From the NCBI GenBank assembly GCA_030248195.1, contig JASAND010005316.1, forward strand, positions 19,746 to 83,745: a stretch of 64,000 bases of DNA, in the 5' to 3' direction. Each line of letters opens with the position of its first letter. Positions within the stretch are counted from its first letter, which is position 1. This DNA comes from Trissonchulus latispiculum. Lineage: Eukaryota > Nematoda > Enoplea > Enoplida > Ironidae. Shown piece by piece: positions 1 through 64,000 of the stretch. A model generated the notes under the pieces. It had not been told where the DNA came from and searched no databases. It saw nothing but the letters and a program-made list of their open reading frames with translations. A program made the translations under genes and the position numbers.

Positions 1-182
1 TTTGCATCAGTGAGTATGTGCAGAACGTTTACTTCAGCAATGTTTTAATAAGGATTCCATATATGGTTGGTTTGAAAGAGTTACTAAAATATTGATTCAT
101 TTGTCGTTGGGTTGTTTCTAATAATACATTCGTTGGTGCACAGTTTCTAATAATACAGTCGTTGGGTGTTCACAGATACCTA

Positions 183-244
183 ATTTGCATACTGATTTGC
201 ATTCTTTTGGGTATAAAAGGCAGCTGAACGTGCGCGTTGTCAGT
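183..244 (+). promoter_or_regulatory. Core promoter: paired octamers, TATA box, initiator
   Basis: Two copies of the octamer ATTTGCAT (reverse of ATGCAAAT) lie at 183-190 and 195-202. A strong TATA box, TATAAAAG, follows at 212-219, and an initiator-like TCAGTC starts at 240, about 30 bp downstream of the TATA box. This is the spacing of a TATA-directed polymerase II start. The predicted transcript would run straight into the hairpin array at 275-410. The promoter call rests on motif content and spacing only; whether it is used is unknown. Confidence 0.5.
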
Positions 245-274
245 CGCAGCAGTGAGCAGCTACAAACTTTGGTT

Positions 275-410
275 GTGAAGCACGCTACAGCGTGCTTCAC
301 TACTGTAATTGTGAAGCACGATACAGCGTGCGTCACAACTACAGTTGTGCAGCACGGTACAGCGTGCTTCACAAATGCAGTTGTGAAGCACAGTGCACAT
401 CGTGCTTCAC
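275..410. repeat. Four 36-bp tandem units, each a hairpin palindrome
   Basis: Units start at 275, 311, 347 and 383, an exact 36-bp period. Each unit holds an inverted repeat with arms GTGAAGCACG and CGTGCTTCAC around a short ACAG-containing loop. Arm substitutions occur, but pairing is largely kept. Short ORFs run through on both strands but only translate the repeat, so I do not call a protein. It could be a structured non-coding transcript from the promoter just upstream, or the edge of a repeat element. Confidence 0.7.
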
Positions 411-457
411 AACTCGAATGGAGGCACGGGGATTACAGCACAGCAAATTTGAACTAA

Positions 458-1100
458 GGGCCGTATTCACAAAGCTCTGGTTGGGCTACCACTGGTAAGC
501 CTACCACTGGTAGGGTTACAAGTGGTCAGAAAACCATTTGGTTGAAAAGGCGAATTCACAACCAATTGGTTATCTTACCAGTGGTAGCTTACAGTGCGCT
601 AAATATTTCCTTTGATATCTACCGCTTTCCAAGTAAGATTTAACCACTGGTAGGCTGCCCTTACCACTGGTTTTATGAGCAAATATAAATAAATTTTGGA
701 AATGTAAAACTAATTTAAAACAAACTGCCTAATAGTCCAGTAGAATAAAAGCACGTTTTAAAAGACAAAAAAATGTGGAATGGTAATAAAAAATTGAAAT
801 ACTGTTTCTGAAAATTTTAAAATTTGGTTCCTCCTTGGTATCTTAATTGTATATATAAGCTGCTGTGCTACTGTAATTTCTGTAAAATAGCTAGAGTGAA
901 CCATATTCCCGATTTTTCAATTAAATTTTCACTGCAAACCACCTCCAGCCCTGGTTTACAACTTCGCTTACCAGTGGTAGCATACCACTGGTTAAAAACA
1001 TTTTGTGAATTCGAAAGTAGTGGTTAACCAATTGGTTTAACCACTGGTAACCCTTAAAAGCTACGATTGGTCGGGTACCACGGCTTTGTGAATACGGCCC
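458..1100. mobile_element. Foldback MITE with TAA target duplication (PIF/Harbinger-like)
   Basis: The element begins GGGCCGTATTCACAAAGC and ends with the inverse, GCTTTGTGAATACGGCCC. It is flanked by TAA at 455-457 and 1101-1103. A 3-bp TWA duplication is typical of PIF/Harbinger elements, which is the basis of the class guess. The inner parts of both arms are built from many copies of a short motif, ACCACTGGT or ACCAGTGGT. There is no coding capacity; the small ORFs inside are incidental. Confidence 0.75.
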
Positions 1101-1103
1101 TAA

Positions 1104-1470
1104 GCTATTTAACAATATGCAAAATAAGGCTCTAACAATATATTGAGCTAATATCTAATCGCGAAGTTGATACAGCAAAGGGTTAGTTCAGGACAGTACA
1201 AAACGGAGGTTTGCTATGCAGCAGGAAGTCGTCCTGGGATGCTCACAGCGCTACAGCTATGCATGTACATCTCATGGCTGAAGTTGCTGTTCTTGCAGTT
1301 GCGCTAAAGCATTGGTCAGGTAATCATTTTCAATGTGACAACGTATTTGCTTTGCGTAATTGAAACGAAAATCCGAACTCTTTAATTTTAAGATATGTAA
1401 CTACTGCATCTTTAGTACACAATTCCTAAAGTTACACTTGCTGAAGCAATTATCTTTATTTATAATAAAT
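1104..1470. other. Gene-free spacer
   Basis: I see no gene, RNA or repeat signature in this AT-rich stretch. Confidence 0.4.
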
Positions 1471-1477
1471 CCATTGT

Positions 1478-3030
1478 CAAGAGTACATATTAAAATAAGA
1501 GTATGAAACTCTTACGCTGCTATGTACTAAACATGCTTGACATGCTCGGGTCGTTAACTTGCCTCCCCCTACACTAATTACATGCTTTCATATAAGTGTG
1601 TGTCTGCTCTCTGATTCACTAATTAGCTTACGCTTGCTATAGGCATTTTATTAGCAATTTTTAATTAATTATAACTTTAATTACGTTAATGTAATTAAAC
1701 AAGTAGGCCCCAAAAGGGGCAATATTCCTTTGCCGACCCGTTATTATTCCATTGCGAGAATCGTTGTTGAAGACAAGTTTTCAGTTCTAAATGTCATCAC
1801 TAGTCCTCACAGAACTACATCGAGATCAGTGAGAACATGCCTATGCTTGCCATGCCATATTTGGGCCAAACTTGTGAAGTCCAGCGCAAGCTAGTACCTT
1901 GTTTCCTAATGCACCCAGGTGTAGCCCCCAAGCTACACCGGTGCTCAAAAAGCTGCAACCGTTTAGATTGCTGACAGCCGAAGACTGCGTGAAAGCTGTC
2001 CATTCTGCTGCTTAAATAGTTTCTAAACCTAATTTGCATAATCTGCAAACAAAAAATCCACCTAAGCTAGCCCTGTGTTGAAGATAGGGCTTCCGAATCG
2101 AGAAATGACTCACAATTAGTGTTGTTCACCGGCCCAATTTTTCGTGGGCCGGCCGGCGCCGGCCGGCCCAGCTCGCGACGCCGGCCGGCCGGCCTGTACC
2201 GGCCGGCCGGCGGCCGGCGGCCGCCGGCCCAACAACGGCCGGCCGGCCGGCCGGTGCACCGGCCTTCACCGGCCGGCCGGCCGGCCGGTACCACTTTTCG
2301 CAGACTATCCAAAATACAAATAAAAATTAAGATTTTTGATAGTTTTCAAGGCAGATTTTAGCAAATTTAAGGCGATAAGCTGCAGAAAGTGTCACTGGCC
2401 GGTCGGCTGCCTCACATTTGACCGGCCGGAGTGTCACCGGCCGGCCGGCCGGCCTGTGTCTGACCGGCCGGCCTGTCACCGGCCGGCCGGCCTTTTCACG
2501 GCCGGCGGCCGCCGGCCAGCCGGCCGGCCGGCCCACTTTGGACCTGGGCCGGCCGGTCACCGGCCGGCCGGCCGGCGGCCGGCCGCCGGCCTGTCGGACT
2601 AGACAAGGCCGGTGCACAACACTACTCACAATGAACTAAGCATAATAGTTTCCTTTTTATACATTCCTGCTCCAGCAGGAATAAAAACTAATTCGACAAG
2701 ACTACATTCCATCCTACGAATATTTGTTTAGTGCAACAATTTTTATATCATTGGAAAGAGCAGAACAAATGCTACGTTGTCGAATTAGTTTTTTAATTAC
2801 ATTAACCTAATTAAAGTTATAATTAATTAATTAAAAACTACTAATAAAATGTCGATCGTAAGCCTAAGCTAATTAGCGAATCAGCGAGCAGACACACACT
2901 TACATGAAAGCATGTAATTAGTGTAGGGAGGCCGAGACTTTCGGGGGGGGGGGTCCCTCCCTAGTAGCGACCCGAGGATGTCAAGCATGTTTAGTACATA
3001 GTAGCGTAAGAGTTTCATTGTGTACTCTTG
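1478..3030. mobile_element. Foldback element with CAAGAGTACA termini and 7-bp TSD
   Basis: The termini are CAAGAGTACA on the left and its inverse on the right (ending at 3030). The 7-bp duplication CCATTGT lies at 1471-1477 and 3031-3037. Arms of roughly 230 bp (about 1478-1700 and 2790-3030) are inverted copies of each other, interrupted by a G-run near 2942. The middle carries an inverted octamer/TATA-like block and the nested hAT MITE at 2117-2624. A 327-bp element at 16850-17176 has the same termini and also a 7-bp duplication, so this is a family. No transposase is visible. Confidence 0.75.
2117..2624. mobile_element. Non-autonomous hAT element filled with GGCCGG repeats
   Basis: The terminal inverted repeats are TAGTGTTGTTCACCGGCC and GGCCGGTGCACAACACTA. 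The exact 8-bp duplication CTCACAAT flanks it at 2109-2116 and 2625-2632. TIRs of this form plus an 8-bp TSD are diagnostic of hAT elements. The interior is almost wholly CCGGCC/GGCCGG iterations, a GC island in AT-rich DNA. A related copy of the host sequence at 13429-13920 lacks the insertion and shows a single target site, which confirms the borders. ORFs on both strands across it only translate the repeat. Confidence 0.88.
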
Positions 3031-3120
3031 CCATTGTGATTGGAATTTACAATATTTTCAACAAAAACTAATCCGCTTCAAAGTCTCTGTGTGACTAAAA
3101 AGAGCCACAGCGATTTGATA

Positions 3121-3345
3121 GCGGCATGGAATGATATAGCCGGTGTTCCACGAATAATTTTAATTCTGACTGCAAAAATCTGAAAAACTGCACTACTTCT
3201 AAAATTTCCTGGCAATTTCTAGTAAAACAAAATTAGTTTCAATTTCATTTTATCTATTTAGAGGAGAAAATGTCAGCTACATTTGGATAAAAGATAGTTC
3301 TAACTCCAAGAATGAATAAAAAAATGAATTTCAAAAAATTTTTAA
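3121..3345. mobile_element. Fragment of the TTAA/GGTGGTGATTCC family
   Basis: This stretch matches, with divergence, the inner part of the elements at 44622-44884 and (inverted) 54688-55602. It includes the shared ATGATATA...CCGNTGT block and the downstream text around 3280-3330. Terminal repeats are not found here, so it is a truncated copy. Confidence 0.55.
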
Positions 3346-3892
3346 AATAATAAAGTTCCTAATCATTAAATAGCTATATGATTTGTACTTTGACTGTGCA
3401 CAGAACTTGATTTCGTGTGCATGGAAAAATGGTTTTCAAAAAAGGTACCGGCCTGAAGTTAAGTCCGGGCCGGGTGTGAAAATTTGGACCCGAATCCAAC
3501 TCTGCCTTATCGTCCTATTAGGCAAAAAGTAAGACACAGAGCTATATTTAGTGTAAATCGGTTATATGTATTTTGATCATCCCATATTGAACTATTAATG
3601 GACCTTATAATATTATAAAAGGACGCTAATTAAGTCAAATCAAAGATGAAAAGAAAAGAATTGTTGTCAGTGCAATGTTACAGCAAGATTTAAGGGAGGG
3701 GAGATACTTTATGTATCCTTAGGCAATTTTACTATAAGGATCGAAAAGCAAAGCAGTGGGAACGATGCGACAACGAAAGCCAAAATGAGAAAATAGGAAG
3801 CGGAAGAAATCAATATACAAGCATAACAAAAGGTAACTAATGATGATAGGTAAGTAAGGTGATAGTGGCCACAAGTCTCACAAAACTCTGAA

Positions 3893-4130
3893 TCTGAAAA
3901 GCTGTACTAAAAATCAAAAATCAAAACTATTTGAGTTTTGATTTATCAAAAATCAAAAATCAAAACTATTTGAGTTTTGATTTATCAAAAATCAAATCAA
4001 AACTGTAGAAGTTTTGATAAAATATCAAAAATCAAATCAAAGCTTCACCAGTTGTGATAAAAAACCAAAAATCAAATTAAAACTGCGGCGGTTTTGATAA
4101 AAAATCAAAAAATCAAATCAAAACTAAAAC
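3893..4130. repeat. Roughly 40-bp degenerate tandem repeat (ATCAAAA-rich)
   Basis: Five to six units built on AAAATCAAAAATC and AGTTTTGAT halves are repeated with drift. The array is followed at about 4141 by AACAACACTAG, which resembles the right end of a hAT element, but no matching left end or duplication was found. Confidence 0.6.
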
Positions 4131-4139
4131 ATGCGAGTC

Positions 4140-5230
4140 AAAACAACACTAGATATTAGCACTTTACTTAGTCCAAATTAGGTTTACACCAAGTTGTAGC
4201 CGATTTGCTCTTACACAGCGCTCAAACTTTTGGTAGCAGAAAAATTTTCTTTCTCAAACTTTTTCATTTTCCTATGTTTAACACTTGTCGGGGTCATCTT
4301 TGGAGGGCTATTGTGTATGGTAGGAAAAGTTTTACAACAAACGCAATTGTCTTGTTTTGGGGACCACTTGTTATGAGGACTACAATATATGTGGAAATGA
4401 GAAAAATCGGAGGTGGTCGAAAATCTACTACGAAAAATAAATTTGGCAAAACTACGATTATTTTGTTTTGAACATCGATTTCTCAAATGCTACCCAATGG
4501 AATTGCGTGATTTTTGGCAGAACGAAAATTCGCACTATTGCGGAGGGACATTTTTCTCCGTTTGAGCTAAAATGTCTCCAGTTAAGACAAAACTGAATAC
4601 AAAGTTGCGAAATTTCGTTTCATCGCACATTTGCCGGATTTTCTTGAGTATTGAAACTTGTTGAGCCAAATCCAAAAAATGTCCCTCGGCACACATGTCC
4701 TTCATATCGTGGCTCAAGAAGAAATGCTGCTGCTAAACTGCTAAAAAGTGGATTTTTGAAGATTTCCCAATATATATACACAATATTTACATAAATCGAT
4801 AACTTTCTTGATTCTGAAGAACTTTTCTTGTTGGCGCAATTGTATATTTGCCACCCACTTAAAGTTATTTTCGAAAAACTGAAATTTCATTGTTTGAAAG
4901 GACCACTGAATTGGATGATTCTACCTTTAATTTTCCTTAGTTTAAAAGTCTTTATTATACAAGAATAAAAATGCTCCGGTGGAGCATGAAAAATGCAATA
5001 TGGGTGCCATTCGGTTGTAAATGGACAGAGGACTAGGTTTTAAAACGTTAATATGGGAGGGGCAGGTTGTAAATGCCTGGAGGACTAGGTTAAAAGCGCA
5101 CTAATATGGACCATGGAATATGGATTTTTATTCTTGTCCTATTTCATTTTTAAGGTTCTCAGTAAAAAGCAAAAACGTTAAAGCTGTGTGAAAGAAACTT
5201 TAAAAATTCCGCCAATCATTAATCGTCAAC
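4140..5230. other. Repeat fragments, no gene
   Basis: Around 4460-4740 the sequence resembles the interiors of the TTAA elements at 7307-8770 and 46148-47480, for example the 'tattgcggagggacattttt' block. The stretch 4200-4440 resembles the GGGGGGTC-ended elements at 51113 and 52827. ORFs on both strands are open by chance; none looks like a protein. Confidence 0.4.
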
Positions 5231-5234
5231 CGAA

Positions 5235-5467
5235 AGTACTGTAGCGCTTCTACCAGGGCTGGCGGATCAGGAAGAAACCAAGGACAAGCCCGAACGAGAG
5301 GCGTCAAGTACCCTTGTACCCACGAAACCAGGACCTAGAAGAGAGAAGGGAAGAGGGAAGTTCAGCTTTTCACTCACCATTGAAAGTAAAGAATTGGTCC
5401 CGCCGGGGATCGAACCACGGCACTTCTGCTCTTGAGTCAGACATGCTAACCACTACACCACGGGACC
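5235..5467 (-). mobile_element. tRNA-derived SINE
   Basis: Read on the minus strand, a 73-nt tRNA-like head at 5467-5395 carries an A box (TGGTGTAGTGG) and a B box (GGTTCGATCCC). It is followed by a non-tRNA body running down to about 5235. That arrangement is the usual one for a tRNA SINE. The 3' border is estimated. Confidence 0.6.
5395..5467 (-). tRNA. tRNA-like sequence (CAA anticodon position), probably the SINE head
   Basis: The 73 nt fit canonical tRNA numbering. The acceptor GGTCCCG pairs with CGGGACC, with discriminator A. The D stem pairs (with G-T pairs), the loop 32-38 is CTCAAGA (anticodon CAA), and the T loop is TTCGATC. The 31/39 pair and two T-stem pairs are mismatched, and the long variable arm expected of tRNA-Leu is absent. 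So this is more likely a SINE head or pseudo-tRNA than a working tRNA-Leu. Confidence 0.4.
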
Positions 5468-5637
5468 ATCAGCTGAACTCCCATTGCAGGCTTATCAATC
5501 TTTCCTATTCCTGCTTCCCTTACAGTACAGAACAAAGAAGCTCGAAAAGTTCCAAGTTCTTCCTTTTTCTCTATTTTGACAGAAATCCAACATCCAGTAC
5601 CCATGGCTGCAATAGTTTTAGTTACTGTATTTAGCAT

Positions 5638-6122
5638 ATAGCACTCTACTGCAGCGCAACCAATTGCAAACTTTACTGTCAGTGAAGCAAACTCATAAAA
5701 CACGATTTGCAATGCTCTGCCGCACTTGTGTGCAAGATTTCGGACAATTGCAACTCATCTGTAGCTAGTTATAGGTCGTGCTGTACTTCAGCACTCTACT
5801 CGCAGCGCAACCAGATGCAAACTTTACTGTCGGTGAAGGAAACTCATACGGCACGATTTGCAATGCTCTGCCGCACTTGTGTGCAAAAATTTCGGACTAT
5901 TGCAACTTACCTGTATCTAGTTATAGGCCGTGCTGTACTTCAGAAGCACTCTACTGCAGCGCAACAAGATGCAAACTTTACATTAGGTGAGGGAAACTCA
6001 AACGGCAGATTTGCAATGCTCTGCCGCACTTGTGTGCAAAATTTCGGACGATTGCAACTTACCTGTAGCTAGTTATAGGCCGTGCTATACTTCAGCAGCA
6101 CTCTACTGCAGCGCAACCACAT
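5638..6122. repeat. Tandem array of ~152-bp units
   Basis: The phrase GCACTCTACT(C)GCAGCGCAAC recurs at about 5641, 5791, 5946 and 6099, giving three full units plus a partial. Each unit also contains GCTCTGCCGCACTTGTGTGC. ORFs of up to 121 codons run through it, but they only reflect the repeat. Confidence 0.75.
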
Positions 6123-6129
6123 AGTAACA

Positions 6130-7300
6130 TCGTAATAAGTATACGGAACGTATCTATAATAGTTTGTCATGTCCTAAACTATCTGTATGCCGAATTTCAA
6201 ATACCAGTGACGAATGAATAACTTGTTATCGACGGTGCTGTATTTGGGACAGCACATACAGCACGGTGAAAGCTAGAGAGTGCACCAACTAACATAGCTA
6301 CAGTTCCCCCTTACTGCAGACATAATTTTCACCAAGTTTCATATGTTTAGCCGTATACAGTAAGTCTACAGACAGCGTGCTATGGTTGCTGCATAATAGT
6401 ACAGCACGATAGCAGCACCGCACAGAGCTGCGACTATGCTCATCGTGTTCAGCGACCCCGATAACCCTTATATGCGTCCCACTATATGGCCCAAAACAGC
6501 ATATTTAGGCCTATTTTTGACTATTTTCTGTGGAGTTGGGACTTAGAAATTTTTCCTAAAATGGCCATTTGGACCGACTTCCTTTGGGCCGGCCGCCTGA
6601 ACGGTCCAGGACCTAAATCAAAAATCGGCCAACGTTACGCACTAGTATCCCCTCCGTACTTGTTCATGCAACAAACCGTGTCTCTCTAACTTGTTCCCTG
6701 AGCCCTGTGGCCGTGACACAAAATTGGCCTTTTTTGACCAAAAACGCCGTTTGGCCACTTTTGGCCGGCTGCACAGGTGGCATGCCGGGCCGGGCAGCGA
6801 AAAAATATAGCGCGGGGCACATGGGACAATATCGGCATTCAGAAAATATAACCTTTCCGGCTGAAAATGCCCACATCTTTCAAACACCTCTGCACAAAAT
6901 AGCCCTTTTCCAAGCGTGACTAACACAGAAAAAAAAACAAACGGACCTAACTTGTCCGGAAGTGAAAATTTTCAAAGTTGAAAATTTTGACCAAATCTTT
7001 TTTGCAACTTGTTGTACTCGTCGTGTAGATTCCAAAAATACCAAACTTGTCGAGTTTCGTTCAGTATTGAGCTGGCACGGTGCTCGAACTTGTCTCATAG
7101 GGCCGCGCAGAGCCTTTTACACCCATATTATAGGGGGTCGCTCTCGCGCCCCCCTATAATTTGGAAAACGGCTGTATCGGGTAGAACTGATTCATTCACA
7201 TGTAGTTTATTCCTTATAAACAGTGTACAGTTGCTGTCTTGTGTGTGACAGGCTACAAACCATACAAGAATGCACCTGTCAGCAGTTGCGTTGGAATTCG
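6130..7300. other. No gene recognised
   Basis: Short overlapping ORFs on both strands (6486-7248) have no domain, splice or composition support. GC-richer patches near 6590 and 6780 (GGCCGGCC, GCCGGGCCGGG) and a short AGGGGGTC/GCCCCCCT patch near 7132-7155 look like remnants of the repeats seen elsewhere. Confidence 0.35.
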
Positions 7301-7306
7301 CCTTAA

Positions 7307-8034
7307 GGTGGTTGTATCCTTTTGTGCAGTGCTTTTGTGGTTATTTTTAAAACGCTATAACTGTCGCAATTCCGGGAGTTAGAAAGAGCTTTATACATCG
7401 TTTTAAAGCTTATAATCCGGACATTCACATCGCTTCCGAAACTAGCAAAATTCGTAAAAAACATTAGCAAAACTTTTATGACATAAACGCTAAATATAGA
7501 CCAAAAATTTCTGAACATCGATTTCTCAAGACTGTAGAATCGGCCAACGTTTTTTGGGCCATGATATGAAGGACATGTAGGCCGAGGGACAATGTTTTGG
7601 ATTTGGCTCAACAGGTCGTAACGGTCGAGAAAATCGGCCAGATGCACGGTAACAAGAAATTTTCTCAACTTCGCATTGACTTTTCTTGCTAATAGTTATG
7701 TGTTAGCCCAAACCAAGAAAAAGGTCCCTCCGCAAAAGTGCGAATTTCCACTCTGCCAAAAATCTCCGTAATCTGTCGAGTAGTTTTTGAGAAATCTATG
7801 TTCAAAACAAAATAATCGAAGTTTTGCAAAATCGGCTTTCCTGCCAAATCTCTAGCTTAACGCAATAAAGACCGGCTAATGGGCATTTATAAAATGTACA
7901 TTTGGACGCTGTATCGATTGAGTATAAGTAAGCCAACTTTGCCCTTAACATGAGGCAGTAATTTTGAAAAAAAACAGATTTTCCCGAAAATGGCCATTTT
8001 TTGACCCTCAAAATAGTTGTTTGCTTATACTGTC
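7307..8034. mobile_element. TTAA-type element (GGTGGTTGTATCC start)
   Basis: This copy starts directly after TTAA at 7303-7306 with GGTGGTTGTATCCTTTTGTG and ends at TTAA 8035-8038. A second copy in the same orientation begins immediately after. The right-hand terminal repeat (…CCACCACC before TTAA, as at 47480) is missing, so it is truncated or asymmetric. The TTAA target fits piggyBac or Kolobok elements. No transposase was found. Confidence 0.55.
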
Positions 8035-8038
8035 TTAA

Positions 8039-8770
8039 GGTGGTGGTATCCTTTTGTGCAGTGCTTTTGGGGTGATTTTTTGAAACACTATAACTTTCGC
8101 AATTTTTGGAGTTGCAATGAGCTTTATACATCGTTCTAAAGCTTATTATCTGTAGATTTACATGAGCTTACGAAACTGGCAAAATTAGTCAAAAAATAGC
8201 AGAAATTTTCATACGTGCTGACGTCTAACAGGATGAATATAGACCAAATATTTTTGAACATCGATTTCTCAGAACTGAAGAATCGGCCAAAATTTTTTCT
8301 TGTGATATCATACATGGGACATATGGACCGAGGGGTCGTTTTTTGGATTTGGCTCAACAAACCTCAATACTCCAGAAAATTCGGCAAATGTGTGGCGAAA
8401 CGAAATTTCGCAACTTTGCATTCAGTTTTCTTGCAACTGGAGTTGCTTTAGCTCAAACAAGAAACACGTCCCTCCGCAGAAGTACGAATTTCGATTCTGC
8501 CAAAAATCTCCGGAATCCGTCGAGTAGTTTTTGAGAAATCAATGTTCGAAACAAAATAATCGCAGTTTCGCCAAAATGGTTTTTCGGCCAAATCTCTAGC
8601 TTAAAGCAATAAAGTTCGGCTTATAGGGATTCGTAAAATGTGCATTTAGACGCTGTATCCAGTCAGTATAAATAAGCCAACTTTGTCCTTAACATGTGGC
8701 AGTAATTTTGAAAAAACTGAGTTCCTCAAAAATGGCCATTTTTTGACCCTCAAAACAGTTTTTTGCTTAA
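8039..8770. mobile_element. Second TTAA-type element, same orientation
   Basis: It begins GGTGGTGGTATCCTTTTGTG after TTAA 8035-8038. It parallels the copy at 7307-8034 over its length, including the tattgcgg-like and GTTTTTGAGAAATC blocks. The far end is not well defined and was set by loss of similarity near 8770. Confidence 0.5.
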
Positions 8771-9117
8771 CTACAGGAGATAGCTCAAAAGTTGTAAAAG
8801 CAAAAATGTTCATTTTCGTGTCCTCTTTCCAGCTATAACAACCAATCCCGTATCCTGACTACCTACTGAGAGCATAAGGCCAAAAACCAAAACTTTCTTA
8901 TCTTTTGGCCAAACAATACGGGACTGGTCCCAGAATGTTAAAGAGCACGGAAATAGGTTCATTTGTAAGTTTTAGTGATTTAGGTACGTAAAAGATTAGA
9001 GCCGCATGGGTGAAAAATACCCGAAAGGAAACCAGCACCTTAAATACTGGAGATAGCTCAAAGGTTGTAAAAGCAAAAATGTTCATTTGCGTGTCCTCCA
9101 TCCAGCCATAACAACCA
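8770..9117. repeat. Direct repeat of ~75 bp in two copies
   Basis: The stretches 8773-8850 and 9047-9117 share GGAGATAGCTCAAA, GTTGTAAAAGCAAAAATG and CGTGTCCTC blocks with few changes. They may mark a recombined or duplicated element end. Confidence 0.55.
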
Positions 9118-9258
9118 ATGTAGCGGTACCAGTGTGAAACTAACCTAGCACAGAGATACCGTTACCCCGCGAGTGCAACTCAAGCGAGGAGACCGTGGCA
9201 CAAGTGAATAACACACCAACCGCGCAGGTCCCAGCCGGGGAAGCCTCGCCAATGTTTC

Positions 9259-10101
9259 ACAGCTACCAATATATGTACTTGATTAAAGATTTCTACTGAG
9301 TGCTAGTCGCTAGATTCAAAGTTGCTATTTGACATCATGATTTCGCAAATGTGTTCCCATCTGCAGAAAAATGCTAGATGGCTGTACCTTATTTGCATCT
9401 AAGGAAATTGCTCTTGAAAGTTGAAGTTTTGCCAAAAATTTATAAATTTTTGGCTAACGAAAAAATTTTAATTCTGGTGCATTCTATAAGGCTGTAATTT
9501 GGCATATACAGAGGCCCTGTAGGTGTACTCATTTGTGCCAAATGGTAAGAAATTCTGCCTACTGAAAAAATTTTTATGTCAATTTGAACCTTCAAAAATT
9601 GCCCGAAACCGCCATGTTTGTCGGATCCTGTGTAGAAGCTTTCTGCAGTAGCAAACCTTCACTAATCGAGCTGAAATTTATTGTGTGTGTATTTTTGACC
9701 AAGCTGAATTCTAATATCTCAAAAATGTTCATTTTCACAAAAATTGTTGTTTTCGATTTTGGAGGTACATACCATTGCCCAATAATAGCGATTTTGGCAA
9801 ATTTTTGAAGATTCAGGTTGACATTAAAATTTCTTTCAGTCGGCAGAATTTCTTACCATTTGGCACAAATGAGTACACCTATAGTGCTTCTGTATATGCC
9901 AAATCACAGCCTTACAGCTTGCACCCTATTTAAAATTTTCTTTTCGTTAGCCAAAAATTTATAAATTTTTGGCAAAACTTCAACTTTCAAGAGTATTTTT
10001 CTACGGATGGGACACATTTGCTAAATCATGATGCCAAATGCAACTTTGAACCTAGCGCTTAGCAGTCAGTAGAAATTTTTAATCAATTATATTGGTGGCT
10101 G
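9259..10101. mobile_element. Foldback element with ~270-bp arms
   Basis: The left arm (about 9259-9580) and right arm (about 9815-10101) are inverted copies. The outer text is CAGCTACCAATAT on the left and its near inverse ATATTGGTGGCTG on the right. The arms share the GCCAAAAATTTATAAATTTT and AAATGGTAAGAAATTCTGCC blocks. The small ORF at 9584-9808 in the unpaired centre has no recognisable domain. Confidence 0.7.
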
Positions 10102-11362
10102 CAAAAATGGGTTGGGGGTCGGGCACATAACAGCGACGGCTGTACACGACTGGGAGGCGGCAAAGATCTCAGTACCCGAGATTTTGTGACCACACCCAAG
10201 CTCTATATCTGTGCCAAAAAGTTGGCCAATCGGACAAAGTCGGTGCAAACCTTTAGTAGCCCCCCCTTAAGACTCAAAGTGTCAGCCATGCATCCACTTA
10301 TGACGGAGACAGCTTTAATTTTATGTTACTGTGGTAGGGTCACTAAGACTACAAATCAGTACAAATTGAGCCAAAGCTGTAAGCGTTGACGTGCTTGAAC
10401 ACCTTGAGATACTTTTTGATCTAGACCAAAATTGACATTTTTCAGTTTTTTCATTTTTTAGTGGTGTAAAACTAAAATGCCTCGACAGAATTCCTTCATA
10501 TATGGCTCAATTTTGTAGTCCTATGGGGTGTATGTTCACACCAAATTTTAGCTTCAGCGGTCCTGCGAGATTCAGATTATTAGATTCGGCGACCAACATT
10601 TCCCAATTTTTTTTCGGATCTTCAAGTTTAGGACAGTGTTGCTCTCCAAACGTTGGGGTTACAGCAAAGCTAATGCCATGTATGTATTGCTCAATATGCC
10701 GTCTCTCATTGTGATATAAACAGTGATGTTTTCATCAAACTAATCAGCTATGAGAAATTTTTAAGTATTAATGCTGGGTGTCGCCAAAATCGTTTTCATG
10801 GGCATTGTGGACGATAGGAACCAGTCAGGAATCAGAGACTTCACACTATTTTGCCCTAGCACGTGCTTTACATGCCTGCAAAAATGAATTGAAATCCAAC
10901 AAACTTTGGGCACCATAATTTTAGTTTCCCCCCTTAAACGGGACAACTTAATCACCCCATTAAAAACTTAACATCCATAAAATATTGGTAGATTGAAGTT
11001 TACTCAGCGACGCATTCACAAAATAGTAACGGATTAGACTTGCAGCATATTACAATTTAATCAATGCGTATTCATAGGAAGGATTAAACATCGTTGAAAT
11101 TCGTTGAATCCGTCACTTAAAAATCAGTCCAAGATCACTGTAATTTAATCCACACGAATTTGAGAAGTCCCTTTCGGTAAGTCCGTGATTTTTGAATACT
11201 TTCTTTTATGTTAATCCATTTAAGCTTTTTATGAAAAGGCCCTTACTGACTGCAGGGCAGACATTTTCAATTTATGGGTAAGCATCTTACTATCTGATTA
11301 CCCTGTTGTCCATATTTTATTCTGAAAACGCCGTGTATTTATTCTTCACTGATTGTCTTGCC
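10102..11362. other. No gene recognised
   Basis: This holds scattered short ORFs and CCCCCCTTAA/TTTCCCCCCTTAA motifs near 10260 and 10926 that resemble ends of the GGGGGG-type TTAA elements. About 11035-11250 has an ATTCACAAAAT...TTATGAAAAGGCCC layout reminiscent of the foldback MITEs at 458 and 57169, too diverged to bound. Confidence 0.35.
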
Positions 11363-11371
11363 AACCCGTAC

Positions 11372-13091
<1,720 letters not shown>

Positions 13092-13428
13092 AACCCGTAC
13101 ATTATTTTGCGCTTGTAGTAGCGCGAAAGAAGTAAAGTATGACGTAGGTAGCTTGTTGTTATCTTGAGCTTGACAACTTACTTGTACCACATATCAAGTC
13201 GAAGATGTCTGACTGATGATCACTGTTCAAATCCTCAAAACTGCCAAACTCAAGCAGATAATTGGAATCATTAACGATTCCTTTCAGTTGTTCTACGTTT
13301 ACACTATGGCCAATAGCCAGTGCGAATATAGACACACCCTAAAGAAGAAAAAGTTAATCATTTTTTACAGCTACCTCACCCCAGTCGGTGCTCCGGTTAG
13401 TGGTAGTGCTAGCTTAGTACGTATGCAT

Positions 13429-13920
13429 TTTTATTATTCCTGCTGGAACAGGAATGTATAAAACGGAAACTTCTATGTTTAGTGCATTGTGAGTCATTTC
13501 TCCATTCAGAAGCCCTATCTTCAACACAGGCCTAGCTTAGGTCAAATTTTTTGCATTCGGATTATGCAAATTTGGTTTTAGAACCTATTTAAGCAGCAGA
13601 ACTGAGAGCCGTCGCGCAGTCTTCGGCTGTCAGCAATCTAAACGGTTGCAGATTTTTGAGCACCAGTGTAGCTTGGGAGCTACACATAGGTGCATTAGGG
13701 AATCTGATTAGGTACTAGCTTGCGCTGGACATCACCAGTTCAGCCTGACAAAGCAAGCATAGGTCTGCTGTCCCTGGTGAGGGAAGTGAAGTGAAGTTTT
13801 GAACTAAACCTGGAGTTTCCAACACTTCGAGGACAAAACGACTCCAACGAAACCAATTTAGCAATTGAATAAAGAAAATGTCTACAAAGGAATACTGCCC
13901 CTTTTGGGGCCTACTTGTTA
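13429..13920. mobile_element. Inverted partial copy of the 1478-3030 element interior
   Basis: This stretch is the reverse complement of about 1690-2108 plus 2633-2690. It runs from the CCTGCTGGAACAGGAATG block through the octamer/TATA block to GCCCCTTTTGGGGCCTACTTG. It carries an uninterrupted target where 1478-3030 has the hAT insertion. Confidence 0.75.
13564..13593 (+). promoter_or_regulatory. Octamer plus TATA-like promoter in a repeat copy
   Basis: ATGCAAAT at 13564-13571 is followed by TATTTAAG at 13586-13593, 22 bp start to start. The same layout is seen at 47944/47965 and, with reversed octamers, at 195/212. The inverted equivalent lies at about 2010-2040. Promoter activity is inferred from layout only. 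Confidence 0.4.
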
Positions 13921-14003
13921 CATTTTTGAGGGAATGGGCGTGCTGTTACTGAATAATCGCCATTGCAATTACCCGAGGCTAGTAGTATTACTTAGTTATT
14001 AGT

Positions 14004-14021
14004 AGTATTAGTAGTAGTAAC

Positions 14022-14074
<53 letters not shown>

Positions 14075-14302
14075 AAGTAGTAGTAGTGGGAGGAGGAGGA
14101 GGAGGAGGAGGAGGAGGAGGAGGAGGAGGAGCAGGAGGAGCAGGAGGAAAGGAGGAGGAGGAGGAGGAGGAGGAGGAGGAGGAGGCAGAGGAGGAGGAGG
14201 AGGAGGAGGAGGAGGCAGAGGAAGAGGAGGAGGCGGAGAAGGAAGTCGTCGTCGTCGTCGTCGTCGTCGTCGTAGTGGAGGTGGTGGTGGTGGTGGTGGT
14301 GG

Positions 14303-14339
<37 letters not shown>

Positions 14340-14364
14340 CATAATAATAATAATAATAATAATA
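14004..14364. repeat. Compound trinucleotide microsatellite
   Basis: Successive runs of (GTA)n, (GGA/GAG)n with GCA interruptions, (GTC)n, (GGT)n and (AAT)n fill about 360 bp. Long ORFs on both strands (poly-Gly/Glu/Val/Ile and the reverse poly-Thr/Ser/Pro) are simple translation of the repeats, not proteins. Confidence 0.95.
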
Positions 14365-14383
14365 AATCCTACCGGCATCAACG

Positions 14384-15258
14384 GGTTGTCGCAGCCATTT
14401 TTCCTCTTATCTGCAGTACATATCTCAGTTTTGTCACATTTGCAAGCTTTGGTGCTAGTGCAACTTTTTCCTACTCGCTTCAAGTTTTCGAATGACGTCA
14501 ATATGAACGCAATTGGTCAACTTTCAATTTTGACCATTTTTGCAGCATCAGCGTGTCGAAGGTCAAAACGCAATTTTGGTACATTTGCAAGATTTGGCCC
14601 TATTACAACTTTTTCTCAGCTCGATGAGAGCTTTCGAATGATACCAATATTGTCCCGATCTGACAATTCTCAATTTTGACCATATTTGAAAAATGGTTGC
14701 CCATAAAAGGGCAGTTGGGATAAGAGACTTTCGATAATTATTGCTAAACGTTGTTTAATACAGCCTCTTAAAACGTATTCTAGCAAATCCACCATCAACT
14801 TGACTAACAAGGTCAAAAACTCTTATATTAGGCGTTTCTGGGCAGTTTGTTCACTTTTGCGGTCTCCAACAGTGTAACTTTTGGCCATTTCTCGAGATCC
14901 ACACGGGCTAGGAAAATTTCGATTGCAGATTTGGAATCTACGTCTCCGGGTTAACCTAGGATCAACGTTTGAACCAAATCGGAGACAAAATGTTTTACCA
15001 TTTTTTAGAATCGCTTTGGCCCCCCCTTACGATTTTAAAAATTCCGGGAGCCGTCATTCCCGGAATCCGGGAGATATCGGGCTGCCCTCGCTTCCGGGAG
15101 CACTTCACCCCACCCCCAACTGATGGTGATAATTTCAGCCCGATCGACCCAGCCAATCTCGAGAAAAAGGGGGGGGGCAAAGTGTTGACCGGAATAGTAA
15201 ATAAAGAAACTTAGCCATATCAAAGGGTTGTCTTTTTTAAAAAAATGCGACAACCCAA
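14384..15258. mobile_element. TIR element with GGGTTGTCGCA ends
   Basis: The left end GGGTTGTCGCAGCCATTTTT matches the inverse of the right end AAAAAAATGCGACAACCC. Both ends lie in or beside AAT-rich sequence, so a target duplication cannot be read. The interior has Cys-poor ORFs without domains. Confidence 0.5.
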
Positions 15259-15261
15259 TAA

Positions 15262-16424
15262 CAATAATAATAACAACAATAATAATATTTATATTAATAT
15301 ACTATCTTAATTTTTGTGGTAACAATAATAATGCAAATTCACAACGCTAACTTTGTAGTATGTTGTGTCCTCAGACCCATGACAACCTTTGTATTTTCAG
15401 AAAGTATAGTAGGCTCCCCAACCTGTTGTCTAAACTCGGCGTTATTTTGCGGAGGAATTTTATGGTGTGGTTTTTGAAAGAAAATCCCAGAGTTGAAGCT
15501 TACTTTGATCCATGACTTCTAATTATATGACGTTCGTGCTTGAAAATTTGAACTTAATTTTGGAATAATTTGAATAAAAAGCCAAAAACAGTTTCAAGAA
15601 CTGATCTCACTTCAACCAGCATTTTGTAAAATTTACTCAATAGTTTTGCTTTTGTTATTGAATGCCTAAAAATAGAAATGGAACCTACATTTATTAAAAT
15701 GGGCACCTCATCTTTAGTAAACAGGAAGCTTTTGGGAATGCTCAATTTTTATCTGAGAAAGCTGAAAATTAAATAATTAAGGTATGGGTATTAGTTAGAC
15801 TCAAATCAAAAATTATTAAGTTATGAAAATTTAATAAGATAATGACGACAATTGCCGACAATTGTCAACAAAGAGATGCCGACAATTACCTACGCGGTGC
15901 TTAAACTGATGCTCAACATCTTGCTTCACCAATTGCTTTTTAAAATTGATGTTTTAGATAACAACAATTTAATAAGGTTCGACGATTTAAGAATAATAGG
16001 CTAAGTCAATGTGCATATCTGGTCAACTGCTTATGCTTATCGAAAAATATGGTAACCTAAACTCATGTGAGCGGCGCTAACTGATTCGGTCAAGATATGA
16101 GACGTTTGAACTGCTGAGACACAAGACACTTAAGAAAACAAAGCCGACTTGGATACCAGACTGTTTTAGCCACCTCGCCACTAGTCTTGTAATAATAATA
16201 ATAATCATAATAATAATTAAAATAATAATAATAATATTAATAATGTTACTAGTAGTAGTAGGATTATTATTATTAAGGTTATTACTATTATTGTTGTATC
16301 GGAGTATTGTACTATTATTATCGAAGACAACTACAAGGCCTGGGTGGGCACGGCTGAAACAAAAGCAGTATAAGATATAAGAACCAGGCGTAAGTAGGAG
16401 ATTTATGCCGGTAAGGCTACTGCT
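15262..16424. other. No gene recognised; AAT microsatellites
   Basis: The stretch contains short (AAT)n/(ATT)n runs at about 15255-15350 and 16190-16320. No coding or RNA signal was seen. Confidence 0.4.
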
Positions 16425-16654
16425 GGCCTGTTCAATAATTGCTGGTTCGATATTATGCTAGTTCAGTTTATATAATTGCATATATTATTATGTCTTCCAC
16501 ATGCTATAATGAGGAAATGTTGCGTGCAATTTCCTTCTATTACGTAGTTTTTTTGAGATTTTATAACAATTTTGTCTTATTACATTATGTACATTTTTTT
16601 CTGAGATTTCGTAGTATTTCCTAAGATTATACACAAATGATATAATAATTTCGC

Positions 16655-16795
16655 CACCAATCTCCTCAAATGCGCCACCTATCTCCTCAAATGCGCCACC
16701 TACCTCCTCAAATGTGCCACCTGCGTCCACACATGTGCCCCGTATCTCCTCCTTGTGCCACCCTCTCCTCAAATGTGACACCTAACTCCTCAAAG
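16655..16795. repeat. ~20-bp minisatellite in left arm (CTCAAATGCGCCACC type)
   Basis: Six or so units of CTCAAATG(C/T)GCCACCT(A/G)CCTC with drift. The inverted counterpart at 27110-27525 has many more units, so copy number changed independently in the two arms. Confidence 0.8.
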
Positions 16796-16849
16796 ACTGC
16801 CTTAAATGACTATTGCTTAACTCGAAATGTCCCAGGAAATCACTATTAC

Positions 16850-17176
16850 CAAGAGTACATAATATAAGAGTGTGCCACTAGGCACACTCTATGTTATAAG
16901 AGCAAAAACTATGCTCTGTTCGCTAGCCCCCCCCGCAAATTAGACCCAAATTCGCGCGCTATGCTTGTGTTCTAAAGCTCGAAGCAGGCACAAAATTCCG
17001 CACGCACTGCTTCTGTTTCCAGCTTTAACACACAAGCGTAGAGCGAGTGAGCGTTCCCTCGTTTCGACTAGGTACTGATTTGTGGGAGGGGGTGGGCCGT
17101 TAGCGAGCAGAGCATAGCTTTTGCTCGGATAGCATAGAATGTGCCTAGTGGCGCACTCTTATATTATGTACTCTTG
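16850..17176. mobile_element. 327-bp CAAGAGTACA-ended element, 7-bp TSD
   Basis: The arms of roughly 75 bp start CAAGAGTACATAATATAAGA on both sides. The 7-bp duplication CTATTAC lies at 16843-16849 and 17177-17183. It is inserted in the left arm of the 16425-27742 element; the right arm is continuous at the equivalent point. Its termini match those of the 1478-3030 element. It has no coding content. Confidence 0.85.
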
Positions 17177-17264
17177 CTATTACTTTATCGGAAACACCTC
17201 CGGAAACCTATTATAGATCATATCCAGGGTATCATAATTCATAAATGACCCGAAGATTACAAAT

Positions 17265-20200
17265 CATCTCCAATGGAAGCTGCCTTGCCGCGGTGGAGAT
17301 GCTTACAGCCTCTGGCTTACCAAATGGTTTCCCCTTTCGGGCTGCCCCTGGTTTGGGAGGCCGCATATCCTCCTTGGACCCCTACGGCGGGACAGCCAAT
17401 CTGCTACCCCCCTCCAGCCGTGTTTTTCTCAGCCGGCGAGGCAAACCAGCCTACCTCGCCCGGCTGCTGCTGATGGGTGGAGACCATACGTGTGCTTGGG
17501 GGGGGTTGGTGGGTTTCCACCCCCCCAGACCTGAGCTCACCCCCCCAGAGGGGTCCCTCACCCCCCCCCCCCAGAATCCGGATTTTTCCGGTATAAAACC
17601 TGAAAAATCCGGGTTTTCGGCGGCCTTCGGCCGCCCTTCACCCCCCCCCAGAACTTCCCTTCCTGCACATGTCTGGTGGAGACGTTTAACCAAACCCCGG
17701 TCCACTATGGCCTTGCGCAGTCCGCGGTTTCAGACGGGGACTGCTTCAGCGGACTCTAGACGATTTTCGGTGCAATCGCTGAACCAGACCTGATTACTCC
17801 CAGGCTCCTACTCCCCTCCTACCACCTACCTCAGTGATACATACCCCAGCCCCGCGTGCAGTAAGGCCTGGCCCGAACTCCACCATGTCATCCAACACTA
17901 CAGGCTCCGCCAGTCGTCGTGGGGAAAACGCTCACCGGCCCCGCAGCGAGCTCAGATTCTTGCAGTGGAACGCGAGAGCTCTCTCTTCCGCCAAAAGGCT
18001 TTTCCTCCGGAAAATCCTGGAGGAAGAACAGATCGATGTTGCCGCTATTCAGGAAACCTGGTTAACAGAAGGAGACCATTTGCGACTCCCAGACTTCAAC
18101 GAAGAGCACTGATACAGGAAACGGGACTGGCGACTGACTACCCAAAAGCCCGTCGGGGGCGGTACCGCCCTGCTCGTGCGGAAGGGCATCGACTATCTGC
18201 GTTGCGACACTCCACTGACTGCGACTTCGGACGACTCCACTGACGGCGCTGCGGTGCGACTTCAAGTAAACGGGAACCTTATACCAGTCACCTCCGTGTA
18301 CCTACCTCAGGTCGTCCGCACGATCATCATCCGCGGACGACCAGCGCTCCCAGTCCTTCGACCCTGGACCCCTCCCCAACACCAGCAGCACTATCCTTTT
18401 GGACGACTTCAATGCCCATAGTATACTCTGGGATCCATTCCAACCGGCCAACAGCATAGGCGAGGATCTGGAGGACTGGATCACTGCGAACAATTTGGTG
18501 GTCGTCAACTCTGGAATCACAACTAAAGCTACAGCCCAGTCGGTGCCAGACCTGACGGTTCTGGGGAACAGATTGGATGGAAAGTTTGTATGGTCATTGC
18601 TCGAAGATACAGTCTCCGACCATATACCCATCTGCATACGCCTGAACTACGTCACCAGCCACAGAAATCAGAAGAACTACAACTGCGCTACAACTTCAGA
18701 AAAGCTGACTGGGCTAAATTCCGGAAATTTCTGGACGACCAGCTGTCCCTTCGCCTACCGCCTGAAGAAGAACAAACTGCACACAACCTGATGTCCGCCA
18801 TCTCAGCATCCTTCCAAGTAGCCGCGATGGCTGCAATTCCGAAAAACCGCCGGAAGGACGCCAACGCATTCTGGTGCCCTGAACTCAGTGACCAGGCAAG
18901 GCTGTGCAGGAACCTGCAAAAGCAGACAAACACGATGAACAGGCGAAACGGCAATGGACTGTTGAGAACCGGAAGCTGCGGGAGATGATCGTTGCTGCCA
19001 AACGCGAGGAGCGGAGGAATTTTGCATCCGGACTGAGCCTACGGTCAGATCCGGCCAAGGTAATGAGGACGATTCAAAGTATTGACGGAAAATGCTCCAA
19101 TGACTCCAGTGGTGCCATCATCAAATCCGGAAGGCATCTGCTCACGGATGCCGCAAAAGCATAAGCTTTTGCTACGGATTATGCCGCAGGCAGCCGGACG
19201 AACCCGCGCCGGGATGCAGTTATCATTAAGAGAAGAAACAGATCACTGCTGAAGAACCCGTGTCCCTGCGGCATGCCGGAACAAAGCATCTGCAGCCCCT
19301 TCTCACCTTCGGAGCTGGAATCAGCCATCTCGTGCCTTAGAACTAAGAAGGCGCCGGGCATGGATAACGAAGTCACAAATGAAATGATCAGGAACTCAAC
19401 GCCGCTATACAGGAAATCCCTCCTCAGGCTATTCAACCGTTCCTGGACCCACAGCGAAATCCCAGCCTCCTGGAAAAAGGCAATCGTGGTTCCCATTCTC
19501 AAAAAGGGGAAACAGGCTGAGTTGATCAGTTCATATCGCCTGATCAGCCTGACCCCTACTATATCCAAACTCATGGAGTCGATGATCAAACGGCGTCTCC
19601 AATATTTCCTCGAATCGAGGAACTTCTTCACTCCAGCGCAAGCTGGATTCAAGATCGGAGCCTGCACTGAAGACCAGGTGCTCAGGCTCTCACAATCAGG
19701 CGTCGACGGATTTTCCAACCAGAGGAAGGCCAAACGAACTGCATTAGCTCTCATCGACTTTTCTCGTGCCTTCGACACCGTGTGGAAAGACGGGCTCATT
19801 AATAAACTAATTAGATCTGGCCTGCCTACTTGCACTGTCAAATGGATTCATCAGTTTCTGGTGGAGCGGAGGGCATGTGTGAAAATTGGAAGAAACCGCA
19901 GCAGTTTCCGGGATATGCATCAAGGGGTCCCTCAGGGTAGCGGCCTGTCACCCCTCCTCTTCATCATCTACATCAACGATATACTGGACAGAATGCATGA
20001 GGGAGTGCCCGCCTCACTATTTGCGGACGACCTAGCCCTCTGGACACAAGATGAAGAGGAACTGCTCCAGTCAGCCCTGAATGTCTTCCACAGATGGTCC
20101 ACGACGTGGCATATGCAGGTCAATGTGGCAAAATTCGAAACGATTGCCTTCACACACACTGCAGAAGCCAAACGCCGTCTCAGCCTCGATTTCAACGGAG

Positions 20201-21615
20201 AACCGATCCCTTGTCGGGACACTGTCACCTTTCTCTGTGCCACCTTTGACCGCCTCCCCAACTTCGGACCGCATGTCACAAACCTCAAAGCAAAGCTGAC
20301 CTCTCGGATGCGCGTGCTGTCGTCCCTGTCTGAGAAGGACTGGGGGGGGGGACTGACCAAAGAGGATCTCAGGACCGTCTACGCCACTTTCGTCCGATCT
20401 GCTCTTGAATACTGTGTGGGGCCTCAATGCAACCTCCACCCACACCTTGCACGGCAGAAATGATACAGAACAGGGCGTGTCGACTGATCACTGGTTGCCA
20501 CAGTGCGTCCCCTCTTGAAGCCCTGCAAATGGAAGCAGGGATAATGCCACTCAAACTCCGGATACGGTTTCTGGCAGCGAAATCGTATGAAAAAAACCAG
20601 CGCCAGCCAGAAAACAGCCACCAGTTACGGACAATCCAACCGCCGGCCGGCCGCCAACGAACTCTCAAATCCCAGCCGAGCTGGCGATCCAGGGCGCCGG
20701 CAACCTCTGAACTCACCGCACTAAATAGACTCCCAAGAGAACATCTGTGCAGACTTCCTTCATGCCTCCCTGGCGACAATCAGCACATCTCGTTACCGAT
20801 GACTCACTCCGGCTCACATGCCCTAAGGACGTGCCTCCAATGGAGAAGAAGAAAGCTGCACAGGAATACTTGACCAGGTTACCACCGGCAGACTATATCC
20901 TATGGACAGATGGACTATGGACAGAGACCAAAACCGTTCGCATCTGCACTGACTCTCTGTCTACGGTGCAGCGGTTTGCTTCTGGTCCTAGAACTATGTG
21001 CACGCGAACCGAATCTGACATCTGGGCCTCCCTCAACTGGTTGTCGTCATTTGGGATCAACTTCTCTATAGTCTGGCTGCCCAGCCACTGTGGAATCTAC
21101 GGTAATGAGCGAGCTGACCATCTAGCCCGCAACGGTGCCCAGATGCGGCAGGAAGCGGTTCCTGTCGACTACGACACAGCTGTGGCTGTTACCAGGATCT
21201 CGGAGTGGTATTCAGATCTTTCCCATACACGCTCCAAATCCATCTACTGGGATAAGGGCCCAGTTCCGGCTAAATCAGAAGGTGGTCTCCTGAAATTGGA
21301 ACGAACTATGCTATCCCAAGTGCGATCTGGGAAGTGCCTGCTGCTGGCGCACTACCGACACCAGGTCAATCCCACCCTCTACCCATCTCCCCTCTGCCCA
21401 GACTGTCTCCATGATGAGTAAACACTGGAACATCTTCTCATGGAGTGCCCTGCTAAAGATAATCCCAGGAGGCTCCACCTTGACTGCAGCAATGGATTGG
21501 CTGTCCTCTGGGAATCCCCAAGGGGAGTTGCGGACTTCCTAAGGGGTACCGAAAGTCTCTAGTCCGGCTATATGGATTCGCTCCACCAGGCCACACCGAT
21601 GACAATGATGATGAT
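17265..21615 (+). mobile_element. I-like non-LTR retrotransposon (LINE), decayed, with TSD
   Basis: The element is flanked by GAAGATTACAAA at 17252-17263 and 21616-21627, and its 3' end is a short GAT-repeat tail (21603-21615). It is GC-richer than its surroundings. The order is a GC-rich 5' region, apurinic endonuclease, reverse transcriptase, RNase H and a terminal CCHC-like motif, as in the I superfamily. It is inserted in the left arm of the 16425-27742 element. The clear duplication and near full length suggest a fairly recent insertion, although the coding part is already broken. Confidence 0.9.
17834..21562 (+). pseudogene. LINE ORF2 polyprotein: endonuclease, RT, RNase H (broken)
   Basis: The endonuclease part (from about 17955) shows the LQWNAR start, IQETWL and, further on, DDFNAHS and SDHIPI, the usual APE-type motifs. 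The RT part (open 19273-20463) shows KKAPGMD, LIDFSRAFDTVW, HQGVPQGSGLSPLLF and the catalytic FADD. The RNase H part has WTDG (about 20900), CTDSLS and WLPSHCGIYGNERAD. The sequence between the first two RNase H motifs is much shorter than normal, so it has an internal deletion. A CPDCLHDE...H...C knuckle ends the protein. Frameshifts near 18110, 18400, 18600, 20450 and 20750, plus stops at about 19162 and 21419, inactivate it. I found no separate ORF1 protein. Confidence 0.9.
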
Positions 21616-21639
21616 GAAGATTACAAAGATCTAAAAATT

Positions 21640-21990
21640 TTTAACAAAATTTTAAAAATTTAAATTCATAGGTAAGATTTTCATTGAATTACTTCATGTG
21701 AAGTGCCATTCTAAAAAAATGACCCGATAATGCAGATATCAAAAAATTTAAAAAAAAATTAAATAACAATTCGTAATTTAGATTTTTTAAAAATTACATC
21801 ATGTAGGGTATCATGCAAAAAGAAATGGCTTGCAGATTACGAAAATCCAAAAATTTTCAAATAATCAAAAAAATCAAATTGGTAATGTAGACTTTTTCAT
21901 CAAACTATACCATGTGGGACGTCATTCAAAAGGAAATGGCATGGAGATTAAGAATATCTACAAAATTTTCAAAATCTATATATTGATTTT
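21640..21990. repeat. AT-rich subterminal repeats, left arm
   Basis: Roughly 110-120-bp units share CATTTCCTTTTT/AAGGAAATGGC, AGATTA(C/A)GAA and ATGT(A/G)GG(G/A) blocks. The inverted set of about five units lies at 26435-27000 in the right arm of the same element. Confidence 0.55.
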
Positions 21991-22014
21991 TTTTAAAAAC
22001 CAATACGATCCTCT

Positions 22015-22290
22015 TCCTGATCCCAACAAAGGGCAGCCATTTTTAACGCAACGGAAGCCAACCATTCTCTTTATCCTAACGGAGGGCAATCATGTCCTTT
22101 TATTCCAACTACATGCAACCATTCTCCTTACCCCAACTGAGGACAACTGAGGCCCCTTATCCCCACAAATGGCAACCATTCCCATTATCCCTACTGTGGC
22201 CAACGTTTCTTCTTATGCCAACTGAGGGCAACCATTTTTGAAAGCAACCGTTCTCCTTATCCCAAAGGAAACCATTAGCCCCAAATTGAC
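22015..22290. repeat. Degenerate ~35-bp minisatellite
   Basis: Units on the pattern CCAACTGAGGGCAACCATT followed by CTCCTTATC repeat seven or eight times with drift. Confidence 0.65.
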
Positions 22291-22519
22291 CAATCAGAAT
22301 CCAGGGATAAGCTAGCCAATCATCTGGCATGAATTGATCAAACTATATGTTTAATATATAGCAAAATTTGTCTATTTTGTGCCTATGTTTTAAACGTAAC
22401 AACTTGCAAAATTATGATTTTGTGTGGAATGCCTCATTTCTGGTAAACTTGCCTTCGTTCTGGTAATGTGCTTATTACAAATACTCAGCTTCGCAAAAAT
22501 ATTTCCATTCGAGAAAAAT

Positions 22520-24411
22520 GGGATCTTTCAAGTGGTCAGAAATGATGCTTTCTCTCGCAACGACAACCTGGTCAGACATCTCAAATGGAAACATTCAGTA
22601 CGTCTGTGGTTTTGTCTGGATAGAACTTGTCTGAATATAACTTGTCTAAATGGCATGGGGTAAAATTTTGAGATGAAACGACATTGAAAGCGTCGACCAC
22701 ACGGTGGCGTCTGCTGCAGAAAAAGCAGTAGCATGTCCAACAGTGTGGAAATGCAAGGTCCAGCGCCGTTAGGCAATCCTGGGATAGCCACGGGAAGCCC
22801 CACCCACCGCGGAAGTCGCTGGTTGAACAGATTGCAAGGATTTTACAGCATTACTGTTTCCAGGTACAGCCATGCCTTGAGCGCCTTTTGCAGTTCTAAG
22901 CAAACTGCAAAAGGAATCGTTTCCTTCGTCACAGCAGCGCCTTCGTGCGTTTTCACGTTGTAGCATTTAGTCTAGTGACAGGAGTCTGCAACCGCCATAG
23001 CAGACGTAGTAGGTGGGAGACCCCTCGCGGCTCTGTGCTCATAAAATTTTAGTTATTTCTGAGGAGCACAACAAGCGTTGTACCCCGAAACTAAGCTATG
23101 ACGAGACAAAGATGCTGTCAATGAGGATCCAAATAAATTTAAAATCGATATAGTGTCCTTATGAATTTATTAACTTTACTATTTTCAATTAAAATTGTTT
23201 CAAATTTTGCAGAACTTTTCGTTTTAGAACAAGTTCAACCAGGACCTTCACATGCTGTTTCACAACAGGTAAATTAGTTATCATCGATATTTAAATTTAA
23301 TTATTCAAATAATTTTAAATTGAAATTTTCGAGTGCGACCGAAATTTTGCTTTTACTTGCATAAGGATTTACTCTTACTGCTTAATTGCAAAATAAATAA
23401 AATCGTTTTCAAATGTCAATATGTGATCTGTGTGCCGCTGAAACTGCTGAATTTAGTTTTCTATTTTAGAACAATCTGCAGAATCAGACAGGACCTTAAC
23501 ATGCTGTTTCATTACAGGTAATCTAGCAATTGCTTAATCATTCAAATAGTTTTATGAAACCCATTAGTTTCATAGTGCAATGATTCCTTATATAATGTTG
23601 ATAATTTTAATTCAAATATAATTATGTTTCAGTGTTGAAACAAACCATTCAAGGACCTAAAGACATTGAACCGCCATATCCGCGAAGTTCATGACCAACA
23701 AAAAGCTCATACATACTCCAACTGCCAACGATCCTTAACTTGCTCCCATGCTCTTTAACGGCATATAGAGACGACGTCCCCGATTATCACGACGTATTAT
23801 CGATCGGCCTTGAGCAATGGCATGAAAACCTTAACAATTCATCTCGCTGATGGCGACTATGAACCCTCTCTATTCCTCAACATTCAAAGACCAGTCATCA
23901 CTCAATCGATGGAAGAAATTCTTCAGGAACAGTACGGCTTGCAATTTTGGATCAGTCTGAAAATCACATTCCACAAGGACAAAAATGAACGCGAAACTAT
24001 CAAAGCTCATTTCACCGGAAAATCCAGCCTAATTCTTCGGGAAAACGGTTACTGATGATGACTTGACCACGGCATTTAGCGAAATTCTGCTGCATTTTGG
24101 AAAAATTTCTCAAAAAATAATCCGGCGGGTTATTAGTTAGTTTGACCCTCTAGACGTTCATTTTGCTAGATACCAACCAATTGCTGGATCCTCATTCATT
24201 CATTTTAGAATTTATTGAACCTCAAATTTTTAATGGCAGCAACGTTTCCTTATTATGTGTTGCTCGCAATCATTACGTACCAACTACGTTAGTATATCAC
24301 AATACTCGTCAAAGTGTTATTGATAAATTTGAATATTCTCTTTCTGATTTGAATTTAGAACCAATAACAAGTGAACAACTGGGATTAATTGAAATAATTT
24401 TAAAAGCTTAA
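22520..24411 (+). pseudogene. C2H2 zinc-finger and PolB-N-terminal-like remnants
   Basis: Successive short stretches resemble zinc-finger cores. AFSRNDNLVRHLKWKH lies near 22548-22597, NQDLHMLFHNR near 23237-23269 and RQDLNMLFHYR near 23488-23520; the last two sit between AG and GT splice-like borders. FKDLKTLNRHIREVH lies near 23650-23693. Downstream (23810-24055) an 81-codon ORF reads FWISLKITFHKD, followed in another frame by DPLDVHFARYQPIAGSSF. Those stretches resemble the N-terminal part of the Polinton-type polymerase at 31.5-32.2 kb. An ORF at 24163-24411 is unrecognised. Stops and frame changes make this a broken gene; the polymerase link is an inference from short similarity. Confidence 0.45.
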
Positions 24412-24794
24412 AAGTAGACTTAAGAGTATATCTTAAAAAGATATAAAAGTAGTATACTAACGATAATGAAATGACAATGTTTCAAGTTTAAGCAAATTAA
24501 TTCCGAAACAAGGAATGTTAGTCAATCCAAGATGAATGCGAAGCCCGCTTCTAAGAAAAAAGTACAAACTAAAAAGTATAAAAGTAAGGAAAATAATACG
24601 AAGAAAACTAAAGTCTGACCAAAAAATGTAGGGAGCGAAATTGATTTGTTTATACTGAATTACCGGTACATTTTTGCTGCAGCAATGTATATATTTTCTG
24701 AACCGTCATGGCATGAACTTAGTTTTGGTTGAAAAAAATTTTTTTTAGATTAAAATTCATCAAAAGAAGCCGATTTTTTAAGTTTTGAAGGATC

Positions 24795-25745
24795 AGTAGA
24801 AACCAGAAACTATCCATTCGGCGGAAAATTAGCCGATGTCCCCGACATTTTGAATCTCGAATATCAGCTCATTTCGCCAAAAATTGCGATAGTTATTCAA
24901 TTTTTCGGTTGTCAAACTCCTTTGATCTTTGCCGCTTTTCGAACTTTGACTGGCTATTACTCGCGACTCACTCAATGCAAAAATTTTTAATTGGATTTTC
25001 AGGACCCCTTACTTGTCAGCTTTCATGTGATCTAATATGTGGTTTTTCAAAATTTGAAAATCGATTTTTTCGAAAAATACCACTTTTTGACCCAAAATTT
25101 CGACAACGCGAAACTAGCAAAAGTGGGTAAAAATAACATTATCATAAAATTTAATCTGAGCTGAATCCAACGATATAAAATTTTCATGGCTACGGCTTAA
25201 ATTGCCCCAGCAACGAATTTTAAAAAAATTTCCTATTTCAGCTGATTTCTGACAAGTTGTGCTATATTGTGCACTGATAGTGTAAACTAATAGTGTAAAC
25301 AAGCCAAAAACCGGCTAAAAAGCGAAATTGTTTAAAAATTCGTCGAGGATGCAATATAAGTCGTAGCCACGAAAACTTTATATCGTTGGATTCAGCTCAG
25401 ATTAAACTTTATGGTAATATTATTTTTACCCACTTTTGCTGGATTTGCATTGTCGAAATTTTGGGTCAAAAAGTGGTATTTTTCGAAAAAATAGATTTTC
25501 AAATTTTGAAAAACCACATATATCATATGAAAGCTGACACGTAAGCGGTCCTGAAAACCCAATTAAAAAGTTTTTGCATTGAGTGAGTCGCGAGTAATAG
25601 CCAGTCAAGGTTCGAAAATCGGCAAAGATCAGAGGATCTTGAAAATCGAAAAAATTGAATAACTGTCGTAATTTTTGACGAAATGAGCTGATATTCGGGA
25701 TTCTAAATGGCATGGGCTAATTTTTCACCGAACGGCTAGTTCCTG
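24795..25745. mobile_element. Foldback element, ~310-bp arms
   Basis: The arms at about 24795-25110 and 25425-25745 are inverted copies. Shared blocks include GACTGGCTATTACTCGCGAC, CACTCAATGCAAAAA and TTTTTGACCCAAAATTT. Sequence at 50151-50650 is a one-arm relative, including the AAAGTCTGACC text also seen at 24611. Opposing ORFs in the arms mirror each other and are not genes. Confidence 0.7.
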
Positions 25746-25752
25746 GCTTAGA

Positions 25753-26400
25753 TTGGGAAATTTGAACAATTTGGAGAAATGTCATAAACTGCAATATTTC
25801 ATACGAGATTGTGCAAGTCAACAGTGTAGCATGAACGAAATTGAAAGTTTATTATGTCCATACGAGTCGCAAAAATTTGAATGGAAGCTGTGCTTGGCTG
25901 ACAATAGGCAGGTTATGAAGCAAATTCACGCTTAAACGGGATGACCTCCTTTGAATTATGGATATGTGGCATTAAGAAAGTAACTCATGCGTGGTAGACA
26001 TGACATGCCTCCGTTCTGGTTATGCACTTTCTATTAAAGTAAAGAAAATCTTAGTTTTCATTGCATTTTAAAAATGTATTCCTGGGAATTAGTGACGATT
26101 TATGGACAACCGGTTGGACTCAGCAACAAATGTTCCAATCAATTCATCAAAAAATGATTCATTTTCATCATTCATTTTTTGAATCATTCATTTAAAAAAT
26201 CGGCTGCTTCCTTGAGCATATTAGACTGGTTGCTCAAAACACCTTTTGTGACAAAGTAAACCACGGACGCATTATTGCCTTTATTTCGTTCTGTACAGTG
26301 CTTGTTGATGTATATAATATTGAAATTAAAATTGTAATTTATTGGTGATCTATGTGTATCTATGCATATTTACAAATAAAATTAAAAACAAAAGAGAGAG
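25753..26400. other. Unrecognised ORF and spacer
   Basis: A 60-codon plus-strand ORF (25753-25935) begins with a good ATG and has several Cys, but no family is recognised. From 25950 to 26400 I see nothing beyond AT-rich interior of the large element, including an ATTCATTTTTTGAATCATTC run near 26170. Confidence 0.3.
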
Positions 26401-26434
26401 GTAAACCGATCAAATGACATTAATGTTTTTATAC

Positions 26435-27000
26435 TTTATTAGATATTTATAATCTCCATGACATAGCATCCCAACGCAACGCATTTTTATATAAAATCTA
26501 AATTATGAAATTAAATTTTTTAATTCCTTTAAATATTTGTAATATTTAGATAATTTGCTTTCGAAGGACACCCCAAACTATACGATTTTATAAAAAAATC
26601 TAAATTATCAATTTAAATTTGTAACATTAGAAAATTTTTTTAGATATTCTTAATGTCCATGCCATTTCCTTTTTATGACATCCCACATGACATAGTTTAA
26701 TGAAAAATCTAAATTACGAATTTAAATTTTTAAAATTTTTAGATTTTCGTAAGCCATTTCCTTTTGTATGACACCCTACATGACACATAAAGAAAAATCT
26801 GAATTACAAATTCTAATTTTTTAACAATTTTTGAAATTTTTTAGATATTTGTAATCTTCTGGTCATTTTTAAAATGACACTCTACATAAATTAACTTAAT
26901 GAAAAAATCTTAACTATGAATTTAGATTTCTTAAAATTGTTTAAAAATTTTTAAATATTTGTAATCTTCGGGTCATTTTTGTCGTTATGATACCCTGGAT
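26435..27000. repeat. AT-rich subterminal repeats, right arm
   Basis: About five ~110-bp units carry AGATATT(T/C)(G/T)TAAT, CATTTCCTTTTT and GACA(C/T)CC(C/T)A blocks. They are inverted relative to 21640-21990. Confidence 0.6.
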
Positions 27001-27109
27001 ATGATATGTAATAGATTTCGAGAGGTGTATTCGATGAAGCAATAATAAATTCCTGGGACATTTCGAGTTAAGTAATTTGCATTTCCGGCGGTCTTTGAGG
27101 AGTTGCGTG

Positions 27110-27525
27110 TCACATTTGAAGAGGAGGATGGCAGATTTGAGGAGATAGGGTGGCACATTTGAGTAGGGGGAAAACGGAGGAGGCAGGGGCTCATCTGACG
27201 AGTTAGGTGACGCATTTGATTAGGAAGGTGGTTCATTTGAGGAGAGAGGTGGCGCCTTTGAGGAGGTAGGATGGCACATTTGAGGAGGGGTGGCACATTT
27301 GAGGAGGGGGTGGCACATCTGAGGAGGGGGTGGCACATCTGAGGAGGGGATGGCACATTTGAGGAGGTAGGTGGCACATTTGAGTAGGGGGTGACACAAT
27401 GGAGGAGGCAGGTGGCTCATCTGAGGAGTTAGGTGGCGCATTTGAGGAGGGAGGTGGTTCATTTGAGGAGAGAGGTGGCACATTAGAGGATGAGGGGCAC
27501 GTTTGAGGAGGGAGGTGCACATTTT
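27110..27525. repeat. ~20-bp minisatellite in right arm (GGTGGCACATTTGAGGAGG type)
   Basis: About eighteen to twenty units with drift. The three overlapping minus-strand Pro/His/Cys-rich ORFs across it are translations of the repeat in each frame and are not called. Confidence 0.85.
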
Positions 27526-27756
27526 ATGAGATTGGTGGCGAAATTATTTCATCATTTGTGTATCATCTAATAAATACTACGAAATCTCAGAAAAATGTAA
27601 TGTAATAAGACAGAATTGTTATAACATCTCAGGAAATACTACGTAATAGAAGGAAATTGCACGCATATGGAAGACATAATAGTATATGCAGGTATGTAAA
27701 TTGAACTAGCATAATATGAAACCAACAATTATTGTTCAGCCCTTTGTGACCAGGCT

Positions 27757-27999
27757 TAGAGTTGTGCAGTTAAGAAATTTTCCGGGCATCACCTACTAAC
27801 ATCACCGGGCTGGACCTCAGGCTGGGCCAGGCCCGATTCAAGGCCAGGTAGGCCCGGAGGCCCGGTCTCAGGCCCGGGCCCGGAGGCCCAATATAAGGCC
27901 CGGTAGGCCGCAGGCCCTTCCAGAATCTGGGCCCGGGAATGCACGGTGCAGGCCCGGTCCGTGCCCTAAGGCCCGATTCAAGACCCGGGCGCAACTCTA
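27757..27999. mobile_element. Second GC-rich non-autonomous hAT element
   Basis: The TIRs are TAGAGTTGTGC and GCGCAACTCTA. The exact 8-bp duplication ACCAGGCT is at 27749-27756 and 28000-28007. The interior is made of GGCCCGG/AGGCCC iterations. The class follows from TIR form and TSD length. It is the same style of element as 2117-2624 but with a different repeated core. Confidence 0.88.
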
Positions 28000-28007
28000 A
28001 CCAGGCT

Positions 28008-28340
28008 GACGCAGTACCTTCATAAATCCTGGCGCATCCTTGCTTAGCTTGACGATATTGTCAAAACGAGCAAATTTTTGGATCCCCAGGGACTGTTCCG
28101 CGTGTTTTATAGGGTCGGACCTCATAGAGAAGTAAATGTGTATGTATATATATAGATTAGAGTCTTAGAGAGGGCTTAGAGTCATATAGATTCTTAGATA
28201 GAATATAGATTCATATAGATTCAGGGCTATAGGTGGACTTCTTGGTCCTTATGTGGACTTTTGTAAAATTCCGGCGTTTTGTGCATATGATCGTGATCAG
28301 CAAACTTCGGCGATCAATATTAGCTATGTTTTATGATATA
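28008..28340. other. No gene recognised
   Basis: The stretch contains a local ATAGATTC(T/A)TAGA-type short repeat at about 28145-28230; otherwise no signal. Confidence 0.4.
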
Positions 28341-28342
28341 AG

Positions 28343-28500
<158 letters not shown>

Positions 28501-28691
28501 AATGTATATATATATGTATATATATACATATGTGTGTGTACATATATATGTTGTAAGTAATACCTTAAGTGGACTGAGTAATCAGGTTGACTTTTGACAT
28601 TTTGACATTTTGTCTCATTTTGACCATGAGAAACTGAGACACTGCGTAAGCACCGATGCAATTTTTGTTCACTTTGTTTCTCTATGTTTAA

Positions 28692-29288
28692 GGTGGTGAT
28701 TTCTTTTGGGCACGTATTGTTGGTTGACGGCCCACATCAAGATGAAATTTGATGAAATTTTCCAAAAAACTCTTATTTTAGCGTTCCAACACCCTCCGCG
28801 CTATTCCGTTTTAAAACTTCGACATTTGCGTTCAGGGCAGTTTTTGCCAGTTTTTGACAGTTTGACAGCAGCTGCACTGTTGTAACTATATTCATTTGGG
28901 ATTCATCTCTTTGCGTTCTACACTTTTGCTTTTTGAAGCAACTTTCTATCTTTTTCTAACCTGAGATACAGCCAACTTTCTTATTTTGGCGTCCAAAACT
29001 TGTCGTTTTTGCAAAAATCAAATAATGGGTTACTACTTAAGCTACTACTAAACTACTAAACTAAAGGTTTCGATTTGAAGGTCTCACAGAGGCCAAAAAT
29101 CCGGGGCATGCTCGTCTTCCAACAGCTATCCCGTAGGCTGCTATCATACAAAAATCAATCATTGGCTTGTACTGGCTATGTGTTTTTACACACTAGTCTT
29201 GATTTCGCCATGATACACCCTAGTCTTGAATTAGCCTTTAAGTGACAGCCTAAATGGCCTTGAAATTCTAACTAGCCTTAAAATCTGT
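28692..29288. mobile_element. Left half of a TTAA-type element split by the Polinton
   Basis: It starts GGTGGTGATTTCTTTTGGGC right after TTAA 28688-28691. It parallels the inverse of 55602 down to about 54960 (TCAAGATGAAATTTGA, CACCCTCCGCGC, TCGTCTTCCAAC, GCTGCTATCA blocks). Similarity stops where the Polinton terminal repeat begins and resumes at 44622. Confidence 0.8.
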
Positions 29289-29321
29289 AGTAGTATAGGA
29301 GAGGACAGATGGGAGCCCAGT
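29289..29321. repeat. Polinton left terminal inverted repeat
   Basis: AGTAGTATAGGAGAG followed by a looser match pairs with the inverse of 44590-44621. Only about 30 bp of the usually longer TIR can be aligned by eye, so it may be eroded. Confidence 0.75.
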
Positions 29322-29370
29322 AACACAACATATCTTTATTTATTTAATAAGCATATGCATACAGTATTTA

Positions 29371-32264
29371 TTAATTCACAGTGTAATTTAATTCAATCAA
29401 TACATGACCATACGCAAATGAATGGATACCATCTTCAAGTATATAACGTTGGTCATCATATGCGCTTAATCCTATCTTACACCACTGTACTGTAGTCAGT
29501 TGATGACGTCTCCTATCTATACTGCTCATGATGTGCCCAGTTCTACCCCCATGCATCAATATTCGCTTATAGTCTTCATGCCTCAGTCTATCTGACCTAT
29601 TAAGTCCTTTTGCCGCTGTAATATCATCAAATTCGCACTTTTTGCTGTACATCTTTACTCTTAATACTACAAATTCACTAATTGGCTTACCCTTAACTTC
29701 ATCCTTCATCTTGCCTAGCACCTTCTTGTTAACGCTGCTATAAAGTGGGTGGTCCTCAGGGTAGTTACTGGTGTCAAATAGGTCAATGACCTCTCTCATA
29801 TCCTGGTAAATGTCAGGGGTTGTCACATGGTAGCAAAAGCTGTCCGTATCTGTGTACAGTAAGCTAACCCTATCTCCATACTTCTCCCTCATGTAGTTAT
29901 AGTGAAAGTTGTACATGAGGTATTTTGATAGTTCAAGTACGGTGAATCCTACATATACGCTTTTACATAGCTTAACTGTACGTTTCTGCACCTGCACTGC
30001 TACCAGGTCTTCTGAAAATGCCCCACATGCCTTGTACCTAGGGTTTGCAGCTAACTTCTCAAACTTCTCTGGGCTGGTGACTAGTCTCACATCCAAGGTC
30101 TTCTTCAAACTTACTTTTCGCCTCTGCCCTCTTAACCATATTCAACTCTATGTATGGCTTCATCCACGCCTCCTCATCAAAGGACACCTCTCTATGTATC
30201 TTCCTAAGCACTAACCCTTGATCTATGTATTGCACTAGGGTATGCTTGTGTATGATGTAACGAGTCTTGTTGCGTAAATTAGGTACTAACTTCTGACACC
30301 GCATGTACCCTCCTTGCTCCTTACTGTACGGTGATATCATTTCTTCACCAATGGTAATTCTCTCAGGTGCCAGTGGGTAGTCATTGTGGGCGTTGTGTAG
30401 ATGCAGTGGGTAGTCAAGGTCGACTTCAAGGATTCATGGAACGTCTTGCCGTCGCTCCAAGTTGGTCATACACCAAAAGTTGCGCACGGGGAGTTTCTGG
30501 ACCATTGACCAACCATATAGATTGTTCATGTCCATGTATGTTATATAAGAGGTTGGCTGCTTAGGATCATACCTGTCTAACAGTGGGTTATTGGCCTTTG
30601 CGTTTTACGTACCGTTGGGCAACCACTGCCACCCCACCTCTAATTCCATCTTCAAAAAACAAAATACAGGCGTCCCAGGCAAATGAAGGTAGAGTACAAT
30701 AGTGGCAAGGATCAAAGCCATATGTTTTCAGGCTAGTCAAGCGAAAGTTCTCTACCACATCTGCCAGTAGTAGGACATCTGTTCTCAAGTATTCATCATG
30801 ATACTGTCCCATATTTTCTATACCTAGCTCATGCCACACAGTCTTTGCATGCTCGTAGTCTCGGATACCAATGTCGCTATCTGTCAATGTGCTGTGGAAG
30901 GCATCAATGGGTGGTAACTGAGTCTCAATAAATCAATCCCACAAGTCCATGTACTCATAAGGGTAAACTCCCTTTCTTCTCATCAGTGACACTGGATGTA
31001 AATGTAAAGTCTTCATCAGTCAGTCCGTCTGCCAGTGTATCTAATGATCTATTCAGCAACTGGTAACTGTCGATGAACCTAATACACCACTCCTGTTCGA
31101 CATTCAGTTCAAAACAAAGGTAGTCTTCTAATCCCTTTGGTACACAGGTGATGTCTAACTTAAACTCCTTACTGATCTCCCAACCTCTTGCATAATCCGG
31201 TGCCCATCGTATCGTCTCAGGTTATGGAACATTGTAGTCACTGTCCGACCCAGTTTATAGCCACAAATGTGACAATGGTCTCGGGTTGATTCCCCATTTG
31301 CAATCGTGCCATGATATAGGTGACATTCAGTGCAATGCTGAAGGAGTCGCTTGGGTAAACGTGGGTATTTCTTTAGTCGTTCCTGATACTGCTGACCTTT
31401 CAGTAGAATGGCTCTCAGGAATTGTTGCACTGCGTCCTCCGCACGATAAATCAACGGTTCACCTCGGGCAACAGGCATTCCCTCACAACACTGGAGCACA
31501 TCTACTAACCCAAATGCATATGGTCTGTGACTCTCATACATATTCGTATACGAGGAGAACGGGTTGGGTTGACAAGTATTTATCTTTTCTAGTAAACACT
31601 CAAAATCTGCGTAAATTACATCAAGTCGCATTAAACGCCTATGATCATTCTGAAATTTTAGTTTAGTGGACGATGGCATTACTGTTATCTGTAAATCTAA
31701 TGTAAACTCTAATTCATATTCATAGAATTCATATTGTTGATACTTGACCACTCTATTCGCATAATCTTTCATCGGATGGAGGCCTGCCAGGATACTCCAC
31801 ATGAAGCATTTATTGTCAGTATTCTTCGTTTTGATGATTGCCTTCTTTGCTGTGAGACTCTTCGGCAAAGGTGCGTATGTTGATCCAAATAGTGGGCGAT
31901 ATTTAGCCAGGTGAATATCCAGGTATTGCACATGATCGATCAGCCATCCTGATCTATTGCGTTGGGATTCTTCGATGTTCGTGAGGATGCGGTTGATCAT
32001 GGAGTTCATAGGCACATTTTCACCAGGAATAATGTTGGTCTGTTTTCTGGCAAAATAGCTGCTCATCGTTTCGTTGGTAATCTCGTTGATGACTAGAATG
32101 TGCAGCCTCAATTGCATCTTCAAAGCTCGATCACCAATAAGGTTTTGAATAGCTTTGGTGCAGTCCAATAGGAACTCTTTAGGATCATTGGTTGACTCAT
32201 CTGGTGTTATACGGTACCAACGATCGTACCCACGCAAAGTCGCCGCTTGACGCTGCAAAGTCAT
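29371..32264 (-). pseudogene. Protein-primed DNA polymerase B (Polinton pPolB), broken
   Basis: This is the element's replicative polymerase. From the N-terminus, NTDNKCFMWSILAGLHP leads to the exonuclease motif YADFECLLEK and a zinc-ribbon-like CTEC...CHICG. NLRRYDGHRIMQE follows, then the DEYLRTDVLLLADV exonuclease III region, polymerase motif A (YMDMNNLYGWSM, ~30520) and motif C YTDTDS (~29840). Breaks: frame changes near 31150, 30930, 30600 (an extra base next to the AKANN equivalent), 30440 and 30095. There are also deletions, one of which removes the motif B (KLMNNSxFG) segment near 30095, and others shorten the zinc and palm regions. The product cannot be an active polymerase. The start was chosen at the ATG at 32264. 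The PolB identification is firm. Confidence 0.9.
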
Positions 32265-32523
32265 TATCAATACTGAATAACTGTACTGAATAACATGTGT
32301 GATACCCTACTTATTACCACAAAAAATTTGAATTCATTATTTAGCAAATCACGAAGCAACAAACAACAAACTACATTTACCGGTAATCATGAAGTTAGCT
32401 GTACATCTGTTTGAAAAAAGTTGACATTTCAAAATTGTGATATTACAAAAGGCTGCTTTTATAAATTTACGTTTTGCATAAAGTTACACGAAATATACAA
32501 GACATTACAATAGGCAAATATAT

Positions 32524-32853
32524 TTAGTAGTAATATTCACTTAGGGCACAACGTAGGTGTTCAAGTTCTGAGGCATTGGTAATCTTAAAGTCAGTCATCT
32601 TATCGTGGATAGACTGAAGGCGTCTGTCAGTGTCATAACAGTATTCCCAACAGTGATCCCATTCAATATAGTGACAGGCATTAGATCGATTACCCTCGCG
32701 ACATAGGTGTAGACTACAGTCCTCTAGACGGTGATACAGCTGATCAGTTTCTAACACGGTAGAAATATTGCCTTGATATAGTTGAATACCGTTGTCGGTC
32801 TCTGTAATGTCTACAGAAGACACTATAGCGGTTAGGTTCAGTAGCAGCAACAT
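32524..32853 (-). CDS. Small secreted Cys-rich protein in the Polinton, 109 aa
   Basis: An uninterrupted ORF starts at an ATG and has a hydrophobic leader (LLLLNLTAIVSS) that reads as a signal peptide. The mature part is acidic with six cysteines (DC, LC, AC, HC, YC and RC contexts) and ends EYYY. I do not recognise the family. It lies between pPolB and the protease on the same strand. It is one of the few Polinton ORFs here without a visible break, which is odd beside its decayed neighbours. It could be a secreted or virion glycoprotein-like product; no function is assigned. Confidence 0.6.
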   Translation of the reverse strand: MLLLLNLTAIVSSVDITETDNGIQLYQGNISTVLETDQLYHRLEDCSLHLCREGNRSNACHYIEWDHCWEYCYDTDRRLQSIHDKMTDFKITNASELEHLRCALSEYYY

Positions 32854-32883
32854 GGTTCTCTGTGATGAAAATTATTAGTGCAC

Positions 32884-33358
32884 TTATGCAGACTTTTTAT
32901 GGGATTTCTGGCAGTAAGGTGTGGGAGCTAGTGTCACCCGAAGTTTATCAACATAGGTCTTGACAATGTTATCATTAGTGTCACTGCTTCGCCTCAGATA
33001 GGTGACAATTGAGTCCATCGATCTTCCTCTTGCTCTGTGGTGAAGGAAACAGTACTCCCCACATACATCAGTGGTGAAATCTTGCAATTGAATGCGATTA
33101 TACAGCAGTTCCCTCCTGCCAACGATTGGGCATAAAGAGGAGAGGTGGTAGTCCGTAGCTGTCAAAACATTCTGCACCATTATCCTCTAGCCACATTGCA
33201 TTACCCAATGTTCTCCAGCCTCACCGGATGCCTCAGTATTTGCAACAAGACTGCAAGAATCCTGGGCGGTGCCGTGGTAGTTCATCACTGGGAAATACTC
33301 CTAGGAGAGGAACCTTGCAGTCCTTCCTCAAGGTCTCGAAGATTTCACGGGTGCTCAT
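32884..33358 (-). pseudogene. Adenovirus-type cysteine protease (Polinton PRO), broken
   Basis: In intact Polintons this maturation protease processes virion proteins. The start codon at 33358 (MSTREIFETLRKD) leads into a GVFPSDELP stretch. A GEHWV motif follows with the catalytic His, and a DVCGEYC motif carries the catalytic Cys (near 33055). The C-terminal RGRSMDSIV and ITYLRR-like part is open to the stop at 32884. Two frame changes (near 33260 and 33195) separate the three parts. The order His then Cys and the CG(x)YC context support the C5-like family. Confidence 0.75.
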
Positions 33359-33631
33359 AGTGCGTAGTCAAAGAATTGCGTCCGATTATAGTCTATTGAT
33401 ATTAGGTTATCAAATTCGCCGTATATAATTGGACTGAGTTAGAGGTAGCAAGAAGAGATCCATTTCGGACTTGAAGCCCAGCAGAGACCATTCATCTACT
33501 TGCTTAGCCATTGAAGTTACAGTTAGTATATTACTATAATTACATATGGTGGGTTTTTATGGGCTGTAAATGTCACGCTTCAGTCTCTTAATTTTGCGCA
33601 TATGTGGTCATTGGCCTATGCCTTCTCCTTG

Positions 33632-33937
33632 CTATATTGCCTTGCCTCTGTTCTCCAGCAGGCGTCCAATGGCTGCCTTACCATGTCGTTTGGGTGATTC
33701 CTTAGGATATTCACATCGTCGAGTAATCGCGAGCCACACCTCCTGCCGTCTGAAAGTGCTGCCTGCCTCTAGACCGACAAGACGTCCTGCTGGCCAAATA
33801 AAACGTCCAATTCCTCTCAAGAGGCTACGCAAGCCATCTCCTCTCTGATACCTTTGGCCGGCGTAAAAACCAGACCCTCTCCGTATCAGGTGGAATTGCC
33901 AGTCTTCAAATGTTTTAGGATGATACCTTGTCCTCAT
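33632..33937 (-). CDS. Small basic Polinton virion protein (adenovirus pX/pVI-like style)
   Basis: A 101-codon ORF from the ATG at 33937 has a Gly/Arg-rich RGSGFYAGQRYQRGDG start and a hydrophobic GIGRFIWPAGRLVG segment. A basic tail with KESPKRHGKAAIGRLLEN follows. This layout (GxGFYxGxRYQRG, hydrophobic helix, lysine-rich tail) is common in Polinton small core or membrane-active proteins next to the penton-like gene. The middle may contain compensating frame changes, because WLAITRRCEY does not read like the rest. Its 5' end overlaps the preceding capsid gene by 23 bases. Function by position and composition only. Confidence 0.5.
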   Translation of the reverse strand: MRTRYHPKTFEDWQFHLIRRGSGFYAGQRYQRGDGLRSLLRGIGRFIWPAGRLVGLEAGSTFRRQEVWLAITRRCEYPKESPKRHGKAAIGRLLENRGKAI

Positions 33938-34680
33938 CTTTCTTAAAGTGTAACTTGATAACTATACTACCATATTCAAACTGTACACTCCTGCCAATGT
34001 GATTGTTTATATGGACTTTAATGCTATTGACCACGTGTTTATTCACAGGGACGTAGCGAGGTTGAGGAAAGTACTGAATGGTGTCCCCAGATTCTTCACC
34101 CGCCTTTACTACTGTCAGCAGGTTACCGCTAGTTGTGCCTATAAGTTGTTCTTTCACGATGTCACAATGGACTTGAAGGTAGTGAAAGTTAAGACTTGGT
34201 GGACGTTGTGCGTAAAACTTCTTTATCCTCAGGGCATCTCTTCCACTGGCTGGTTCTACAGTAAATTTCTGAGAGTCAAAGCCAAGTATGCGTACGATGG
34301 TAGGAGCAAATTGGACAAACTCAAAGTTGGGTCTTTCAAGGTGTTCTGGATTCTCGTATAGGTCCAGGTAGACTCGATCCTTTTCCTGATCATAGACGAA
34401 ACTTATAGGAGGTGATTCCTGACGTTCATTAAGAATTGACTGCATGGTAACGTTGATGGCGTTTAGCAGGTCATGGAGGCTATAGTATCTCCGCCTGGGT
34501 ATATTACCAACTGCTCCCTCGTTTAATTAATTTTAGTTTCCCAGAATTAATGCCCTTCCAAGTGTGAGGATAGATAAAGTCAACCATTGCAACAGACCAC
34601 CTGCCATGTAGATGCAAAGGGTGAGCTAGCTGGTTTTCAAAGGTGCCTTCCTTTCCGGTGAGATATAGGTAGAAACTCAT
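33915..34680 (-). pseudogene. Polinton minor capsid (penton-like) protein, copy 2
   Basis: It starts MSFYLYLTGKEG at 34680, with HPLHLHGRWSVAMVDFIYPHTW early. This is the conserved opening of the Polinton penton-like jelly-roll protein (FYLxLxS...L.G.W.VaL.e..yP.TW). After a frame change near 34480 it continues to the stop at 33915. The C-terminal part (HVVNSIKVHINNHIGRSVQF then IVIKLHFK) parallels the end of copy 1. The reading frame at its start is continuous with copy 1, with no stop between. It lies directly downstream of copy 1 and overlaps the small basic protein. Confidence 0.75.
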
Positions 34681-35433
34681 CTTCGCTTCCGGCCGGAAGT
34701 GTAACTTTGCAAAGACCTTTCCGTACTTAAAGCTTACCGCCTTACCATGATCATCCTTTGTATGTATTTCAATACTATCAGATTCTTTTCTTAGCACAGG
34801 TATATAGTGTGGGTTATTGTATATTCGATCAATAATATCGTTATGCTTACCGTCGATACTGACAACACGAATGATTGGCTCGATGGCATTTCCTATCATT
34901 TGCGGTGCTACCACGTCACAGTACATGTAGAGGAGTAGAGTCCACCCCTCAGGTCAGGTGCAGTAGGGGCCACTGCGTATCTGCGTGGTGAGACTGTCTT
35001 TCCTTTGGTACGACCTTAGTATCTGAATATCCGAGCATATACTTTCGATGTTTACTGAAGTGTAACGCCTTAAAGTCCGGTTCTTCGTCTAGGGTAGTTG
35101 GTTTAAGTCCGACACGTCTATGAAGTTCATCATAGGCCAGTTCACAGTAGATCTTCTTTGTTAGTTCAAGGGTATAGTTGATGGCATCACATAGTCGAAA
35201 TATTGACTCATAGTTATCCAGTGGGATGTGCCCGTGGTATGTCTTCTTGCCAACTGTCACTCCAAGCTTTGCGTCATCCTTGTTTCCTACGTTGAACCAG
35301 GTGACAGGATATTCGAGCTCTACAAGTGCCACTTTCCATTCACCCTCGAGGTCAACACGGTGGAGAAGCCTGACTTGGAAATTGGGTAGTTTGTTCGTTG
35401 CATAGTCTTCTGTATTGCTGGGTAGGTACAGGT
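34681..35433 (-). pseudogene. Polinton minor capsid (penton-like) protein, copy 1
   Basis: It opens RFYLYLPSNTEDY (near 35435), then DLEGEWKVALVELEYPVTWF, the hallmark of this family. The middle (35332-34949) and the C-terminal part (34926-34681, ending KVFAKLHFR) are in different frames, so at least one frameshift lies near 34940. The upstream frame runs without a stop from the integrase chromodomain, so the usual gene boundary is blurred. Side by side with copy 2 it indicates an old tandem duplication of the penton-like gene. Confidence 0.75.
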
Positions 35434-35454
35434 AAAATCTATTGTCTTCAGTTA

Positions 35455-36481
35455 TCCAACTATTGAACTTGTCCGGGTATCCAAGCCACTTGACAAAATA
35501 CTCTTTTGACCCTTACGCCGCCTGGTTTTTATTACCTTTTCCAGGCAATTAGTGTCTGGTTCGTCAACCTGTCGTATTTCTGGTTGGTAGAAACCACCAA
35601 TCACCTCTTCGCCACCATAGTCTTACAGGAGGTACATAGGTGGGTCACCTGTAATGACATTTCTGATACAGAATAACTCTTCTGACCACTTAGGGAGGAA
35701 GAATTTGTCAAAGAGACCCTTTGTTTTGCTAATACGGACCATATTTCCCTTCTTTAATACTGGCTGGGATGTTTTTTCTCCACGGGATGCACGTCTACCA
35801 TATAGTGCCCTGTTAACCAGTTCCATATTTTCAGGCCTCGATGCCTCTACTGGCGTCATACGGATGTTCCTGTGGCGAGCATTGTTGTAGGCTTTCACGA
35901 GTTGAGGAAGGTCGTCAATATACCTATGCGATATGGTCTTTGTAAAGTATTTTCATATCTTTGTCTTAATAGTACGATTAAAACGCTCAACGAAGCTACA
36001 CTTGATCACTGGACTATTGCATGTATAAAAGTTGATGTGATTGGCTTTTAGGAGTGATTGGAAATCTTTATTTAAAAATTCTTTGCCTCTGTCTGACTGT
36101 AGGTGGTGTGGTCTACTGCCATCTGCCAGTATTTTACGAAAAGCTCTAGTCATATCTTGACCACCCTTGCTTTTAACTGGGATCACCCATGCGCACTTGG
36201 AGAAGGCGTCAATACAGTTGAACAGGTACTTGTAGCCATCATTCTTGTCTGCTATCAATACCATATCTGCCAGGTCTGTTTGCCATAGGTCGTCAATACC
36301 TACCACCCGATACCTCGCCGTTGGGAATCTGTGTCTAACTGGTTTATGGATGCTGTAAGTGTACTGTTTTTCCAGCCAATTAGTGACTTCGGACCTCGAG
36401 ATTCCGTATCTTTTCGCCTCCTGATACACGCGATTAACACCGCCAAATGCTGCAGGACTTTGCGGGTCATAGTAAATCTTC
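35455..36481 (-). pseudogene. Retrovirus-like integrase with chromodomain (Polinton INT), broken
   Basis: The enzyme inserts Polinton DNA. YYDPQSPAAFGGVNRVYQEAK begins the protein. The catalytic triad is visible as WQTDLADM (Asp), LQSDRGKEF (Asp) and FVERFNRT (Glu) at about 36270, 36085 and 35985. The C-terminal chromodomain (EKVIKTRRRKG, then EYFVKWLGYPDKFNSW in another frame) lies at about 35470-35540. Breaks: a TGA right after RTIKTKI near 35952, stops and frame changes at about 35625 and 35505, and a 1.23-kb TTAA-type element inserted at its N-terminus (36486). All three catalytic residues survive. Confidence 0.88.
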
Positions 36482-36485
36482 TTAA

Positions 36486-37718
36486 GGGGGGGTCCACCAT
36501 GAAAAATTTTATGGTCACGGATTTTGCTCATTTTCCCACAAAACTTTGTCACATATGTCCTGCATATCGAGTTTCAATTTCGAGTAGTTTCGTTCAGTAC
36601 TTAACGAGTAACCGGCTATTAATTGCATGCAATTTGAAAACAGGTGAAAACGGCGGTGCCGCAGCAAATAAAGGCACTTTACACCTGAACTTCCTTGAGA
36701 ATGGAGCTATATTCGGTTGTATGTTTGATATCTGATGCAAACAAAAAACTTAGGGTAGCTTTTACTGGGAAAACGTTTCTTTATGACTTTATTTAGTGAT
36801 TTTAGGAAGTAGCACCGACACTGGAAAGCCTTGACCTCGAAGAAAATCATTTAACGGCCGATAACTTGAATTTGGTGCATTTGCGGGCAATGGTCCAAGA
36901 AGTAATGTTCCCGACAATGAGTGCCTTCGATTGATATAAAATTTAACGTATTTCGAAAAATTTGAAAAATCGCTATTTTTGAGATTATGGTTGTCAGACC
37001 CCCATATTTGGCCCCAGCGACCAACTGGGTGCACTAACCTGCGCCATTTGTGCCCAATCTTGACCTAAAGTCATCAATAATCGTGCGCAAATAGGTAGTC
37101 TAATATTTTATAGGTCTGTGTTGCCATAGCTCTAGGTTATCTGCCAAAAAACGGGAACTTCCTACAATTTGCTAAAAATTGAGATTTCTGCGCCAGAGAA
37201 TTCTCGAAACCGGACAGAGGAAAGCAGGATCAATTGGTATCGTTCGAAATGTCTTGTCATGAGCTGTGATTTGTAGGAAGTAGAATTTTTAATTAGGGCT
37301 TACAGCTTTCAGAATATTTCATCAAACTTGCTGACCCCCAATTTTAACATTGCAAAACAGTCAAATTTGGCTGTTCGCAAACTTAAAAAATTAATTAAAA
37401 ATTTTTAAAGGCCTAAATTAAAATTCTGCTTCCTACAAATCACCCTTCGAGATCGTTTATATGATACAGAATGGACGTTGAAGTGCTCCATCTTGTCGTT
37501 GGCAGGATTTCTCTGGCGCACGGAAAAAATCACCACTTTTTCCGTTTCCTATGTTTAACACATACTGACATCAACTTTGAGGTGAAATTACTTGCTAACC
37601 GTAAGAGATCCGACCTTCATTTCAAAAACTCGTTAAAATATACCAATCGGACAACAAAATGTGTGAAAATGAGTAAAATCGGAGATGGTCGAAAAATCGG
37701 CCAAAAATGGACCCCCCC
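36486..37718. mobile_element. TTAA-flanked element inserted in the Polinton integrase
   Basis: TTAA is duplicated at 36482-36485 and 37719-37722. The ends are GGGGGGTCCAC and the near inverse ATGGACCCCCCC. Interior blocks (TTTTCCGTTTCCTATGTTTAACAC type; CGGAGATGGTCGAAAAATC at the end) match the elements at 51113 and 52827. ORFs on both strands inside lack domains. The insertion postdates the Polinton. Confidence 0.85.
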
Positions 37719-37781
37719 TTAAGGTGGCATCAGTCTTATTAGCACCTGTATTATTATTATGAATAGTATCAGCATTATTCT

Positions 37782-38330
37782 CTAGTGCCGCTTCCTTTTG
37801 AGATTTTTTAGGGCTGATCTTATTCCTTGACCTGTCTGTATATTTATGTACCGTGGGTTTCCGATAAGTTCTCGAGGTACGTTGAAGTCCCTTAATGCCT
37901 TAACCAATGTTTGCCACGCTATAGCCGGTGGTTGACTGGGTCTGGTACGAATGAAGTCGTGAATCAGATCACATATTTTGGTCCAACTGCTGGCTGACCC
38001 TGATACTCTATTTCACCTCGACTGTTAACCTGAGACCTGGTATACTCACGATATGTTCAATCAGATGCCTACCCTTCTGCTGTAGTGTTGGTGGTAAGGT
38101 AGATACAATGTCTGGCATAGCGGGGACTTGAGGGCCATCTCCGTTGGTTTATTTCGTAGTATTCGACACCTATAGTCTGCCTGTTTAAACACACTCTTAA
38201 TATCTGCTGGTAGTTTGGACTTGAGAACATTGCTAGCTTCCTTCTCCAGTGATCTAGAGTGCTCATCAAAGTAGTCTGGCTTAACTACTATTGATTATTC
38301 CATTGTTACTTGCCTTCCAGTGTCAGTTTT
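37782..38330 (-). pseudogene. Unidentified Polinton ORF (between ATPase and integrase), broken
   Basis: On the minus strand an N-terminal part reads KPDYFDEHSRSLEKEASNVL (near 38270-38210) and a C-terminal part reads WTKICDLIHDFIRTRPSQPP, then NPRYINIQTGQGIRSAL, to a TAG at 37782. Frame changes lie between. The charged, helical text looks like real protein and sits in a fixed Polinton position next to the ATPase. I do not recognise its function. Confidence 0.5.
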
Positions 38331-38399
38331 TTATCATCTTGAGATTTCCGAGGAGTCCACCGACAATAGTCGCAGTGTATCGATATCTTTTTCAAAACG

Positions 38400-39073
38400 A
38401 TCCATGATTATTCTTCCTTATATTGTCAGTTTTTATGGAATATACGTCGGCATAAGGATCATCAGGGAAAATATGCCCTCGAAGGCGGAGTGTTTCTGGT
38501 GTGTTCTGGTCTAGGTCTATCAGTAGATATCCGTGCGGTCGACTAGTGCTCAAAAGCCTCCATAGACGCTTTCACCCTACCTGGATACATTTTCCTTGCC
38601 AAGTTCATCGGGGTTAGCTTATCGGCAGGAATTTTCATGAGGACAATGCACTGACTAGTTATCTTATTAGTCCGCTGCCTGTCGTAGAAGATGTCTTGAG
38701 TGATATTGATGACACTACAGGACCAATGGTGACAAGTGAAAAGTGAAGTTGTACAAAAAGGAGTGAAAAGTTGTACAAGATTTGGTTGCTGCTTGATTTC
38801 ACTCATTAGATCATCAAGGACTACCAATTTTGCGACTGGGGCTTTTAGTTTCTTTAGATTCGGTAGACCTTTGACAAATTTCACCTGAGGTAGATTATCA
38901 TATGCATCTTGCCACTCAGTATAACACCAAATAATCTTATCCGGATGCTCTGACATCATTTCATTTGCATGCTCTACCAGTCGAGACACAAATGTGGTCT
39001 TTTCTGCCTTTGTTGGAGCCGCCACGATACATGTGAACGGATGCTGAAATCTTGGTGTCCTAACCTTCTCCAT
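38400..39073 (-). pseudogene. A32/FtsK-HerA-type genome packaging ATPase (Polinton ATP), degraded
   Basis: In this lineage the ATPase pumps DNA into capsids. From the ATG at 39073 it reads TCIVAAPTKAEKTTFVSRL, a Walker A in which the usual glycines are replaced (GPTGSGKT-like to APTKAEKT). The Walker B is KLVVLDDLMSE (near 38825). Further on, SVINITQDIFYD and ARKMYPG are the family's conserved later motifs. A frame change near 38548 separates the C-terminal GYLLIDLDQNTPETLRLRG part. The altered P-loop and frameshift argue against activity. Confidence 0.8.
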
Positions 39074-39235
39074 CCTTACTCGGAAAACACAAACGCTGTT
39101 TATATGACTTTGTACAACAGTGCACCGATCATCGAGTAACAAGTATATATATAATTCATTATAGTGTCATATTTTCTTGACTCCTATGTTTTCTTTCTTC
39201 ACTGTTGAATCATCATAACGTATCATGGTCATTCT

Positions 39236-39451
39236 TTATTTCGTAGTATCCATCACATCTTCATCGTCGAGGCTAAATTCTTCCATTACTTCCTCTTCAT
39301 CAAATAGTTGCTTCATATCGACATGTAGAATTCGCGGCCATCCAATGCCAGGAATAGATATGATTATATTTTGCCTCGAATATCGTCTGCATTTGTTCTT
39401 GTGATAGCGGCTGAGGCGGATCAGGCTCTGGAGTGCCTTATAGATACCCAT
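39236..39451 (-). CDS. Hypothetical 71-aa Polinton ORF with acidic tail
   Basis: The ORF runs from a good ATG (39451): a basic N-terminal half (RLSRYHKNKCRRYSR) and an acidic C-terminal half (FDEEEVMEEFSLDDEDVMD). It has no recognised domain. It sits between the ATPase and the unknown ORFs on the same strand. It could be a small virion or DNA-binding protein; this is a guess from charge alone. Confidence 0.4.
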   Translation of the reverse strand: MGIYKALQSLIRLSRYHKNKCRRYSRQNIIISIPGIGWPRILHVDMKQLFDEEEVMEEFSLDDEDVMDTTK

Positions 39452-39587
39452 GGTGCAAATATCAGATGGATACTATGGTATTTACATCAGTATTGTAGGC
39501 CTACTTATTGACTATAGAGTTGGTATATTTGATCTGCTGTAAAACTGACAGGGCCAACAAAGCCACAAAAGACACGCTTATCTTGAT

Positions 39588-40113
39588 CTAGGCAAAAAGT
39601 TGTCTCGTTGTATGTGAACGTGTATGGACACGGTAGTGATCCTCGATATAGAATGGGCAGTGGAAGTTTAGACAATTGTATATAAATTGTCGGATCTCAT
39701 GAAAACTATTAAGTAATACAAGGTGCTCAGTCCAACCATTGTGAGTAAAGATGGCATTGTCTACCGTGACGGAGTCCTTCAGTGGTGGTAGTTTACACTG
39801 TTCATGCTGTGACAACAAAATCGCTAATACAATCGTAGACAATAAAAATTTTATGAGAAGGCTTGTGATTATACAGGGAACTCTTTTGACCAATTGGAGT
39901 TTCGTATAGTTTAATGAGGAATGCCCTTCTCGGGAATTTGCACCAGTAGCCATAGTCAGGGTCTTGTACGGCACACTTTAACAATAATTCTATGCGCTTC
40001 TTATTACCATAGAACTTTGATGCTGTCTTTGTATTAGCCCTACTACCATGCTTTTTATAGACGTGAGGGGGTACCTTAGTGTTCCAAATTAATAAGGAGA
40101 CAGAGGATACCAA
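39588..40113 (-). pseudogene. Unidentified Polinton ORF, two overlapping frames
   Basis: Two minus-strand ORFs (39802-40113 and 39588-39974) overlap. The first half (KVPPHVYKKHGSRANTKTAS, then LLLKCAVQDPDYGYWCKFPR) and the second half (KDSVTVDNAIFTHNGWTEHL to the stop at 39588) look like one protein broken by a frameshift near 39850. I do not recognise it and see no double-jelly-roll major capsid signature. Its 5' end is head-to-head with the TBP-like ORF on the plus strand, so the two could share a promoter region near 40.1 kb. Confidence 0.4.
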
Positions 40114-40123
40114 GGGGGTAACA

Positions 40124-40574
40124 ATGATTGTTGATGTTCTTCTCAGTGGATGCTTTGACAGGGAACTTCACTTAACGAACATTCCCAACAATAGACTCTA
40201 TCGTGGATTTATTGGCGGTAGACTGAAGCACGGGGAAGGGACTTTCCAATTATTCACCAGCGGTAGTTTTGTTTGCCTCGGATATTTGCCTAGCTAATCA
40301 GTGTATTCGTCAACTAGCTGGCGCTCTTAATGTCGGTATTCTTCGCGAAGGCAAAGTGGTGAACCTGGTGGGATCCTTCTCAGTTGGCAGGTATATGGAC
40401 CTAAGGGATTTATATGAAAGTATCAGACATACCCATCAAGTTTGCTATGAACCAGAGCTTTTTAATGGTCTCATCTGCAAGATTGCCAAAGTCACTGCAC
40501 TCATTTTCCACACTGGCCAGGTCATATTGACTGGCGCTCGGAGTGAGTCTGCCCTATCAGATGCAAGGTCTTAG
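40124..40574 (+). pseudogene. TATA-binding-protein-like ORF (two TBP repeats, one frameshift)
   Basis: TBP binds the TATA box as a saddle of two repeats. The first repeat (40124-40290) reads ELHLTNIPNNRLYRGFIGGR then FQLFTSGSFVCLG, matching the TBP pattern ldL..ia...Y....ggvi.R...liF.SGk.vctGa. The second (40350-40555) is stronger: VVNLVGSFSV, then CYEPELFNGLICKI and ALIFHTGQVILTGA. These match the N.VGS, YePELFpGLIyr and liFssGkivlTGak signatures. A +1 frame change near 40285 splits the repeats. The protein is far more divergent than animal TBPs, which are highly conserved, so it is not a recent host retrocopy. It lies inside the Polinton on the strand opposite the core genes. The GTG at 40079 also leads the frame; 40124 is the first ATG. 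The fold call is confident, function unknown. Confidence 0.72.
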
Positions 40575-40623
40575 TTAATAAGAAGATGATAAGGTTTGCA
40601 GTTAAACTTTAGCCTGGTGGATC

Positions 40624-41046
40624 TTGTCTGACCGAAGCCTGTCGAACGAACTGTTACAAAAGGCCCTGCGACAAAGCCCGCCTATTCGCGTAGAGATTAC
40701 GGGTCATTATGCTGCAGTCATGGTTATAGGTAGTGAGACTTGGACGAGCTCACAATGCCCTGACCCACGTACTGCCATTGAGGAAGTTTCTCGTAAAGCC
40801 TACGGCACGTTATGTCACGGCGGCGAACATCTGATCAGACGTGAATGCGGATTACCACCAAGATCTCATATCTACGAAATTGATGCAGTCAGGGATAAGA
40901 TGAGGGACCTACGTGAATATAATAGATATCGCAGAAGTATTCAACCTATCTACAATATGCTAGACAGGCTAGAACCAGAAATGCTTAAAAATCCGTTTTT
41001 CGTGGTTGACTGCCTACCTTATACTTTATACCAACAGTGCATCTAA
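40624..41046 (+). CDS. Unidentified 140-aa ORF downstream of the TBP-like ORF
   Basis: An open frame (no ATG at its start) follows the TBP-like ORF by 50 bp. The first half, with RVEITGHYAAVMVIGSETW then DPRTAIEEVSRKAYGTL, loosely recalls a double-stranded RNA-binding fold (beta-beta then A-rich helix), but key residues are missing. The second half is charged and helical (RDKMRDLREYNRYRRS) and ends in PYTLYQQCI. It may be the C-terminal part of the TBP-like protein after another frameshift, or a separate gene. No function assigned. Confidence 0.4.
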   Translation: MSDRSLSNELLQKALRQSPPIRVEITGHYAAVMVIGSETWTSSQCPDPRTAIEEVSRKAYGTLCHGGEHLIRRECGLPPRSHIYEIDAVRDKMRDLREYNRYRRSIQPIYNMLDRLEPEMLKNPFFVVDCLPYTLYQQCI

Positions 41047-41049
41047 TGT

Positions 41050-41555
41050 TATTCGTAACATTTCGTTTACTGTACATTATACAATGGTTTACAGCATACC
41101 TGGGCAGACTTTTTCTCTGACTGGGGTGGAAATCCGGTGCGTTTTCCACAAAACAGGTACTGCATGTTTTGGTGCGTAATTTGAGACCACAAGCTTTCAT
41201 TTGATAAGAAAAATAACACTGTGAATAGTCGATTGTCTACTTACAGTAGGCTGTAGTCATTCAATTATTTAACCTAAAGGTATGGAAACTAAATATTAAC
41301 CTCTTCAAAGTAACTACGTGGGGTGTGTGGGGCGGAGTCCCCCAGAAGTTGAAGAATTTTTGCTGTTAAGACTCCTCCCAGGAATTAATTTAGAGCATTT
41401 CCGCGATCAATGAAGTAGTTTTTGGAATATTGTATATATTACGCATTTTCAACGGCTAAATTTGAAAGGCTCGCAGACATCTGCCTTTACGCTAATAAAA
41501 TATTAGCTTGTCAGCTATCGTAACAGTCAGCAATGAGTAAGAATACAGACAGGCG
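41050..41555. other. Polinton spacer, no gene recognised
   Basis: No convincing ORF or RNA. A GTGGGGTGTGTGGGGCGGAG run lies near 41315. Confidence 0.35.
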
Positions 41556-41559
41556 TGAC

Positions 41560-42140
41560 CTGGGGACATTTTCATAAAACTTTAAACTTGCAACTTGCAT
41601 ATGCAAGTTGCAACTTGCATGTGCAAGTTACAAGTAAAGTGTTTCATAAACCCTCCAGTGGTACTTGCGTACTTGCACATGTACTGCAAGTTGCAAGTTG
41701 TCCGTTAACACTTGCGGTCAGAATCTGTTTCATAAAAATCGCCAATGCATGCACTTGCAACATGCACTTGCGGTGCAAGTGGTTGAGTGAATTTTCACTG
41801 AACAATTGGAACAAAAACTGTTATAATTTAGTTTAATTTTCATATTTTTGAAAAATTTTATGACAATTCTTTTTATCATCATTTAATACAACGCGAATTT
41901 CAAACAATTTTTCTAATATTTGGAATTTATATGAATTTTCAATTATTTTTGGTTATTTTATTAAAGATCAGCATCTTGCAAACTTGCGCTTACAAGTTGT
42001 CAAGTCTTGCAACTTGCTTAGCTAATTTCCGCAAGTAGCAGGAAAAGTTTATGAAACACTGATAACTTGAACTTGAAGTTCAAGTGCAAGTGAAAGTTCA
42101 AGTGCAAGTTCAAGTTGCAAGATTTTTATGAAATTGGCCG
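41560..42140. mobile_element. Foldback MITE built from CTTGCAAGTTGCAA motifs
   Basis: The ends are ...TTTTCATAAAACTTTAAACTT on the left and an inverted match, GTTGCAAGATTTTTATGAAA, on the right. The arms iterate ACTTGCAAGT-like 10-bp motifs. The AT-rich centre (41800-41980) is unpaired. Same construction as 458-1100 and 57169-57853 with a different motif. Exact borders and target duplication are unclear. Confidence 0.65.
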
Positions 42141-42519
42141 CTGGAGTTGTAGTCCGCCCCCAGTAGAAAGTTTTCAAAAATATCACGTTTGAAACACAAT
42201 TTTTCCAGCAATCTTTGCACAATGTTCTTTTGGCTCAAGCTTAAATTAAACTGTGTCAGACTTGCTTCAATTGCAATTGCTTGCAATTGCGTCACACGAA
42301 AAAATTGCTTATTGACGCAGCCCCTAATGCAGAAATATGATCGAGAACCACAGCTAAAAGCTAAAGCTTTTTGGAATATGAAAGGTTTGTAACCTATTTT
42401 TTCAGACGACTTTAACTAAAATTTCCCCATTTTTTTCTATGTATTTGTTGTGTAAATTTGTTCTTCACTGTGCAGTCTGATTTTCTGTGAAAATAATCAA
42501 TATTTGGCACAAAAATTCG

Positions 42520-42945
42520 GTGCGTCGGTAAGCCAAATTCGGCGCGTGAGTAGGCCAAATCAGGAGCGTCAGTAGGCTGAAACCGGTGCGTCAGTCGGGC
42601 AAATCCGGTGAGCAGTTTGACCAGAAACAGAGAGTGTAGATATTCAAAGGAAATTCAGTGCGTCGGTGGGTCAAATCGTGTGCGTAGACGGAATAAACTC
42701 GATGCGTCAATGACCACATCTGGTGCGTAGTTAGATCAAATCAGATCCGTACTTGCGTGCTAACAAATTTGGTGTGTAGACAAGTCAAATATGTGTGGAG
42801 CTGAAGAATCTAATGTGTAGAATCAGATGCGTAAATAAGTCAAATTTGGCTCCGTATTCAAGTCTTCATAAAATCATGTAGGTATCATTTTGGTGCGTAA
42901 GTTGTTCGAAAAAATCACATAGGTATCATTTCGGTGCGTATGTGG
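42520..42945. repeat. Degenerate ~24-bp tandem repeat (GGTGCGT...CAAAT)
   Basis: More than a dozen drifting units on the pattern GGTGCGTCAGTAGGCCAAAT, all in the same direction; the last two (near 42870-42945) share CATGTAGGTATCATTT-type text. Confidence 0.7.
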
Positions 42946-43297
42946 GACCTGGGGTGGCCACCCCCCGTCCACCCCCCCCCCCCCATTGCCCAGACGTGGA
43001 TACAGTGATTATGCAATACTACACTGTTATTCAATAATAATGGTTAACAGTGTTATGCAATATGCAATAATGATAATAATAGAAATAATAATAGTCAATG
43101 GTGTTAATATGCAATTGTTAGTGGTCTTTGCATTCCTGGTGATTCCATTGGGATACAAACCATTCCGGCACATTCCATTGTTTCACCATAGAATTTCCAA
43201 TCCATTCGATGAATACGACGGCCCGGTTGTCGCATCCCAAGGGTCCAAGGGCCACCGTTGCGTCCGGTCTCGCTGCTTGTACCGTAGGGAAGGTGTC

Positions 43298-43778
43298 CTA
43301 GCTTTCTCTTAGCAAATATTTGCTCTTTGTGTAAATCTTCCACGTGACTCCTTTCTCCTTCGTTCCTCCTTCGAATAGTTTGGCTAGGTTGTACTGCTTC
43401 GATTGGACCAAGGCCTCGTGAAGCACTATATCTTTACTCCGCTTTAGTCGCAGTAGGAGATCAAACACTCCATCGTATCTTGTTTCGGAGTTGATGATAT
43501 CTCGATAATCCGGGGTTATGCGCCGATGTTCAACCATGTAGTCTGCCACTGGAGCGGGATCCATTTCATCACAAAGAATAACCAAATTGTCTATGATTTT
43601 CTCCACAGATGGTGAACCTGAAACATTTCAGCATCAAATAATGCTAGAAGATAAAATGATTAAAATATATAATAGCTAGAATATATTAGTTAAAATGTAA
43701 TGATTAAAAATACAACGGATAAAAACACAACTTTTAAAATGTTAGAATTAAAATCTTACCGGTTTCAACGGAATTCAT
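43298..43778 (-). CDS. CARD-only protein, two exons, inside the Polinton
   Basis: Exon 1 (43778-43760) codes MNSVET plus one base and ends at a GTAAGA donor. Exon 2 starts at 43617 after a TTTCAG acceptor and is open to a TAG at 43298, about 113 residues in all. Residues ~10-90 fit the six-helix CARD pattern: LVILCDEMDPAPVADYMVE, RRITPDYRDIINSETRYDGV, FDLLLRLKRSKDIVLHEAL and LAKLFEG. CARDs mediate homotypic assembly in apoptosis and innate immune signalling; a CARD alone often acts as a decoy or regulator. It lies within the Polinton borders, 0.8 kb from the right terminal repeat, and on the strand of the core genes. Unlike them its coding sequence is unbroken. Alternatives: part of a larger spliced gene, or a death-fold relative other than CARD. 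Confidence 0.65.
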
Positions 43779-43799
43779 TGTTGTTGATGATTCTGTAAT

Positions 43800-44606
43800 G
43801 ATTCAAGAAAGTCAATAAAAGTTTATAATCCTGCTAAACTCACAATACATGTCTAAACTTTGCAGCATTCTTGTGGTAGGTTTCATAAAATACCTTGCAT
43901 ACATATACCTCAATCTTGTTACCCTTGATACCCTTGATACCCTTGTTCGCAGGCAGCTAGGGAGAGAAAAAGTAGACAGGTTTGGCTCCTCAGTATGTTG
44001 AAGATATGACAACAGTAGGTAGGAAGAAAATAGCTAATATTACTAATTAACCGAACTACGTACATAATTAAAATTTATGTAAACCTGTTTACTGTCATCT
44101 GAAGTACGTAACTAACAATCTTGTTTATTACATGTTTATTATTACATAAGTGTTTATTACATGTCTTCCCTCCTTCCTTCCTTTTCAAGGTTAGTGCAAA
44201 GGTCCAGATGACAAGAAGAGGAATTTTGAAAATTTTGGTAGGAATAAGAAAATGGAGACAAACTTGGAAGGAATATCTTTTGGTCTTTACAACACTGAAG
44301 TAGAACCTTCAAACAGTAAGGCAAAGTTTGAAAAAAGTTGGAACATCGTCAGGTATTTAATTAATAAACACTAATTAGGCAAGTTACCTAACTACACTAG
44401 GCACTAGACAAGTACGTAGGTAAAGTAAATTGAAAAATTAGTACAATGTTAGAAAGCTTAAATCCAAGCTAAGAAAACTGGCCAACAATGACCTTGAAAG
44501 ACATCTGCACCAATGGCTAGGGGCTGCATGATTGATGACCTTACCTGTATGATTAATTAGCTCCCATTTAACTCCAGCACACCTGTACAAACAGCTCCCA
44601 TTTGAA
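43800..44606. other. Polinton right-end spacer
   Basis: Short ORFs (43812-44012, 44121-44303) lack support. A CCCTTGATACCCTTG short direct repeat lies near 43920. Confidence 0.35.
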
Positions 44607-44621
44607 CTCTCCTATACTACT
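44590..44621. repeat. Polinton right terminal inverted repeat
   Basis: CTCTCCTATACTACT at 44607-44621 is the exact inverse of 29289-29303, with a looser match inward (GCTCCCATTT). Confidence 0.75.
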
Positions 44622-44884
44622 GTCCCCAGCTATTTGATGGAGGTATCGAATGATATAACCGATGTCCCACGACAAAAATTATTTCAGCCTGCAACAAATC
44701 TACAAGACTGTACTTCTTCAAAAATCCGTTAAATTTCTTTTCGAAATCCAAAATTGATTTCATCGTAGTCATTAAAAGGAAAAAAATGTTAAGCTACATT
44801 TTGATATAAAAATGACTTCTTAACTCCAAATAATGAATGAGTAATAATGTTTCAAAGTTGATGTCTCCAAAAGGAATCACCACC
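44622..44884. mobile_element. Right half of the TTAA-type element split by the Polinton
   Basis: GTCCCCAGCTATTTGATGGA at the junction matches the inverse of the intact relative at about 54930-54950 (GTCCCCACCTATTTGATGG). It continues to the terminal GGAATCACCACC before TTAA 44885-44888. Confidence 0.8.
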
Positions 44885-44917
44885 TTAAGCAACAAATGAA
44901 CAAACTTAGCTCATTTC

Positions 44918-62835
<17,918 letters not shown>

Positions 62836-62883
62836 CTGGAATAAAAGCCGTTTGTAAAAACGAAGACAATGAAGCCTGCATTA

Positions 62884-63015
62884 GTGTTGGGCGTTGACCG
62901 TTGGCTTTCCTTTGATCGTTGGCTTTTCGTTGGCCGTTGGCTGTTAACAGTTGGCTGTTGCCGATGGCCGGCAAATTGGCTATCGGCTGTTTGTTGTCCC
63001 TTGGCCGTTTGACCT
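62884..63015. repeat. CGTTGGC-type short repeat, possibly a third GC-patterned hAT remnant
   Basis: Degenerate iterations of CGTTGGCTTT/CCGTTGGC begin right after TAGTGTTGGGC (62881), which resembles the hAT terminus at 2117. No matching right end or 8-bp duplication was found, so the hAT link is weak. Confidence 0.4.
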
Positions 63016-63089
63016 GTCGTTTAGCTGACGTATTGATTTTCACATCTACACTTGCTGAGAACTGGTTTTCTTGTGTGCTGTTCCTACGG

Positions 63090-64000
63090 TTCATGTTAAT
63101 CTTGTGTCAAGAGTTTGCAAGTTAAAATAATATGCGGAAGGGTAAACGGAATGCTAGCAAAGTAGCATGCTTTCGAGGAATGAATGGACTTTATATTATT
63201 ACTCTAATGCGATACTCACGTCAGCCTACGTGTATCGACGCATATTATTATTCCATAATTCGGACAAAATGGTTGAAATCTTCAGGCTTAAGGGGGGGGG
63301 GGGGGGCTACGAATTTCACTAAAAGTTCGATGTTGGAAAAGCTAGCTAGTCTTTTGCCACATAATAGTATTAGGTTAAGTGTAAAATAGTTTAAAGTTTG
63401 AAAGGATTCCATACAGCGTAGCGTCCTGTGGAGCCATCAGAAGTTGGTGTTATCGGTCCAAAGCTCGACATGACACGTACACAAACTTCGCCTCGCAATG
63501 ATAGCTATGTGCAAGGCACAGTACCCAAATTTTCAGGAATTAGTTCTGACATATAGTGCTTTGATATCGCGTAAAATAATCTCTAGACCATTGCCTACTT
63601 TTCTGTGCGATACGATCAAAATGCGAAAAATTGGGTGTTGTAGGTCTATACGGATGGAGGTTAACTAACTTCTAATGAGCTGTGGTTTACCAAATGAACC
63701 AAACTTTGCGGCAATTAATACTCCAAGTATCTGTCTTAACTTTGGTATAAATGACGTGATTTCGTTAATCCCTGTGTTCGCAGTGCTGGATTATATTATC
63801 GATATTGTCGCTGTTATTTGGCGCCATTTCGAAGATGTGAGTCAATTACATCCAAAGTACTGTGGCAGAATCGGCTGAAACTTTGCACATTACAGGCCAG
63901 TGAGTTTACCAAGATGTGCCGAAAGCTATGTCACTAAACCTCGCTCCAATGTTTAGAAATGCTAGATTGATTTCTCGAAGTATGTGTAAAGAAAATGAAA
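63090..64000. other. No gene recognised
   Basis: A G-run at 63292-63307. The ORF at 63675-63878 (67 codons) is Cys-containing and hydrophobic in its middle but has no recognised domain. Confidence 0.35.

Follow-up and report, generated by a model that had tools for sequence, protein, structure and literature searches.

TATA-binding protein as a gene under selection in a set of nematode Polinton lineages

Polintons are regarded as standing near the root of many DNA viruses of eukaryotes, and little on their transcription was found in the literature searched. A locus in the nematode Trissonchulus latispiculum raises a direct question: does a Polinton carry a gene for a TATA-binding protein (TBP), and would that protein serve the element's own promoters? 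The locus belongs to a 64,000-nucleotide stretch of contig JASAND010005316.1 (the window, from whose first letter its coordinates are counted), in which a Polinton-borne TBP-like gene had been predicted from the letters alone. The finding is real and larger than that original prediction described: TBP is a gene under selection in a set of Polinton lineages.

The window copy and its Polinton

The TBP signal of the window is divided between two frames:

40124..40294, + strand: start and first repeat of the TBP-like gene (frame open 40067-40294; ATG at 40124, the start chosen in the original prediction)
40227..40571, + strand: second repeat of the TBP-like gene, in a different frame (PF00352 match at about 40353-40565)

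The second repeat matches the TBP family profile, PF00352, with an E-value of 2.1e-17 and 63.2 bits (curated cut-off, 22.9). Compared with the PDB by phmmer, it finds 35 distinct sequences with E-values of 0.001 or lower, the strongest at 7e-17; their names mark them as TBP/TFIID chains or TBP fusions, with the single exception of the ECU04_1440 protein. Chance as the source of the TBP signal is ruled out by the profile scores. The first repeat, searched alone, reaches PF00352 only at E 0.19, under the cut-off, and aligns well in relatives of the same TBP family. The predicted pair of half-repeats in order is therefore upheld for the second repeat and for the relatives, which have both, whereas the window's first repeat falls short by itself.

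Two frame changes, one separating the repeats and one close to the C-terminus, keep 40124-40574 from being one open frame, and the window copy could not make a full TBP. Open relatives (L018, L020, L021, L025, and L027) share 63-87% identity with the first-repeat part and 76-92% with the second-repeat part. The neighbourhood contains the following features:

29371-30138 and 31155-32306, - strand: PolB-like fragments (52-53% identity to ORFs in L014 and L022)
33915..35512, - strand: two penton-like (minor capsid) genes, in pieces (similar to L018, L020, L021, L025, and L027)
frame 34949-35512, - strand: chromodomain end of the integrase (PF00385, E 5e-6)
35953..36573, - strand: integrase core (rve; PF00665, E 4.5e-14)
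38543..39166, - strand: packaging-ATPase-like ORF (related ORFs in 17 of 19 non-host loci)
39588..40167, - strand: two overlapping ORFs adjoining TBP (39588-39977 and 39802-40167; kept in L018, L020, L021, L025, and L027)
40090..40096, + strand: TAATAAG, 34 bases 5' of the TBP ATG
40576..40582, + strand: TAATAAG, preceding the next + strand ORF
40606..41043, + strand: ORF after TBP in lineage A, without a Pfam name (conserved in L018, L020, L025, L027, and L058)
41095..43039, no strand: about 1.9 kb of extra DNA in the window copy (absent at the matching place in L018, L020, L025, and L058)
43298..43627, - strand: element ORF, perhaps CARD-like (relatives in L010, L018, L020, L025, and L027)

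The TBP gene indeed lies on the strand opposite the Polinton core genes, as had been noted: the integrase, chromodomain, PolB-like, penton-like, and ATPase-like ORFs are all on the - strand. Pfam backs the names integrase, chromodomain, NADAR, CARD, and TBP, and weakly the PolB, protease, and capsid names. The labels ATPase-like, penton-like, MCP-like, pVI-like, pX-like, and TM are ones we assume from place and look. Thus we take 38543..39166 to be packaging-ATPase-like from a P-loop-like stretch and its place (a Pfam scan gave nothing above cut-off), and 33915..35512 to be presumably penton-like; the L021 relative matches the ORF of the classic-type Polinton L063 (E 1e-22). The PolB-like fragments are also similar to L023 1-2142, which scores just under the cut-off of PF03175 (E 9.7e-5; 21.9 bits, cut-off 25.8). 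Judged by homology only, the window element includes a DNA polymerase B of the protein-primed type.

The Pfam scan gave nothing above cut-off for the two overlapping ORFs, and no match for the ORF after TBP in the window, L057, or L058; in L018, TAATAAG stands 67 bases 5' of the ATG of the ORF that follows TBP. The ORF at 43298-43627 has no Pfam match of its own, and its L058 relative reaches CARD at E 0.11, under the cut-off; its relatives fall in lineages A and B (defined below). Separately, a lineage B element carries a CARD-domain gene (L013 2521-3057, E 3.7e-7).

The window copy is decayed. Long terminal inverted repeats were looked for around the element and none was recognised; a second excess, of about 1.2-1.3 kb, lies near 36.5-37.8 kb relative to L018, L020, L021, L025, and L027. 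Neither MCP nor protease was recognised in the window element, where the ATPase-like and penton-like ORFs are present by homology. The relative L056 has matches to a protease (PF00770, E 5.5e-4) and a double jelly roll (E 0.0071), both under cut-off. Elsewhere in the window, 19165-20463 encloses a 432-aa ORF that by eye resembles a non-LTR reverse transcriptase.

Five lineages of TBP-bearing Polintons

The genome of the window (733.8 Mb in 21,732 contigs) was searched with PF00352. All 150 candidates scored, of 1,271 from a first look, exceed the curated cut-off. The host TBP is a gene with an intron on contig C14517, and its two exons score best (7.5e-30 and 8.1e-28); by eye, a host exon is animal-looking. 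At least 148 non-host matches lie on 132 contigs, the window's included, among the 150 scored of 1,271 candidates, certain genes being counted twice with one match per repeat. Nineteen non-host loci were opened at 6.5-9.9 kb, and all 19 contain Polinton hallmark genes, each locus having one or more ORFs that resemble Polinton genes of the window. Far from being absent in related Polintons, the gene is found in Polintons at every one of these 19 loci, and a one-off acquisition by the window element is ruled out by the many TBP-bearing Polinton loci in the same genome.

PF00352 is found in all ten full-length element TBPs scanned. The L022 protein contains two PF00352 stretches, and the tandem repeat order is also seen in the alignment of relatives; a profile made from element TBPs finds PDB TBPs over the full length (E 1e-33). 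Shorter stretches were added: L050-L054 (lineage E), L056 beside protease-like and capsid-like ORFs, and lineage A neighbours in L057 and L058. L055 and eleven 0.6-kb pieces, L039-L049, come without gene context. On another, nuclear-looking contig (G000:C17523:28493-29676; L059, L060) there is a mitochondrial COX1 copy in pieces, in which by eye TGA reads as Trp and AAA as Lys.

The element TBPs sort into five lineages, for which the names A to E are coined here and which differ in gene order:

Lineage A (window, L018, L020, L021, L025, L027, L057, L058): TBP between two overlapping ORFs and an unnamed ORF, opposite the core genes
Lineage B (L009-L013, L015, L016): one direction, in the order integrase, TBP, penton-like, MCP-like, ATPase-like, as far as the loci reach
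Lineage C (L014, L017, L019, L022, L024): PolB, integrase, ATPase-like, NADAR, TBP, penton-like, MCP-like (composite of five loci)
Lineage D (L026, L055, L056): TBP directly after the protease-like gene (L056), beside PolB (L026)
Lineage E (L023, L050-L054): TBP and penton-like protein in one open frame

Between lineages, TBP identity is about 30%. The shared frame of lineage E encodes 400-407 aa in L023 (4804-6024) and L050-L053, and 310 aa in L054, and occurs in two divergent sublineages. For its second part, the stand-alone penton-like ORF of lineage B is a homologue (blastp E 3e-32 to 2e-18), and the penton-like ORFs of A, C, and L063 match it more weakly. A Met opens this penton-like part, so an internal start or cleavage is possible, and the open frame need not imply one protein. 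TBP stands directly 5' of the penton-like gene in L013 and L011 (B) and in L014 and L019 (C), and in L013 the two frames are in register with one stop codon between them. TBP is apart from the penton-like gene in the A and D loci read. Elements of lineages B, C, and D also carry a NADAR-domain gene (L013 9453-9899, L014 4021-4575, and L026 8031-8768; E 1e-30 to 2e-40); a literature search joining Polinton with NADAR found no paper among those covered.

TBP as a general Polinton gene is unsupported. Two loci, L063 and L064, which we take from their gene set to be classic Polintons/Mavericks, hold the common set of genes over a span of 8 kb: integrase, ATPase-like, protease-like, MCP-like, and penton-like. 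They differ from the TBP-bearing elements in that the element-TBP profile finds nothing at E <= 10 in the 8 kb of each. A third control, L062, has a PolB end followed by other sequence. Moreover, none of the 77 contigs with the best PF03175 scores (of 935 candidates) is among the 192 contigs with listed TBP matches.

Where the gene came from was addressed with two trees. The second, of 52 proteins, includes 19 element TBPs of lineages A-E and TBPs of six viral contigs; viral row L036 was left out of it, as were 14 of the 33 element rows, these being near-copies or partial. Among ten viral loci, L033, L037, and L038 were used in neither tree, and of 42 database proteins those named here are the ones included. 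The 19 element TBPs and seven short database TBPs (P0001, P0017-P0019, P0021-P0023) group together with support of 82/85, to the exclusion of host TBP, the TBPs of other eukaryotes, and those of the six viral contigs. The seven, on contigs of about 1.0-2.1 kb, we infer to be Polinton genes as well. The first tree (32 rows) has a split, supported at 93/83, that places P0001 and P0005 with the elements; the second gives the placement of P0005 no support (70/9.9). Lineages A-E as the sole clade, without the database proteins, are absent from the best tree, yet the test does not reject that grouping (p 0.33). Long branches occur in several places.

Constrained trees that put host TBP in one group with A (p 1e-4), C (p 0.004), or B+E (p 0.009) are rejected, and a copy or retrocopy of host TBP does not account for the gene. 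The gene is no near copy of the host's own TBP, and its divergence had rightly been judged too great for a recent retrocopy. Outside the genome, IMG/VR gave no relatives of element TBP with alignments A2 and A5 or protein P0005, PHROGs gave no match to the three element TBPs searched, and the window's second repeat as sole query matched no database protein.

Selection, contact residues, and promoter-like motifs

A search with a lineage C TBP, in which 150 of 768 candidates were scored, finds at least 53 copies that cover 165 or more of the 178 residues with an identity no lower than 74%; of these 53, 49 are free of internal stops. Pairwise dN/dS within lineage C has a median of 0.13 and a range of 0.07-0.41, at a median dS of 0.78 (14 rows, 90 pairs; L044 is the same gene as L017). 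Lineage A gives much the same values: median 0.13, range 0.08-0.45, median dS 0.51 (6 rows, 14 pairs). The top ratios come from very close pairs. In lineages A and C, purifying selection acts on the element TBP.

Thirty-three element TBP rows were aligned with host TBP for a check of residues, with the usual roles of the Asn, the kinking Phe, and the TFIIB-contact Glu residues assumed. The minor-groove Asn of repeat 2 is present in all 33 rows. Kink residue Phe116 is kept in 32 of 33 rows, and Phe207 in 30 of the 31 rows without a gap there. Phe99 is kept in 26 of 33; seven lineage A rows have Tyr, where the alignment is unsure. Phe190 is found in 22 of 33 rows, with one Tyr; lineages B and E, which lack this fourth kink Phe, have eight gaps and two Lys. 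The TFIIB-contact residue Glu188 is kept in 28 rows and Glu186 in 15 of the 33. This pattern fits a DNA-bending TBP, and the changes in some lineages could alter its specificity.

TATA-like words recur tens of bases 5' of many element genes and differ by lineage. Repeated words of this kind came to light in the 100 bases 5' of gene starts. With motif words chosen by eye after looking and with copies within one lineage being related, single representatives of lineages A and B have TAATAAG 5' of 11 of 44 genes (one in 20,468 nt of gene interiors), and those of lineage C have TATAAAAG 5' of 5 of 18 genes (one in 7,290 nt of gene interiors). The TBP-less L063 and L064 have TATATAAG 5' of 3 of 17 genes (none in 9,578 nt of gene interiors). 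Over 21 loci, TATAAAAG precedes 12 of 41 lineage C genes and none of 157 others; TAATAAG precedes 27 of the 116 genes in A and B together, 1 of 10 in E, and none in D (14), C (41), or the TBP-less loci (17).

Lineage B was counted at seven loci in the 75 bases 5' of starts. The word [TC]AATAAG lies 33-62 bases 5' of integrase (6 of 6), penton-like (6 of 6), ATPase-like (4 of 4), pVI-like (3 of 3), and TM (2 of 2) genes: 21 of 21 starts for these five gene kinds. It precedes MCP-like genes in 1 of 4 cases and pX-like (0/4) and NADAR (0/3) genes in none, making 22 of 32 for all non-TBP genes scored. TBP starts have it in 0 of 7 cases and have TATAWA in 7 of 7. TATAWA overlaps integrase coding sequence, and it also precedes 3 of 6 penton-like and 1 of 2 TM starts. 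Where the motif lies over the ends of upstream genes its codon register varies (it reads as Asn-Lys, Ile-Arg, Ile-Ser, or a stop), a point in favour of selection at the DNA level.

A blind shuffle test of eight TBP-bearing sets was significant for L011 (a 6-mer reached in 0 of 200 shuffles; a 7-mer at p 0.005) and gave one 7-mer for L018 (p 0.04); it was not significant for L013, L022, L019, L023, L026+L056, and L021, nor for the TBP-less L063 and L064. In a test set beforehand on a new lineage E stretch, TAATAA[AG] stood before 1 of 4 genes (2 of 4 counting CAATAAG), and two further sense occurrences lay inside genes. TATA[AT]A has no sense bias outside lineage C. Across the 64-kb window as a whole TAATAAG is not enriched (20 found, 16.0 expected).

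A candidate promoter system

These observations suggest a model in which a TBP encoded by the Polinton lineage probably directs host RNA polymerase II to element promoters through TATA-like motifs. TBP would be made from the element and would bind a TATA-like core a few tens of bases 5' of element genes, of the TAATAAG type in lineages A and B and TATAAAAG in lineage C. It would bend this core as TBP does and recruit TFIIB and RNA polymerase II from the host. Host TBP may make the element TBP first in lineage B, where the TBP gene is without the element motif and is preceded by a canonical TATA-like site; element TBP would then switch on the integrase, capsid, and packaging genes. DNA binding, use of the host polymerase, and the early/late order are what we infer. 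The original prediction of an element-supplied promoter-recognition factor is strengthened by the purifying selection, the DNA-contact residues, and the TATA-like motifs, and keeps its conditional form. Its mechanism is rated slightly lower because TATAWA precedes some non-TBP genes of lineage B and because the lineage E motif test failed. A wider proposal is doubtful: that this animal Polinton clade runs a private two-step programme, from host TBP to element TBP to the integration, capsid, and packaging genes behind a lineage-specific TATA variant, with TBP and motif co-diverging; and that where TBP is built into a penton-like capsid protein, in one lineage, the particle could bring the factor to the next cell.

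The element protein could also act on the host, competing for TFIIB and other factors and shifting host transcription, with host TBP reading the element motifs. Conservation of Glu188 would suit such a role, and TBP-less Polintons have TATA-like words too, TATATAAG among them, so host TBP can serve Polintons. However, TAATAAG is no canonical TATA box, the motif varies with TBP lineage, and in lineage B it spares the TBP gene; action on the host is unlikely. It is quite improbable that TBP has mainly a structural or particle role, as a DNA-bending protein that travels with the penton-like protein and works during packaging or once a cell has been entered. The A and D loci, with TBP away from the penton-like gene, speak against it, as does the Met that opens the penton-like part of the E frame and permits an internal start or cleavage. 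Such a role would account for the single open frame in L023 and L050-L054, across two divergent sublineages, and for the adjacency of the two genes in four B and C loci.

A recent capture or retrocopy of host TBP, kept as passenger DNA, is scarcely credible. In its favour, the element homologue shows no visible introns, in contrast to the host gene. The purifying selection on element TBP, the low identity between lineages, and the trees all oppose it, the last unless long branches mislead the model. The promoter system outlined above is the preferred reading.

Known viruses offer partial parallels. In beta- and gamma-herpesviruses, late genes are read by a viral TBP-like protein that binds a TATT variant (PMC4893493); BcRF1 (EBV) and ORF24 (KSHV, MHV-68) are likewise virus-coded, TBP-like, and tied to a non-canonical TATA variant and host RNA polymerase II (PMC4893493, PMC12529657). 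The herpesvirus mimic acts in a complex of several viral proteins, whereas the element TBP is shorter, matches PF00352 directly, and belongs to an integrating Polinton. The likeness is functional only, drawn from descriptions and not from sequences, and the element TBP is not classed as a member of that group. Mirusviruses, also eukaryotic DNA viruses with TBP (in 59% of genomes, according to PMC10132985), are large viruses of another realm. Nucleocytoviricota such as African swine fever virus (PMC7458399) similarly encode eukaryote-like initiation factors but also their own RNA polymerase; the part of the element ORFs scanned gave no Pfam match to RNA polymerase or TFIIB. Repeat elements with heliorhodopsin in the Cymbomonas genome, of putative mirusvirus origin, sporadically include TBP genes (PMC10675990). 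A literature search joining Polinton/Maverick with TBP/TATA, in a collection with few subscription papers, listed no title on a Polinton TBP, and the terms TATA and TBP are absent from the main text of three Polinton/adintovirus papers (PMC11071308, PMC11071296, PMC10120064).

If true, Polintons with a TBP and matching motifs of their own would possess a dedicated promoter system, one that parallels the late-gene strategy of herpesviruses independently. A TBP-capsid fusion, if true, would be an unusual way of carrying a transcription factor. Moreover, these elements offer many open copies under selection, in which TBPs that have diverged stand next to different motifs, so that a co-evolution of TBP with its TATA sites becomes testable.
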